A stretch of 64,000 nucleotides of DNA, taken from Aquirufa lenticrescens (GTDB lineage: Bacteria > Bacteroidota > Bacteroidia > Cytophagales > Spirosomataceae). The stretch covers positions 2,370,501 through 2,434,500 of the forward strand of contig NZ_CP049834.1 of NCBI RefSeq assembly GCF_019916085.1. Direction: 5' to 3'. The notes under the pieces are model-generated. The model made no database searches, was not told where the DNA came from, and saw nothing but the letters and a program-made list of their open reading frames with translations. This document shows, in pieces, positions 1 to 64,000 of this stretch (positions are counted from its first letter, which is position 1; the number at the start of each line of letters is the position of its first letter). The position numbers and the translations under genes were made by a program.

Positions 1-271
1 TCTCCTTAATGTATAAATCCTCTAAGTAGAAGCGTCTCCCCTTCCAAGTAGAGAAACGGTAATACCACAAAGAAAATCCACCTAATTCTCCATTTAGATA
101 AATGAGATTAGCGGAAAATAAAGGATTATCTGAAAAACCTTCACCCACATAATCATCTATGGTGGAACTAACTTCTTCTGGAGCCTTTTCAAAGATGGCT
201 AACTCCATCACTAAATCTCGGACTAAGCCGATATCTTCTTTTGTGGCTCTGCGAATTTCTATCTTATCCAT
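1..271 (-). CDS. GNAT family N-acetyltransferase, 3' end beyond the window
   Basis: The reverse strand reads from an ATG at 271 and begins MDKIEIRRATKEDIGLV. It stays open to the window edge, so about 90 residues are visible and the C-terminus is missing. The opening (RRATKEDI), the FSANLIYLNGELGGFSLWYY segment and the RFYLEDLYIKE strand resemble GNAT acetyltransferases of the diamine/spermidine type, in which the LEDLYV-like strand precedes the acetyl-CoA loop. That loop itself is not in view. Its start overlaps the rluD stop by 8 nt (ATGGATAA), so the two are probably translationally coupled. The family call is reasonable; the substrate cannot be told from this fragment. Confidence 0.75.
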   Translation of the reverse strand, partial: MDKIEIRRATKEDIGLVRDLVMELAIFEKAPEEVSSTIDDYVGEGFSDNPLFSANLIYLNGELGGFSLWYYRFSTWKGRRFYLEDLYIKE

Positions 272-1295
272 TGATGGCTCTAAGTTTAGTTAAAAGGCTT
301 AAAAAATCTTCGGGAAATTCCTGTTCAAATTGCATAATTTCATTAGTTGTAGGATGAATAAATCCTAATGAATAGGCATGTAGGGCTTGTCTTGGACATA
401 TTTTAAATGCATTGTCAATAAAGGCTTTATATCCAGCCATCGATGACATATAGCGTATTTTGTCTCCTCCATAAGTCGAATCTGAAAACAAAGGATGGCC
501 AATCGATTGAAAATGCGCTCTGATTTGATGGGTTCTTCCCGTTTCTAGTTTAAACTTCACAAAAGAGGCAAAACCAAAAGTTTCCATCACCTCATAGTGA
601 GTAATCGCAATTCTGCCATACTCAGAATCCTCTGGAAAAATGGCTTGAATCTTACGGTCCTTTGGACTTCTACCTATCTTACTGCGTATGGTTCCTTTTA
701 ATTCCTTAGGAACGCCCCAGCAAATCGCATAATAGGTTCTTTCGATACTATGTTCGAAGAACTGTTGGCCTAGAAAATTAAGGGCAAATTCCGTTTTTCC
801 AATAACCAAAATACCTGATGTATCCTTATCGATTCGGTGTACTAAGCCGGGACGTATGTCTTTTTGTCCGGGGAGATTTTGGCAATGAAATAATAAACCA
901 TTCACCAATGTACCGGACCAATTACCTTGTGCAGGATGCACCACCATTCCTGGAGACTTATTGACCAAAATCAATTGTTCGTCTTCGTAAATAATATCGA
1001 TAGGGATATCTTCTGGATATACTTCTTTATCACGTGGAGGAGTTGCAAATGATACTGAAATCGTATCTAAGGGCTTAACGCGGTAATTCGACTTGATTAA
1101 TCCTCCATTGACTTTTACTGAACCAGCATCGATACCTACTTGGATCTTATTGCGACTAGTTCCCGCAATTTTAATCATCAAATATTTGTCGATTCTGAGT
1201 AATTGCTGACCTTTGTCAACGGTGAAATTAAAATGCTCAAATAAATCATCTTCCTCTTCAGAGTCAGGAGCATTCATTTCTGGATCGATGGACAT
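264..1295 (-). CDS. rluD: RluD-type 23S rRNA pseudouridine synthase
   Basis: This enzyme of the RluA/RluD family converts uridines of large-subunit rRNA to pseudouridine. Residues 34-64 form an S4-like RNA-binding domain (RIDKYL...GSVKVNG). The catalytic motif HRIDKDTSG lies at about 153-161, with the nucleophilic Asp near 156, and RTHQIRAHF is the conserved C-terminal segment. The length of 343 aa is normal for a Bacteroidota RluD. A second Met (residue 7, at 1277) could be the real start. The upstream ATG at 1295 overlaps the divergently oriented start of the next gene, leaving no intergenic room. The RluD rather than RluC/RluA assignment rests on overall architecture and is likely but not certain. 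Confidence 0.9.
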   Translation of the reverse strand: MSIDPEMNAPDSEEEDDLFEHFNFTVDKGQQLLRIDKYLMIKIAGTSRNKIQVGIDAGSVKVNGGLIKSNYRVKPLDTISVSFATPPRDKEVYPEDIPIDIIYEDEQLILVNKSPGMVVHPAQGNWSGTLVNGLLFHCQNLPGQKDIRPGLVHRIDKDTSGILVIGKTEFALNFLGQQFFEHSIERTYYAICWGVPKELKGTIRSKIGRSPKDRKIQAIFPEDSEYGRIAITHYEVMETFGFASFVKFKLETGRTHQIRAHFQSIGHPLFSDSTYGGDKIRYMSSMAGYKAFIDNAFKICPRQALHAYSLGFIHPTTNEIMQFEQEFPEDFLSLLTKLRAING

Positions 1296-2127
1296 AGCAA
1301 ATTTCGAATTTAACGCGTTACACTTACCGTCTCCGATAGAAGAGATTTTTGATGAATGCTGGAATTCAAAAGGAATTCAGGTGTTTGTCAAAAGAGACGA
1401 CCTCATCCATCCCATCATATCGGGAAATAAGTGGCGCAAATTAAAAAATTATCTCCAAACCTTTTCATTTAGCACCCATTCTGGCCTATTAAGTTTTGGT
1501 GGAGCCTATTCGAATCACTTGTATGCGCTCGCCTTTGCTGGTCATTCTCTAGGAATTCCTACGGTGGGTATTATCCGTGGAGAAGAGCTAACAATCAATA
1601 GTAATACCTATTTAAGTCAAATGAATGCTTGGGGAATGCAATTGCATTTTATCTCGAGAACGGACTATCGTTCTAAACCCATTCCATCTGCTTATGAAAA
1701 TTACGCTGTCATTGCGGAGGGTGGATTTGGCGAATTAGCGATACAAGGGATGGAAGACCTAGTGAGTGAGTTACCTGTTTGTGATATGATATATACGGCA
1801 ATAGGAACGGGAGCTACGGCAATTGGAATAGCCAAGAATATAGATAAGCCCGTAGTGGGTATTTTAACATTAAATAACGGTTCAGAGATAGAGGCTCATT
1901 CATTGCCTACCAATATATGTATCGAAGATGCCTATGTATTTGGTAAATATGCTAAACAGAATGATGAATTAGATCTTTTTTGTGCCGAATTTCATCTCAA
2001 ACACGGTATTTCCATTGAACCAATTTACACAGGTCGTATGTTTTATGCTTTATCGGAACACATAAAAAATGGCCACATAGTTCCGAATACGAAACTAGTG
2101 GCCATCCATACAGGAGGAGTTAAATAA
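1288..2127 (+). CDS. PLP enzyme: D-cysteine desulfhydrase / ACC deaminase family
   Basis: This 279-aa protein is a fold-type II PLP enzyme of the 1-aminocyclopropane-1-carboxylate deaminase/D-cysteine desulfhydrase family. VKRDDLIHPIISGNKWRKLK (from about residue 34) carries the Schiff-base lysine, near residue 48. SFGGAYSNHLYALA and the glycine-rich IGTGATAIG follow the family pattern. I chose the ATG at 1288; an in-frame TTG at 1213 would extend the protein backwards over the rluD start region with low-complexity Ser/Lys sequence, which looks spurious. Bacterial members often act on D-cysteine rather than ACC, and the substrate is not decidable here. It converges on sufB with a gap of only 2 nt. 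Confidence 0.85.
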   Translation: MDIANFEFNALHLPSPIEEIFDECWNSKGIQVFVKRDDLIHPIISGNKWRKLKNYLQTFSFSTHSGLLSFGGAYSNHLYALAFAGHSLGIPTVGIIRGEELTINSNTYLSQMNAWGMQLHFISRTDYRSKPIPSAYENYAVIAEGGFGELAIQGMEDLVSELPVCDMIYTAIGTGATAIGIAKNIDKPVVGILTLNNGSEIEAHSLPTNICIEDAYVFGKYAKQNDELDLFCAEFHLKHGISIEPIYTGRMFYALSEHIKNGHIVPNTKLVAIHTGGVK

Positions 2128-2129
2128 CA

Positions 2130-3578
2130 CTATCCTACTGAACCTTCTAATGAAATAGCTAACAGCTTTTGCGCTTCCACGGCAAATTCCATCGGTAATT
2201 GATTCAATACTTCTTTAGCATATCCATTAACGATTAAAGCAATCGCAGTTTCAGTACTTAAACCACGCTGGTTGCAATAAAAGATTTGATCCTCCCCAAT
2301 TTTGGAAGTAGTCGCCTCGTGTTCAACAGATGCTGTATTATTCTTTACTTCAAGATAAGGGAATGTATGTGCACCGCACTTATCTCCAAGCAATAATGAA
2401 TCGCATTGTGAGAAATTCTTAGATCCATCTGCTTTTCTAGCCACTTGAACTAAACCGCGATACGAATTCTGGGAGAATCCGGCTGATATACCTTTGGAAA
2501 CAATACGAGATTTTGAATGCTTACCTAAGTGAATCATTTTAGTACCAGTATCAGCTTGTTGGTAATTATTCGTAACGGCTACAGAATAGAACTCCCCTAT
2601 TGAATAATCCCCTTTCAAGATGACAGATGGGTACTTCCATGTTACAGCTGAACCCGTTTCTACCTGAGTCCAAGATAATTTAGAATGAGCACCATCACAA
2701 ATCCCACGTTTTGTTACGAAATTATAGATACCTCCTTTTCCTTCTTTATCACCTGGATACCAGTTTTGAACCGTTGAATACTTCACTTCGGCACCTGCAT
2801 GAACATATATTTCTACTACAGCTGCATGCAATTGATTTTCATCACGCATCGGCGCAGTACAACCCTCTAGGTAAGAAACATAGGATTCATCTTCCGCTAC
2901 GATCAAGGTACGCTCAAATTGACCTGTTCCTGATGCATTGATACGGAAATAGGTTGATAATTCCATCGGGCAACGAACGCCTTTAGGAATATAACAGAAC
3001 GATCCATCTGAAAATACCGCACTGTTTAACGCAGCAAAGTAATTATCCTTTACAGGGACAACAGACCCTAAGTATTTCTTAATCAATTCTGGGTGCTCTC
3101 TAACAGCCTCAGAAATGGAACAAAAGATGACTCCTTTTTCTGCCAAAGTCTCCTTGAACGTTGTAGCTACTGAAACAGAGTCAATGACAGCATCAACAGC
3201 CACATTCGAAAGACGCTTTTGTTCATCTAACGAAATTCCTAATTTCTCAAAAGTTCTACGTAATTCGGGATCGATTTCATCCAAAGAATTCAATTGCTTC
3301 TTTTGAACAGGAGCTGAATAGTACTTCAACTCATCATATTTTGCGGGAGTATACAGCAAATTAGCCCAATCTGGTTCAGCTAACGTTCTCCAGTAACGGT
3401 AGGCGGATAATCGCCATTCCAACATCCAATCTGGTTCATTCTTTTTCTCTGAAATAAAATGAATGATTGATTCACTTAAACCAATAGGCGCTTCGTCTGT
3501 CTCGAAATAAGACTCAAAACCATATTTGTAATCGGTTGAAGTTACTTCTTGTAAAATATCGTCTACTTTCTCTGCCAT
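2130..3578 (-). CDS. sufB: Fe-S cluster assembly scaffold SufB
   Basis: SufB is the scaffold subunit of the SUF (SufBCD) iron-sulfur cluster assembly complex in the cytosol. The sequence is conserved throughout: [20 protein letters not shown], the [19 protein letters not shown] segment, and [23 protein letters not shown], followed by a C-terminal region with [19 protein letters not shown] place the start at [11 protein letters not shown] (482 aa); upstream in-frame Met codons at 3599 and 3581 are possible. A TAATTTTG -7 element at 3604-3597 would put transcription start near 3590, which excludes the 3599 Met. Unusually, sufC and sufD are not next to it: the downstream neighbour is convergent and the upstream neighbour is an Lrp regulator. 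Confidence 0.95.
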
Positions 3579-3633
3579 CATTTTGCATTTAAAATACAAA
3601 ATTACAAAAGGATTTTGGAGAAAAATAGACTTA

Positions 3634-3652
3634 GTTTAGAATAAATCTAAAC
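3634..3652. promoter_or_regulatory. Perfect inverted repeat between the Lrp gene and sufB
   Basis: GTTTAGA, a 5-nt spacer (ATAAA) and TCTAAAC form a perfect 7-bp inverted repeat about 30 nt upstream of the inferred sufB -7 element. It has no good T-run on either side, so it is a weak candidate for a terminator and equally a candidate operator. Confidence 0.4.
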
Positions 3653-3654
3653 AA

Positions 3655-4119
3655 CTAAAATAAAGGCGTATTTCTGATTAAACTTTCTTCTAAAGAAATA
3701 AAAGTTTCTGTCCGTTGAATCCCCGTAACACGTTGAATCTTATCATGTAAGACTTCACGTAAATGTTGCGTATCTCGGCAGATTATTTTGGCGAAAATGG
3801 AATATATACCGGTCGTATAATGAATATTAACTACTTCAGGGATCTGTTCTAACTGTTTGGCCACATCTTCATATAAACTACTCTTATCTAAATAGATGCC
3901 TAAAAATGCGGTAATGTCCCACCCTATTTTCGAATAATCAATGAGCAGTTGAGCTCCTTTTACGATACCCAAAGATTCCATTTTTTTCATCCGTACGTGA
4001 ACCGTACCACCAGAAACATCTAAGCGAGAACCAATTTCCGTATAAGGTAAATTCGCATCTTTTACTAAAATTTCCAGTATTTTATAATCTAGAGGATCAA
4101 GCTCAAACTTCTTTTCCAT
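3655..4119 (-). CDS. Lrp/AsnC family transcriptional regulator
   Basis: This 154-aa Lrp/AsnC-type DNA-binding regulator (leucine/feast-famine family) has an N-terminal winged helix-turn-helix at residues 6-60 (LDYKILEILVKDANLPYTEI, then SGGTVHVRMKKMESLGIV). The C-terminal RAM/AsnC ligand domain covers about 68-145. It binds DNA as dimers or higher oligomers and usually responds to an amino acid; which one is unknown. It ends 76 nt before the sufB start, and a GTTTAGA-N5-TCTAAAC inverted repeat lies in that gap. That repeat could be its own terminator stem or an operator for sufB. Family is certain, regulon unknown. Confidence 0.93.
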   Translation of the reverse strand: MEKKFELDPLDYKILEILVKDANLPYTEIGSRLDVSGGTVHVRMKKMESLGIVKGAQLLIDYSKIGWDITAFLGIYLDKSSLYEDVAKQLEQIPEVVNIHYTTGIYSIFAKIICRDTQHLREVLHDKIQRVTGIQRTETFISLEESLIRNTPLF

Positions 4120-4186
4120 TGAATTTTCGTAATTATTTCAGGTTCGAATTAAAAATTATGCAAAAAAAGACATTTATTTTTGAAAA

Positions 4187-4220
4187 TTTTTGAAAAATTA
4201 AAAATCTCCTTCTATATTTG
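4187..4220 (+). promoter_or_regulatory. Bacteroidota-type promoter of the long tRNA
   Basis: TTTTTG at 4187-4192 and TATATTTG at 4213-4220 are separated by 20 nt. This matches the Bacteroidota sigma-A consensus (TTTG, 19-21 nt, TAnnTTTG). It lies about 35 nt before the tRNA, so transcription should begin close to 4227. Confidence 0.75.
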
Positions 4221-4254
4221 TCCTACTAATTATTGCAAAGGTAATAATTTTCAC

Positions 4255-4397
4255 TGTAGGGTGATGAAATTGGCAGACGTGCCCTCCTGTCTCGGGGGTG
4301 GTGAGTTCAGGATAAACACGGCATAATGGGTTGACCACTAAATCAGTTCTGTGTCGAGGCTAACTGCACCTTGGAGGTTCGAATCCTTCTCCTACAG
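4255..4397 (+). tRNA. Atypical tRNA, anticodon GUC, with a 74-nt variable region
   Basis: A complete tRNA core is visible. The acceptor stem is 4255-4261 with 4390-4396 (7 bp, one G-U). U8 is present, and the D-arm is 4264-4280 with a 3-bp stem and the class-II loop AAATTGGCAGA. The anticodon stem CCCTC/GGGGG encloses the loop CTGTCTC at 4287-4293, giving anticodon GUC (4289-4291). The T-arm is 4373-4389 with loop TTCGAAT. G73 is at 4397 and CCA is not encoded. The tertiary pairs A15-U48, U8-A14, G18-U55 and G19-C56 are all possible. The variable region, 4299-4372, is about five times the normal class-II size and folds into an 8-bp stem (4300-4307 with 4362-4370, one bulge) plus an inner 6-bp stem. 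U37 is unusual. The D-arm resembles tRNA-Leu, whereas the anticodon, C38, G2-C71 and G73 fit tRNA-Asp. Confidence 0.8.
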
Positions 4398-4443
4398 CAT
4401 TTTAATTAATTTGGTTTTTAGTTTGTTGATGAAGTGTAATGTT

Positions 4444-4476
4444 AAAAGCAATCTTATTTTAGGATTGCTTTTTTTA
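4444..4476 (+). terminator. Rho-independent terminator after the long tRNA
   Basis: AAAGCAATC, an 8-10 nt loop and GATTGCTTT form a 9-bp stem followed by a run of T. It closes a stand-alone tRNA transcription unit of roughly 250 nt starting near 4227. Confidence 0.85.
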
Positions 4477-4541
4477 TTGTTTATTAATCTATATATTTGG
4501 TAGACAAACTAGTTTTTTTAATAAACTTAACCCCTATTATT

Positions 4542-5177
4542 ATGTCATTAAGATTAGGAGATATTGCACCAGACTTTAGTGCAGATACTACATTAGGCCA
4601 CATTAATTTTCATGAATTCATTGGTGATTCTTGGGTATTATTATTCAGCCACCCAGCAGATTTTACTCCCGTATGTACCACAGAATTAGGCAAAACGGCT
4701 CTTTTAGATGGTGAATTCCAAAAACGTCACGTGAAGCCTATCGCTATTTCAGTGGATAGCTTAGATTCACACAATAAATGGGTACCAGATATCGAAGAAG
4801 TAAATTCAGTGAAAATGAATTTCCCCATTATCGCAGATCCTGAGAAAAAGGTGGCTTTATTGTACGACATGATTCACCCGAATGCTTCCGAGAAAGCAAC
4901 GGTACGTTCCGTATTTGTCATTGGACCCGATAAGAAAATCAAATTGACGTTGACCTACCCTGCTTCAACAGGACGCAACTTTACTGAGATTTTGCGTGTC
5001 ATTGATTCTTTACAATTAACAGCGAATTATCAAGTGGCAACGCCAGCTGATTGGGTTAATGGTGATGATGTAATTATCGTTCCTGCAGTCTCTAATGAAG
5101 ATGCCGTAGCTAAATTCCCTAAAGGTTTCACTTCGGTTAAACCGTATTTACGTAAAACGCCTCAACCGAATTTATAG
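4542..5177 (+). CDS. 1-Cys (Prx6-type) peroxiredoxin
   Basis: This thiol peroxidase reduces hydrogen peroxide and organic peroxides in the cytosol. The Prx motif P-x3-T-x2-C is PADFTPVC at residues 38-45, so Cys45 is the peroxidatic cysteine. The 211-aa length and the long C-terminal part (VKPYLRKTPQP) match the Prx6/AhpC-TSA subfamily rather than AhpC. No second resolving cysteine is obvious, which supports a 1-Cys mechanism. I start it at MSLRLGDIAPDF; an in-frame TTG at 4497 would add residues lying immediately after the tRNA terminator and is unlikely. A monocistronic unit is suggested by the terminator at 5198-5235. Confidence 0.93.
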   Translation: MSLRLGDIAPDFSADTTLGHINFHEFIGDSWVLLFSHPADFTPVCTTELGKTALLDGEFQKRHVKPIAISVDSLDSHNKWVPDIEEVNSVKMNFPIIADPEKKVALLYDMIHPNASEKATVRSVFVIGPDKKIKLTLTYPASTGRNFTEILRVIDSLQLTANYQVATPADWVNGDDVIIVPAVSNEDAVAKFPKGFTSVKPYLRKTPQPNL

Positions 5178-5197
5178 TAGGTTGAAACACATCTTAA

Positions 5198-5236
5198 ATG
5201 CCAAAATTCATTACAGGTGGATTTTGGCATTTTTTA
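5198..5236 (+). terminator. Terminator of the peroxiredoxin gene
   Basis: ATGCCAAAAT at 5198-5207 pairs perfectly with ATTTTGGCAT at 5221-5230 across a 13-nt loop and is followed by TTTTT. The 3' arm also contains the TTTTG that serves as the -33 box of the pgi promoter. Confidence 0.85.
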
Positions 5237-5255
5237 TTTTTAAAACGTATTTTTG
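5223..5255 (+). promoter_or_regulatory. pgi promoter nested in the upstream terminator
   Basis: TTTG at 5223-5226 and TATTTTTG at 5248-5255 are spaced by 21 nt and match the Bacteroidota consensus. The -33 element lies inside the 3' arm of the preceding terminator. Confidence 0.7.
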
Positions 5256-5258
5256 TAG

Positions 5259-6923
<1,665 letters not shown>

Positions 6924-8285
6924 TTAGGCTTTCAACAAAGCAATCATTTCAGAGATGGAGAGCAGATTCTGTTCTCCATTTTTCATATCCTTTACATTCG
7001 CTTTTCCTTCTTTCAATTCAGACTCCCCTATCACAGCGACATAAGCGATTTTTTTCTTGTCTGCGAATTCGAAAGATTTCTTGATTTTGGCAATATCTGG
7101 ATAAACTTCCGCTGGAATTCCGGCTTTACGTAATTCATTGGCCATTCCTAAACTGGCTTTTCGTCCAGTCTCATCGAAATAGGTAAATAGAATGGCACTA
7201 GCACTAGTTGCCATTTCAGGGAAAAGCGTTAATTCTTCCATGACATCCAAAATACGTTCGATACCAAAAGAGATTCCCACGCCTGACATATTAGGCAATC
7301 CAAAAGAACTCGTTAAATCATCGTAACGTCCACCTCCCACAATGGAGCCAAAAGGAAGGTCTACTGCTTTTCCTTCATAAATCAACCCAGTATAATAGCT
7401 TAAGCCGCGGGCTAATTTATAATCGAAAACAAGATTATCGGAAGAAAAACCATTGGTATCAGATAAAGACAAAACCTCTTTAATCTCTGCTAAACCTTGT
7501 AAACCTATGGTATTCGTATTAAAAAATGCGGATAATTTGGCAATTTTCTCTTCATTAGAACCATCAAATAAAACAAGATCCTTTATGGCTTCTGTTTTAT
7601 CTTCTGTAAATCCATTCTGAACTAATTCCTTAGCCACATTTTCCCAACCTATCTTATCTAACTTATCCAATGCTACGGCAAAGGCAACAAAACGAGCACT
7701 TTCACCTAGGCTATCCACAATTCCTGCTAATATTTTACGGGAATTCAGGTAAAGGTTAACTCTAAGTTTTAAGGAATTGAAAATTGATTGAAATAAGGCT
7801 ATAAGCTCTGCCTCATTGACTAATGAATCTGAACCAATAATATCAGCATCACATTGATAGAACTCGCGGTAACGACCTCTTTGCGGACGATCTGCTCTCC
7901 AAACCGGCTGAATTTGGTAGCGACGGAATGGAAAAGCCAACTCATTACGATTCATGGCAACGAATCGTGCAAAAGGTACTGTTAAATCGTAGCGAAGACC
8001 TTTTTCAGAGATTTTAGAAGTCAATGATTTAGAACCAGCATCCATGTCAGAAGGTGAAACCTTGGATAAATAATCACCGCTATTCAAAATTTTAAATAGC
8101 AATTGATCGCCTTCCTCACCATATTTTCCCGTCAAGGTAGACAAATTCTCAATAGCTGGAGTTTCAATTGTTTGAAAGCCAAATCCTTGAAAATGAGTCT
8201 TTATGATGTCAAATACGTAATTACGTTTTGCCATTTCTGTAGGACCAAAATCCCTTGTACCTCGTGCGTTTGCTGGTTTCTGCAT
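6924..8285 (-). CDS. hisS: Histidyl-tRNA synthetase
   Basis: This class II aminoacyl-tRNA synthetase charges tRNA-His. The 453-aa protein opens with the typical KPANARGTRDFGP. It shows motif 2 (RYDLTVPFARFVA, then FRRYQIQPVWRADRPQRGR), the histidine-specific ARGLSYYTGLIYE segment and motif 3 (GGGRYDDL...GVGISFGIERI). A C-terminal anticodon-binding domain follows from about residue 355. A TAAATTTG -7 element lies at 8306-8299 just upstream of the start, without an obvious -33 box. Confidence 0.97.
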   Translation of the reverse strand: MQKPANARGTRDFGPTEMAKRNYVFDIIKTHFQGFGFQTIETPAIENLSTLTGKYGEEGDQLLFKILNSGDYLSKVSPSDMDAGSKSLTSKISEKGLRYDLTVPFARFVAMNRNELAFPFRRYQIQPVWRADRPQRGRYREFYQCDADIIGSDSLVNEAELIALFQSIFNSLKLRVNLYLNSRKILAGIVDSLGESARFVAFAVALDKLDKIGWENVAKELVQNGFTEDKTEAIKDLVLFDGSNEEKIAKLSAFFNTNTIGLQGLAEIKEVLSLSDTNGFSSDNLVFDYKLARGLSYYTGLIYEGKAVDLPFGSIVGGGRYDDLTSSFGLPNMSGVGISFGIERILDVMEELTLFPEMATSASAILFTYFDETGRKASLGMANELRKAGIPAEVYPDIAKIKKSFEFADKKKIAYVAVIGESELKEGKANVKDMKNGEQNLLSISEMIALLKA

Positions 8286-8326
8286 ATTTCTAAAAAAACA
8301 AATTTAATTAATTATGCTATAATATT

Positions 8327-8356
8327 TTTGATAATAGTCGATTTTAGCTATTTTTG
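8327..8356 (+). promoter_or_regulatory. Promoter of the 47-residue basic protein
   Basis: TTTG at 8327-8330 and TATTTTTG at 8349-8356 are spaced by 18 nt, one short of the usual 19. It lies about 20 nt before the start codon and is divergent from hisS. Confidence 0.6.
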
Positions 8357-8376
8357 CAAACCAAATTATCAAAGAC

Positions 8377-8520
8377 ATGGCAGTAACTAGACTAAAACGT
8401 AAAGACAGAAGAAATAAAGCAGTAGCTAACAACAAGGTTGCAGCTATCAAAATTTTAAAAGCAAGACCTACCATCAAGTTAGTTGATGTAGAAGCTATTA
8501 AAGCTAGCTTTGCTAAATAA
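8377..8520 (+). CDS. Small basic conserved protein, 47 aa
   Basis: The frame from ATG 8377 to TAA 8520 encodes a lysine/arginine-rich 47-residue protein. It starts MAVTRLKRKDRRNKAVANNK and ends with VDVEAIKASFAK. It is flanked by a good promoter (8327-8356) and a strong terminator (8541-8564), so it is a dedicated short transcription unit and not random coding. I recall proteins of this kind as uncharacterised conserved genes in Bacteroidota, but I cannot name a function. The basic composition suggests nucleic-acid or ribosome contact; that is inference only. No Cys, no signal peptide and no transmembrane segment are visible. Confidence 0.8.
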   Translation: MAVTRLKRKDRRNKAVANNKVAAIKILKARPTIKLVDVEAIKASFAK

Positions 8521-8540
8521 GAATTATATTCTTTATATTT

Positions 8541-8565
8541 AAACCGGTTTATGCCGGTTTTTTTA
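8541..8565 (+). terminator. Terminator of the 47-residue protein gene
   Basis: AAACCGG and CCGGTTT pair around a short TTTATG loop and are followed by TTTTT. The stem is GC-rich and the T-run is clear. Confidence 0.85.
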
Positions 8566-8589
8566 TGCTCAATCCAATCCTATTCAACA

Positions 8590-9345
8590 ATGAAAAAGAC
8601 ATTATTTGCAATCTCAGCCCTACTTTTGGGTTCAGCAACGTTAACACTTGCACAAGATCATCGTCACGTAAAAGTGAATCCAACAAACCCAAATGACACG
8701 GAATATTGGGAGCCTAGCATTCCTGTGGTTACACCAGGAGCTATTCCATCCGATGCAATCGTCTTATTTGATGGCAAGAATTTAGATAATTGGGAATCAG
8801 CAAAAGATGGCTCACCTGCAGCTTGGAAAGTAGCTGATGGAAAGATGACCGTCGTAGGTGGCAAGGGAAATATCTCTACTAAAGAGAAATTCACGAACTA
8901 TCAATTGCACATCGAATGGCAATCCCCTATCGAGCCAGAAACTTTGAAAAGCCAAGGAAAAGGCAATAGCGGTGTATTTATGCAAGGCATGTATGAAGTT
9001 CAAGTGATGAACTCCTATCAAAACCCAACTTACCGCAATGGACAAGCTGGCGCTATTTATAAGCAAACCCCTCCTTTAGTAAATGCAACTTCTAAAATGG
9101 GAGATTGGAATACCTACGATATTATTTATACCGCTCCCGTATTTACTACGAATGGCGGAATCGAAACACCAGCTTATGTTACGGTGCTTCACAATGGCAT
9201 TGTAGTGCAAAACCACACTAAGATTCAAGGGACGACTGAATATATTGGACAGCCTTTAAATCCAGTTCATGGACCTGGCCCTATTAGCTTACAAGACCAC
9301 GGAAACGCGGTAAGCTTCCGTAATATTTGGTTAAGAAAAATGTAA
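8590..9345 (+). CDS. Secreted DUF1080 (3-keto-disaccharide hydrolase-like) protein
   Basis: This exported protein of 251 aa has a signal peptide of about 22 residues (MKKTLFAISALLLGSATLTLAQ) and a single DUF1080 domain with a concanavalin-like fold. Family hallmarks are IVLFDGKNLDNWE near residue 55, WKVADGKMTV, the FMQGMYEVQVMNS strand and the C-terminal ISLQDHGNAVSFRNIWLR. Some DUF1080 members hydrolyse 3-keto-glycosides; whether this one is active is unknown. I start at MKKTLF; the upstream in-frame ATG at 8551 lies inside the preceding terminator. It forms a one-gene unit closed by a terminator at 9363-9400. Confidence 0.88.
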   Translation: MKKTLFAISALLLGSATLTLAQDHRHVKVNPTNPNDTEYWEPSIPVVTPGAIPSDAIVLFDGKNLDNWESAKDGSPAAWKVADGKMTVVGGKGNISTKEKFTNYQLHIEWQSPIEPETLKSQGKGNSGVFMQGMYEVQVMNSYQNPTYRNGQAGAIYKQTPPLVNATSKMGDWNTYDIIYTAPVFTTNGGIETPAYVTVLHNGIVVQNHTKIQGTTEYIGQPLNPVHGPGPISLQDHGNAVSFRNIWLRKM

Positions 9346-9362
9346 TTAATTTCTTAATTTTG

Positions 9363-9400
9363 AAGGGAAGGTTTTCAACATAAAAGCCTTCCCTTTTTTT
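9363..9400 (+). terminator. Terminator of the DUF1080 gene
   Basis: AAGGGAAGGTTTT and AAAAGCCTTCCCTT pair over a short CAACAT loop (one bulged base) and are followed by a T-run. Confidence 0.85.
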
Positions 9401-9406
9401 GTTTCT

Positions 9407-10171
9407 ATGAAATACATCATTAGCTGGGTTTTACGATTTATCCCGAGAAAATTCATTCAATTATTTGCCCACAGACTCATCAAAATATACAGTATTTTCT
9501 TAACCGGGAATAAGGTTTATTGCCCTGTTTGTGATCATTCTTTTCGTCATTTCTTGCCTTATGGCCGGTTAACGCCGCGTGAAAATGCCCTTTGCCCATC
9601 CTGCTTAAGTTTAGAGCGTCATCGTTTAATGTATTTATATCTAAAGAACGAGACGACCTTTTTTACAGATAAGCCTAAATTATTGCATATCGCACCAGAA
9701 TATTGTTTTATCGAGCGTTTTGAGAAGCATTTAGGTGATCAATACATTACAGCTGACATCGAAAGCCCTTTAGCTAAAGTGAAAATGGATTTACACGATA
9801 TTCCTTTTGAAGACAATACCTTTGATGCTGTATTTTGTAATCACGTTTTAGAACACGTTAAAGACGATGTTCGTTGTATGCAAGAAATTAGACGTGTATT
9901 AAAACCGTCAGGATTTGCTTTATGCCAAAGTCCGCAACGCTACGATCTAGCAACCACTTATGAAGATGCTAGCATCACAGATCCACGGGAACGTGAAATT
10001 CATTTCTTGCAAGATGATCACTTACGTATATATGGTCGTGATTACGGGACTCAATTAGAAAAATCTGGATTTACCGTGGAACCAGTCAATTTAATTGAGA
10101 AATTAGGTTTGGAAGAAAGCCAACGAATGGCATTACCATTAGAAGAAATTATTTACGTTTGTCGCAAATAA
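9407..10171 (+). CDS. Class I SAM-dependent methyltransferase with N-terminal zinc ribbon
   Basis: The protein has 254 aa. An amphipathic/hydrophobic N-terminus (ISWVLRFIPRKFIQLF) is followed by a CxxC...CxxC zinc ribbon (Cys39, Cys42, Cys63, Cys66). A methyltransferase domain then follows, with a diverged glycine-poor motif I (LLHIAPE), the acidic TADIESPLAKVKMDL and the VFCNHVLEHV motif near residue 145. The domain order is seen in methyltransferases near glycan or polysaccharide genes, but no glycan cluster is present here. The substrate is unknown. It is followed after 1 nt by the aminopeptidase gene, so they form an operon. Confidence 0.82.
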   Translation: MKYIISWVLRFIPRKFIQLFAHRLIKIYSIFLTGNKVYCPVCDHSFRHFLPYGRLTPRENALCPSCLSLERHRLMYLYLKNETTFFTDKPKLLHIAPEYCFIERFEKHLGDQYITADIESPLAKVKMDLHDIPFEDNTFDAVFCNHVLEHVKDDVRCMQEIRRVLKPSGFALCQSPQRYDLATTYEDASITDPREREIHFLQDDHLRIYGRDYGTQLEKSGFTVEPVNLIEKLGLEESQRMALPLEEIIYVCRK

Positions 10172-10172
10172 G

Positions 10173-11462
10173 ATGAGATATACTCCATTTTCAGCTGAAT
10201 TATTCAAGAAGAATAGAGCGAAGTTGTATGAACAATTGCCGCCAAAATCCATTGTCGTTATCAGTTCAAATGACATCATGCCCACGAATGCCGATGGGAC
10301 GATGGGATTCAGACAAAACAGCGATTTATTTTATCTCTCAGGTTTAGATCAAGAAGAGACCTTTTTAATCCTATATCCAGATGCTCCGGAAGCACAATGG
10401 AGAGAAATTGCTTTTGTTCGCGAGACATCTGAATTAATTGAAATTTGGGAAGGACATAAATATACCAAAGAAGAGGCGACTCAAACTTCCGGGATTAAGA
10501 ACATCCAATGGTCTTCTAATTTTGAATCACTTCTTAAAACCTTGGTTTATTCTGCAAATCATATCTATTTAACGGATAACGAACATTTACGTAAGGCTTC
10601 AGTGGTTCAGACGCAGAATGCTCGCTTAGGTATAAACATCAGAAATACGTATCCTAATCACGCCATAGGTCGCCTCGCTCCTATTTTGAGTGATTTAAGA
10701 ATGCAAAAAGAACCGGAAGAATTACAGGCACTGCAAGTGGCATGTGATATTACGGATAAAGGATTTAGACGCGTTTTGAATTTTACCAAACCGGGTGTAA
10801 CTGAATACGAAATCGAGGCAGAATTCATTCACGAATTCACACGTAATCGTTCCGAGGGTTTTGCTTACACGCCTATTATTGCTTCTGGCGCTAATGCTTG
10901 TGTGCTTCATTACATCGACAATGCACTACCTTGCAAGGATGGAGATCTACTTTTATTAGACGTAGGAGCCTCCTATGCTAATTACAATGCAGATATGACG
11001 CGTACGATTCCGGTGAATGGTCGGTTTACAACTCGTCAAAAACAGGTATATCAAGCAGTACATTCCGTATTAAAATATGCAAGCGAAATTATGCAGCCGG
11101 GTGTGTTTTGGGTAGATTACCAAAAAGAAGTCGAACGATTCATGGAAGGTCAATTAATCGATCTAGGTTTATTCTCCCGTGCTGATGTAGAAAAACAAAA
11201 TCCAGCAAGCCCCTTGTTTAAAAAATACTTTATGCACGGAGTTGCGCATCATTTAGGGCTAGATGTACACGATGTTTGGGATAAATACAAACCTTTTCAA
11301 GAGGGAATGGTTCTTACCTGTGAGCCTGGTATATATATACAGGAGGAAGGATTAGGGATTAGATTAGAGAACAACCTAGTCATCCAATCAGGTACGAATA
11401 TCAATCTGATGAAGAATATTCCGTTAGATTGTGAGGAAATTGAAGATTTAATGAATCAATAA
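10173..11462 (+). CDS. pepP: Xaa-Pro aminopeptidase (M24B)
   Basis: This metallo-aminopeptidase of the pita-bread fold releases N-terminal residues preceding proline. The 429-aa protein has an N-terminal aminopeptidase-P domain (RQNSDLFYLSGLDQEETFLI) and a C-terminal catalytic domain. The metal-site motifs are LLLLDVGASYANYNADMTR (two Asp), HGVAHHLGLDVHD (His), TCEPGIYI (Glu) and IRLENN (Glu). All five expected ligand segments are present, so the enzyme should be active. No signal peptide is visible, so it is cytosolic. It lies 1 nt downstream of the methyltransferase gene. Confidence 0.93.
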   Translation: MRYTPFSAELFKKNRAKLYEQLPPKSIVVISSNDIMPTNADGTMGFRQNSDLFYLSGLDQEETFLILYPDAPEAQWREIAFVRETSELIEIWEGHKYTKEEATQTSGIKNIQWSSNFESLLKTLVYSANHIYLTDNEHLRKASVVQTQNARLGINIRNTYPNHAIGRLAPILSDLRMQKEPEELQALQVACDITDKGFRRVLNFTKPGVTEYEIEAEFIHEFTRNRSEGFAYTPIIASGANACVLHYIDNALPCKDGDLLLLDVGASYANYNADMTRTIPVNGRFTTRQKQVYQAVHSVLKYASEIMQPGVFWVDYQKEVERFMEGQLIDLGLFSRADVEKQNPASPLFKKYFMHGVAHHLGLDVHDVWDKYKPFQEGMVLTCEPGIYIQEEGLGIRLENNLVIQSGTNINLMKNIPLDCEEIEDLMNQ

Positions 11463-11537
11463 AACGGGTTAAATGCCTTGTTTTGGCTATATTTGTAGCT
11501 TAGTTTAAGGGGAAGCCCTAAGGAGAAACAATTCTAT

Positions 11538-13325
11538 ATGAAACACCTGCGTAATTTTTGCATTATTGCCCATATCGACCACGGTAAAAGTACACTAGCC
11601 GATCGATTAATTGAATTCACCAATACCGTTCAAAAGCGCGATATGATGAATCAATTGCTCGATGATATGGATTTAGAGCGTGAACGCGGTATTACCATTA
11701 AGTCTCACGCGATTCAAATGCAATACCCTAAAGATGGGGAGTTGTATACGTTTAATTTGATTGACACGCCAGGGCACGTCGATTTCTCTTATGAGGTGTC
11801 TCGTTCCATTGCGGCATGCGAAGGTGCTTTGCTAATTGTAGATGCATCCCAAGGTATAGAGGCGCAGACTATTTCCAATTTATACTTGGCTATCAGCCAC
11901 GATTTAGAAATTATTCCTGTCTTAAATAAAATCGATTTACCAGGAGCAATGCCTGAAGAGGTGTCAGACCAAATTATCGATCTTATTGGATGCAAAAAAG
12001 AAGATATTATTCATGCTTCTGGCAAGGAAGGGATCGGTATTCAAGACATTCTTGATGCGGTAGTAGAACGTATTCCTGCCCCCAAAGGTGAACAAGCAGC
12101 GCCATTACAAGCCTTAATCTTTGATTCTACCTTTAATTCCTACCGTGGTATCGAAGTAATTTTCCGTGTGTACAATGGGGAAATCAGAAAAGGAGATAAA
12201 GTAAAGTTCATCAATACAGGTAAAGAATATTACGCAGATGAAATTGGTACGCTTGGGTTAGAACAAGAACCTAAACAAATCATCAAAACCGGTGACGTAG
12301 GTTATCTAATTTCAGGTATTAAAGAGGCTAAAGAAGTAAAAGTGGGTGATACTATCACGCACGTAGCTAATCCTACCCTATCAGCCATCCAAGGTTTCGA
12401 AGAAGTAAAGCCGATGGTTTTCGCCGGAATTTATCCCGTAGAAACTTCGGAATTCGAGGATTTACGCGATGCAATGGAGAAGCTACAGTTAAATGATGCT
12501 TCTTTAGTGTGGGAACCTGAAACTTCGGCTGCCTTAGGTTTCGGATTCCGTTGTGGTTTCTTAGGCATGTTGCACATGGAAATTGTGCAAGAACGTTTAG
12601 AACGTGAGTTTGATATGACGGTAATCACTACGGTACCATCCGTTAAATTCAAGGTGATTACGACCGCAAATGAAGAATTATGGGTATCTGCACCTGCTGA
12701 TTTACCAGAACCCAATTTGATAAACATCATTGAAGAACCTTATATTAAGGCACAAATTATTACCAAATCCGAGTATACAGGGGTGATTATGAGCCTTTGT
12801 ATGGATAAGCGTGGTATTTTAGTGAATCAAATCTACCTAACGACAGATCGCGTTGAATTAACGTTTGATATGCCTTTGTCTGAGGTGGTATTTGACTTTT
12901 TTGATCGTTTAAAGACGATTTCGAGAGGTTATGCCTCACTAGATTACGAATACAAAGATTACGAGCCAGGTGAAATGGTGAAGCTGGACATCATGTTAAA
13001 TGGTGATAAAGTGGATGCCTTATCAGCTATTGTACACCGTGACAAGGCGTATGACTGGGGCAAACGCTTGTGTGAAAAATTACGTGAATTGATTCCAAGA
13101 CAGCAATTTGAAATTGCGATTCAGGCAGCGATTGGACAGAAAATCATTGCACGTGAGACGGTGAAGGCGTTGCGTAAGGATGTTTTGGCCAAATGTTATG
13201 GTGGTGACATCTCGCGTAAACGTAAATTATTAGAGAAGCAGAAAAAAGGGAAGAAACGTATGCGCCAAGTGGGTAACGTAGAAATTCCACAAGAGGCATT
13301 TATGGCGGTTCTTAAACTAGATTAA
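11538..13325 (+). CDS. lepA: Elongation factor 4 (LepA) GTPase
   Basis: LepA/EF4 is a ribosome-binding translational GTPase acting in initiation or recovery of stalled ribosomes. The 595-aa length is typical. Visible G-domain motifs are [14 protein letters not shown] (G1), RGITIKSH (G2), DTPGHVDF (G3) and NKIDLP (G4). The C-terminal LepA domain is marked by [19 protein letters not shown] and by a basic stretch [27 protein letters not shown] -7 element lies at 11488-11495 with a poor -33 box. Confidence 0.98.
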
Positions 13326-13399
13326 TAGAGAATAATTATCACATAAAATTTTTAAAAACAGGGTTTAAAGCGTAATTTTAAACTTTCAAACAAAATAAG

Positions 13400-15001
13400 A
13401 TGGCTGAAATTATTAGAATGCCCAAGATGAGCGACACGATGTTAGAAGGTGTGATCGCTAATTGGCTTAAAAAAGAAGGTGACGTTATTAAATCTGGTGA
13501 CATTATTGCGGAAGTCGAGACTGACAAAGCGACAATGGAACTGGAGAATTACGAAGACGGTACTTTATTATATATCGGTGTAAAAGTAGGAGAAGCGGTT
13601 CCAGTAGATGGAATTATTGCAATCGTTGGTACACCTGGTGAAGATTATTCAGCTCTTTTAGCTGCACCTGCAGCCGCTACATCTCAAGCTCCAGTAGCAG
13701 CTGCTCCTGTATCGCAAGCGCCGGCTGCAACTCCTGCCATTGATTTAAGTGGTGTAAAAGCAGTGGCAGTTCGTATGCCTAAAATGAGTGATACCATGAT
13801 CGAGGGTGTCATTGCTAAATGGTTAAAAGCCGTAGGCGATGTAATCAAGAATGGAGATATCATTGCGGAAGTAGAAACAGATAAAGCAACGATGGAATTA
13901 GAGAACTATGAAGATGGTACTCTATTGTATATTGGTGCAAAAGAAGGACAAGGCGTTATTGTAGATGGTATTATTGCCATTGTAGGTGAACCAGGTACTA
14001 ATTATCAATTAATTCTGGATGCAGAGGCGACTCCTAAAGCATCCTCTCCTGCACCAGCGCCAGCGGCTCCTGTAGCTGCACCGGTAGCGAGTGCTCCGGC
14101 ACCTGTAGTAACTAAAGCTCCTGTGGCGGAAGAAAAAACGGCTTCTAAGCCAGGTGCAGAATTGAAGGCTAGTCCTTTAGCTCGTGCTTTGGCAAAAGAA
14201 AAAGGATATAACTTAAACTGGATCACAGGAACGGGAGAAGGTGGTCGTATCACGAAAGCTGACGTGGAAGAGTACAATCCTAATTCAGGAGGAGCAAACG
14301 CAAACTTCACAGGCGGTGTGGAAAGCTTCGAAGACATTCCGAACAGCCAAATGCGCAAAACCATTGCGCGCCGTTTATCTGAATCTAAATTCAGCGCTCC
14401 TGAATTCTATCTTACGATGGAAATCAATATGGACAAAGCGATGGAGGCTCGTGTTAGCATGAATGAAGTTTTACCTGTTAAGATATCATTCAATGACATG
14501 GTGATTAAGGCTACTGCCCTATCCTTAGCAAAACATCCTAAAGTGAATTCTTACTGGATGGAAGATCGTATCCGTGTTAACAAACACGTACACATCGGTA
14601 TGGCGGTTGCGGTTGAAGACGGCTTACTAGTGCCAGTTATCCGTTTTGCTTCAGAAAAATCCATTGCTCAAATCTCTGCTGAGGCAAAAGATTTAGGTGC
14701 TAAAGCGAAAGGTAAATTATTGCAACCGAAAGATTGGGAAGGAAACACGTTTACTGTTTCTAACTTAGGTATGTTCGGTATTGATCAGTTTACCTCTATC
14801 ATTAACTCACCCGAATCTTGTATTCTAGCGGTGGGTGGAATTAAAGAAACGGTAGGTGTTAAGAATGGTCAATTCTATGCAACGAACATTATGAAATTAA
14901 CGTTGACTTGTGATCATCGCGTGGTAGATGGTGCAACAGGAGCTGCATTCCTGTTAACCCTAAAACAATACCTAGAGGACCCAATCAAAATGTTTTTATA
15001 A
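13400..15001 (+). CDS. Pyruvate dehydrogenase E2 (dihydrolipoamide acetyltransferase) with two lipoyl domains
   Basis: E2 core of the pyruvate dehydrogenase complex, transferring acetyl groups from lipoamide to CoA. The 533-aa chain holds two nearly identical lipoyl domains (residues 2-80 and 123-203, lipoyl lysines in TDKA at about 43 and 162). These are separated and followed by Ala/Pro-rich linkers, then a peripheral-subunit binding domain (ASPLARALAKEKGYNL, about 256-290) and a catalytic domain ending in TCDHRVVDGATGA with the active-site His. The codons of the two lipoyl copies differ, so the duplication is old. E1 and E3 genes are not adjacent. The gene ends in a perfect 10-bp terminator stem. 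Confidence 0.95.
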   Translation: MAEIIRMPKMSDTMLEGVIANWLKKEGDVIKSGDIIAEVETDKATMELENYEDGTLLYIGVKVGEAVPVDGIIAIVGTPGEDYSALLAAPAAATSQAPVAAAPVSQAPAATPAIDLSGVKAVAVRMPKMSDTMIEGVIAKWLKAVGDVIKNGDIIAEVETDKATMELENYEDGTLLYIGAKEGQGVIVDGIIAIVGEPGTNYQLILDAEATPKASSPAPAPAAPVAAPVASAPAPVVTKAPVAEEKTASKPGAELKASPLARALAKEKGYNLNWITGTGEGGRITKADVEEYNPNSGGANANFTGGVESFEDIPNSQMRKTIARRLSESKFSAPEFYLTMEINMDKAMEARVSMNEVLPVKISFNDMVIKATALSLAKHPKVNSYWMEDRIRVNKHVHIGMAVAVEDGLLVPVIRFASEKSIAQISAEAKDLGAKAKGKLLQPKDWEGNTFTVSNLGMFGIDQFTSIINSPESCILAVGGIKETVGVKNGQFYATNIMKLTLTCDHRVVDGATGAAFLLTLKQYLEDPIKMFL

Positions 15002-15011
15002 AATTGATTCT

Positions 15012-15046
15012 GCAAGCCTCGAATAACCTCGAGGCTTGCTTTTTTT
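15012..15046. terminator. Terminator between the E2 gene and hisG
   Basis: GCAAGCCTCG and CGAGGCTTGC form a perfect 10-bp stem with an 8-nt loop followed by TTTTTTT. It separates E2 from the his operon. Confidence 0.92.
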
Positions 15047-15058
15047 AGATTAAATACG

Positions 15059-15922
15059 ATGAGCACAAACAATATCAGAATTGCGGTACAGAAGTCAGGA
15101 CGTTTAAGCGATGATTCCTTGAAATTATTCAAGGAGTGTGGCATTAAGTTTGAGTCTGGCGGTTCTAAACTTCGTTCCATTTCAAGCAACTTCCCTATTG
15201 AATTTCTTTTCTTACGTGACGACGATATTCCGGGTTATGTAGAAGATGGTGTGGCTGATTTAGGCGTAGTAGGTTTAAATGTTTTAATGGAACACACTCG
15301 CAAAGTGGATATCGTTAAAGAATTAGGCTTTTCTAAATGCCGTCTTTCATTAGCTATCCCTCGTGGTGAGAATTATACCGATCTGAAACAGTTTGAAGGG
15401 AAAAGTATTGCTACGTCCTATCCTAACTTAACAAGTCAGTTTCTTTTAAAGAATGGAGTTAAGGCAGAAATGCACGAGATTTCGGGATCAGTAGAAATTG
15501 CTCCTAGTATTGGTTTAGCTGAAGGTATTTGCGATATCGTATCAACTGGTGGTACCTTGCTGAGCAATGGACTAAAAGAAGTGGCTATAGTTTTCCAAAG
15601 CCAAGCGGTTATGATCTCTAACAAAGAGTTATCATCCGAAAAACAAGCAATTCTAGCTAAATTGTTATTTAGAATAGATTCAGTTCAAAGAGGTCAAAAT
15701 GCCAAATACGTTGTCTTAAACGTTCAAGAGCAAAATATCGAAAAAGTGACAGCCTTATTACCAGGCATGAAATCACCTTCGGTTTTACCATTGGCAACAA
15801 AAGGTTGGTTTTCGTTACATTCTGTGATTGAAGAAAATGATTTTTGGAATATCATCGAAAACTTACGTGATGCTGGTGCCGAAGGAATTTTAGTTTTACC
15901 TATAGAAAAAATGATTCTTTAA
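15059..15922 (+). CDS. hisG: ATP phosphoribosyltransferase (long form)
   Basis: HisG catalyses the first, committed step of histidine biosynthesis, joining ATP and PRPP. The 287-aa protein has the catalytic periplasmic-binding-like domain (IRIAVQKSGRLSDDSL, then DDDIPGYVEDGVADLGVVG) and the PRPP loop region DIVSTGGTLLSNGL at about 160-175. The C-terminal regulatory domain starts near residue 215. This is the long HisG type, feedback-inhibited by histidine, and it does not need HisZ. It is the first gene of hisG-hisD-hisC, with gaps of 2 nt between genes. Confidence 0.97.
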   Translation: MSTNNIRIAVQKSGRLSDDSLKLFKECGIKFESGGSKLRSISSNFPIEFLFLRDDDIPGYVEDGVADLGVVGLNVLMEHTRKVDIVKELGFSKCRLSLAIPRGENYTDLKQFEGKSIATSYPNLTSQFLLKNGVKAEMHEISGSVEIAPSIGLAEGICDIVSTGGTLLSNGLKEVAIVFQSQAVMISNKELSSEKQAILAKLLFRIDSVQRGQNAKYVVLNVQEQNIEKVTALLPGMKSPSVLPLATKGWFSLHSVIEENDFWNIIENLRDAGAEGILVLPIEKMIL

Positions 15923-15924
15923 TC

Positions 15925-17187
15925 ATGTTTAATCAGATCAATTATCCTTCTCGATCAGAATATGCGGCTATTTGTCAGCGTCCAGCTTTGGAACAAGGAC
16001 AATTAGATGCCTTGATTTCTGACGTATTTAGCCAGGTTAAATCACACGGTGATCAAGCCCTACGTGAATTAACGGCCACTTACGAAAAGAGAGAGATTAT
16101 AGATATACTATATTCGGCAGCAGAAATTGAGGATTTAGCCTCAAAAACGGATAAAGAATTACAAAAGGCGATCGACCACGCCTACGCTAATATTTATGCC
16201 TTTCATGCTGCACAAATGTTAGTGCCCAATAAAATTGAGGTTAATCCGGGTGTTGTTTGTTGGCAAAAAGCCACTGGAATTGATAAAGTAGGAATATACA
16301 TTCCTGGTGGTACAGCTCCCCTATTTTCAACGGTATTGATGTTAGCTATTCCAGCTCGAATCGCAGAATGTCAAGAAGTGGTACTATGTACACCAGCAGT
16401 TCACCCAGCGATATTTTATGCTGCTAAATTATGTGGTGTTACTAAGATGGCTAAAGTAGGCGGATCTCAAGCTATTGCCGCTTTGAGTTTGGGAACGGAG
16501 AGTGTTCCTGCTGTTTATAAGATTTTTGGCCCAGGAAATCAATATGTTACTGCTGCCAAGATGTATGCTAACCGGTTAGGAACATCCATCGATATGCCAG
16601 CTGGTCCATCAGAAGTAGCTGTATATGCAGACCAAACAGCTAATCCAGCTTACATTGCCTCAGATTTGCTATCACAAGCTGAACACGGTTCAGATTCACA
16701 AGTAATTTTAGTAAGTACATCTTCCTTCATCGTGGAAGAAACGATCGCTGAAATCAATCTTCAGCTAGCCGAATTACCTAGAAAAGAGTTAGCTGAAAAA
16801 GCGTTGTCTAATTCAAAATTTGTTTTAGTAAATACTTCAGCAGAGGCCATTGACTTATTAAATGAATACGCAGCAGAACACTTGATTTTAGCTTGTGACA
16901 ATGCCGAAGGATTTGCAAACCACATTCGCAATGCAGGATCTATCTTTTTAGGACATTATACACCTGAGTCTGCTGGTGATTATGCTTCAGGTACCAATCA
17001 CACGTTACCAACAAACGGATTTGCGAGAGCTTATTCAGGTGTTAATTTGGATTCATTTACGAAGAAAATTACTTTACAGTCGATCTCTAAGCAAGGGTTG
17101 GAGCAATTAGGTAAAACTATTATTGATATGGCTGAGGCTGAATCACTTCAGGCTCACGCAAATGCCGTTAAAATTAGATTAAGTTAA
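15925..17187 (+). CDS. hisD: Histidinol dehydrogenase
   Basis: HisD oxidises histidinol to histidine in two NAD-dependent steps, the last of the pathway. The 420-aa protein shows the family landmarks GIYIPGGTAPLFSTVLMLAIP, the FGPGNQYVTAAKMYANR segment, DMPAGPSEVAV, and the zinc-ligand and catalytic stretch SQAEHGSDSQ. EYAAEHLILACD with the catalytic Glu-His pair follows. The C-terminal GTNHTLPTNGFARAYSG is also conserved. It lies 2 nt from its neighbours in the operon. Confidence 0.97.
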   Translation: MFNQINYPSRSEYAAICQRPALEQGQLDALISDVFSQVKSHGDQALRELTATYEKREIIDILYSAAEIEDLASKTDKELQKAIDHAYANIYAFHAAQMLVPNKIEVNPGVVCWQKATGIDKVGIYIPGGTAPLFSTVLMLAIPARIAECQEVVLCTPAVHPAIFYAAKLCGVTKMAKVGGSQAIAALSLGTESVPAVYKIFGPGNQYVTAAKMYANRLGTSIDMPAGPSEVAVYADQTANPAYIASDLLSQAEHGSDSQVILVSTSSFIVEETIAEINLQLAELPRKELAEKALSNSKFVLVNTSAEAIDLLNEYAAEHLILACDNAEGFANHIRNAGSIFLGHYTPESAGDYASGTNHTLPTNGFARAYSGVNLDSFTKKITLQSISKQGLEQLGKTIIDMAEAESLQAHANAVKIRLS

Positions 17188-17189
17188 AT

Positions 17190-18242
17190 ATGAATTTCGA
17201 AAACTTCATATTGCCCCATATTTGGAACCTAAAACCTTATTCATCCGCTAGAGATGAATTTAAGGGAAAAGAAGGCGTGTTTCTGGATGCAAATGAAAAT
17301 CCGTTAGGTTCAGGAGTATCTGAAAACTGGAATCGCTACCCTGATCCTTTACAGTTATCCATCAAGGATCAATTAGCAGTCATTAAATCCTGCTCGACGG
17401 ATCAAATATTCCTAGGAAATGGATCGGATGAAGCAATAGATTTAATCATGCGCATGACATGTCAATCAGGTGTCCACAATATTATACTGTGCCCACCTAC
17501 CTATGGCATGTATGAGGTGAGCGCATCGATTAATCATATCGAACAACGCAAGGTTAGTTTAACTCAGCATTATCAATTAGATGTGGAGGGAATATTACGT
17601 ACGGTAGATCAAAATACACGTTTGCTATTCCTTTGTTCACCTAATAATCCGACCGGAAATAAATTGAATCGCTCGGATATTTATACCCTAATAGAATCAT
17701 TTAAATCAGGTTTTATCATTATTGATGAAGCCTATATTGACTTTTCTGATGAACCTAGTTTCATTTTAGAATTAGCTAAATATCCACAGGTTATTGTGAT
17801 GCAGACACTTTCCAAAGCCTATGGATTAGCTTCGTTACGTTTAGGCATGGCTTTTGCTCATCCGACCATTATTAGCTTGTTGAATAAAATAAAGCCACCC
17901 TATAATATTGGCGGTGCAACACAGGAGATTGTTTACAAGGCATTATCTAATACAAGCTTTAAAGAAGAATCCGTTAAAACGATCCTATCAGAACGGATTC
18001 GGTTAATTAGTTCTTTACAAAATATCCCAGAAGTAATTCAAATTTATCCTTCTGATGCTAATTTCATATTAGTTCACTTTAAACGAGCGAATGACCTTTT
18101 TGCGTTTTTGATAGAGTCCAAATTAATTACTAGAAATCGTAGTTCAGTCACTTTATGTGAAGATTCTATTCGAATTACGATTGGGTTATCAGAAGAAAAC
18201 GATAAATTAGTTGATCTAATCGCCCAATTCTATTCAGTTTAA
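17190..18242 (+). CDS. hisC: Histidinol-phosphate aminotransferase
   Basis: This PLP aminotransferase of fold type I converts imidazole-acetol phosphate to histidinol phosphate. The 350-aa sequence contains LDANENPLGSG at the N-terminus, FLGNGSDEAIDL, LFLCSPNNPTGN and IIDEAYIDFS. The PLP-lysine motif is TLSKAYGLASLRLGMA near residue 208-223. No hisB follows; the operon continues with an outer-membrane protein gene after 1 nt. The remaining his genes must lie elsewhere. Confidence 0.96.
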   Translation: MNFENFILPHIWNLKPYSSARDEFKGKEGVFLDANENPLGSGVSENWNRYPDPLQLSIKDQLAVIKSCSTDQIFLGNGSDEAIDLIMRMTCQSGVHNIILCPPTYGMYEVSASINHIEQRKVSLTQHYQLDVEGILRTVDQNTRLLFLCSPNNPTGNKLNRSDIYTLIESFKSGFIIIDEAYIDFSDEPSFILELAKYPQVIVMQTLSKAYGLASLRLGMAFAHPTIISLLNKIKPPYNIGGATQEIVYKALSNTSFKEESVKTILSERIRLISSLQNIPEVIQIYPSDANFILVHFKRANDLFAFLIESKLITRNRSSVTLCEDSIRITIGLSEENDKLVDLIAQFYSV

Positions 18243-18243
18243 T

Positions 18244-18765
18244 ATGTTAAAACGCTTAATTTTCATCTTGATTCTACTTTTTAGCCTAACTTCGGTTAAG
18301 GCGCAGATGAAAGATTGGGCAGCAGGTTTTAGAGTAGGTGAGCCGGGAGGATTTATGGTGAAACGCTATTTGCCAAATGGTAGAAACGCGGTTGAATTTA
18401 ATTTTGGGAGTTATGGCGGTTTATGGGGGACTAATCGGTCCTATCAAGATGGAGAATTCAGAAATATCGGTTTTTCGTTAAATGCCTTGTATTTATGGCA
18501 TCGCCCTACCCTTGTCAATTCAGATTTACATTATTATTACGGTGCTGGGCCTCAATTTGTATCTAGAAGTTTATTTACATCTACTTCACAATTTGCTGAA
18601 ACTAAAAGAGGTTTAGGTGCTGCAGGTATTGCTGGAATGGAATATTTTCCAATAGATGCGCCAAATTTATCCTTTTTTGCTGAATTAGGCTTGTATTCAG
18701 AATTATTACCTAATCCGTTTTTTCTACACATTCAGGGTGGTGTAGGTGTAAAAGTCAATTTTTAA
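18244..18765 (+). CDS. Small outer-membrane beta-barrel-like protein
   Basis: I do not recognise a named family. The 173-aa protein has a signal peptide of about 20 residues (MLKRLIFILILLFSLTSVKAQ) and then alternating aromatic/hydrophobic strands rich in glycine, such as NAVEFNFGSYGGLWG, LHYYYGAGPQFV and FFLHIQGGVGVKVNF. The last one ends in a terminal Phe as beta-barrel proteins do. It probably sits in the outer membrane as a small 8-strand barrel. It is translationally linked to hisC (1-nt gap) but has no evident link to histidine synthesis; the tRNA-Ala follows immediately. Confidence 0.7.
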   Translation: MLKRLIFILILLFSLTSVKAQMKDWAAGFRVGEPGGFMVKRYLPNGRNAVEFNFGSYGGLWGTNRSYQDGEFRNIGFSLNALYLWHRPTLVNSDLHYYYGAGPQFVSRSLFTSTSQFAETKRGLGAAGIAGMEYFPIDAPNLSFFAELGLYSELLPNPFFLHIQGGVGVKVNF

Positions 18766-18766
18766 T

Positions 18767-18840
<74 letters not shown>

Positions 18841-18843
18841 CAC

Positions 18844-19974
18844 TTACAAACGGTCTTTGAAGGACTCGTATCCAAACGTTTTCAATAAGTGGAATTGCTC
18901 CTTTTTATCTAATTTGCCGATACTAGGTAAGTTAACTCCATTAAAGGTAGTTGTTTTCACCATCGTATAGTGAATCATATCTTCTAAAACGATTTCATCC
19001 CCTATTTGCAATTCTTTTTCGAACGAATAATCGCCATAAAAATCGCCAGCAAGGCAAGTCATACCGCCAAAACGATACGTAGGCTTCCCTGTTTCAGGTT
19101 CTGAATTCGCTCCTCTTATCCGAGGTTTATATGGCATCTCTAAAGTATCCGGCATATGAGCCGCGAAAGACACATCTAAAATGGCCACCGTTATTCCAGC
19201 AGATTCGACAATATCCAACACCGTTGATTTTAAAAAACCTGTCTGCCATCCTACCGCAGATCCCGGTTCGAGGATAATCTGAAGGTTAGGGTATTTTTGA
19301 CGAAATGCTTTTAACAATCCAATTAAATGCGCTACATCATAATCCGCTCTTGTGATTAAATGGCCACCGCCTAAATTCAACCATTTTAAGCTAGGCAACA
19401 AATCGCCAAATTTTTCCTCGATAACTTTTAATGTGCGTTCCAACACAAAAGAATCATTTTCACACAAGGTATGTGAATGTAATCCTTCAATACCTGCCGG
19501 CAAATCTCCTAAATCAGCGCGACGAATGCCTAAGCGTGAACCAGCCACACAGGGATTATACATATCAGTCTCCACTTCTGCATATTCAGGATTAATACGT
19601 AATCCACAAGATATCCCTGCAGCGTGAGCCCGATCTTTATATTGATTGTATTGATTCAGTGAATTAAACGTGATATGACCCGCATACGAAGCTAACTCTT
19701 CCCATTCCGACTCTAAATAGGCAGGAGAATACACATGAGGCCTCACGCCCATTTCCTCAAAAGCTAAACGCGCCTCGTGTAAGGAACTAGCGGTGGCTCC
19801 AGCTAAATATTGCTTAACTAATGGGAATTCATGGTAAAATGAAAATCCTTTTAACGCACAAATAATCTCTATACCTGCTTCTTGCTGAACTCGTTTTAAC
19901 AGTTCAAGATTAGCAATCAGTAAATTTTCCTCCAATACATAACAAGGAGATGGAATCGAAGGATAATACGACAT
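18844..19974 (-). CDS. nspC: Carboxynorspermidine / carboxyspermidine decarboxylase
   Basis: This PLP alanine-racemase-fold decarboxylase of polyamine biosynthesis removes CO2 from carboxy(nor)spermidine. The 376-aa protein opens with IPSPCYVLEENLL. The PLP lysine lies in CALKGFSFY (about Lys42), SLHEARLA follows, WLNLGGGH is near the middle, and the C-terminal part contains RFGGMTCLAGDFYGDY with the conserved cysteine. It follows the dehydrogenase gene after 1 nt. That pair is the known alternative spermidine route from aspartate semialdehyde and a diamine. Whether spermidine, norspermidine or homospermidine is made cannot be told. Confidence 0.9.
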   Translation of the reverse strand: MSYYPSIPSPCYVLEENLLIANLELLKRVQQEAGIEIICALKGFSFYHEFPLVKQYLAGATASSLHEARLAFEEMGVRPHVYSPAYLESEWEELASYAGHITFNSLNQYNQYKDRAHAAGISCGLRINPEYAEVETDMYNPCVAGSRLGIRRADLGDLPAGIEGLHSHTLCENDSFVLERTLKVIEEKFGDLLPSLKWLNLGGGHLITRADYDVAHLIGLLKAFRQKYPNLQIILEPGSAVGWQTGFLKSTVLDIVESAGITVAILDVSFAAHMPDTLEMPYKPRIRGANSEPETGKPTYRFGGMTCLAGDFYGDYSFEKELQIGDEIVLEDMIHYTMVKTTTFNGVNLPSIGKLDKKEQFHLLKTFGYESFKDRL

Positions 19975-19975
19975 C

Positions 19976-21190
19976 TTAATATTCGTGAGGTAAAGTGATA
20001 TTGTGTTGTTCTTCCCAAGGTAAACCGTGAATATTCAACAACTCCATAAAAGGATCTGGATTAAATTCTTCCACGTTAAATACGCCTGGAGCAAACCAAG
20101 AACCATCAATCATTAAGGAAGCACCAATCATGGCAGGAACACCTGTGGTATAACTAACCCCTTGTGCCTGCACTTCTTGGTAACAATCTGCATGATGGCA
20201 GTTGTTCCAAACATAGTAGGTAGCATCCTTGCCATCTTTCATTCCTTTGATTTGGCATCCTATCGAGGTTTGGCCAGAATAATTTTCTCCTAAAGTTCCA
20301 GGCTCTGGTAAAACAGCCTTTAAAAACTCTAGAGGAACGATATCCATTCCATTGAACTTAATCGGTGCAATTGAAGTCATACCTACGTTTTGAAGTACTT
20401 CTAAGTGCGTTAAATAGGCTTGTCCAAAGGTCATCCAGAAACGGGCGCGCTTCAAGGTGGGGAAGTTCTTCGTAAGTGACTCTAATTCTTCGTGATAAAG
20501 AACATAGGATTCCTTCGGTCCAATGTTAGGATAATCAATCGGCTTGTGAATCGACATCGGCTCGATCTCTATCCATTCGCCATTTTCCCAATATTTACCT
20601 TTTTGCGTAATCTCGCGGATATTAATCTCTGGATTAAAGTTTGTTGCAAACGCTTTTCCATGATCACCAGCGTTACAATCGATGATATCTAAATAATGCA
20701 TCTCATCGAAAAAATGCTTGTTCGCATAAGCCGTATAAACACCTGTTACACCTGGGTCAAAGCCACAGCCTAATAAAGCCATTAAACCGGCTTTCTTAAA
20801 CTTCTCTTGGTAAGCCCACTGCCACGAATATTCAAACTTAGCTACATCCTTAGGCTCATAATTCGCTGTATCTAAATAGTGGACACCCGCCTCAAGACAA
20901 GCATCCATGATCGTTAAATCTTGATAAGGCAATGCTACATTGATAACTAAGAAGGGCTTTTCTTCTTTGAACAAAGCCACTAATTCAGGTACATTATCTG
21001 CATCTACCTGGCGTGTTTTCACGGCAGTAGGTAAACCGATAGCAGCACATTCAGCGGCAATGGCATCACATTTAGATAAAGTACGAGAAGCTAGAACGAT
21101 TTCAGAAAAGGAAGCAGGATTCATCGCGCATTTCTTTACGACTACATTTCCAACGCCCCCAGCACCAATAATTACGATTTTTTTAGACAT
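19976..21190 (-). CDS. Carboxynorspermidine / carboxyspermidine dehydrogenase (saccharopine dehydrogenase family)
   Basis: This NAD(P)-dependent enzyme of the saccharopine dehydrogenase family reductively couples aspartate semialdehyde to a diamine. An N-terminal Rossmann motif (IVIIGAGGVGNVVVKKCA) is followed by the characteristic GCGFDPGVTGVYTAYA near residue 140. The central domain holds FATNFNPEINIREI, and the tail WEEQHNITLPHEY is typical. The 404-aa length fits carboxyspermidine dehydrogenase. The nspC partner directly downstream supports this over lysine metabolism. A TATTTTTG -7 element at 21217-21210 precedes it. Confidence 0.9.
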   Translation of the reverse strand: MSKKIVIIGAGGVGNVVVKKCAMNPASFSEIVLASRTLSKCDAIAAECAAIGLPTAVKTRQVDADNVPELVALFKEEKPFLVINVALPYQDLTIMDACLEAGVHYLDTANYEPKDVAKFEYSWQWAYQEKFKKAGLMALLGCGFDPGVTGVYTAYANKHFFDEMHYLDIIDCNAGDHGKAFATNFNPEINIREITQKGKYWENGEWIEIEPMSIHKPIDYPNIGPKESYVLYHEELESLTKNFPTLKRARFWMTFGQAYLTHLEVLQNVGMTSIAPIKFNGMDIVPLEFLKAVLPEPGTLGENYSGQTSIGCQIKGMKDGKDATYYVWNNCHHADCYQEVQAQGVSYTTGVPAMIGASLMIDGSWFAPGVFNVEEFNPDPFMELLNIHGLPWEEQHNITLPHEY

Positions 21191-21241
21191 AGCATTTTAA
21201 AAAGAAATGCAAAAATAGAACATCAAAGGCTAAAAACCATA

Positions 21242-21722
21242 TTAATTTTTATACGGACGTATAATTTTGACAATTCGATCTAGCCAAAACTTTTGATACA
21301 ACAAATCCTCCCGAACACCATACGTAGTACTGGCGTGAATGAAGCTAATGGCTGGACGATCTTTGGTCACTAAACCTACGTGATTAATGAGCCCTACCTT
21401 TCCAGTAGCAAAAAATACCCAATCCCCTAGTTGAACATCTTTCAACCTGATTTCCTCTCCAAATTTCGCTTGATCAGACGACACTCTTGGAATCGAAAAA
21501 TCATTGGAGGCATAAGCTGTAAAAAGCAGGCCGGAGCAATCCATCCCTTTTTTATCCATTCCTCCCGTTTTGTAGGGGACTCCTTTGTATTTTTTAGCCT
21601 CCTTGATAATATCCTTCAGCTCTGATGCACTGTAATACGATGATCCCGTGCGGTGAAAAATCCGTTTGACAAAAGTACAGGAGTCTAACAAAACCACTAA
21701 CAAAGCAAAAAAAAGTAAACGC

Positions 21723-21730
<8 letters not shown>
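21242..21730 (-). CDS. NlpC/P60 family cell-wall hydrolase lipoprotein
   Basis: This 162-aa exported protein has a hydrophobic leader and a likely lipobox cysteine (LLDSC, Cys18), and a single NlpC/P60 cysteine-peptidase domain. The triad is visible: Cys65 in GMDCSGL, His117 in INHVGLV and His132 in FIHAST. Such enzymes cleave D-gamma-glutamyl-diaminopimelate links in peptidoglycan. Its start overlaps the stop of the upstream helicase by 8 nt (ATGTGTAA), so translation is coupled, although the two functions look unrelated. The Asp in the lipobox is atypical, so lipidation is not certain. Confidence 0.88.
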
Positions 21731-26796
<5,066 letters not shown>

Positions 26797-26798
26797 TT

Positions 26799-28592
26799 AT
26801 GGATAGAAATTCCATCACGGGTATTGTATTAATTATGGGTATGCTATTAGGCTACCAATATTTCTTTGCACCTAAAGAGATTCCTGCAGTAAAAGCAAAA
26901 GCGGTTACTCAAAAAACCGTAGCTGTAGCACCTACAGATTCAGCTAAAGTTGTAGCCATCGACTCTGCAGCTAAAAAGGAACAAATTTTCACCTTAGAGA
27001 ATAAGGATATTATCGTTAAGGTATCTTCCAAAGGCGCTAAGCTAGTTTCAGTTCAATTAAAGAACTACAAAAGCTACGCTAACTTTAAAGAGGGTAAAAC
27101 AGAAGGATTGTATTTGTACAACGCCACTTCAGACGAGTTTAGCATTGAATTACCTACGGCTGCAGGAAAAGTACAGGTTGCTAAACTCGATTTTGCTGGT
27201 GTTCAATTAGGTAACAAAGTAAGCTTTACTGGAGCAATAGCGAATGGTCAAGCCATCTCGTCTAGCTATGTATTACCGGAGACGGGTTTTCTTGTAGACT
27301 ACCAATTAGATGCCAAATCCGTTGCATTAACTGGGGGTGATTATTTCATTCATTGGAAAGAGCAAGTACACCAAACGGAGAAAGACATTACCGAAGAACG
27401 CAAAGCAACGATTAACTATTTGCTTTCGGAAGATGATGAATTTGATTATTTATCAGAGAATCCTAGCTCAGTAACAAATGAGAATTTAGACCAAAGCACG
27501 AAATGGATTAGCTTTAAAAAGAAGTATTTCTTATCTGGCTTAATCCCTCAAGGCTTTGCTTTCAAATCTGCCTCTTTAACTGCGACACCTAATTTGACAG
27601 ATTCCGTCAACATTAAAACCTTAGATGCGCAGATCATTGCTTCAGCTCAAGATTTATCGGCAGGAAAATCAAACTTCACCTTCTATTTTGGACCAAACGA
27701 TTATGCCATCGTTAACAAAGTGGAAGCGCCTAATTTTGGCAAGAACGTTAAGTTGAGTTATGATTTCTTGTTACCCATCACGAAATACATTTTCGTTCCA
27801 TTATTCGGTTTCTTAGAAAGCTTGTTCACGAATTACGGTTTATTAATCATTGTGTTGGTGTTAATCATTAAGACTGCATTATTGCCATTAACGTATAAAT
27901 CATACGTTTCCATGGCTAAGACGCGTATTTTGGCACCTGAGATTGCTGCGATTAAAGAAAAAATCGGTGATGATGCAGTGCGCGTTCAACAAGAAACAAT
28001 GAAGTTATATGGTGAGGTGGGTGTGAATCCATTAAGCGGTTGCATTCCCGTGTTAGCCACTATGCCTGTCCTAATGGCGGTATTTATGTTATTTCCGAAC
28101 TTGATTAATCTTCGCCAAGAATCATTCTTATGGGCCAACGATTTATCTACGTATGATTCATTTTTAAATCTACCATTCAACATTCCGTTCTATGGTTCAC
28201 ATGTTAGTTTATTCTGTTTGTTAATGACAGTCTCACAACTAGCATACGGTTATTATAACAACCAAATTACACCAGATCAACCAGGTCAACCGATCAACAT
28301 GAAAATGATGGCTTATGTAACGCCAGTTATCTTCATGTTTGTGATGAACTCCTTCCCTGCCGGTTTAAGTTTTTACTATTTCGTATCTAACTTAGTGACC
28401 ATTGGTCAGCAACTAGCGATTCGTAAATTTGTGAATGAGGATAAGATCAAAGCCTTGTTAGATGAGAATCGCAAGAAAATTGCTGCGGGTGGTGGTCCTA
28501 AAAAATCAAAGTTCTCTCAATACCTTCAAACCCAATTGAAGACGATGGAAGAACAACAAAAAGCAACAACAAAGAATCCGAAGAAGAAATAA
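26799..28592 (+). CDS. yidC: Membrane protein insertase YidC
   Basis: YidC/Oxa1 insertase of the inner membrane assists SecYEG-dependent and independent insertion. The 597-aa protein has an N-terminal transmembrane anchor (GIVLIMGMLLGYQYFF), a large periplasmic beta-domain of about 300 residues, and then the conserved five-TM core. Core landmarks are NYGLLIIVLVLIIKTALLPLTYKSY, the cytosolic loop with VNPLSGCIPVLATMPVLMA, and the last TM region with FPAGLSFYYFVSNLV. A basic C-terminal tail (KKSKFS...KNPKKK) probably touches the ribosome. It lies between pyrG and hemL with spacings of 1-2 nt. Confidence 0.97.
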   Translation: MDRNSITGIVLIMGMLLGYQYFFAPKEIPAVKAKAVTQKTVAVAPTDSAKVVAIDSAAKKEQIFTLENKDIIVKVSSKGAKLVSVQLKNYKSYANFKEGKTEGLYLYNATSDEFSIELPTAAGKVQVAKLDFAGVQLGNKVSFTGAIANGQAISSSYVLPETGFLVDYQLDAKSVALTGGDYFIHWKEQVHQTEKDITEERKATINYLLSEDDEFDYLSENPSSVTNENLDQSTKWISFKKKYFLSGLIPQGFAFKSASLTATPNLTDSVNIKTLDAQIIASAQDLSAGKSNFTFYFGPNDYAIVNKVEAPNFGKNVKLSYDFLLPITKYIFVPLFGFLESLFTNYGLLIIVLVLIIKTALLPLTYKSYVSMAKTRILAPEIAAIKEKIGDDAVRVQQETMKLYGEVGVNPLSGCIPVLATMPVLMAVFMLFPNLINLRQESFLWANDLSTYDSFLNLPFNIPFYGSHVSLFCLLMTVSQLAYGYYNNQITPDQPGQPINMKMMAYVTPVIFMFVMNSFPAGLSFYYFVSNLVTIGQQLAIRKFVNEDKIKALLDENRKKIAAGGGPKKSKFSQYLQTQLKTMEEQQKATTKNPKKK

Positions 28593-28593
28593 G

Positions 28594-29877
28594 ATGAATA
28601 CCCTAAGCACAGCCTATTTTGAGAAAGCGAAAGAATTAATTCCAGGTGGGGTTAACTCTCCTGTTCGTGCCTTCAAATCAGTAGGTGGAAATCCTGTTTT
28701 TATAAAATCGGCTAAAGGTGCTTATTTACACGATGTAGACGGTAATTCGTATATTGATTTAATCGGATCATGGGGTCCTATGCTCTTTGGGCAAGCGCAT
28801 CCTGTGATTGAAGATGCGGTTCGGGGTGCGTTGAGTAATGGATTTTCCTTTGGCGCTCCTACCTATAATGAGGTATTAATCGCAGAGAAAATCATTTCGA
28901 TGATTCCTTCCGTAGAAAAGGTTCGTTTAGTGAATTCTGGAACGGAAGCTACCATGGCTGCCATCCGATTAGCTAGAGCCTATACTAAACGCGATAAGAT
29001 CATTAAAATGGAAGGCTGTTACCACGGTCATGGGGATTCTTTCTTGATTGCGGCTGGGTCTGGCGTTGCTACCTTAGGCACTCCAGATAGTCCAGGAGTA
29101 ACCGTTTCCACGGCAAGAGATACCTTAACGGCCGTTTACAATGATTTAGAAAGCTTAGAGACTCTTTTCAAAGCAAATTCAACAGAAGTAGCTGCTATCA
29201 TCATAGAACCCGTTGTAGGCAATATGGGATTAGTTATTCCCAAAGAAGGTTACCTAGAAGGAGTTCAAAAATTGTGTAAACAATACGGCGCCTTACTTAT
29301 ATTCGATGAAGTCATGACGGGATTCCGTCTATCCGCTGCTGGATACCAAGGATTAGCTGGTATACAACCTGACTTAACTACCTTAGGAAAAATTATCGGA
29401 GGAGGACTTCCGGTAGGTGCATACGGTGGAAAATCGGAAATTATGGATATGATCGCACCAGCCGGTCCTGTTTACCAGGCTGGAACACTTTCTGGAAATC
29501 CATTAGCAACTGCGGCAGGTTTAGCGATGTTAAATCTGATTACTGATAATCCTGGAGTTTATGCTTCCCTAGAACAGAAAGGCTTAGCACTCAAAGAAGC
29601 ATTAAGCGCGGACTTAAAGTCTTTGGGTCTCAACTATACCATTAACCAAATCGGCTCCATGTTTACTTTGTTCTTCACAGACAAAGCCGTAAACAATTTT
29701 AGCGACGCTAAAACATCAGATACAGCTTTATTTGGGAAATATTTCAAAGGAATGCTAGATAAAGGTATTTATTTACCTCCTTCTCAATATGAATCTTGGT
29801 TCTTATCAACTGCTCTAGGCGATTCAGAATACGATCAAATCATTTCAGCCAGCAAAGCAACGCTTCGTTCCTTATAA
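28594..29877 (+). CDS. hemL: Glutamate-1-semialdehyde 2,1-aminomutase
   Basis: HemL makes 5-aminolevulinate from glutamate-1-semialdehyde in the C5 heme pathway. The 427-aa fold-type I PLP enzyme shows LIPGGVNSPVRAFKSVGG at the start, VNSGTEATMAAIRLAR, GCYHGHGDSFL and LIFDEVMTGFR. The PLP lysine lies in TTLGKIIGGGLPVGAYGG, and AGTLSGNPLATAAGLA follows. All landmarks are intact. It is separated from yidC and from the glycosyltransferase by 1 nt on each side. Confidence 0.97.
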   Translation: MNTLSTAYFEKAKELIPGGVNSPVRAFKSVGGNPVFIKSAKGAYLHDVDGNSYIDLIGSWGPMLFGQAHPVIEDAVRGALSNGFSFGAPTYNEVLIAEKIISMIPSVEKVRLVNSGTEATMAAIRLARAYTKRDKIIKMEGCYHGHGDSFLIAAGSGVATLGTPDSPGVTVSTARDTLTAVYNDLESLETLFKANSTEVAAIIIEPVVGNMGLVIPKEGYLEGVQKLCKQYGALLIFDEVMTGFRLSAAGYQGLAGIQPDLTTLGKIIGGGLPVGAYGGKSEIMDMIAPAGPVYQAGTLSGNPLATAAGLAMLNLITDNPGVYASLEQKGLALKEALSADLKSLGLNYTINQIGSMFTLFFTDKAVNNFSDAKTSDTALFGKYFKGMLDKGIYLPPSQYESWFLSTALGDSEYDQIISASKATLRSL

Positions 29878-29878
29878 G

Positions 29879-30862
29879 ATGAAAACGCCGGCCTACAGCC
29901 TGATTATTCCTGTTTATAACCGTCCACAAGAGTTAGACGAATTGTTAGCTTGTATTCAAACACAGGAATTCAAAGATTTTGAAGTGGTCGTTATTGAAGA
30001 TGGATCAACAGATGATGCTTCGGCCATCATTGATCAATATAAAGATGCATTCTCCTTAGCCTATTATGTCAAAGAAAATGGAGGTCAAGGTTTCGCCCGA
30101 AATTATGCATTTGAACGTGCCAAAGGAGATTATTTCATCATTCTCGATTCAGACGCACTTTTAGAGCACAACTATTTAACGGAAGTAGACAAAGCGGTGA
30201 AAGCAGAAGGATTAGATCTTTTTGGAGGACCTGACCAGGATCATCCTAGCTTCACTCCTATCCAAAAAGCGATCAGCTATTCCATGACCTCTTTTTTTAC
30301 TACAGGAGGAATACGTGGAAAAGAGAAAAATATCGGTGGCCAATTCCATCCTCGCAGTTTCAATATGGGAATCTCCCGGAAAGTTTACGAAGCTACAGGA
30401 GGTTTTAAAATCACCCGAATGGGCGAAGATATTGAATTCAGTATTCGGTGTATCTCACTCGGATTTAAGTCCGGCTTAATACCTAAAGCCTACATCTATC
30501 ACAAACGTAGAACTGACTTCAGACAATTCTATAAACAATTACATTTCTTTGGAAGAGCGCGTATCAACATTAGTCGATTCTTTCCAAAAGAGCTAAAAGC
30601 GGTACATTTCTTTCCTTTTCTATTCTTTAGTTATTACATACTAACTGGAATTGCACTATTAGCAATGCCCGTATATGGATTGATCCTATTAGCAGGGATA
30701 GTTGCGTACAGTCTTTTGATCTTTATCGCTGCATTAATGAGTACGAAAAGCATCAGAATTGCGACTCTTTCTATTTTTGCGGCGAATATTCAACTATTCG
30801 CGTATGGTAAAGGATTCGCGGAAGAAGGGTTGAAGAAAATGTTTAATAGTACAGCTGCTTAG
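29879..30862 (+). CDS. Glycosyltransferase family 2 with C-terminal membrane segments
   Basis: This 327-aa GT-A glycosyltransferase begins YSLIIPVYNRPQELDELL, with VVIEDGSTDDAS near residue 40 and the metal-binding FIILDSDALLEHN near residue 90. GGFKITRMGEDIEFSIR supplies the acceptor-side ED motif. Two hydrophobic segments around 245-295 (FFSYYILTGIALLAMPVYGL and the following stretch) suggest inner-membrane association. The sugar and acceptor are unknown; the neighbouring convergent heptose epimerase gene hints at lipopolysaccharide but is no proof. Its 3' end overlaps hldD by 20 nt. Confidence 0.87.
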   Translation: MKTPAYSLIIPVYNRPQELDELLACIQTQEFKDFEVVVIEDGSTDDASAIIDQYKDAFSLAYYVKENGGQGFARNYAFERAKGDYFIILDSDALLEHNYLTEVDKAVKAEGLDLFGGPDQDHPSFTPIQKAISYSMTSFFTTGGIRGKEKNIGGQFHPRSFNMGISRKVYEATGGFKITRMGEDIEFSIRCISLGFKSGLIPKAYIYHKRRTDFRQFYKQLHFFGRARINISRFFPKELKAVHFFPFLFFSYYILTGIALLAMPVYGLILLAGIVAYSLLIFIAALMSTKSIRIATLSIFAANIQLFAYGKGFAEEGLKKMFNSTAA

Positions 30863-31808
30863 CTAAGTAGTTTTGTACGTAATCCTTCACACCTGCTTCT
30901 AGGCTCGTAAATTCCTTCGTATATCCGATTGAACGCAGCTTAGCCATACTAGCTTCCGTAAAATATTGGTATTTATCCCGAATATCAGCTGGTGTATCAA
31001 TGTATTCAATGGAAGGCTCTAATCCCAAAGCTGCAAAAGTCGCTTTCCCTAAATCATTAAATGACCTAGCTTTACCTGTTCCTAAATTATAGATTCCTGA
31101 GTTTTTTCGATGTTCCATTAAGAAAACACAAACATCAATTAGGTCCTTCACATAAATAAAATCGCGCATCTGTTCTCCATCTTTAAAATCACCCCGATGC
31201 GATTTAAATAATTTAAGAGATCCATTCGCTTGAATTTGACGATACGCATGCCAAATAACCGAAGCCATACGTCCTTTATGAAATTCATTAGGTCCGTACA
31301 CATTAAAAAACTTTAAACCAGCAAAGAAGAAAGGCTTCTTCTCTTGTTGAAGAGCCCAAATATCAAAGTCGTTCTTTGAATCACCGTATGGATTCAAAGG
31401 TTTCAACGATGGAATCAACGACTCATTATCTTCATACCCTAATTCACCTAAACCATAGGTAGCAGCAGAACTAGCATAAACTAAAGGGATTTGATAGGCA
31501 ACACAAGCCTGCCAAACCTTCTTAGAATAATCTAAATTTAACTCATCAAAAATAGTTGTATCAAATTCTGTCGTATCTGTTCGTGCACCAATATGGAAAA
31601 AGAACTCAACTTCTCGATTATTTTTCTCTAACCAAACGAAAAAATCCTTGCGATCTACTCGCTCCATAATGGCTTTTCCCGCCAAATTTTGGTTTTTTTC
31701 TGCGTTTGAGAAATCGTCCACCGCAATAATGTATCGAAATTTCAATTCATTCAGTTTTTGAATCAAACAACTTCCAATAAAGCCTGCGGCACCAGTAACA
31801 ATGATCAT
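30843..31808 (-). CDS. hldD: ADP-L-glycero-D-manno-heptose 6-epimerase
   Basis: HldD is an extended short-chain dehydrogenase that epimerises ADP-heptose for the lipopolysaccharide inner core. The 321-aa protein starts MIIVTGAAGFIGSCLIQKL, the NAD(P)-binding Rossmann motif. The catalytic signature is YASSAATYG with NPYGDSK (Tyr-x3-Lys), and FFNVYGPNEFHKGRMASV is highly characteristic of HldD/RfaD. RDFIYVKDLIDV is also typical. A divergent gene (queD) starts 117 nt upstream. Confidence 0.93.
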   Translation of the reverse strand: MIIVTGAAGFIGSCLIQKLNELKFRYIIAVDDFSNAEKNQNLAGKAIMERVDRKDFFVWLEKNNREVEFFFHIGARTDTTEFDTTIFDELNLDYSKKVWQACVAYQIPLVYASSAATYGLGELGYEDNESLIPSLKPLNPYGDSKNDFDIWALQQEKKPFFFAGLKFFNVYGPNEFHKGRMASVIWHAYRQIQANGSLKLFKSHRGDFKDGEQMRDFIYVKDLIDVCVFLMEHRKNSGIYNLGTGKARSFNDLGKATFAALGLEPSIEYIDTPADIRDKYQYFTEASMAKLRSIGYTKEFTSLEAGVKDYVQNYLAKQLYY

Positions 31809-31924
31809 AAGGGTAGGATTTTAAATGCAAATTTACACAGATTCCCGGAAGGTTTATTAACTTTGTACAATTATTGGAACTCTGCTATTGTTTTCCCAGA
31901 GTCCCTCCACAAAAACTGAAAACA

Positions 31925-32344
31925 ATGGTACACGTCATCCGAAAGGAACATTTTAACGCAGCGCATCGCTTATTCAATCCAGCTTGGACAGAAGAAAAAA
32001 ATCACGAAGTATTTGGACCTTGTGCCAATAATAATTGGCATGGACATAACTTTGAACTAATCGTCACAGTGAAAGGAATGCCCGATCCCGATACCGGATT
32101 TGTTTATGATCTAAAGCAATTAGGCGATCTCATTAAAGCGGAAATTATCGATAAAGTAGATCATAAAAACCTTAATTTAGATGTAGATTTTATGTTTGGA
32201 AAACTGGCTAGTTGTGAAATACTAGTGATGGAATTTTGGAAAATCTTAGCTCCTAAAATAGCAGCTACCTCTTCTTCCGCTAAATTACATAAAATACACT
32301 TAATCGAAACGAATAAAAATTCGGTCGAATACTTCGGAGAATAA
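31925..32344 (+). CDS. queD: 6-carboxy-tetrahydropterin synthase (QueD/PTPS family)
   Basis: This T-fold enzyme converts dihydroneopterin triphosphate to 6-carboxytetrahydropterin on the way to queuosine. The 139-aa sequence carries HFNAAHRL (zinc His), GPCANNNWHGHNFEL (catalytic Cys and two zinc His), and DHKNLN near residue 75. The tail IETNKNSVEYFGE supplies the pterin-binding Glu. The start is MVHVIRKEHF; an upstream in-frame codon at 31874 would add non-conserved residues close to the TAACTTTG -7 element (31858-31865). A 6-pyruvoyl-tetrahydropterin synthase role is possible but less usual in bacteria. Confidence 0.88.
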   Translation: MVHVIRKEHFNAAHRLFNPAWTEEKNHEVFGPCANNNWHGHNFELIVTVKGMPDPDTGFVYDLKQLGDLIKAEIIDKVDHKNLNLDVDFMFGKLASCEILVMEFWKILAPKIAATSSSAKLHKIHLIETNKNSVEYFGE

Positions 32345-32346
32345 GT

Positions 32347-33429
32347 ATGAAATACTTTATCCTAGCAGGAGAAAAATCAGGGGATCTTCATGGATCAAAT
32401 CTTATTCAGGAAATCAAAAAACTGGATAATGATGCTCTAATTCAAGCCTGGGGTGGAGATTCAATGGAAAGCCAAGGAGCTGAAATACTGATACACCATA
32501 ATCAACTAGCGATTATGGGCATTTTAGGGGTTATACAAAATATTCAACGTCTAAAAGGGCTATTCAAAACCTTTGGCGAACAAATAGAAGCCTTTCAACC
32601 GGATGCTGTCATCTTTATTGATTACGGTGGATTCAATTTAAAGGCAGCTAAAATTGCGAAGAAGAAAGGTTTTCAAACCCATTTTTATATTGCCCCTAAA
32701 GTCTGGGCTTGGAATAAAGGTCGAGTGGGAGAACTTAAGAAATGGATTGATCATCTTTATGTGATTTTTCCATTTGAATTAAAGTTGTTTAGAGAAGCAG
32801 GAATAGCTACTGAATATGTTGGAAATCCGCTACAAGATGCCATTCAAGCCTTTGCCCCCAATGAACAATTCAGCTTAAAGGGTCAAAAATATATTGCCTT
32901 GCTAGCCGGAAGCCGAAAGCAAGAAATCAAAACAGCCTTACCCCTATTTGAACAATTAGCTAAAGCTAATCCTGATTTATCATTTGTGATTGCTGGCATA
33001 TCGGATTGGAAAGAATTATACCAGACTAAGATTCCGGTTTTATTTGATCAGACCTATGATATTGTTCAACAAGCAGAAATGGCTATTGTTACCTCTGGAA
33101 CGGCAACCTTAGAAACAGCCTTATTAAATACACCCCAAATTGTGGTTTATAAAACGGATTGGGTCTTTTATTCTTTGGCAAAAATCGTCATCCAGATAAA
33201 ATACATCTCCCTGGTCAACATAATTCTTGATAAAGTAGCTGTACCTGAATTAATCCAAGCTAAATTTTCTGTAGAACATATGACGGCCTGGATGCGTGAC
33301 CTATTAACAAAGGGAAAAACCTATCAACAACAAAAGGAAGATTATAAAATCTTGCAAGAGCTAGTAGGAAATGCGGGTGCATCGAAAAAAACAGCCGAAT
33401 TACTCTATTCAGCAGCTTCCGCTAAATAA
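32347..33429 (+). CDS. lpxB: Lipid-A-disaccharide synthase
   Basis: LpxB (GT19) condenses UDP-2,3-diacylglucosamine with lipid X to form the lipid A disaccharide at the inner membrane. The 360-aa sequence opens with the diagnostic YFILAGEKSGDLHGSNLI. It then has AWGGDSMESQGAEIL, FIDYGGFNLK, YIAPKVWAWNKGR and VGNPLQDAI. LLAGSRKQEI and VTSGTATLETALLNTPQIV mark the nucleotide-sugar site. It lies 2 nt after queD and converges on the acyltransferase gene with a 25-nt 3' overlap. Confidence 0.96.
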   Translation: MKYFILAGEKSGDLHGSNLIQEIKKLDNDALIQAWGGDSMESQGAEILIHHNQLAIMGILGVIQNIQRLKGLFKTFGEQIEAFQPDAVIFIDYGGFNLKAAKIAKKKGFQTHFYIAPKVWAWNKGRVGELKKWIDHLYVIFPFELKLFREAGIATEYVGNPLQDAIQAFAPNEQFSLKGQKYIALLAGSRKQEIKTALPLFEQLAKANPDLSFVIAGISDWKELYQTKIPVLFDQTYDIVQQAEMAIVTSGTATLETALLNTPQIVVYKTDWVFYSLAKIVIQIKYISLVNIILDKVAVPELIQAKFSVEHMTAWMRDLLTKGKTYQQQKEDYKILQELVGNAGASKKTAELLYSAASAK

Positions 33430-33977
33430 TTCTTAATCCAAGATTTCTGTACACCTGGAATCGTTTGATAATAGCGTGCAATATCCAATTTATCTTTTTG
33501 AAAATCACCGGTTGTATAATAGGGTTCTCTGATTTTTATCTCCTTATTCACAAAGTCAAAACCAATCATAATCAATGGAACTTTAGCTCCATCAGCAATA
33601 TAATAAAACCCTGTTTTTAACTCTTGGACATCTTTACGTGTTCCTTCCGGTGCTAATACCGCATAAAAGGATTCCTTGGAATTGTAAATGTCTACTATCG
33701 CGTCTACTAAATTAGATTTTGTACCCCGATTAACTGGATAACCTCCTAACCACGAAAATATTCCTCCAAAAGGTCCTTCAAAAAGCTCCTTCTTTCCCCA
33801 GAACAAAATAGGGATTTTAAGCAAAGAACGAGCTCCTAAACCTATAGGAAAATCCTTCCATGTAGCATGAGGACAAACAATCACCAATGCTTTCTTTAAA
33901 TCACGCGGTACCTCGCCCACTAATTTCCATCCAGCTAACTTAAATAATACATCAAAAATGGGACTACTAACTAACAT
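33405..33977 (-). CDS. PlsC-like lysophospholipid acyltransferase
   Basis: This 190-aa protein of the 1-acyl-glycerol-3-phosphate acyltransferase superfamily is shorter than canonical PlsC (about 240 aa). The catalytic H-x4-D motif is PHATWKDFP near residue 35, and the phosphate-binding PEGTR lies near residue 110 (LAPEGTRKDV). GGYPVNRGTK supplies the third block. It lacks an N-terminal transmembrane helix, resembling the small acyltransferases of Bacteroidota. It overlaps the HAD gene by 11 nt, forming accA-HAD-acyltransferase, a plausible lipid-synthesis operon. The acceptor is unproven. Confidence 0.85.
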   Translation of the reverse strand: MLVSSPIFDVLFKLAGWKLVGEVPRDLKKALVIVCPHATWKDFPIGLGARSLLKIPILFWGKKELFEGPFGGIFSWLGGYPVNRGTKSNLVDAIVDIYNSKESFYAVLAPEGTRKDVQELKTGFYYIADGAKVPLIMIGFDFVNKEIKIREPYYTTGDFQKDKLDIARYYQTIPGVQKSWIKNYLAEAAE

Positions 33978-34599
33978 AAGTATCTAAAATTTCTTGAATT
34001 TGATTGTAGGAACGGCTTGGATCAATTAAATAGGACTGAATCCCCATTGATTTAGCGGAATTAATATTAGCGACATTATCATCAAAAAACAATACCTCTT
34101 CCGGAACAAATCCTTGTTCGTTCAAAACCTGTTGATAAATAGCTGTATCAGGCTTCACTAAACCCATTTCGAAAGAATAATATACCTGATCAAATAGACT
34201 GAAAAGATTTTGCCCTTCAGGCCCTAAAGCGACTTTTGTAAATCGTTCAGCATGTATAGAACTAGTATTGCTTAAAAGAATTAGGTAAAACTGAGATTTA
34301 AGTGAAGCTATCCACTCGTATACTCCCGCATGAAAGTCTAATAATAGCGCAGAAAAGGAATTATCAAAGTCAGTATCAGATATCGTTAAATCAAGACGTT
34401 CACGCAGAAAATCTCGAAATTCTGCATCATTTTGCTTACCTGCTTCGTAGGGAACCCATAACTGATGTTCCATGATGACAGAAGCTATTTCTGACGAACT
34501 TAAAGAAGAATAAGTTGAAAATGCCTCATATGTCAAAGATAAATCGATGGTTAATAAAACATTACCTAAATCAAAAAGGATCGCTTTGGGAGCAGCCAT
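33967..34599 (-). CDS. HAD-superfamily phosphatase (IA family)
   Basis: This 210-aa HAD hydrolase has motif I KAILFDLGNVLLTID, in which the second Asp of DxD is replaced (DLGN, as in the YihX/epoxide-hydrolase-like subfamily). Motif II is ILLSNTSS, the conserved Lys lies in GLVKPDTAIYQQ, and motif III is EVLFFDDNVANINSA. The cap domain is the alpha-helical segment at about 20-85. I start at ATG 34599, 1 nt after the accA stop; a TTG at 34608 would also be in frame. Sugar phosphates are the usual substrates of this group. Confidence 0.87.
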   Translation of the reverse strand: MAAPKAILFDLGNVLLTIDLSLTYEAFSTYSSLSSSEIASVIMEHQLWVPYEAGKQNDAEFRDFLRERLDLTISDTDFDNSFSALLLDFHAGVYEWIASLKSQFYLILLSNTSSIHAERFTKVALGPEGQNLFSLFDQVYYSFEMGLVKPDTAIYQQVLNEQGFVPEEVLFFDDNVANINSAKSMGIQSYLIDPSRSYNQIQEILDTYVS

Positions 34600-34600
34600 C

Positions 34601-35557
34601 TTATTCAATCACCTCTCCCATCGCTCCAAACTTATCGATACGCTGTGAAATACGCGTAGCAGGGTCTAAAGCTGATAGAATAGCTAATTCCTTTTTAAGC
34701 ACTTCTTTCAAGGTCATAGCAGCTTCTTCTGGATTAAGATGTGCCCCACCTAAAGGCTCAGGAATGATACCATCAATTAATTTATTCGCTAACATATCGT
34801 TAGCTGTTAATTTCAAGGCTTCAGCCGCTTGTTCTTTATAATTCCAACTTCTCCATAAAATCGAAGAACAAGATTCTGGAGAAATAACCGAATACCACGT
34901 ATTTTCCATCATTAAGACGCGATCACCTACAGCAATACCTAAAGCACCACCAGAGGCTCCTTCACCAATAATCACGCAAATAACAGGTACCTTAAGCATA
35001 AACATATCGCGAATATTACGTGCGATAGCCTCTCCTTGACCTCTTTCCTCCGCTTCTAAACCAGGAAATGCTCCCGGAGTATCAATTAGGCATACAATAG
35101 GCTTATTAAACTTCTCCGCCATTTTCATTAAGCGAAGCGCTTTTCTATATCCTTCTGGATTAGGCATTCCAAAATTACGGAACTGACGTTCCTTCGTATT
35201 ACGCCCTTTTTGTTGTCCAATAAACATGACAGACATTTCTCCATCAATAGTACCAAAACCACCTACCATGGCTTTATCATCACCTACATTACGATCACCG
35301 TGGATTTCAATAAATTCCTCACACAAATGTTCAATGTAATCAAAAGTATATGGACGATCTGGATGACGGGAAAGTTGAACACGCTGCCAGCGCGTCAAAT
35401 TCGAAAATGTTTCCTTTTTCAATTCTAAAATCTTATCAGTCAAAGAGGCTACTGCAGCTGTCACATCGACATTATTCTCTAAAGCAAGCTTACGCATTTC
35501 AATCAGTTTATCTTCTAATTCAGCAATTGGCTTTTCAAATTCCAATAATGTTTTCAT
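34601..35557 (-). CDS. accA: Acetyl-CoA carboxylase carboxyltransferase subunit alpha
   Basis: AccA is the alpha half of the carboxyltransferase that makes malonyl-CoA, working with AccD and with the AccB/AccC biotin carboxylase complex. The 318-aa sequence begins [20 protein letters not shown]. It includes [57 protein letters not shown] and the oxyanion-forming [16 protein letters not shown]. All conserved blocks are present. It heads a three-gene run with the HAD hydrolase and the acyltransferase. A TATTTTTG element lies at 35583-35576. Confidence 0.97.
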
Positions 35558-35586
35558 AAGGCGTAAATTTTAATACAAAAATAAAA

Positions 35587-37011
35587 TTAAAGCTCGAAAG
35601 TCTCTTCCTTTTGAGGCAAAATAACGTCACTAAATCCTAATCCATTTAATATGGAAGAAAACTCTAGCATACTTTCTTCTTCCCCATGGGACAGGAATAT
35701 CTTTTTTAATTTACTAGGCTTCTGCTGTTTAACAAAATTTAAGAGCCCGGTCTGATCTGCATGTCCAGAGAATACGTCAATCTTGCGAATTTGCGCATTC
35801 ACTTTATACTCGCGATCCTTTACCACTATCCTATCAGTCCCCGCTAAAAGTTGACGTCCTAGAGTTCCTTCAGCTGTATAACCAATCAATAGAATCGTAG
35901 CGTAGGTATTTGAAATATTATCAGCGATATGCTGCTCTACACGCCCCCCAGAAATCATACCTGAAGATGAAATAATAATACAAGGCTCTCGGTAATCTTT
36001 AATAGCCTTACTCTCTTTCTCTGTTTGAAGGAATATCAAATTATCTACATCAAACAGTTCGTCATTCTCTTTATGGAACTCACGAGCTTCCGGATTTAAA
36101 TAGGATAAATATTTAGAATAAATCTTTGTGGAACTTCTACCCATCGGGCTATCCGTAAATACCCGAACCGCTGGAAAATTACGTTCTTCTATCAATTTAT
36201 TAAGCGTATACAAAACCGCTTGCGTTCTACCTACAGAAAAAGCTGGAATAACTAAACGGCCTGGACGATCAATGCAGGTTTCTTGAATGACTTTTCCCAA
36301 AGCATCCATCGGACTATCCTTGTCAGCATGGATACGATTGCCATAGGTTGTCTCACAAACTAAGTAATCCACCTCTGGAAAAGGTTGAGGATCGATATGT
36401 AAAGGATAATTAGTTCTTCCTATATCACCGCTAAAACCAATGGTTTTCGTCTCCCCATTCTCTTTAACTGATATCAATACATGAGCAGCACCTAATAAAT
36501 GACCAGCTGGCACAAACGTAATCTCTAAACCAGGAAAAACAACGAACTTCCGATTAAATTGCAAAGTCACAAAGTTATCCATCGCATTCTCCACATCTTT
36601 CTGAAGATAAAGATCCCCTTTTCGAAGTAATCGATCCATTTGCTTGTGTTTCTTCCGACTCTCGCCTTGTGCTGCTTTCAATCGACGTAAATGTAAACTA
36701 GCAGAATCCATCAATAACAACTCTGCTAAATCAGCCGTTGGAGGTGTACAAAGGATTTGGCCCTCATATCCTTCTCGGTATAACATAGGAATGTTACCAG
36801 AGTGATCTATGTGAGCATGCGTAAGAATAACTAAATTAATGAGAGAAGCATCGAAAGGAAAAAAAGACTTTTGCTCTACCGGCTCTTCGAAGTCGATTTT
36901 TCGCTCCATGTCCGTTCCACAATCGATTAATATTTGATAGCCGTCTCCTAATTGTAACAAGAACATACTGCCTGTCACTTGTCTAGCGGCTCCTAAAAAG
37001 GATAATTGCAT
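35587..37011 (-). CDS. Beta-CASP metallo-beta-lactamase-fold RNA/DNA hydrolase
   Basis: This 474-aa protein belongs to the MBL-fold, beta-CASP group (CPSF73-like/YSH1 type). The MBL metal motif is ILTHAHIDHSGN near residue 65. Further histidines lie in AGHLLGAAHV and VFSGHADQTG, and the beta-CASP block includes VIPAFSVGRTQAVLY and ISSSGMISGGR. The C-terminal LSHGEEESM is the RMMBL domain. Such proteins are usually RNA endo/exonucleases; this one is distinct from RNase J. It lies 29 nt upstream of accA on the same strand. Confidence 0.88.
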   Translation of the reverse strand: MQLSFLGAARQVTGSMFLLQLGDGYQILIDCGTDMERKIDFEEPVEQKSFFPFDASLINLVILTHAHIDHSGNIPMLYREGYEGQILCTPPTADLAELLLMDSASLHLRRLKAAQGESRKKHKQMDRLLRKGDLYLQKDVENAMDNFVTLQFNRKFVVFPGLEITFVPAGHLLGAAHVLISVKENGETKTIGFSGDIGRTNYPLHIDPQPFPEVDYLVCETTYGNRIHADKDSPMDALGKVIQETCIDRPGRLVIPAFSVGRTQAVLYTLNKLIEERNFPAVRVFTDSPMGRSSTKIYSKYLSYLNPEAREFHKENDELFDVDNLIFLQTEKESKAIKDYREPCIIISSSGMISGGRVEQHIADNISNTYATILLIGYTAEGTLGRQLLAGTDRIVVKDREYKVNAQIRKIDVFSGHADQTGLLNFVKQQKPSKLKKIFLSHGEEESMLEFSSILNGLGFSDVILPQKEETFEL

Positions 37012-37019
37012 AGAATAAA

Positions 37020-37047
37020 GAAAATAGGGGCTACAAGAGCCCCCTTT
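37020..37047 (-). terminator. Terminator after the DUF6807 gene
   Basis: GGGGCT at 37027-37032 pairs with AGCCCC at 37038-37043. On the minus strand the hairpin is followed by TATTTTCTTT. It separates the SusCD block from the downstream MBL gene. Confidence 0.7.
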
Positions 37048-37079
37048 ACCTTACAAAAATAAGAGTATTTTCTTAAAAA

Positions 37080-38114
37080 TTACTTCACTGAAGCGAATTC
37101 CGCTTGAATTTTGTCTAATTCCTCTTTCGAATTAAATCGATCAGAAATCAAAGTACGGTATCTAAACGTAACAGATTCTCCTTTTTTTAAAGTCAAATTA
37201 CGTTCATCCTTGCCATTACTAAATACTTTGGCGCCTAAGGGGTTAACCGCAAATAACCCATAACCACGTGCATGCCAATAACTTGGATAAGACACATTAG
37301 TTGGATGGTCAAAAATAGTGACTGAGATAGCATGATTGTCCATCTCCCCATGCAAATTCATCCATTTAGCACGAGTGCTCCAAACTGCCTCCCCTTTCAC
37401 TCCCTCAGAGCTCCAATAGTCACCATTTACACCCGCATTATCCATGACAGGCACTTTAGTTTCAACGCCATGTGCATCTGTAAATACATCCGGTTTATTC
37501 GATGGAATTTCTAACTGACGTGCCACACGGATAGCAAACATACCATCTTTCACATCTCTAAATAGGACTTTGTCTGCTACAGCGGTTAATGTTGTAATAC
37601 GATCTACTGTTCTTGAATCAGCCGTACCAGAAAAAACATACGTTGTCTTTTCTTCCAATACCTTTTGACCTTTACCATCATTGTCTATCCAATCAGCTGA
37701 GACTACTAACAAGCCTTTCTTTGCATCTTGTTTTACAACCGATGTATGAACAATTGTTCCCATTTTATGATTCTGCAAAGAAGAAATTATGTTAGTGGAG
37801 TTGTTCCAATAGTCAAAACCATTGACATCCTCATAATTCAACCACATACCTACGTGATGTGGATGATCTACCCGCTCTCCTGCACGAGGTGCCATCGGAT
37901 AACCACGAGTAATCGTTGTTCCTTGAGCGGAAATTAACGGAAACAAAACTGCTTTCTTTAAAACATCCTGACCTGGAAAGAAATAGGAAGTAAATGGTTT
38001 CCCTCCTACCAAAACATCAATGGAAGTCTTTCCATTCTTGAAAGAAACAGGCAGGTTTTGTGCAAGGGTTGCAAAACTGCAAAGACCTAAAAACAAAGTG
38101 AATAACTTTTTCAT
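37080..38114 (-). CDS. Secreted DUF6807 (PmoA-like) protein
   Basis: This 344-aa exported protein has a signal peptide of about 18 residues (MKKLFTLFLGLCSFATLA). The domain is the one once annotated as methane oxygenase PmoA and now DUF6807, with characteristic TRGYPMAPRAGERVDHPHHVGMW-like blocks. I see RVDHPHHVGMWLNYEDVNG, MNLHGEMDNHAISVTIFDHP and YWHARGYGLFAVNPLG. Several invariant His residues suggest metal or sugar binding. Members often sit next to sugar-utilisation genes; no biochemical activity is settled to my knowledge. It is last in the sigma-SusC-SusD series, after an intergenic hairpin. Confidence 0.83.
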   Translation of the reverse strand: MKKLFTLFLGLCSFATLAQNLPVSFKNGKTSIDVLVGGKPFTSYFFPGQDVLKKAVLFPLISAQGTTITRGYPMAPRAGERVDHPHHVGMWLNYEDVNGFDYWNNSTNIISSLQNHKMGTIVHTSVVKQDAKKGLLVVSADWIDNDGKGQKVLEEKTTYVFSGTADSRTVDRITTLTAVADKVLFRDVKDGMFAIRVARQLEIPSNKPDVFTDAHGVETKVPVMDNAGVNGDYWSSEGVKGEAVWSTRAKWMNLHGEMDNHAISVTIFDHPTNVSYPSYWHARGYGLFAVNPLGAKVFSNGKDERNLTLKKGESVTFRYRTLISDRFNSKEELDKIQAEFASVK

Positions 38115-38127
38115 AGTGCTTATTAAA

Positions 38128-38163
38128 TAAAATTCCGAAGGCCAGAAGACCTTCGGAATCTAA
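38128..38163 (-). terminator. Hairpin (terminator or attenuator) between susD and DUF6807
   Basis: ATTCCGAAGG at 38132-38141 and CCTTCGGAAT at 38150-38159 form a perfect 10-bp stem with an 8-nt loop. On the minus strand it is followed by TTTTATTTAATAAG, so it can act as a terminator of susCD. Readthrough would be needed for DUF6807 unless that gene has its own promoter. Alternatively it stabilises the susCD mRNA 3' end. Confidence 0.7.
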
Positions 38164-38183
38164 AGTAAGAAATCAAATCAATC

Positions 38184-39857
38184 TTAGTAACCTGAATTTT
38201 GAGGGAAACCTCCATTTTCAGATAAGTCAACTTGCTTTTGTGGAATAGGACGTACATAGTGAATATCCTTAACACCTACAGCACCGTCTGTGTTGTAAAG
38301 CTTAACGCGCTCTACTAAGTTATTCCAACGCTTTAAGTCCATCCAACGTGTTTGCTCACCAGCAAGTTCACGAGCACGCTCTTCCATGATTAAGTTCATA
38401 TCTACAGAAGTAACTTTCATCGCGTCTTCTTTACCCTTAGCTGCTGCACGAACACGTACCATATTAATAGCTGCTACCGACTCAGCTTGCTTGCCTAATT
38501 TGAATTGAGCTTCCGCTAACATCAAATAAGTATCCGCTAAACGATGTACAAAATAATCACGAGAACCATTTTCATACGTCATATCAGGACGAAGTGGATC
38601 AAAGAATTTCTGTAAGGTAGGAAACAAAGCAAAATTGTACAAACTAGGAACCAATACTTGGTATTTCTTAGTAGCACGCTCAGCTAATGACATTTCATAC
38701 CCTGGAATAAAGATAGCCGTATCACCTGCCTTATAAGTTAATGTCGCTTTAGAAGCATCGAAACTTGTATTGATAGGTGTAGCAGATGGCTTGTTTGAAT
38801 ACCATGTATCTTTAAATGTTTTCTTGTAACGAGTATCGTTTACACGATCAGCAAATACCGTATTTAACAAATAAGGTGTTGGTTTCAAACGTTTGAATGG
38901 ACGACCATTCACAACGTCACGTTGCATACCAGGTTGTGTATCATATTGCATACCGAAATACAAGTGAAGCTTGTTACCTTGGTTATCCACAAAACCATTT
39001 GTTAATGGATCTTGAGTATACTGTACTGCAAAAATAACCTCATCATTAATTTGATTCGATTGATCAAATACAGAAGCAAAATCAGGTAATAATTTAAAGC
39101 CATAGTTAGCAATTACATTATTACATAAAGTAGCCGCATTTGCGTAATCAGTAGATTCCGCAAATTTCGATGAAGCACGTGTTAAATACACTTTTGCTAA
39201 CAAATTCTCAGCAGCAGCCTTAGTAGCACGACCATAATCTCCTGCTGCTTTCGTTGCAGGTAAAACCGGAATTGCTGCTAATAAATCTGTTTCTATTTGC
39301 TTATAAACTGCTTGCTCAGACGCACGAACAGCTGTTTTAGTAGGACCAGTCGTTTCCTTTAAACGTAAATCTAATGGACCAAACTGCTGAACTAAAATAA
39401 AGTAATAATGCGCACGCAAGTACTTCATTTCAGCCACACGCGTATTCTTAACTGCATCTGTAATACCAGTTACAGCTGGAGCACGATCAATTACCGCGTT
39501 AATGGTGTTGATACCTTTGTAGGTCTCATCCCACAATTGAGCTAAGATATCTACAGAAGAAGTTAATTGAGAATCATAAAAGTGAAAACCTTTGTATGAT
39601 CCATCAGCACCTGCGCTGTAAATATCCGTACCATACTCTGACATGGTTAAACCACGTTCTGTTGCATAGAACGAACGAAGTGGAGTATAAGCTGCATTTG
39701 TTGCAGCTACGAATCCTGGAGTCGTAGCAATATAATCGTTACTGATCTGAGAAACTACTGTCTCTTTCAGTAGATCACTACATGAGGCAGTACCCAACAT
39801 AATCGCTGAAGCAATACCTAATGATTTTAATGAATTTTTGATATATAAACTTTTCAT
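38184..39857 (-). CDS. SusD/RagB-family nutrient-binding lipoprotein
   Basis: This outer-membrane lipoprotein of 557 aa forms the lid over the paired SusC transporter. The signal peptide ends in a lipobox LGTASC (Cys near residue 27). TPR-like helices follow (LAQLWDETYKGINTINAVIDR, EMKYLRAHYYFILVQQFG), and the C-terminal SusD domain has MEERARELAGEQTRWMDLKRW and HYVRPIPQKQ. The ligand is not predictable from sequence. It lies 11 nt downstream of susC. Confidence 0.94.
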   Translation of the reverse strand: MKSLYIKNSLKSLGIASAIMLGTASCSDLLKETVVSQISNDYIATTPGFVAATNAAYTPLRSFYATERGLTMSEYGTDIYSAGADGSYKGFHFYDSQLTSSVDILAQLWDETYKGINTINAVIDRAPAVTGITDAVKNTRVAEMKYLRAHYYFILVQQFGPLDLRLKETTGPTKTAVRASEQAVYKQIETDLLAAIPVLPATKAAGDYGRATKAAAENLLAKVYLTRASSKFAESTDYANAATLCNNVIANYGFKLLPDFASVFDQSNQINDEVIFAVQYTQDPLTNGFVDNQGNKLHLYFGMQYDTQPGMQRDVVNGRPFKRLKPTPYLLNTVFADRVNDTRYKKTFKDTWYSNKPSATPINTSFDASKATLTYKAGDTAIFIPGYEMSLAERATKKYQVLVPSLYNFALFPTLQKFFDPLRPDMTYENGSRDYFVHRLADTYLMLAEAQFKLGKQAESVAAINMVRVRAAAKGKEDAMKVTSVDMNLIMEERARELAGEQTRWMDLKRWNNLVERVKLYNTDGAVGVKDIHYVRPIPQKQVDLSENGGFPQNSGY

Positions 39858-39868
39858 TATTTCAGGGA

Positions 39869-42800
39869 TTAAAATTTAATATTTAAACCGAACGTAGAAA
39901 CAGATGTAGCCGGAGTTACGCTGTTTTCTACGTTTCCATTAGATGTTTCTGGATCCACACCATTTTCTTTAGAACGGTAGTTCGAGAAGATAAATGGTTG
40001 TTGAATACTAGCATATAAACGTAAAGAAGACAATCCTAATTTCTGAGCTGTTTTAGCTGGGAAAGTATATCCTACGTTAATATTACGCACCTTGATAAAT
40101 GAACCATCATAGTACATAATTGCTGTATTGTATGCAGGGAACTCTTGGTTAAAGTTCGGACGCGGATATCTAGCACCTGGATTATTTGGAGTCCAGTAAT
40201 CCACCTTGATTTGGTTGTAACGACCTTGAAGGTAGTTAGAATTTTGGTGGAATTTAGATACAATCATCTGACCTTGACGTGTAAAGATGAAGAATGACAA
40301 ATCGAATCCTTTATAAGAAAAACGGTTAGTAATACCACCGGTCCAAGATGGAACATCAGAGCCTAATAACACACGGTCATCAGCCGTAATTTTACCATCT
40401 CCATTTGCATCTTTTACTTTAATTTGACCTACGGTAAATCCTTTCGCTTTTGCTTCTGCAGCTTCAGCTGTTTGCCAGATACCAGCATATTCATAATCAA
40501 AATACGAGTTCAATGGTTTACCAATAAACCAACGGTTACCTACGTCATCTTTTGCTCCATTATAAAGTGAAACAATCTCCTCTTGATTTTTGTAAAATAC
40601 GAAATCCGTGCTCCATTTAAAACCATTGGCTGCATCGATGTTATTCGTCGTTAATGAAAGTTCAATACCACGGTTCATCGTCTCCCCTACGTTACGAGTA
40701 ACGGAAGCGAAACCAGTTGAAGTAGGCAATTGATCAGACAATAACAAATCCGTTGTATTTGTTTGGTAGTATTCAGCAGAACCAGAAACGCGACCTCTCC
40801 AGATTGAGAAATCCACCCCTACGTTCTGTGACGTTGAAGTTTCCCACTTCAAATCGGCATTACCAATTGTATTTGGACGATACCCGTAAGCAGCTGTGTT
40901 ATTCCAAGCATAAGAAGTACGACCCTCTAAACCTACTGTTTGGTAAGGAGAAAGACCCTGGTTACCTACTTGCGCATAAGATGCACGAACCTTTAATTCA
41001 TCTAACCAAGTCAAATCCTTCATGAAGTTTTCTTGATGTAAATTCCAACCTAGAGCCACACCTGGGAAGTTACCCCATTTCGAGTTTTCCCCAAAACGAG
41101 ATGAGCCATCACGACGCGCAGTAACTGTTAATAAGTACTTTCCTTTGTAATCGTAGTTAATACGAGCCATGTAGGAAGCAATCGTCCATTGGATTAAGTT
41201 AGAACCTACCCCTTGAATAGAAGATGCATTACCCACATTGTAAAACTGCTGAGTCTCTACTGGAACACCCAATACACTTTGTGTATATTGCTCAAAGTTA
41301 TCACGTTGCATTGATTGCAATAAAGTAACCCCTAAATTGTGATCCTTAAATTGCTTATTATACGTTAAGATATTTTCAATCGTATAGTTAAATCCTTGAC
41401 GGTTATCGGTTGTAGCCGTTGGGTTACCACCTTTAATGTTATTCGTCAAAGCCCCATAAAAACGACCATTACGAGAAATCGTAAAGTCAGGACCAAAATT
41501 CACACGGTATTTCAAGCCTTTTGCTAATTCCAATTCAGCATAGATACTATTGAACATACGGTATTTCTTTGTCTCATCGATTACAGCACCTGGAACAATC
41601 TCATTCAAAGGATTCGTCAATAAGGCATCATCCGTTTGTTGGAAAATTAAGTTACCACTGTCATCATACGCTCTTGCTAATGGGTTTTGTGATAATAAGA
41701 AACCATAAGGGTTAATATTAGCTCCATTAGTTACCGCATACATCAAATAAGAGGATGCACCCACTTTTAAACGCTTGTTCACTTGGTGATCCACACTAGC
41801 TCTAAAAGAATAGCGCGTAAAATCTAAACCTTGAATAATACCGTTATCTTGGAAATAACCCGCGTTAATTGAGAACTGAGTCTTATCATTACCACCTTGA
41901 ACACCAATTGCATGGTTTTGCTGTACGCCTTTTCTGACCATCATATCTTGGTAATCAAGTGAACGTCCTTTAGCGATACCATCTAGTTCAATAGGAGTAA
42001 ATAACTTAGAATCAGCGAAAGCATCAATAACTCCCGTAGGAACTATATTACCATTCGCATCTTTATAAGTACCAATCGTACGACGAGACTCACGCTTCAT
42101 TTCTGCATATTCAGCACCTGAGAACAATTGAATCTTATCTAAGGATTGTGTAGAACCTACATATGAATCATAAGAGATAACTGTTTTACCATCCTTAGAT
42201 CCACGCTTCGTAGTAATCAAAACAACACCATTCGCTCCACGAGCACCGTAGATAGCTGTTGCAGTTGCATCTTTAAGGATTTCCATTGAAGCCACATCAT
42301 TCGGGTTCATATCTTCATAACCTCCTGAAAGAGGAATACCATCTACTACGTATAATGGATCATTACCCGCATTAAATGAACGACGACCACGAATTAAAAC
42401 ACGTGGCACCGTACCTGGCTTAGAACCAGATTGCGCTACGTCTACCCCAGCTACACGACCTTGCATCGCTTGACCTAAGTTCGTAATAGGCATCTCTGTG
42501 ATTTGCTTAGCCGTTACAGAAGAAATGGCACCCGTTAATTGGCTTTTCTTTTGAGTACCATAACCTACTACCACTACTTCTTGCAATGATTTAGTATCAG
42601 CACTTAAAGCCACATTAATTTGGGTTTTAGAACCTACTGAAACTTCTTGTGAGTTTGTTCCAACAGCTGAAAACACTAAAACTGCTGAATTACCAACAGT
42701 AATTTTATAATTTCCATCCATATCTGTCGAAGTTCCTTTAGAGGTACCTTTAACAGCAACACTAGCTCCAGGAATACCAGAACCATCATCAGATGAAGTT

Positions 42801-42898
42801 ACTTTACCTGAGACCGTCCGATCTTGGGCAAAAATTTGAATACTCAATAACAGCATTATACCGCTAAGGAGCACCTTGGAAAGTAATTTTTTTCTCAT
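39869..42898 (-). CDS. SusC/RagA-family TonB-dependent transporter
   Basis: This 1009-aa outer-membrane 22-strand barrel imports an oligomer captured with SusD, powered by TonB. After a signal peptide (LLSGIMLLLSIQIFAQ) come a CarboxypepD-regulatory-like domain (residues about 27-112, TVSGKVTSSDDGSGIPGASV) and the TonB-box region VVVGYGTQKKSQLTGAISSV. The plug follows (GRVAGVDVAQSGSKPGTVPR..., AVYGARGANGVVLITTKRG-like), and then the barrel. There is no N-terminal STN domain, so it is not built to signal to an anti-sigma factor. The last residues NIKF end in Phe, as usual. Confidence 0.95.
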   Translation of the reverse strand: MRKKLLSKVLLSGIMLLLSIQIFAQDRTVSGKVTSSDDGSGIPGASVAVKGTSKGTSTDMDGNYKITVGNSAVLVFSAVGTNSQEVSVGSKTQINVALSADTKSLQEVVVVGYGTQKKSQLTGAISSVTAKQITEMPITNLGQAMQGRVAGVDVAQSGSKPGTVPRVLIRGRRSFNAGNDPLYVVDGIPLSGGYEDMNPNDVASMEILKDATATAIYGARGANGVVLITTKRGSKDGKTVISYDSYVGSTQSLDKIQLFSGAEYAEMKRESRRTIGTYKDANGNIVPTGVIDAFADSKLFTPIELDGIAKGRSLDYQDMMVRKGVQQNHAIGVQGGNDKTQFSINAGYFQDNGIIQGLDFTRYSFRASVDHQVNKRLKVGASSYLMYAVTNGANINPYGFLLSQNPLARAYDDSGNLIFQQTDDALLTNPLNEIVPGAVIDETKKYRMFNSIYAELELAKGLKYRVNFGPDFTISRNGRFYGALTNNIKGGNPTATTDNRQGFNYTIENILTYNKQFKDHNLGVTLLQSMQRDNFEQYTQSVLGVPVETQQFYNVGNASSIQGVGSNLIQWTIASYMARINYDYKGKYLLTVTARRDGSSRFGENSKWGNFPGVALGWNLHQENFMKDLTWLDELKVRASYAQVGNQGLSPYQTVGLEGRTSYAWNNTAAYGYRPNTIGNADLKWETSTSQNVGVDFSIWRGRVSGSAEYYQTNTTDLLLSDQLPTSTGFASVTRNVGETMNRGIELSLTTNNIDAANGFKWSTDFVFYKNQEEIVSLYNGAKDDVGNRWFIGKPLNSYFDYEYAGIWQTAEAAEAKAKGFTVGQIKVKDANGDGKITADDRVLLGSDVPSWTGGITNRFSYKGFDLSFFIFTRQGQMIVSKFHQNSNYLQGRYNQIKVDYWTPNNPGARYPRPNFNQEFPAYNTAIMYYDGSFIKVRNINVGYTFPAKTAQKLGLSSLRLYASIQQPFIFSNYRSKENGVDPETSNGNVENSVTPATSVSTFGLNIKF

Positions 42899-42921
42899 AG
42901 GTTAATTGAAATTAAGTTGTT

Positions 42922-42959
42922 TGCAAAGTCATTTGGATCCTTTCCCACAAGGCTTTGCA
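42922..42959. repeat. Inverted repeat in the susC leader
   Basis: TGCAAAG at 42922-42928 and CTTTGCA at 42953-42959 are perfect complements 24 nt apart in the 229-nt gap before susC. They may form a leader hairpin. Nothing else gene-like is visible in this gap. Confidence 0.4.
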
Positions 42960-43101
42960 TTCTTGTTGGGATAGTCTTAAGGGTTTAATTGGGTACTTAT
43001 TTACTATTTTTAATCTCTTTATCCAGCTCATTCTTTTCGATAACATGTCAATCTTATTAAGATTTCTTATCCCGAAAAGCACAAAAACTATACGATATAC
43101 T

Positions 43102-43134
43102 CAAATATATCTTATAATTATTCAATATTAACAA
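43102..43134 (-). promoter_or_regulatory. Possible promoter of susC
   Basis: On the minus strand TATATTTG (43109-43102) matches the Bacteroidota -7 box. A TTG at 43134-43132 lies 22 nt upstream, slightly far. It overlaps the 3' end of the sigma-factor gene and would give a 5' leader of about 200 nt. Confidence 0.4.
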
Positions 43135-43745
43135 GCATAGGCTTTCATTGTCATCTGTTCTTTCATCACACGTAAAGCACCAAATAATAAATTATATACA
43201 GATTGAGGATTGATATTCATCTGTTCTGAAATTTGATCCGTATCCATATTCTCAAAATACTTTAAGGTAATTGCCTCCCTTTGGCGCTTACTTAACTTAT
43301 TAAGGCTCTGATACATAGAAATATGAGATATCTTTTCTTCTTCCACCATGACTAATTGTCTTTCAGGGGACGGCATATCCTCCATAAACTGGTATTGATA
43401 GGCATCGTGGTGATTCAAATTCTTCAATTGCGTTTCTAAAGAGCGTACAATTTTACGTTTGATCGAAGCCATCAAATAAAATTTTACACTAGTTGTAGGG
43501 CCTAGACTAGCATGATTCTTCCAAATTTCAACGAATAGATCATGTAGACAATCTTTGATTAAGTCCTTATCACTTGTAATACCCATACAATAAGTATATA
43601 GTGGTTGAACAAAATGCGAATACAACACGGAAAACGCCTGTTGATCCCCTGCTCTGAACTGATCCCAAACTTCAACTTCATTAATGGACTTCTTCATAAA
43701 TCGATCTAAAATTGTACAATAGTGATATGTATTATCATTTGACAT
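43128..43745 (-). CDS. ECF RNA polymerase sigma factor
   Basis: This 205-aa ECF sigma-70 factor (about 190 residues if started at the Met at 43697) has a region 2 segment (AGDQQAFSVLYSHFVQPLY, DLIKDCLHDLFVEIW) and a region 4 helix-turn-helix (LSKRQREAITLKYFENMDTDQIS, then NPQSVYNLLFGAL). It is the Bacteroidota SusC-associated type. No FecR-like anti-sigma gene lies next to it, which is unusual for sigma factors of SusCD loci. It precedes susC on the same strand by 229 nt and probably drives that operon. Confidence 0.9.
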   Translation of the reverse strand: MSNDNTYHYCTILDRFMKKSINEVEVWDQFRAGDQQAFSVLYSHFVQPLYTYCMGITSDKDLIKDCLHDLFVEIWKNHASLGPTTSVKFYLMASIKRKIVRSLETQLKNLNHHDAYQYQFMEDMPSPERQLVMVEEEKISHISMYQSLNKLSKRQREAITLKYFENMDTDQISEQMNINPQSVYNLLFGALRVMKEQMTMKAYAC

Positions 43746-43805
43746 ATACTACACAGGGAATATAGAAGATAATTGTATAAAAAATCAAAGAAAATATTTA
43801 ATTTT

Positions 43806-43834
43806 TTTCCGTAAACGTTTACGGAAACGTTTAC
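43806..43834. promoter_or_regulatory. LacI/GalR-type operator: 22-bp perfect palindrome with an overlapping second half
   Basis: Positions 43806-43827 read the same on both strands; the core is CGTAAACGTTTACG. A second near-palindrome GGAAACGTTTAC at 43823-43834 is centred 12 bp further on. AAACGTTT with a central CG is typical of LacI-family operators. It sits in the 192-nt divergent region between the ECF sigma gene and the APC permease gene, so it could control either. No LacI-type gene lies in this window. Confidence 0.65.
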
Positions 43835-43865
43835 AATCAAAAAAAGTTCATTTGACATCCTTCAA

Positions 43866-43900
43866 ATCAGAAATTTTAATCGTTTCTTTGAATTTCTGAT
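43866..43900 (+). repeat. Perfect 10-bp inverted repeat in the permease leader
   Basis: ATCAGAAATT at 43866-43875 and AATTTCTGAT at 43891-43900 are separated by 15 nt and end 37 nt before the permease start. No T-run follows, so it is not a normal terminator. It may be an operator or an mRNA leader hairpin. Confidence 0.5.
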
Positions 43901-43937
43901 GTAAATCAGGAATTGTATTTAATCAATAAACACCTCT

Positions 43938-45335
43938 ATGAATAAAAAATTAAACACCCTGGATGCCTCGATGTTAGTCATGGGATCGATGATAGGATCA
44001 GGTATCTTCCTCGTAAGTTCAGAAGTGGCTAGATCGGTGGGCTCCCCTATTTATTGGATTGGAACCTGGTTATTAACTGCATTTTTAACCATAACTGGTG
44101 CTTTTGCTTACGGTAAATTAAGTTCTGTCTTTCCTAAAACGGGTGGACAATACATCTATCTAAAAGAATCCTATAATTCATTAATTGGTTTTCTCTTTGG
44201 CTGGACTACCTTCTTAGTGATTCAAACAGGTACTATCGCAGCGGTGGCTGTTGCCTTTGCAAGGTATGCCGGCTTTATCTTCCCTGGAATTCTGAATGAT
44301 ACACCATTAGTAGGTGATTATATTACAACACAACAAATTTTAGCGGCAACACTCATCGCGTTTCTAACCTTTATAAATAGCCGAGGCGTACAATTTGCCT
44401 CTTTAGTTCAAAATATCTTTACCATTACCAAAATCGGGGCCATCGTCATCCTTATCATTATTGGTTTGTATGTAGGGGTTCAAAATGATTGGATTCACTT
44501 TGAAGGATTCTTTGCGGAGCCATTCACCATTGATACGACGACTAATTCCTCTCATTCCATCGGGGGATGGGAATTAGCTTCATTGTTCGGAGTAGCCATG
44601 ATTGGGCCCTTATTCTCATCTTCAGCTTGGAATAATGTCACTTTTGCGAGTGCTGATTTTGAAGACCCTAAGAAGACCATTGCGAAAGGTTTAGTCTATG
44701 GATCTGCGCTCGTATGTCTATTGTATTTACTAACAAATATGGCCTACCTGAGCATTTTACCTTTACAAGGAGAATCAGATGGTATCAATAGTTATGCACG
44801 CGGGATTATGTTTGCTACACAGGATCGTCTTGGAGCAGCCGCTTTAGAGACCGTTTTAGGCGGTATCGGTGCTTTAGTGATGGCGGTGTTTATTATGATC
44901 TCTACGTTTGGATGTAACAATGGAATCATCTTAGCAGGAGGACGTTTATTCCAAGCAATGGCAAACGACCGTTTATTCTTTAAGAAAGCGGCAGAAACAA
45001 ACGATAAAGATGTACCTGTGTATTCTTTAGGAATTCAAGGGATTTGGGCCATCTTGCTATGCTTCTCAGGATCTTATGGGGCGCTATTAGACTTTACGGT
45101 ATTTGCTATCTTACTATTCTACTTTCTTACGGTAGCGTCTGTTTTCAAAACAAGAATCATGCAGAAAGAACTGCCCCTTTTGCAAAAATTGCTTTTCAGT
45201 GGCTACTTACTATTATTAGTAGGAATCGCTGGAAACCTATTGTGGGTGAAAACACTCTCCTCTTCCATTGGTTTAGGAATTGTGCTTTTAGGTATTCCGT
45301 TTTACTTTGTGATGAAGAAAACTCAGAGCAATTGA
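43938..45335 (+). CDS. APC-family amino acid permease
   Basis: This 465-aa inner-membrane transporter of the amino acid-polyamine-organocation superfamily has about 12 hydrophobic segments. It opens with LDASMLVMGSMIGSGIFLVSSEVA, the conserved substrate-binding GSGIF of TM1. GAFAYGKLSSVFPKTGGQYIYL and FALKNSRG-like INSRGVQFASLVQN follow the pattern of LAT/YfnA-type permeases. The substrate is not predictable. It converges on the alpha/beta hydrolase gene with a 13-nt overlap. The upstream region holds two palindromes that suggest tight regulation. Confidence 0.9.
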   Translation: MNKKLNTLDASMLVMGSMIGSGIFLVSSEVARSVGSPIYWIGTWLLTAFLTITGAFAYGKLSSVFPKTGGQYIYLKESYNSLIGFLFGWTTFLVIQTGTIAAVAVAFARYAGFIFPGILNDTPLVGDYITTQQILAATLIAFLTFINSRGVQFASLVQNIFTITKIGAIVILIIIGLYVGVQNDWIHFEGFFAEPFTIDTTTNSSHSIGGWELASLFGVAMIGPLFSSSAWNNVTFASADFEDPKKTIAKGLVYGSALVCLLYLLTNMAYLSILPLQGESDGINSYARGIMFATQDRLGAAALETVLGGIGALVMAVFIMISTFGCNNGIILAGGRLFQAMANDRLFFKKAAETNDKDVPVYSLGIQGIWAILLCFSGSYGALLDFTVFAILLFYFLTVASVFKTRIMQKELPLLQKLLFSGYLLLLVGIAGNLLWVKTLSSSIGLGIVLLGIPFYFVMKKTQSN

Positions 45336-46225
45336 TTAGCTTTCAACCAGGTAGTTAAACGATCGAACCACAAGTCCCCACTTGTGGTTTTATTGTTTAG
45401 TCCAAAGCCGTGACCACCTTTCGCATATATATGTAAATCGACAGGTACTTTATTAGCAGTTAATTTCTCAGCGTATAGTAATGAGTTTTTCAAAGGAACG
45501 GCATTATCGTCTGCAGCATGCACCATAAAGGCTTTAGGCGTTTGTGCTGTTACTTGTTCTTCGTTTGAGAAAAGTGCTAAATCCGCTTCGCTAGGATTCT
45601 TTCCTAGGAGATTTTGAGAAGACCCACCGTGTCCAAAGGAACGAACAGAGATGACTGGATATACTAAAATCGAAAAATCAGGTCTAAGATTAGCACCAGC
45701 AAGTACACCTGTATAGTCTTTAGTAAAGTGCGTTGATGCCGTAGCGGCTAAATGCCCTCCTGCGGAGAAACCCATGATACCAACTTTGGCAGGATCCACA
45801 TTCCATTTTACGGCATTCGAACGAACTAAAGCAATAGCTGATTGAGCATCTTGTAAAGGTGCGTATTTTTTCTCTACTTGTGCAGAATCAGTAGGTAAAC
45901 GATAATACAACACCAAAGCAGAAACCCCTATCTCATTGAATTTAGCGGCAATGTCATATCCCTCGTGAGATGAGGCTAATATTCGATAACCTCCACCTGG
46001 GCAAATAACCACGCAACTTGTCGGTTTAGTAGAACCAGGTGCAGGAAAAAAACGATAACTAGGAACAGTCACATCTGAAATTCGCTCGATACCATCTGCG
46101 CCTTTTGTTGCTTTTTCTTTATTTGCTACAGGCTTTGAATTAGGAATACTAGCAGGATATAGAGGAAGGAAATCTTGTGCCATAATCGGTGAGGCAAAAA
46201 GAAGAAAGAGGACTAACTTTTTCAT
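45323..46225 (-). CDS. Secreted alpha/beta hydrolase (esterase, acetyl-xylan-esterase-like)
   Basis: This 300-aa exported hydrolase has a signal peptide of 16 residues (MKKLVLFLLFASPIMA). The oxyanion region is VICPGGGYRILASSHEG. The nucleophile elbow is MGFSAGGHLAAT (G-x-S-x-G), a likely catalytic Asp lies in VHAADDNAVP, and the His in YAKGGHGFGL. The domain order matches esterases of the BD-FAE/acetyl-xylan type common in carbohydrate-using Bacteroidota. Its start overlaps the EamA stop by 4 nt (ATGA). The substrate is unknown. Confidence 0.88.
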   Translation of the reverse strand: MKKLVLFLLFASPIMAQDFLPLYPASIPNSKPVANKEKATKGADGIERISDVTVPSYRFFPAPGSTKPTSCVVICPGGGYRILASSHEGYDIAAKFNEIGVSALVLYYRLPTDSAQVEKKYAPLQDAQSAIALVRSNAVKWNVDPAKVGIMGFSAGGHLAATASTHFTKDYTGVLAGANLRPDFSILVYPVISVRSFGHGGSSQNLLGKNPSEADLALFSNEEQVTAQTPKAFMVHAADDNAVPLKNSLLYAEKLTANKVPVDLHIYAKGGHGFGLNNKTTSGDLWFDRLTTWLKANQLL

Positions 46226-47136
46226 TTGGATGAGGTCTTTTCAGTAGTAATTAACAAGACAGCTGATAAAATCAAACTACTTGCGAATAACAATATACTA
46301 CTTAAAGACTCACCAAGAATAATATTACCCAAAAACAACGCAATAATTGGATTTACATAGGTATAAGTGGAGACCAACGTGGCATCAAGGGCTTTGGACA
46401 AATAACCAAATAATCCAAAACCTACCATCGAACCAATCAACGCTAAATAGATAAATACATAGATTGCTTTCAAAGGCAATTCCGAAACAATGACAGATTG
46501 CGCGTCACCACGAAATAAAGCTATACCAAGCAATATGAGTCCACCAGTCGTCATCTGAATCCCGCAAACCTGGGTAAAATGATAGGTATTGGCTTTCAGA
46601 AACTGAATATAAAAGACGCCTAAATTCCACGCAACAACTGCAATGAATAAAAAGCCCATTCCTCGGTAAAAGTCAATTTCTTTTCCAGGAATCGCTAAAT
46701 TCTTTTGAGAGGCTAACAAGATGATTCCCACAAAACCAATTAAGGTTCCTAACAGTTTACGATTTGTGGGTTTACGACCTGAAATCCAAAAGAAAATAAT
46801 CAACAAAAGTGGCCCCACAGCCATAAAAACGGAAGATAATCCGGAGGGTATGGTTTGACCAGCTAAAGCCATAAAACCATTACCCAAGGTAATTAATAAA
46901 ACACCAGCTAAAAGATGAACTCTCCAATGCTGAAGAGACAATTTTTGCCAATGTCCTCCCAGTATTGACCACGCTAAAAAGAGTAAACCAGCAACTAAAT
47001 TTCTCGAAAAGGAGATAACTAAAGGGGGAAGAAATTCTAATAGGATCCGAACACTCAGAAAAGTGCTCCCCCAAATTAGATATAGGCCTCCAAGCGCTAA
47101 CATCGTCACCAGCGATATGGATTCCTTTTTGTTCAT
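46222..47136 (-). CDS. EamA/DMT-family transporter
   Basis: This 304-aa inner-membrane protein has ten predicted helices in two EamA repeats. The first repeat starts LGGLYLIWGSTFLSVRILLE, and the second GMGFLFIAVVAWNLGVFYIQ. Conserved features are IWGSTF in TM1 and TYVNPIIALFLGNIILGE in TM9. The drug/metabolite transporter superfamily usually exports amino acids or other metabolites; the substrate is not known. It lies 1 nt after trmD and overlaps the esterase start by 4 nt, so all three share a transcript. Confidence 0.9.
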   Translation of the reverse strand: MNKKESISLVTMLALGGLYLIWGSTFLSVRILLEFLPPLVISFSRNLVAGLLFLAWSILGGHWQKLSLQHWRVHLLAGVLLITLGNGFMALAGQTIPSGLSSVFMAVGPLLLIIFFWISGRKPTNRKLLGTLIGFVGIILLASQKNLAIPGKEIDFYRGMGFLFIAVVAWNLGVFYIQFLKANTYHFTQVCGIQMTTGGLILLGIALFRGDAQSVIVSELPLKAIYVFIYLALIGSMVGFGLFGYLSKALDATLVSTYTYVNPIIALFLGNIILGESLSSILLFASSLILSAVLLITTEKTSSK

Positions 47137-47137
47137 G

Positions 47138-47812
47138 TTAATCTAATAAATCAGGTCTTCTAGTCTGCGTTCGCAAAACAGCTTGCTCGTGACGCCACTC
47201 TTCAATTTTCTTTTCATGGCCAGACAACAACACTTCAGGTACACCCATCCCATCAAAACTGGCTGGACGTGTATATACAGGGGGGGCTAATAAGCCATCC
47301 TGAAATGAATCAGTTAAGGCTGAACTCTCATCCCCTATCGCTCCTGGAATCAAACGAATAATGGCATCAGCGGTAACGGCAGCCGCTAATTCTCCACCAG
47401 ACAACACATAATCACCAATCGAAATCTCTTTTGTCACATACTTCACCCGTATACGCTCATCGATGCCTTTATAATGACCACAAATAAATAATAGGTTTTC
47501 GCCTAGACTTAATTGATTCACTAAACCTTGTTTTAAGACGATACCATCCGGACTAAAATAGATGATCTCATCATATACACGTTGCGACTTTAAAAATTCT
47601 ATACATTTAGATAAAGGCTCCACGGCCATCACCATACCTGCACCACCGCCAAAAGGATAATCATCCACTTGTTTATGCTTCTTCTCAGAAAAGTCATGTA
47701 AATCGTGAAATACCACCTCAACTAGCCCAGCCTTAGCGGCGCGCGCACAGATAGAATGCTCAAAAAAGCTATTCATTAAGGCCGGAACTACTGAAATGAT
47801 ATCAATCCGCAT
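47138..47812 (-). CDS. trmD: tRNA (guanine37-N1)-methyltransferase
   Basis: TrmD methylates G37 of tRNAs with G36, using SAM bound in a trefoil knot, to prevent frameshifting. The 224-aa protein begins [20 protein letters not shown]. It then shows [40 protein letters not shown] and [22 protein letters not shown]-like ending, all in the expected order. Its start overlaps the rimM stop by 11 nt, the classical rimM-trmD pairing. Confidence 0.97.
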
Positions 47813-48338
47813 CTTCTTGAGTATAAACTTCTAATAAACCATCAGGCAATATACTGTGTACAATTTGGTTCTTCTTATCCACTTTTGGGATAATCGCATC
47901 AATTAAAGGAATAAGCACCTCATGGCTTTGGTAAATCATCACCACCACATCTTGTGCCCCCGTACTGTAAATCTCCTTCACCGTACCTAAGTCTCCTAAA
48001 TTTTTATCTACTACCTGATAACCGATTACCTCATGGTAATAAAACTGATCATCTTTTAATTTAGGCAAAGCGGAAAGAGGTAAAAATACCTTTAAGCCTA
48101 CTAAATCCTTCGTAGCATCTAGAGAGTTAATCCCCTCCAAAGTAATCAAATTTAAATTATCTCGAATCTGGATATCCTCCACAAAGTAGGGAACCATCTC
48201 GTTTCCTTGCTGTAAAAAGATCGCATCTAAATCCTCATATTCATACGGATCATCTACATCTAAATAAAGGTGAAACGCACCTTTTAAACCATGCGGTTTA
48301 GAAAGGGTTCCTAATTCAAAATATTCAGTCTTTGCCAT
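47802..48338 (-). CDS. rimM: 16S rRNA processing protein RimM
   Basis: RimM helps maturation of the 30S head and binds ribosomal protein S19. The 178-aa protein has an N-terminal RimM beta-barrel ([20 protein letters not shown]) and a C-terminal PRC barrel ([34 protein letters not shown]). It follows rpsP but is separated from it by a strong 13-bp hairpin with a T-run. Its expression must therefore depend on readthrough or a private promoter. Confidence 0.95.
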
Positions 48339-48341
48339 AGG

Positions 48342-48387
48342 TACAAAAAAAAATCATACAAACTTGAGAACAAATTTGTATGATTTT
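48342..48387 (-). terminator. Strong terminator between rpsP and rimM
   Basis: On the minus strand AAAATCATACAAA (48387-48375) and TTTGTATGATTTT (48362-48350) form a perfect 13-bp stem with a 12-nt loop, followed by a run of at least seven T. It lies between rpsP and rimM, genes that are usually co-transcribed. Confidence 0.88.
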
Positions 48388-48402
48388 AAATAAAATCAAA
48401 AA

Positions 48403-49083
48403 TTATTCAGCTGCTGGAGCCTCTTCTGCTGCTTCTTCAGCTGCAGGAGCTTCCTCCGCTGCTTCTACTGCAGAAGCTTCTTCTGCTACTGCTTCTTCAA
48501 CTGCTGGCGCTTCTTCAACTGCTGCAGGAGCCTCAGCTACTACTTCGTCTACTTCTACACCTGTAGCTTCTTCTTCCGCTTCATTGATAGCTTCTACTAC
48601 GCTAGCTACTAAAGCTTCTTCAGCTACTTTGTTTTTTGCAGCAATATTTTCAGCACGAGCGCTAGATACTTTAGCTTCAGCTTCTAAACGAGCCGCTTTA
48701 GACTTCGCTTTAGACTGTTGTAAAGTAGTCGCTTTCGTTTGATTAGATACCTCTTTCTCTGCTTTCCAAGCCTCGAACTTCGCATCAGCTTGTTCTTGCG
48801 TGATAGCACCTTTGTTCACACCTACTTGTAAGTGTTTCGCGTACATAATTCCTTTGTGTGAAAGGATCGCACGAACAGTGTCAGTTGGTTGAGCACCGTT
48901 CAATACCCATTGGATTGCTTGTTTCTCGTTTAAAACGACAGTTGCTGGGTTGGTGTTAGGATTGTATGTTCCGATTTTTTCAACAAAACGTCCGTCACGT
49001 GGTGCACGAGCATCCGCAACTACTACATCGAACATTGCTAACTTTTTGCGTCCGCGACGCGCTAATCTGATTTTAACAGCCAT
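48403..49083 (-). CDS. rpsP: 30S ribosomal protein bS16 with long C-terminal extension
   Basis: The first 80 residues are a normal bS16 ([20 protein letters not shown], then [12 protein letters not shown]). The protein is 226 aa, against about 80-90 in most bacteria. Residues about 100-158 are basic and helical. Residues 159-226 are almost only Ala, Glu and Val with irregular EEAPAAE-like repeats, giving a strongly acidic tail. Bacteroidota bS16 proteins are often extended, but this tail looks longer than I expect. A consensus promoter lies at 49164-49134 and a terminator follows the gene. Confidence 0.95.
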
Positions 49084-49133
49084 TTGATATGGGTTTGTGA
49101 GGGATCTCGTCCCCCGGGTTTATAAATAGTCTG

Positions 49134-49164
49134 CAAAATTAAACTATTTTGCATTCATTTCAAA
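49134..49164 (-). promoter_or_regulatory. rpsP promoter
   Basis: On the minus strand TTTG (49164-49161), a 19-nt spacer and TAATTTTG (49141-49134) match the Bacteroidota consensus exactly. It sits just after the 3' end of the RNase P RNA gene. Confidence 0.78.
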
Positions 49165-49174
49165 CAAAGAAATA

Positions 49175-49531
49175 GAGAAAATAAACCGATAAGCCGAATT
49201 CTGTCAATGGTTACCCACCGTCCTATCATTTATCTTCGATAAACATCACTGTTTACCTGTAGCAATCTACCCACTAGCATCGGACGAGCCACCCTTTTGC
49301 CTTGCGACAGCTAGCCTATTTGATCTTGCAACGCGTGAGGTTTACCTAAGCCTGTTTTGTCACCAAACCAGCGGTGGGCTCTTACCCCACCTTTTCACCC
49401 TTACCCGAAGGCGGTAATTTTCTGTGGCACTTGCTGTTGAATCCGAAGATTCCCCTTCCAGTTAGGAAGCACGCCGCTCTATGTTGTTCGGACTTTCCTC
49501 TTTAAAAAGCGATAGGATAGTCTATTTTCTC
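49175..49531 (-). ncRNA. rnpB: RNase P RNA (class A)
   Basis: On the minus strand the universally conserved AGAGGAAAGTCCGAAC lies near 49502-49487 and the closing ACAGAATTCGGCTTATCGG near 49206-49186. The middle contains the conserved AAGGGTGAAAAGGTGGGG-like stretch, the ACAGAAAATTACC and the TGGTTTGGTGAC segments. GAGAAAATAGA at the 5' end pairs with the TTTATTTTCTC 3' end as P1, fixing the ends near 49531 and 49175 (about 357 nt). It is the catalytic RNA that removes tRNA 5' leaders. A TTGG-N21-TACCTTTG promoter precedes it. Confidence 0.95.
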
Positions 49532-49536
49532 TGATG

Positions 49537-49568
49537 CAAAGGTAAGATTTTATTTGGCCAAAGACCAA
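49537..49568 (-). promoter_or_regulatory. rnpB promoter
   Basis: On the minus strand a TTG (49568-49566), 21 nt and TACCTTTG (49544-49537) give a fair consensus match. The distance predicts a transcript start at about 49531, where P1 begins. The -33 box lies within the 3' end of the DUF4403 gene. Confidence 0.65.
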
Positions 49569-50806
49569 TTCCCCTCAAAAGCACCCTCAAATAACACAGA
49601 GCTACTATCGAAATAGATCTTTTGAAAACGAACTCGTCCATTATTTGCCAGAGTAATCGAACTAGGAAGACGATTAAGAATTTGCTTCGACTGAAAATGG
49701 AAAGCTGCCGCCTGCGACTGCAATTTCTTTTGAATCCGTCCCCTAAATAAAGAAGCGGGAAAAGATAAACCTTGAAGTTGCGTTTCCTTTACTTGGATTC
49801 CGACCGAATTATCAGGATAAATCACAAAATCAAAATTAACAGCTAATTTGGATGATTTACCTTTAAATTGACCTAGTTGAAAGCTTAAACCCTCTTTTTG
49901 GAACACAAATGCCCCATTACCCTTCCAAGAAGGATTACTCTCCTTAATGGCTGCCATTAATTCAGGCCCCGATAGTTGAAATTGAAATGGAAGTATCGGC
50001 TTTCCAGCACCAGGTAAATCCTTCACTGGAATTAACAAAGTCGTCGGATTGCTTTGACCTGAAACCACCTTAAATCCACCCATATACCGTAATTGACCTT
50101 TGATGCTGCTTTGATCAAAACTCAAATCACGCAAATCCAAGGCAGAACTAGCCGCAGGTTCTATTCGGTATCCTGATGGCGAATCCGTAAAAAAAGATTG
50201 GAAAGCAAAAGGCTTAGTAGCTATTTTCTTGATTGCAGCATTTAACTGATCTTGCATTTGGGCTAAAATCAATGCCTTCTTTTGATTTAAGAGTTGATCC
50301 ACCACTCCTGAAACGTTTACCGGAAAACCCATCACTTTCACAGAAGGCTTTTGGATCCACTGATAGTCATAGGCCACTTCTTTCACCTGCAAGGAGTTAA
50401 TGCTCGCTAGATTCCATTTCAATTGCACTTTCATCGCTAAATCACCCGAAACGGTTCCGGCAGATATTCCTGCAAGTTCCGGTTTCGCCACCATCCTCAC
50501 TGGCAAAGATAGACTTATGTGATCCTTTTGAATGGCGTGCAATTGAATAGGGGCTAATAAACGAACATCTAAAGGGAAATCAATCGTAGAAGAACCAGCC
50601 GAATTTTGGTAAAGTACAGAACCCGGCTTTAATTGACTTAAAGCAAATAAACTATCATAAGAAAGGGAAAAATCAATCGTAGTTAGTCCAGGCTTGATAG
50701 CAGGAAAACGATCCACATAAACTGACTTTTCAGCAATGGGAGCGGGAACTAGTGTTTTAGCACAAGAGCTGATAAAGACAAGAAGTAGAAATAGATAAAT
50801 GCGCAT
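49550..50806 (-). CDS. DUF4403 family lipoprotein
   Basis: This 418-aa exported protein has a lipoprotein signal peptide ending ISSC (Cys15). The remainder is a DUF4403 domain, a largely beta-structured family related in shape to lipid-binding (SMP/TULIP-like) proteins. I see SIDFSLSYDSL, YDYQWIQKPSVKVMGFPVNV and an amphipathic helix VDQLLNQKKALILAQMQDQLNAAIKKIA-type segment. No catalytic residues are evident. It probably sits in the periplasm or on the outer membrane. The role is unknown. The start codon directly follows the T-run of the fabG terminator. Confidence 0.8.
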   Translation of the reverse strand: MRIYLFLLLVFISSCAKTLVPAPIAEKSVYVDRFPAIKPGLTTIDFSLSYDSLFALSQLKPGSVLYQNSAGSSTIDFPLDVRLLAPIQLHAIQKDHISLSLPVRMVAKPELAGISAGTVSGDLAMKVQLKWNLASINSLQVKEVAYDYQWIQKPSVKVMGFPVNVSGVVDQLLNQKKALILAQMQDQLNAAIKKIATKPFAFQSFFTDSPSGYRIEPAASSALDLRDLSFDQSSIKGQLRYMGGFKVVSGQSNPTTLLIPVKDLPGAGKPILPFQFQLSGPELMAAIKESNPSWKGNGAFVFQKEGLSFQLGQFKGKSSKLAVNFDFVIYPDNSVGIQVKETQLQGLSFPASLFRGRIQKKLQSQAAAFHFQSKQILNRLPSSITLANNGRVRFQKIYFDSSSVLFEGAFEGNWSLAK

Positions 50807-50845
50807 AAAAAAAGAGACCTCAATCTTAAACGAAAAGACTGAGGC
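50807..50845 (-). terminator. Terminator downstream of fabG
   Basis: On the minus strand CCTCAGTC and GATTGAGG (one G-T) form an 8-bp stem over an 11-nt loop, followed by TCTCTTTTTTT. The T-run runs straight into the ATG of the DUF4403 gene. Confidence 0.8.
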
Positions 50846-50867
50846 CTAATTATGTTTACATAATAAA

Positions 50868-51614
50868 CTAGGTTAATAATCCACCGTTTACTGAAATAAC
50901 TTGACCTGTTACATAAGAAGACATATCAGAACCTAAGAACAAACAAACATCAGCCACTTCCGTTGCTTGACCTCCCCTTTTCATTGGGATGGATTTTGTC
51001 CATTCTTCAATAGCTGCCTCATTTAATTCCTCTGTCATCTCGGTTTCTATAAATCCAGGTGCAATTGCATTGCAACGAATATTACGAGAACCTAATTCCA
51101 AGGCGACAGATTTTGTAAAACCAATAATACCCGCTTTCGAAGCTGCATAATTAGATTGACCTGCATTTCCTTTAATCCCTACAATGGAAGTCATATTAAT
51201 GATAGAACCAGACTTCGCTTTCATCATAGGCTTCGTTACCGCTTTCGTTAAATTGAAAATAGATTTCAAATTCACACGAATCACCTCATCCCATTGGTCT
51301 TCTGACATACGCATTAGTAATCCATCACGCGTAATCCCAGCATTATTAATTAATATATCAATCGTCCCAAAATCAGCTAACACATCTTCTACTAATTTCT
51401 CAGACTCTGTGTAAGAAGAGGCATCTGAACGATAACCCTTAGCTGTAATTCCAAAAGCAGCTAATTCTTGTTCTAATGCTTGACCCTTCTCTACTGAAGA
51501 CAAATAAGTGAAAGCAACATTGGCGCCAGATTTGGCAAAAGTTGTCGCAATAGCCCGACCGATACCGCGAGAGGCACCTGTCACTAAAACGACCTTGTTT
51601 TGTACTAATGACAT
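50868..51614 (-). CDS. fabG: 3-oxoacyl-ACP reductase
   Basis: FabG is the NADPH-dependent short-chain dehydrogenase of fatty acid elongation. The 248-aa sequence has the cofactor motif VTGASRGIGRAIA and LINNAGITRDGLL. The catalytic Ser lies in INMTSIVGIKGNAGQSNYAASK, with the Tyr-x3-Lys pair YAASK, and PGFIETEMTEEL and VTGQVISVNGGL close the fold. The match to FabG is close along its length. It is 1 nt downstream of clpC on the same strand. Confidence 0.95.
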   Translation of the reverse strand: MSLVQNKVVLVTGASRGIGRAIATTFAKSGANVAFTYLSSVEKGQALEQELAAFGITAKGYRSDASSYTESEKLVEDVLADFGTIDILINNAGITRDGLLMRMSEDQWDEVIRVNLKSIFNLTKAVTKPMMKAKSGSIINMTSIVGIKGNAGQSNYAASKAGIIGFTKSVALELGSRNIRCNAIAPGFIETEMTEELNEAAIEEWTKSIPMKRGGQATEVADVCLFLGSDMSSYVTGQVISVNGGLLT

Positions 51615-51615
51615 A

Positions 51616-54189
51616 TTATTTTTTTTGTTTGGTTAATTCTTTTCTTATTTTTCTGGCCAAAGTCAAGGCATCAGCCCCCTCTTCAAAATCAGCCACAATA
51701 TATTCACCTTCTGCTAAAGCGCCTTTCAAAATCTCTTCCGCTAAAGCGTCTTCTAAGTATTTCTGAATCGCGCGATTTAACGGTCTCGCACCATATTGGG
51801 GATCATAGCCTTTGTCCGCCATGAAGTCTTTTGCTTTCTCCGTTAATTCCACTTCAAATCCAAGGTTAGCTAAACGCGTTTTCAACTTCGTTAACATCAA
51901 ATCAATGATTTGGTGGATGGCAGGACGCTCTAACGAATTAAATACGATGATATCATCTAAACGGTTAATGAACTCAGGTGCGAAAGCTTTTTTCAACGCA
52001 TTTTGAATGGTTGTCTTCGCATATTCATCCAAGTTATCCACTTTGGACTTCGTAGAGAATCCGATACCTGATCCAAAATCTTTCAAATCACGTGCCCCAA
52101 TATTAGAAGTCATAATGATAATCGTATTTCTAAAATCAACACGACGACCTAAACCATCTGTCAAAATACCATCATCTAATACTTGCAATAACAAGTTAAA
52201 CACATCAGGATGCGCCTTTTCAATCTCATCTAATAAAACTACCGCATAAGGCTTACGACGAATCTTTTCAGTCAACTGACCACCTTCTTCGTAACCCACG
52301 TATCCCGGAGGCGCTCCTACTAAACGAGATACACTGAATTTCTCCATGTACTCACTCATATCGATACGCACTAAAGCGTCTTCTTTATCGAATAAATAGG
52401 TAGCTAATACTTTAGCCATCTCTGTCTTTCCTACTCCCGTAGGTCCTAGGAAGATAAATGAACCAATAGGCTTCTTAGGATCTTTTAAACCTACGCGTGT
52501 ACGCTGAATGGCCTTAACTAATTTTTTGATGGCATCCGGCTGACCTATTACTTGCTTCGAAAGTTGTTCCTCCATCTGCAATAATTTCTCGCCTTCTTTC
52601 GCCGCTACACGATTGACTGGAATACCTGTCATCTGAGCAATTACCTCCGCCACATTTTCTTCTGTGACCGTAAATTTCTGTTTCTTCGAATCCTCTTCCC
52701 AAGCCGCTTTCGATTGTTCCAATTGATCGATTAATTTCTTCTCGCGATCACGCAATTGAGCCGCCTCTTCGTATTTCTGAGACTTCACCACTTGGTTTTT
52801 CTCTTTCTTCACGATTTCGATTTGGCCTTCTAATGCCACAATATCTTCTGGTACATTGATATTAGAAATGTGCACTCTCGCGCCTACTTCATCTAACACA
52901 TCAATCGCCTTATCTGGCAAGAAACGATCTGAAATATAGCGATCTGATAATTTAACCGCAGAAATGATCGATTCATCTGTATAAATCACGTGGTGGTGGT
53001 CCTCGTATTTATCTTTGATATTATGTAAGATTTCAATGGTTTCTTCGACTGTCGTAGCATCCACCATTACGGTTTGGAAACGACGAGCTAAAGCACCATC
53101 TTTCTCAATGTACTGACGGTATTCATCTAAGGTAGTTGCTCCGATAACTTGTATATCTCCACGCGCTAACGCAGGCTTGAACATATTCGAAGCATCTAAA
53201 GAACCCGAAGCACCACCAGCGCCTACAATCGTATGCAACTCATCAATAAACAAAATAACGTCTGTCGATTTCTCTAGTTCATTCATCACCGCTTTCATAC
53301 GCTCTTCGAACTGACCACGGTATTTCGTACCAGCCACTAAAGACGCGATATCAAGCGTAACAACACGTTTGCCAAAAAGTACACGGGATACTTTCTTCTG
53401 CACAATGCGCAAGGCTAAGCCTTCCGCAATAGCTGTTTTACCCACACCGGGTTCACCGATCAAAATAGGGTTATTTTTCTTGCGGCGAGATAAAATCTGA
53501 GCCACACGTTCAATCTCTTTCTCGCGACCTACAATCGGATCAAGTTTTCCATTTTCAGCTACCTTAGTCAGATCACGACCGAAATTATCTAAAACAGGTG
53601 TTTTACTTTTTTCTCCTGGTTTAGAACCAGTTGCATTACCTGCACCAGCACCACCTGTAGAACCGGATCCAGCACTGTATAAACGAGAATCATCGTCATT
53701 ATCGTCTGTATCCGAGCTGGCCTTAGGATTAGAACCTTGACCATTTCCTGATTGGAATTCTACCATTTCCTTAATTAAATCGTAATAAACTTGGTATTTT
53801 TCCAAAATCTGTGTCGCCACATTATCTTCATCACGTAAAACGGCCATTAATAAATGATCCGTTTCTACGACATTTGTTTTAAAGTATTTAGCCTCTAAAT
53901 ACGTCAAACGCAACACTTTTTCAGCTTGTTTAGTCAACGGAATATTTAACATATTCTCCCGATCAAAAGAAGAACGAGTAGTGGAAGCAGTAGAATGTTC
54001 GATGCTTTGGCGTAAAGAATCCAAAGAAACTCCTGAACGCAACAATAAATCAATACCTGGACCCTGTCCATCTCGAATCATCCCTAACATCAAGTGTTCA
54101 GTCCCAATATAATCGTGACCTAAACGCAATGCCTCTTCTCGCGCTAACGAGATGACTTCCTTCACTTTATTCGAAAATTTAGCCTCCAT
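51616..54189 (-). CDS. clpC: ATP-dependent Clp protease ATP-binding subunit ClpC
   Basis: ClpC is a Hsp100 AAA+ unfoldase that feeds substrates to ClpP. The 857-aa protein has two N-terminal Clp-N repeats (residues about 2-145, [20 protein letters not shown]) and a Gly/Ser/Asp-rich linker (about 148-198). The first AAA+ module carries Walker A GEPGVGKT at 245-252, a UVR-like middle segment follows ([20 protein letters not shown]), and the second AAA+ module has [12 protein letters not shown] and [13 protein letters not shown]. The MecA/UVR-type motif marks ClpC rather than ClpB. It ends 1 nt from fabG. Confidence 0.96.
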
Positions 54190-54254
54190 ATTGTTCTATT
54201 TATTTCGTACAACTTACCTGCATCAACCACGTATGCCCCTAAATTGTTCCCTTT

Positions 54255-54851
54255 TTATTTTAAAAAAGTCAAAGACTCCTTTCCGTGATTCATCAATAAA
54301 TCCAAAATCGACAAGTTCGGAACAAATTGCGTACCAAAACACTGTCGATAAGATCTATTTTGATAGATTGAACGCGTTGTCCAGTCTTTTTTTGCACTTA
54401 TAGTATCATATTCACTTGATCCACTAAAAACTCCGAATTCTTCCGTCTTGTCAAATACCAAAGGCTCATCTAAAATACGGTATACAAAGCTCAAGAGATC
54501 AATATTTAAATCTACTAAAAAAAACCTTTTTTTTGCAAAGATTTGATGTAAATATGGCTCAAAATATTCGTAATAAGGTGCATTTCCATAGGCAGCTTGA
54601 ATAGCTCCTTGGTGTTGCTTCATCCAATTTTGGGAATAATTAATCTTGGTATCCTTCGTTTTTGTTTTCACACCAGAAGTATGAATCACCGGAACCGTTA
54701 ATCGCTCCACACCATTCGCTCCTAAAATCATACAACGATTCCGAAATGTCTGTTTAGGGAAATTTTCCTCCACCTCGAAAAGTATAGCCGGATGCTGAAG
54801 CAAAACCGTCATGTATTCTAGACTAGGCAAATAATGAGTCTCAATGTGCAT
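54255..54851 (-). CDS. WbqC family protein
   Basis: This 198-aa WbqC-like protein starts MHIETHYLPSLEYMTVLLQH. It contains the diagnostic NRCMILGANGVERLTVPV and NYSQNWMKQHQGAIQAAYGNAPYYEYFEPY. The family is associated with polysaccharide or glycolipid synthesis loci (the name comes from an O-antigen gene), yet no activity is established that I know of. I start at ATG 54851; a TTG at 54857 would be in frame. It lies between clpC and lpxL with no other glycan genes adjacent. Confidence 0.85.
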   Translation of the reverse strand: MHIETHYLPSLEYMTVLLQHPAILFEVEENFPKQTFRNRCMILGANGVERLTVPVIHTSGVKTKTKDTKINYSQNWMKQHQGAIQAAYGNAPYYEYFEPYLHQIFAKKRFFLVDLNIDLLSFVYRILDEPLVFDKTEEFGVFSGSSEYDTISAKKDWTTRSIYQNRSYRQCFGTQFVPNLSILDLLMNHGKESLTFLK

Positions 54852-54902
54852 TACCAAAAATAAATCGGATATTTGTAAAACGAAAGAACAAAGATAATAA
54901 GA

Positions 54903-55787
54903 ATGAAAGCGTCTCCCCTGTTTCTGTACAAACTTATTGGAAGATTACCTCTACCGGTACTTTATGGATTCGCCTCTTTTTGCACCTTCTTATTTTATTA
55001 CCTCATTCCCTACAGAAAAAAGGTGATTCAGGGCAATATGAAAAAGTCCTTCCCAACTCTTTCTGACAAAGAATTAGGCAAACTTACGTACCAATTTTAT
55101 GGGTATTTAACAGATCAATTAGTCGAATTTTTTAAAGGGGTTTCTATCAGCAAAGATGAAATGCTTGATCGATTTGAGATCAAAAATGAAGACGTTGTGA
55201 CTGACTTTATTAAAAAAGGAATTCCCGTCATATTAGTAGCTGGACATCAAGGAAATTGGGAATGGGCTATACACCGTTTAGCGCTGAGTAAGAATCCGCA
55301 CGATGTGATTTACCAAAAGCTAAATAATCCTACTTTTAATGAATTTACGAAGCAAGTACGTTCGCGCTTTGGGCACGTAGTATTGTTAGAAAAAAGAGAA
55401 TCAGTTTTACTTACAAGAGAACGTAAAGATATTCCTCGAGTCATTTGTTTAGCAGCTGACCAGGCTCCACAGAAACCTGAAAGCGCTTATTGGACGAACT
55501 TTTTACACCAAGATACGGCCTTCTTTACCGGAATGGAGCGTTTCGCGAGAGATTATCAATACCCAGTTGTGTTCGCAGAATTGATTCGAAAAAAGAGAGG
55601 AAAATATACGATGACCTACGAATTATTAGCGAATGTCCCTTTTGATGAATTAGCTCCAGGTGAAATTATTGAACGCTTTGCTCGTCGTTTGGAAAAATCC
55701 ATCAATGCCTACCCAGAACAATACTTGTGGTCTCACCGACGCTGGAAACACAGTAAACCTGAAAAATTAAGCCTGAAGTGGTCTTAA
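54903..55787 (+). CDS. Lipid A acyltransferase (LpxL/HtrB family)
   Basis: This inner-membrane acyltransferase adds secondary acyl chains to lipid A. The 294-aa protein has an N-terminal hydrophobic region (LPVLYGFASFCTFLFYYLIPY). The catalytic H-x4-E motif is HQGNWEW near residue 118, and further blocks include VICLAADQAPQKPESAYW and a terminal EQYLWSHRRWKH. The RRWKH ending is typical of LpxL/LpxM-like enzymes in Bacteroidota. It is the only plus-strand gene in this stretch; its stop overlaps the convergent YrdC gene by 4 nt (TTAA). Confidence 0.9.
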   Translation: MKASPLFLYKLIGRLPLPVLYGFASFCTFLFYYLIPYRKKVIQGNMKKSFPTLSDKELGKLTYQFYGYLTDQLVEFFKGVSISKDEMLDRFEIKNEDVVTDFIKKGIPVILVAGHQGNWEWAIHRLALSKNPHDVIYQKLNNPTFNEFTKQVRSRFGHVVLLEKRESVLLTRERKDIPRVICLAADQAPQKPESAYWTNFLHQDTAFFTGMERFARDYQYPVVFAELIRKKRGKYTMTYELLANVPFDELAPGEIIERFARRLEKSINAYPEQYLWSHRRWKHSKPEKLSLKWS

Positions 55788-56407
55788 TTAAAAGCTGAAC
55801 AATCACCTGCCCCTTCGCGAATAATTTCAAAGGAATCTTCTGAAATTTCAATCACACTGGAAGGTATATAACCACCAAACCCTCCATCTAATACTAAGTC
55901 TACAGCGTGGCCCCACCGATCCATAATTAGACTAGGATCCGTATACTCTTCTACCTCTAAATCATCATGAGGTAAAGACGTAGTTAAAAGAGGGGAACCT
56001 AAAAGGGAAACAATGGATAATACAGGCTCATAATCTGGTATACGTATCCCTACCGTTTTCTTTCCTTGCACTAACACAGATGGTACTTTAGAGCTAGCTG
56101 GTAGTACAAAAGTAAATGCACCTGGTAAATATCTTTTCAACGTTTTGAAGGCAAAATCAGATACTTTGGCATAATTCGCAATCGAACTTAAATCGGCGCA
56201 AATAAAGGAGAAACGGTTCTTAGAGGCTTGAATGCCTTTGATTTCACAGATCCGATTAACAGCCTTAGTCGAACCAATATGGCAACCTAAGGCATACATC
56301 GTATCCGTCTTATAAATTATCACAGCATCCTTTTCCAAGGCTTTCACTATCAGATCCAAAGTGGCCTGGCTGTTATTCTTATCATACAGACGAATGAGTT
56401 CTGCCAT
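55784..56407 (-). CDS. YrdC/Sua5-domain protein (threonylcarbamoyl-AMP synthase or YciO type)
   Basis: This 207-aa YrdC-domain protein belongs to the family that makes threonylcarbamoyl-AMP for the t6A37 tRNA modification. YKTDTMYALGCHIGSTKAV is the nucleotide-binding loop, and IKGIQASKNRFSFICADLS and LTTSLPHDDLEVEEYTDPS complete the core. The loop reads KTDTMYALG rather than the TETVYGLG typical of TsaC, so it resembles the YciO branch, whose role is less certain. It is short, without the Sua5 C-terminal domain. Confidence 0.8.
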   Translation of the reverse strand: MAELIRLYDKNNSQATLDLIVKALEKDAVIIYKTDTMYALGCHIGSTKAVNRICEIKGIQASKNRFSFICADLSSIANYAKVSDFAFKTLKRYLPGAFTFVLPASSKVPSVLVQGKKTVGIRIPDYEPVLSIVSLLGSPLLTTSLPHDDLEVEEYTDPSLIMDRWGHAVDLVLDGGFGGYIPSSVIEISEDSFEIIREGAGDCSAFN

Positions 56408-56408
56408 A

Positions 56409-57323
56409 TTATTCGAAGAAATAATCTGTTTCTGACTCCTCTTGTTCTTCTTTTACCTGATCAATACTCGCATTGATTTCAAAACCAACTAGTAAGATTA
56501 AGGCAATAAAATACAACCAAACCATCAAGGCAATCAACGACCCAATCGAACCATAGACCTTATTATAACTAGCAAAGTTGACTAAATAATAGGAAAATAA
56601 ATTCGTCACTAAAATGGTTAAAATAGAAGCAGTGATGGAGCCAGCGTTAAAGAACTTCCAACGCTTAGTAATGGCTGGAGCGTAATAATAGATAATGGAA
56701 ATGGTTAAAAAGAAGATGGCGAATATCAGGAAGTAGGTTAAAATATTCAACATGTAGAAATTGAAATCATAATCAATTAAGCCCTTCCCTTTCAAATAAC
56801 CGATAATTAATTTACCCACAATAAAGACAGAAAATGCAGTAATTAACACAAAGGTTAACAAGAAATTCAAGGAGACTGCGATCACCCGCTCTTTGAAAAT
56901 CCCGCGATTCTCTTTCGTTTTATACGTTAAATTAAAGGAACGAATCAAAGCCTGAATACCACTTGTAGAAGCATATAGGGCGAATAAAAAACCAAAAGAC
57001 AAAACACCCCCTGATTTCTTACGTATTAAATCAAGCAGCAATTCGGTGAAATCTTTTTGGAGATTTTTGGGAATGGATGACTTCAAAAAGTTCACCATTT
57101 TGATATCAAAATTATCTACCGGAATATAGGCTAATAAAGAGAATAAGAAGATAATCGTGGGGAAAACCGCTAAGGTGAAATTATAGGCCACTGCTGCAGC
57201 GCGCACGTCAATATCAAAATGAAATATCTTTTGGTATAAAATCGTCAAAATTCTAGCCAGGATATAATGATCCTCGCAATCTTTCCAAAACACCTTAATT
57301 TCTCTCCAAACCCGTCTAAGCAT
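56409..57323 (-). CDS. YihY/BrkB family inner-membrane protein
   Basis: This 304-aa protein has six hydrophobic helices of the YihY/virulence-factor BrkB family. It begins with a soluble stretch, then AAAVAYNFTLAVFPTIIFLFSLLAYI, GFLFALYASTSGIQALIRSFNLTYK and ASILTILVTNLFSYYLVNF with VYGSIGSLIALMVWLY. The family was once called ribonuclease BN by mistake. A transport or lipid-translocation role is suspected but not shown. Its ATG overlaps the thioesterase stop by 8 nt (ATGCTTAG), and it is 1 nt before the YrdC gene. Confidence 0.9.
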   Translation of the reverse strand: MLRRVWREIKVFWKDCEDHYILARILTILYQKIFHFDIDVRAAAVAYNFTLAVFPTIIFLFSLLAYIPVDNFDIKMVNFLKSSIPKNLQKDFTELLLDLIRKKSGGVLSFGFLFALYASTSGIQALIRSFNLTYKTKENRGIFKERVIAVSLNFLLTFVLITAFSVFIVGKLIIGYLKGKGLIDYDFNFYMLNILTYFLIFAIFFLTISIIYYYAPAITKRWKFFNAGSITASILTILVTNLFSYYLVNFASYNKVYGSIGSLIALMVWLYFIALILLVGFEINASIDQVKEEQEESETDYFFE

Positions 57324-57729
57324 CAGTTCTCTTTTCTATAATAGCCGAAATCAACCATTCGGGTGCTTTCACCACTTTCTTTGTAGCTAAATCCATGAAG
57401 ACTAATGTAGTCTTCCCTTCGTGCAATAAATCGTCACTCTGATTGAAAATTTTATATTCAAATTCGATGCGAGCAGAAGGCATTTTGATCAAAGTACATT
57501 CAATTCGCAATAAATCATCATATAAAGCTGGGGCGTGGTACTTCGAGTAATTTTCATATACCGGCAAACCAATTCCTGCATCTTCTAGTACCTTATAACT
57601 AACTCCAATACTTCGTAAAGTCTCTACTCGCGCAATTTCATAGAAACGTGCATAATTACCATAATACACATAACCCATTTGATCGGTATCTGCATAACAA
57701 ACGCGGTACGAAACCTGGTGAGAGAGCAT
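57316..57729 (-). CDS. YbgC/FadM-type acyl-CoA thioesterase
   Basis: This 137-aa single hotdog-fold thioesterase of the 4-hydroxybenzoyl-CoA thioesterase type carries the catalytic motif YADTDQMGYVYYGNYARFYEIAR with Asp17. In this motif D-x-x-G-h-V-h-x-x-x-Y is the YbgC signature. It hydrolyses acyl-CoA esters; in other bacteria it is linked to the Tol-Pal region or phospholipid turnover. No tol genes lie here. It forms a run with mltG, YihY and YrdC, with gaps of 1 nt or small overlaps. Confidence 0.92.
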   Translation of the reverse strand: MLSHQVSYRVCYADTDQMGYVYYGNYARFYEIARVETLRSIGVSYKVLEDAGIGLPVYENYSKYHAPALYDDLLRIECTLIKMPSARIEFEYKIFNQSDDLLHEGKTTLVFMDLATKKVVKAPEWLISAIIEKRTDA

Positions 57730-57730
57730 A

Positions 57731-58765
57731 TTAATGTATTTTGTTTTGATCTAAAGCTTTCTGGTAATCCGCCGCATTTTGCATGTGTTCCTCATAAGTA
57801 ACTGCAAAAGCGTGGTTCTCTGAAAAATCAGCTTTGGCACAGAAATACATATACTGATGGTGCTCTAAATTTAAGACCTTGTCAATTACGTCACTGGGAA
57901 CAATCGAAATCGGACCCGGTGGCAATCCGGCATTCCTGTATGTATTGTAAGGAGAATTAAGCGCCGTATATTTACTCGTAACTCGCTTAATGGTAAAATC
58001 TTTCCAAGCAAAAACCACGGTTGGATCCGCTTGAAGCGGCATATTAGCTTGCAAACGATTCCAATATACCCCAGCGACACGTGCTTGCTCTTTTGGGTTT
58101 TTAGATTCCCCGTACACAATGCTGGCTAGAATAGAAACCTGAATAGGCGTCAACCCTAATTTCTGTGCTTCTGCCTTACGTTTTGATGTCCAAAACTTCA
58201 CATAGGCCTTATTCATTTTCCCTAAAAATTCCGGAAATGAAGTAGTCCAATTAACCTCATAGGTATTTGGGATGAAAATGGCAGGACTTGTTTCAGAAGT
58301 AAATCCCCATTGTTGCATGAGTTCCGTTGAATCTAATACCGCATAAATTGCGGCTGAATCATAATCTGTTTGTTTTGCAATACGCCCAGCTATGTCTTCT
58401 TTTAATCTGAAATTGTTAATTACCACTTTATACGCATCCTGACGACCATTTCTTAGTTTACGTAGCAATTCCCAGTTCCCCATTTCACTGTGAATGATAT
58501 ATCTGCCCGGACGAATTTTCTCAGGATAGTTTAACACTTTAGCTAAGAAGCGAAAGCTTAATTGATCCCGTACTAAATCGTGCTTTTTTAACGTATCCAA
58601 CACCGATTCAAAGGTCGATTTTTCTGGAATGAATAATTCGAAAGGTTGATTCGCTTCTACCCTAAAATTAGGTGTTTTAAATACCTGCCAAACGTAGTAA
58701 GAAAACATGGCCGAAACCAAGCTAAAAACCAAAATAAAAATCTTCAATCGCTTATTCGAAACCAT
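57731..58765 (-). CDS. mltG: Endolytic murein transglycosylase MltG
   Basis: MltG cleaves nascent glycan strands at the inner membrane to end peptidoglycan elongation. The 344-aa protein has one N-terminal membrane anchor (LKIFILVFSLVSAMFSYYVW), a LysM-like segment (FELFIPEKSTFESVLDTLKK) and the YceG catalytic domain. The catalytic Glu lies in LASIVYGESKNPKEQARVAG, followed by YWNRLQANMPLQADPTVVFA and SPYNTYRNAGLPPGPI. These blocks are diagnostic. It sits 1 nt from both neighbours. Confidence 0.95.
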   Translation of the reverse strand: MVSNKRLKIFILVFSLVSAMFSYYVWQVFKTPNFRVEANQPFELFIPEKSTFESVLDTLKKHDLVRDQLSFRFLAKVLNYPEKIRPGRYIIHSEMGNWELLRKLRNGRQDAYKVVINNFRLKEDIAGRIAKQTDYDSAAIYAVLDSTELMQQWGFTSETSPAIFIPNTYEVNWTTSFPEFLGKMNKAYVKFWTSKRKAEAQKLGLTPIQVSILASIVYGESKNPKEQARVAGVYWNRLQANMPLQADPTVVFAWKDFTIKRVTSKYTALNSPYNTYRNAGLPPGPISIVPSDVIDKVLNLEHHQYMYFCAKADFSENHAFAVTYEEHMQNAADYQKALDQNKIH

Positions 58766-58766
58766 A

Positions 58767-59846
58767 TTAATCTAATATAAAATCTAACTGAAAACGAGAG
58801 GCTAAGGATTGTAAATCCTCTACTACTGGTTTTAATAAAGGAATTCCATCTACACGACGAATTGCTTCTAATTCGCGTTCTGGATCACCCGGAATAAGTA
58901 CTTGCTTTCCTTCCACGGCTTTGGCAGATCTAAAACGACGAATCCACTTATCCATATCGTTTGCAAAATCTTCCGCAGGTCTAAAAGCATCCACACGCAT
59001 CGCGCCTAAAAAATGCCCTGTTCCATTCCCTACCGTTTCTCCCGCTTGCATAAAACCAGCGGTCGCAAATGGAGGTACCCAAGGACCAAAATTCGCCCCC
59101 GACAAAACACCTGACAAAATATCAACAATAGCTCCTAATCCATATCCTTTATGGGAACCGTGTTCGCGGTCACCTCCTAGTGGTAATAAAGCTCCTCCAT
59201 TTTTAATAGCAAATGCGTCGTTACAAGGATCCCCATTAGCATCTTGAACCCAACCGTCAGGTGTATCCAATCCCTTTCTTTGTAGAATTTCTAATTTACC
59301 ATAAGCGACAGCAGTTGATGCGAAATCAGCCACAAAAGCTGGTTCTTCATTCGCAGGAATCGCTACAGCAATGGGATTAGTCCCTAATAATTTTTCTTTC
59401 GAAAAAGTGGGTGTAACTAAGGGTGCAGCGTGAGTCATGGCCCATCCAATCATTTGAGAAGGAAGTGCCTTCATCGCATGATAACCGGCAATTCCAAAGT
59501 GATTAGAGTTCTGAACTGCTACCCAACCGGTACCAGCTAAAGCGGCTTTTTCACAGGCAATTTCCATCGCCTTTGGCGCCACAATGAGTCCTAAACCACG
59601 ATCTCCATCTAAAGTAGCTGTTGAAGGGGTCTCATGTAAAACTTTTACCTGGGGTTTTGTGTTTAATCTTCCGTTATCGAAGAGACGAACATAACCAGCT
59701 AAGCGAGCAACACCGTGTGAATCAATTCCACGAGCGTCAGCGGATACTAAAACATCCGAAGCTAGAGCCGCATCTTCGTCACTACAACCGATGGCCGTAA
59801 AAACAGAAGCTACATATTTTTTCAGTAAATGATAATCTGCCTGCAT
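58767..59846 (-). CDS. Ldh-family NAD(P)-dependent oxidoreductase
   Basis: This 359-aa enzyme belongs to the malate/L-lactate/ureidoglycolate dehydrogenase (Ldh2) family, unrelated to classical Rossmann lactate dehydrogenase. Visible blocks are SADARGIDSHGVARLAGYVR, the NSNHFGIAGYHAMKAL catalytic region with His, TNPIAVAIPANEEPAFVADF and REHGSHKGYGLGAIVDIL. The exact substrate (malate, lactate, or a 2-hydroxyacid of sugar metabolism) cannot be assigned. It heads a run with mltG, the thioesterase, YihY and YrdC. Confidence 0.88.
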   Translation of the reverse strand: MQADYHLLKKYVASVFTAIGCSDEDAALASDVLVSADARGIDSHGVARLAGYVRLFDNGRLNTKPQVKVLHETPSTATLDGDRGLGLIVAPKAMEIACEKAALAGTGWVAVQNSNHFGIAGYHAMKALPSQMIGWAMTHAAPLVTPTFSKEKLLGTNPIAVAIPANEEPAFVADFASTAVAYGKLEILQRKGLDTPDGWVQDANGDPCNDAFAIKNGGALLPLGGDREHGSHKGYGLGAIVDILSGVLSGANFGPWVPPFATAGFMQAGETVGNGTGHFLGAMRVDAFRPAEDFANDMDKWIRRFRSAKAVEGKQVLIPGDPERELEAIRRVDGIPLLKPVVEDLQSLASRFQLDFILD

Positions 59847-59907
59847 AGTATGAACTAAACCACAAAGATAAATAGAACTATTGGTAATAATATTGCCAAA
59901 ATGAACC

Positions 59908-59915
59908 TAAATTTG
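59908..59915 (+). promoter_or_regulatory. -7 element of the GltB-like gene
   Basis: TAAATTTG matches TAnnTTTG and lies 20 nt before the start codon. A partner TTG box at the right spacing is not clear; candidates at 59881-59883 and 59893-59895 are off by several bases. GGTAAT-AAT-ATTGCC at 59883-59897 is a possible operator. Confidence 0.4.
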
Positions 59916-59935
59916 AACCATTAATCATCAACCCT

Positions 59936-61495
59936 ATGAACATTATATCCTCCGCCTGGTTTTGGATTACCATTGTTGCTATCCTAGTTATTATTCGAGA
60001 TGTTTTCATTCAAAAAAGCCACACCATCACACATAATTTCCCTATCGTAGGTCATTTTAGGTATTGGCTAGAACAAATAGGACCTGAATTAAGACAATAC
60101 ATCGTAGCAAACAACCGAGAAGAATTACCTTTTAATCGCCAAGAGCGTTCCTGGATTTATGCATCTTCTAAGAATGAGAATAATTTACAGGGTTTTGGGA
60201 CCGATCAGGATTTTAGCTCTCCTGGTTATATTTTTATCAAAAATGCCATGATGGGATTTAATCCATCAAAAGATCATTTATACCATAAAAACCCGGGTGT
60301 TTTACCTGCAGCTAAAGTCATTGGATTATACCATAAAAGAGCGAAACCATTCCGCCCCTATTCCATTGTCAATATTTCCGGAATGTCATATGGTTCTCTA
60401 TCCGCAAAAGCAGTTGAATCATTAAATAAAGGCGCTCTATTAGCTGGTTGCTATCACAATACAGGAGAAGGATCTTTATCACCCTACCACCAAAACGGTG
60501 CTGATGTGATGTTAAACATTGGTACTGCCTATTTTGGTGTCAGAGAACTAGATGGCCGCTTTTCAATGGATAAATTAAAGGAAAAGGTCGAAGAAAATCC
60601 ATGCATTAAAGCCATCGAATTAAAGCTTTCTCAAGGAGCTAAACCTGGAAAAGGGGGAATGCTTCCAAAATCAAAAATCAATAAAGAAATAGCCGAAATA
60701 CGTCATATCCCAATGGATCAAGATGCTATGTCGCCCGCTTTTCACTCGGAATTCTCCACCGTTCCAGAAATGGTATATTTCATTGAATCGATGGCTGCAG
60801 AAACAGGCTTACCGGTAGGTGTCAAATCTGCCATCGGTAAATTAGAACAATGGGAGGAATTAGCCGCTTACATGGAAAAATACGGTAAAGGTCCTGATTT
60901 CATAACCATTGATGGAGGTGAAGGAGGAACAGGTGCCGCTCCTCACGCGTTTGCTGACCACGTTTCTATGCCATTTACTTTTGCTTTTGCAAAGGTCTAC
61001 CAAATATTCCAACGTCATAACCTAACCGATAAAATCTTCTTCATTGCCTCAGGAAAATTAGGCTTCCCGGAAAAAGCCTTAATGGCCTTTGCCATGGGAG
61101 CAGATAGTATTCACATTGCTCGCGAAGCAATGATGTCGATTGGTTGCATTCAAGCACAAAAATGCCATACAAACCATTGCCCCACTGGAATTGCTACCTC
61201 TAATAAATGGTTACAGTCCGGTATAGATGTGACACTAAAAAGTGAGCGCTATTACCGTTACCACTATACCCTGGTGAAAGAAATTGCCGAAATTACGCAT
61301 GCTTGTGGTTATGAGCACCCTACTCAGATGACAATGGATGATATCGAATGGTCAATGGGTGACAATAACCGAACAATGGCACTTTCTAAGGCTTTGGGAT
61401 ATACAAAAACGGAGACAGCCTATGCCGGATTAGAAGAATTAGTCAAATGTCCGCATTTAGGTGGTCTAAATGCAAGAAAACGGCTATCTTTGTAA
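59936..61495 (+). CDS. FMN-binding glutamate synthase-family protein
   Basis: This 519-aa protein corresponds to the central FMN and Fe-S portion of glutamate synthase (GltB2/GlxD-like) without the amidotransferase domain. It has one N-terminal membrane helix (SAWFWITIVAILVIIRDVF), the VNISGMSYGSLSAKAVESLN segment and the TIM-barrel motif ITIDGGEGGTGAAP. The cluster C-x5-C-x4-C (CIQAQKCHTNHCPTG) suits a 3Fe-4S centre. Proteins of this type are membrane-tethered oxidoreductases of unsettled role. It is followed by an ABC-F gene after 1 nt. Confidence 0.87.
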   Translation: MNIISSAWFWITIVAILVIIRDVFIQKSHTITHNFPIVGHFRYWLEQIGPELRQYIVANNREELPFNRQERSWIYASSKNENNLQGFGTDQDFSSPGYIFIKNAMMGFNPSKDHLYHKNPGVLPAAKVIGLYHKRAKPFRPYSIVNISGMSYGSLSAKAVESLNKGALLAGCYHNTGEGSLSPYHQNGADVMLNIGTAYFGVRELDGRFSMDKLKEKVEENPCIKAIELKLSQGAKPGKGGMLPKSKINKEIAEIRHIPMDQDAMSPAFHSEFSTVPEMVYFIESMAAETGLPVGVKSAIGKLEQWEELAAYMEKYGKGPDFITIDGGEGGTGAAPHAFADHVSMPFTFAFAKVYQIFQRHNLTDKIFFIASGKLGFPEKALMAFAMGADSIHIAREAMMSIGCIQAQKCHTNHCPTGIATSNKWLQSGIDVTLKSERYYRYHYTLVKEIAEITHACGYEHPTQMTMDDIEWSMGDNNRTMALSKALGYTKTETAYAGLEELVKCPHLGGLNARKRLSL

Positions 61496-61496
61496 T

Positions 61497-63362
61497 ATGT
61501 TATCAATATCGAATTTAAACTTCTATTTCGGAAGTCGCGCCTTATACGAAGGAGCTAGTTTACACATCAAGCCTAAGACTAAAATTGGTTTAATTGGTGC
61601 TAATGGTACCGGTAAATCTACTTTATTACGCTTAATTTCCGGTGAATACACACCTGATGGCGGAACCATTTCAAAGTCTGGTGATTGCACCATTGGTTTC
61701 CTAAACCAAGATCTATTGTCCTATCAAACGGATGACAGTATCTTGAATGTAGCCATGCAGGCTTTTGAAAAGCAATTAGAACTACAGAAAGATATTGATA
61801 AGGTACTTCATAAAATGGAAACCAATTATGAAGATAAAGACATTGACGTATTAGCAAAGCTACAGGAAGATTTTGAGCGTTTGGATGGTTATACGATCCA
61901 ATCACGTACCGAAGAGATCTTAGAAGGTTTAGGATTTAGCACGAGTGATTTAGATCGTCCGTTGAAACTATTTTCTGGAGGATGGCGTATGCGGGTGATG
62001 TTAGCGAAGTTGTTGTTACAAAAACCGGCCTTACTCCTACTGGATGAGCCTACTAACCACTTGGACTTACCGTCCATCGAATGGGTTGAAAAGTACATCC
62101 ATGATTATGAAGGCTCCATCGTGGTAGTATCCCACGATCGTTATTTCTTAGATCGTACTATTGATAATATTGCCGAAGTTTCCGGTGCAAAAATCACCCT
62201 ATATCCAGGTAACTATTCTTTCTATATGGAAGAAAAGGCACTTCGTAATGAGATTCAAAAAGGAGCATTTGAGAACCAACAATCTCAAATTCGCCAAACT
62301 GAACGCTTCATTGAGCGTTTTAAGGCCAAAGCTTCTAAAGCTAGACAAGTACAATCGCGCGTAAAAGCCTTAGATAAAATCGATATCATTGATGATGTGA
62401 TTGATGAAAAGGCAAAGGTTAATTTCAAGTTTAACTTTGGAACAGAACCGGGTCGTTTCATCTTGTTTTTAGAACATATTTCCAAAGCTTTTGGAGAGAA
62501 AGTCATCTTAAAAAACACCTCAGCGACAATCAATAGAGGGGATAAAATTGCCTTAATCGGCGCAAACGGAAAAGGTAAGTCGACTTTATTGCGTATCATT
62601 TCAGGTACTGAACAAATCGAAGGTGAAAGAAGAACTGGTCACAACGTGATCGAATCCTTCTTCGCACAGCACCAATTAGAGAGTTTAACGGTTGAGAATA
62701 CCTTAATTGAGGAATTAAAAGGAACAGGGACCACAAAGACCGAAATGGAATTACGATCGGTATTAGGTTGTTTCTTGTTCTCAGGAGAAGAAGTTTTCAA
62801 AAAGATCAAGGTCCTTTCTGGCGGAGAGAAATCGCGTGTAGCTTTGGCTAAAGTATTAATCTCCGAAGCGAACTTCCTTTTACTCGATGAGCCTACCAAT
62901 CACTTGGATATGCAATCAGTAAATATCTTGATTCAAGCCTTACAACAATACGAAGGGACGTATGTAGTCGTTTCCCACGACCGTTATTTCGTTAGTAATA
63001 TCGCAAACAAGATTTGGTACATAGAGGATCACGAAATCAAAGAATATCCAGGCTCATTTGATGAATATGAAACTTGGATGGCTACGCGAGAAACATCCAA
63101 ACCTGTTTCTGTGAAGGCAGCGGTTAAAGCAAAGCCAGAGTTAGCTCCAGTAGAAGCTAAAACACCTAATCAAGCTAAGCAAATAGAAAAGCTAGAGGCT
63201 GAAATTATGGAAATCGAAAATCGAATTGCAGCTATTGAAGCCCAAATGGTCGATTTAGCGAATCAAGCTGACTACGCAGGCCTAAAGCAATTAGAAGCGT
63301 CACTCGCAGCTGAAAAAGCAAATTTATCTGAAATAACCACAGCGTGGGAAGCATTAATTTAA
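61497..63362 (+). CDS. ABC-F family ATPase (translation factor type)
   Basis: This 621-aa soluble ABC-F protein has two ABC domains and no membrane segments. Walker A motifs are GANGTGKST and GANGKGKST. The signature motifs are LFSGGWRMRVMLAKLLLQKP and VLSGGEKSRVALAKVL, and both Walker B segments read LLLLDEPTNHLD or LLDEPTNHLD. A linker of charged helices (about 235-320) and a C-terminal coiled coil follow. These proteins bind the ribosomal E-site. I start at ATG 61497, 1 nt after the upstream stop, rather than at 61470. Confidence 0.94.
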   Translation: MLSISNLNFYFGSRALYEGASLHIKPKTKIGLIGANGTGKSTLLRLISGEYTPDGGTISKSGDCTIGFLNQDLLSYQTDDSILNVAMQAFEKQLELQKDIDKVLHKMETNYEDKDIDVLAKLQEDFERLDGYTIQSRTEEILEGLGFSTSDLDRPLKLFSGGWRMRVMLAKLLLQKPALLLLDEPTNHLDLPSIEWVEKYIHDYEGSIVVVSHDRYFLDRTIDNIAEVSGAKITLYPGNYSFYMEEKALRNEIQKGAFENQQSQIRQTERFIERFKAKASKARQVQSRVKALDKIDIIDDVIDEKAKVNFKFNFGTEPGRFILFLEHISKAFGEKVILKNTSATINRGDKIALIGANGKGKSTLLRIISGTEQIEGERRTGHNVIESFFAQHQLESLTVENTLIEELKGTGTTKTEMELRSVLGCFLFSGEEVFKKIKVLSGGEKSRVALAKVLISEANFLLLDEPTNHLDMQSVNILIQALQQYEGTYVVVSHDRYFVSNIANKIWYIEDHEIKEYPGSFDEYETWMATRETSKPVSVKAAVKAKPELAPVEAKTPNQAKQIEKLEAEIMEIENRIAAIEAQMVDLANQADYAGLKQLEASLAAEKANLSEITTAWEALI

Positions 63363-63366
63363 AAAA

Positions 63367-64000
63367 ATGAAGACCTATATCTCGCTGTTGCTTTTTCTAG
63401 GTCTTCCTTTTTCCATTTTCTCCCAAATTGCTTCTCGCATACATCATTCGAACATTCAAACGGCATTTATTCAATCAGCTAATAAATACCTACATCCAAA
63501 TGTCGTACTGAATTTAGGTTCTTCACCTGAGGCTACCTTACAATTTGATGACTTAGCACTCACCTATCCCTCCTATTATTTCCGAGTAATCCATTGCCAA
63601 GCGGATTGGAAACCATCCCCACTTTCTGACATAGAATATTTAGCAGATTTCAACGACATTCCCCTTCGAAATCCTGAATCTTCAATAGGCACTAAAGTGC
63701 CCTATTTACATTACGCCGTGCCTATTCCAAGCTTAAAAGTCAGTGGGAATTACATAGCAATGGTATATAATAAACGCAATAAGCGGGATACTGTTCTTTG
63801 TGTTCGATTCTCAGTGGCAGAACAATTGGTAAAAGTGCAGACTTCTGTTTCATTTGCCAAAACCAATACCTTACGAGCCAGCCATCAAGTCATTGATTTC
63901 AAACTACACATTCCCCCAAGCTTGAATTTTGCGGGCGACGAACAGCTAAGTATCCAAGTTCGGCAAAATCACCAATCAGATAACTTATTAAAAAAATTAC
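63367..64000 (+). CDS. Type IX secretion system plug protein (DUF5103), 5' part
   Basis: The open frame starts at ATG 63367 with the signal peptide MKTYISLLLFLGLPFSIFSQ and runs to the window edge (about 210 residues). The visible sequence contains FDDLALTYPSYYFRVIHCQADWKPSPL and a YLADFNDIPLRNPESS-type stretch, and the tail matches DUF5103. DUF5103 proteins act as the plug of the SprA translocon. It lies 4 nt after the ABC-F stop. The C-terminal half is outside the window, so full identification is incomplete. Confidence 0.85.
   Translation, partial: MKTYISLLLFLGLPFSIFSQIASRIHHSNIQTAFIQSANKYLHPNVVLNLGSSPEATLQFDDLALTYPSYYFRVIHCQADWKPSPLSDIEYLADFNDIPLRNPESSIGTKVPYLHYAVPIPSLKVSGNYIAMVYNKRNKRDTVLCVRFSVAEQLVKVQTSVSFAKTNTLRASHQVIDFKLHIPPSLNFAGDEQLSIQVRQNHQSDNLLKKL

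Follow-up and report, generated by a model that had tools for sequence, protein, structure and literature searches.

We describe a family of tRNA-derived RNAs that is spread across Bacteroidota and their phages and was found neither in Rfam nor in the papers searched. One member lies at positions 4255–4397 (+ strand) of the 64,000-nt stretch of the Aquirufa lenticrescens genome analyzed here (the window), where it was recognized by direct reading, comparison with relatives and a covariance model. ARAGORN called only a tRNA-Ala in the window and missed this position, Rfam 15 gave no match there at the gathering score and no convincing one at E ≤ 10, and no description of the RNA family was found in the titles and abstract beginnings of open-licence PubMed Central papers. 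A tRNA-like gene carried by most genomes of the bacterial family, much of the order and many phage contigs has escaped both Rfam and ARAGORN. There is good support for regarding the RNA as something other than an ordinary decoding tRNA. Judged from sequence, it looks built for aspartate loading and conversion to asparagine and poorly suited to codon reading, so that amino-acid chemistry, and not protein synthesis, may be what this tRNA is retained for.

Architecture and covariation

The window copy reads directly as a complete cloverleaf, as the first-pass annotation had claimed in proposing an intact tRNA core. A 7-bp acceptor stem (UGUAGGG/UCCUACA; the 5' strand with U1 and G2 at 4255–4261 pairs with 4390–4396) is followed by U8 and G9, a 3-bp D-stem and the D-loop AAAUUGGCAGA; this leucine-type D-arm bears out the class II, leucine-like body described at that stage. 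The anticodon arm (4282–4298; stem CCCUC/GGGGG) presents the loop CUGUCUC (4287–4293) with GUC at 4289–4291, retains U33 and continues with U37 and C38, and position 10 is A. The variable region covers about 74 nt (~4299–4372), within which the extended variable arm (4300–4370) comprises an outer stem (GGUG, 4300–4303, with CACC, 4367–4370), an internal loop (AUAAA near 4312–4316 opposite CUAAC, 4360–4364), an inner stem and GGGUUGACCAC at 4328–4338. The T-arm (GGAGG UUCGAAU CCUUC, 4373–4389) precedes the 3' acceptor strand and G73 at 4397, and the next nucleotide is C, with no CCA encoded. All parts lie on the + strand.

The gene had also been credited with a consensus promoter and a terminator. 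The terminator stands, as an intrinsic-terminator-like hairpin at 4444–4472 (+ strand; 1 found, 0.2 expected), whereas the promoter-like region at 4190–4220 (+ strand; TTGAAA-17-TATATT) is weak, with 3 such sites found and 2.1 expected by chance. Within it, TATATTTG at 4213–4220 also matches the Bacteroidota -7 box, TAnnTTTG. Between the RNA and the hairpin lies a conserved, C-free tail element of 24 nt (TTTAGTTTGTTGATGAAGTGTAAT, 4417–4440, + strand), unique in the source genome at up to 3 mismatches. It is found near the RNA in 50 of 51 genus and family loci, the exception (L008) ending 11 nt past the RNA, and elsewhere in 1 of 60 other-family loci, 34 of 119 genome_contigs loci and none of 70 viral loci. 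Since it sits more than 100 nt downstream of the RNA in some relatives, it may be a separate small RNA. At two f9 loci (L144, L156), a different C-free string takes its place. Further along the window, an RNase P RNA (class A) at 49174–49528 on the minus strand is an ordinary match.

The fold of the single sequence is no more stable than that of its shuffles (z = −0.11; 89 of 200 shuffles as good), so stability lends no support and the structural support is comparative. The curated structure has 40 pairs over 26 sequences, with 96.7% of cells paired and 18 of the 40 pairs changed on both sides. Its covariation score of 0.257, obtained on the same alignment on which the structure was curated, which favours the structure, compares with a shuffled mean of 0.130 (0 of 500 shuffles reach the score) and with 0.044–0.110 for slid controls. 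Pairs changed on both sides lie in the acceptor, D, anticodon and T helices, in both helices (outer and inner) of the variable arm, and in a hairpin that only the 18 long forms have; the small helix 109–111/121–123 is invariant and so has no covariation support. Pairing is complete (100% of cells) in the 7-bp acceptor and the 5-bp T-stem and lowest (85.9%) in the inner variable-arm helix. The shortest members have a variable arm made of the outer stem, the internal loop (AUAAA opposite CUAA) and a small hairpin. A bulged nucleotide interrupts the T-stem in 15 of the 26 members of alignment A2, and L162 and several of the viral copies show one as well. Covarying changes back both the cloverleaf and the stems of the variable arm: the long variable region earlier read as structured does contain covarying helices, and the relatives with the same insertion whose compensatory changes were to be looked for do exist. 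An intron or group I insert is unlikely, the insert being short and forming covarying stems, and splicing-out is improbable because the variable arm has its own covarying helices. Two further candidates were set aside, namely an anti-Shine-Dalgarno role of CCCUCCU in the anticodon stem, where other members differ, and a tmRNA fragment, a separate tmRNA being present in the source genome.

Distribution in cells and phages

A DNA search detected the RNA in 31 of 38 genomes of the genus, with 16/16 where completeness reaches 90%, and, at E ≤ 0.1, in 206 of 222 genomes of the bacterial family, comprising 174 of 181 good genomes and 30 of 36 genera. The covariance model was built from 26 sequences, all with CUGUCUC loops, and is biased towards that loop. 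Its cellular matches (at least 62 bits and 105 nt) are separated by a clear gap from a class II tRNA background (at most 58 bits, 80–91 nt), which we took for tRNA-Leu. With this model (E below 1e-13, hand counts), about 287 of 390 genomes in the order sample and 68 of 395 in the class sample carry the RNA; a program tally of the phylum sample gave 40 of 395, three of these from one family outside the class. Hosts named among the matches listed include Dyadobacter, Spirosoma, Chitinophaga, Cyclobacterium, Algoriphagus, Emticicia, Flammeovirga and Saprospiraceae. These named-host loci and the viral contigs were picked by patterns that fix the loop and are therefore uninformative on loop variation.

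The source genome, a single 2.5-Mb contig, holds one copy. It also contains the normal tRNA-Asp(GUC) that the first-pass annotation had suggested looking for, tRNA-Leu and tRNA-Ser genes, and a tmRNA. In another Aquirufa record (L298), the RNA is 92% identical to the window copy and its flanks 69–79%. Tandem arrays reach six copies in genome G253 and five in G342, and G380 has seven model matches, one of them across a run of N. The G380 array (L161:468–1498) shows loops CUUUCUC or CUCUCUC, with the Glu-type anticodons UUC or CUC replacing GUC, possibly a change of charging identity. A separate observation concerns L166 (positions 1–400, minus strand), in which a ~318-nt repeat contains the variable-arm portion of the RNA in two incomplete copies, broken up by other DNA, together with copies of the RNA's terminator; it looks like a duplication or insertion at the RNA gene. 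Recurring neighbours at 139 loci are lineage-specific only (for example lepA and ahpC, names read from sequence). The largest neighbour cluster (99 loci) was disregarded; it looks like a reading frame that runs antisense across the RNA gene.

Copies also occur in phages. An uncultured 636-kb phage has one that is 73% identical, near nine genes called by ARAGORN. Among viral contigs, 69 stretches were picked out by a pattern scan, and all 69 contain the RNA according to the covariance model. ARAGORN covered 36 of these loci and called one or more additional tRNA genes in 27, with three or more in 14. Contig L224 encodes 19 tRNAs including tRNA-Asp(GUC), a tmRNA and the tRNA-like RNA, and L218 likewise has a normal tRNA-Asp(GUC) alongside it. 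L224, L237 and L238 combine a tmRNA and many tRNAs with the RNA, an almost full set of translation RNAs. U1-A72 and G2-C71 are found in 46 of 47 distinct viral sequences and G73 in 47 of 47. Six viral contigs carry a 90-nt form with a variable arm of ordinary length and without the extra domain; it retains U1-A72, G2-C71, G73 and the loop (the last fixed by the search pattern), and ARAGORN called it tRNA-Asp in both of the contigs scanned. The RNA is identical in a 288-kb viral contig (L248:826–968) and in the 636-kb phage record (L031:5001–5143), which are probably the same or very close phages. Some contigs in the viral scan may be prophage or host DNA.

Identity positions, decoding positions and proposed function

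Nucleotide conservation was counted over 115 distinct model matches, one of them a phage copy, with the three lowest-scoring ones, L372, L373 and L390 (aberrant loops), and L374, L375, L379 and L380 (aberrant D-loops) kept. Anticodon loops were counted over the 113 of seven nucleotides, leaving out L372 and the L161 copy across a run of N. U1-A72 and G2-C71 are present in 115/115 matches and G73 in 114/115, the single A73 being the only instance of the tRNA-Leu discriminator; in the loops, U35 is found in 113/113, C36 in 112/113, C38 in 110/113 and G34 in 103/113. Bacterial Asp identity comprises G73, G34, U35, C36 and C38, and G1-C72 and G2-C71 are strictly conserved in bacterial tRNA-Asp (PMC9976931, in part). 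The RNA family has these five determinants, as the Asp-type identity nucleotides noted earlier for the single copy had suggested, and it has U1-A72 throughout in place of G1-C72; G10, a further bacterial Asp determinant, appears in only 15/115. The positions that serve decoding behave differently. U33 is present in 90/113 loops (missing in 23) and a purine at 37 in 5/113 (absent from 108), compared with 31/32 each in the ordinary tRNAs of the source genome, where the one miss is a misplaced Lys anticodon. The family does not follow the elongator combination of U33 and purine 37, and the window copy, whose U37 had seemed so unusual, is like the 108 of 113 loops without a purine there. Departures at 33, 34 and 37 were seen despite the bias of the model towards CUGUCUC; C34 or U34 occurs in L153, L161, L162 and two of the doubtful, lowest-scoring matches. 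From the counts at 73, 34–36 and 38 against those at 33 and 37, positions read by the synthetase are kept while decoding positions drift or are lost. The same losses disfavour the frame-shifting or suppressor role that had been considered.

The first-pass annotation had not raised U1-A72 for G1-C72, the phage copies, the tandem arrays or the conserved tail element. Amidation of Asp-tRNA needs U1-A72, and G1-C72 together with U20a prevents it in tRNA-Asp (PMC9976931, in part); U1-A72 is read by GatCAB (PMC4206432, in part). The putative position 20a is A in 111/115 matches and U in none, the other four having aberrant D-loops, so that the family shows the GatCAB substrate feature of U1-A72 without U20a (20a as read here). 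As the RNA unites the AspRS set with the GatCAB set, the simplest reading is that it is loaded with aspartate, amidated and put to no ribosomal use. We therefore favour a non-decoding tRNA acting as carrier for tRNA-dependent asparagine formation via AspRS and GatCAB, with a probability of roughly 45%, and infer its biochemical steps and the fate of its product as follows. The RNA would be matured by tRNA processing and CCA addition, and ordinary AspRS, reading G34-U35-C36, C38 and G73, would load it with Asp. GatCAB, barred from tRNA-Asp by G1-C72 and U20a, would accept it because of U1-A72 and the lack of U20a, converting Asp to Asn. Use by the ribosome would be barred by pyrimidine 37, by the absence of U33 from many members, by the size of the variable arm and, where present, by the bulge in the T-stem; kept off the ribosome, the asparagine would be released or passed on and not misread at Asp codons. 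A partner probably binds the conserved internal loop of the variable arm. A fuller version, which we advance only tentatively, is that of a dedicated biosynthetic tRNA holding Asp while GatCAB makes Asn: a strictly discriminating AspRS would thereby feed Asn synthesis, lineages with a GatB-AspRS fusion would have dispensed with the RNA, and phages would carry copies to keep the route running during infection.

Gene content bears on this reading from both sides. GatB (PF02934) is encoded in 362 of 390 order genomes, including the source genome, which has GatB, AspRS and GlnRS; in the 66% of the source genome that was read, AspRS, LysRS and GlnRS were found and AsnRS and an asparagine-synthetase motif were not. 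According to PMC4206432, 18 of 547 surveyed genera, some Bacteroidetes among them, combine AsnRS, GlnRS and GatCAB with no asparagine synthetase. GatB frame lengths were compared in 28 genomes, 25 with a match, leaving out the family genomes G123 and G124 (no blastn match to the RNA). All five genomes examined from the family genera g3, g20 and g34 (G046, G129, G130, G131, G217) have GatB in frames of 1105–1126 aa, and all lack the RNA (G129 and G131 by blastn only, the others also by the covariance model). All five frames align end to end to GatB plus a full AspRS, a GatB-AspRS fusion whose two halves NCBIfam names in both frames tested; the genes are at L417:1717–5031, L418:2754–6059 and in L419–L421, with gatA preceding in the two loci read (L417, L418). 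All seven RNA-bearing family genomes examined have an ordinary GatB of 484–510 aa. In the source genome AspRS stands alone as a protein of 587 aa that shares 40% identity with the fused AspRS and has RDKG where all five fused forms have RDHG; histidine in AspRS is a mark of the non-discriminating type, which also accepts tRNA-Asn. Such a pattern would be expected if a fused transamidosome had taken the place of the RNA. The fusion may nevertheless go back to a single event, inherited or transferred, or to an operon acquired by transfer, and G307, of another family, has at a contig end a GatB 77% identical to the fused type.

Across the order, GatB is not upheld as a strict partner of the RNA. 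By hand comparison, the RNA is present in 5 of 28 genomes without a GatB match (G311, G350, G367, G378, G385) and absent from 80 of 362 with one; the three sampled genomes of genus g88 all lack GatB, and two of them (G378, G385) carry the RNA. One reduced-genome family contributes 15 of the 28 GatB-less genomes, so the association mostly reflects phylogeny. GatB-less genomes with the RNA, GatB-bearing genomes without it, the family genome G208 (ordinary GatB, no RNA), the scarcity of G10 and the members with C34 or U34 all count against the carrier, and the large variable arm may hinder AspRS, which would do so too. Glutamylation of tRNA-Glu by bacterial AspRS has been shown (PMC6523644, in part) and may soften the objection from the C34/U34 members.

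Among the alternatives, a regulatory or decoy tRNA mimic would not itself work as an acceptor; it would bind AspRS, an enzyme of tRNA modification or an anticodon nuclease of the host, and phages would use it to tune the host or to resist tRNA-cutting defence. We consider this rather unlikely, although the RNA lies beside normal tRNA-Asp in phage tRNA arrays (L218, L224), tandem copies in several cells suggest a need for abundance, the internal loop of the variable arm is conserved and an uncharged tRNA-like RNA is reported to stabilize GlnRS (PMC9976931, in part): a decoy leaves unexplained both the invariant U1-A72, the GatCAB mark, in place of G1-C72 and the GatB-AspRS fusion in RNA-less genomes. 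The fit of GUC, G73, C38 and G2-C71 to AspRS, the location in phage tRNA arrays and the ordinary proportions of the 90-nt viral form could also point to a decoding tRNA-Asp isoacceptor with an extra domain, serving Asp codons under special conditions or in phages. It is unlikely, given the losses of U33 (23/113) and purine 37 (108/113), the T-stem bulged in 15/26 members of alignment A2, the A72 in place of C72 that would turn the charged RNA into a GatCAB substrate, and the normal tRNA-Asp(GUC) already available to cells and some phages. Non-decoding tRNAs also serve non-ribosomal reactions, as staphylococcal cell-wall tRNA-Gly does, and a tRNA that donates Asp or Asn in the modification of peptides, lipids or the cell envelope would have the same conservation pattern as the carrier; with no partner gene recurring beside the RNA across lineages at the loci at hand, and phage carriage hard to account for, we regard a donor role as quite improbable. 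Least probable is a chimera of class II type with SerRS or LeuRS as its synthetase, for which the Leu-like body and the combination of G73 with a large variable region (among the bacterial Ser determinants) speak, because G73 is a LeuRS antideterminant, the Ser identity set lists C72 where all 115 matches have A72, and Ser identity is independent of the anticodon and E. coli Leu identity lies outside it (PMC9976931, in part), which leaves the conserved Asp-type loop unexplained.

If the carrier mechanism is true, there are tRNAs whose only task is amino-acid synthesis, and the GatCAB of GlnRS-encoding Bacteroidota, whose role was questioned (PMC4206432, in part), has one more substrate. Even if the mechanism is wrong, the job of a non-decoding tRNA in cells and phage tRNA arrays becomes directly testable.

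Comparison with known RNAs

The RNA shares features with several known tRNAs and matches none of them throughout. With bacterial tRNA-Asp(GUC) it has in common G73, G2-C71, G34 U35 C36 and C38, its loop reading CUGUCUC against CUGUCAC in the tRNA-Asp of the source genome; it departs in U1-A72, the class II body, U37, the large variable arm and, mostly, the lack of G10. The tRNA-Asn of the indirect route (ND-AspRS plus GatCAB) likewise has U1-A72 and G73, and the Asp-to-Asn conversion of that route is proposed to take place on the RNA, which differs in carrying GUC for GUU, decoding-averse features and the extra domain. Bacteroidota tRNA-Leu shares the 3-bp D-stem, the D-loop type and the class II architecture, whereas the RNA has G73 and not A73, U1-A72, an Asp-type loop and a variable arm several-fold longer. 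Allo-tRNAs and tRNA-Sec are also unusual bacterial tRNAs with long variable arms, but their acceptor branch has 12 or 13 bp (8/4, 9/3 or 8/5; partly after PMC7609411, in part), where the RNA is 7/5 with GUC. Finally, tmRNA is tRNA-like too and occurs on some of the same phage contigs; unlike it, the RNA has a full anticodon arm and no recognized tag frame.
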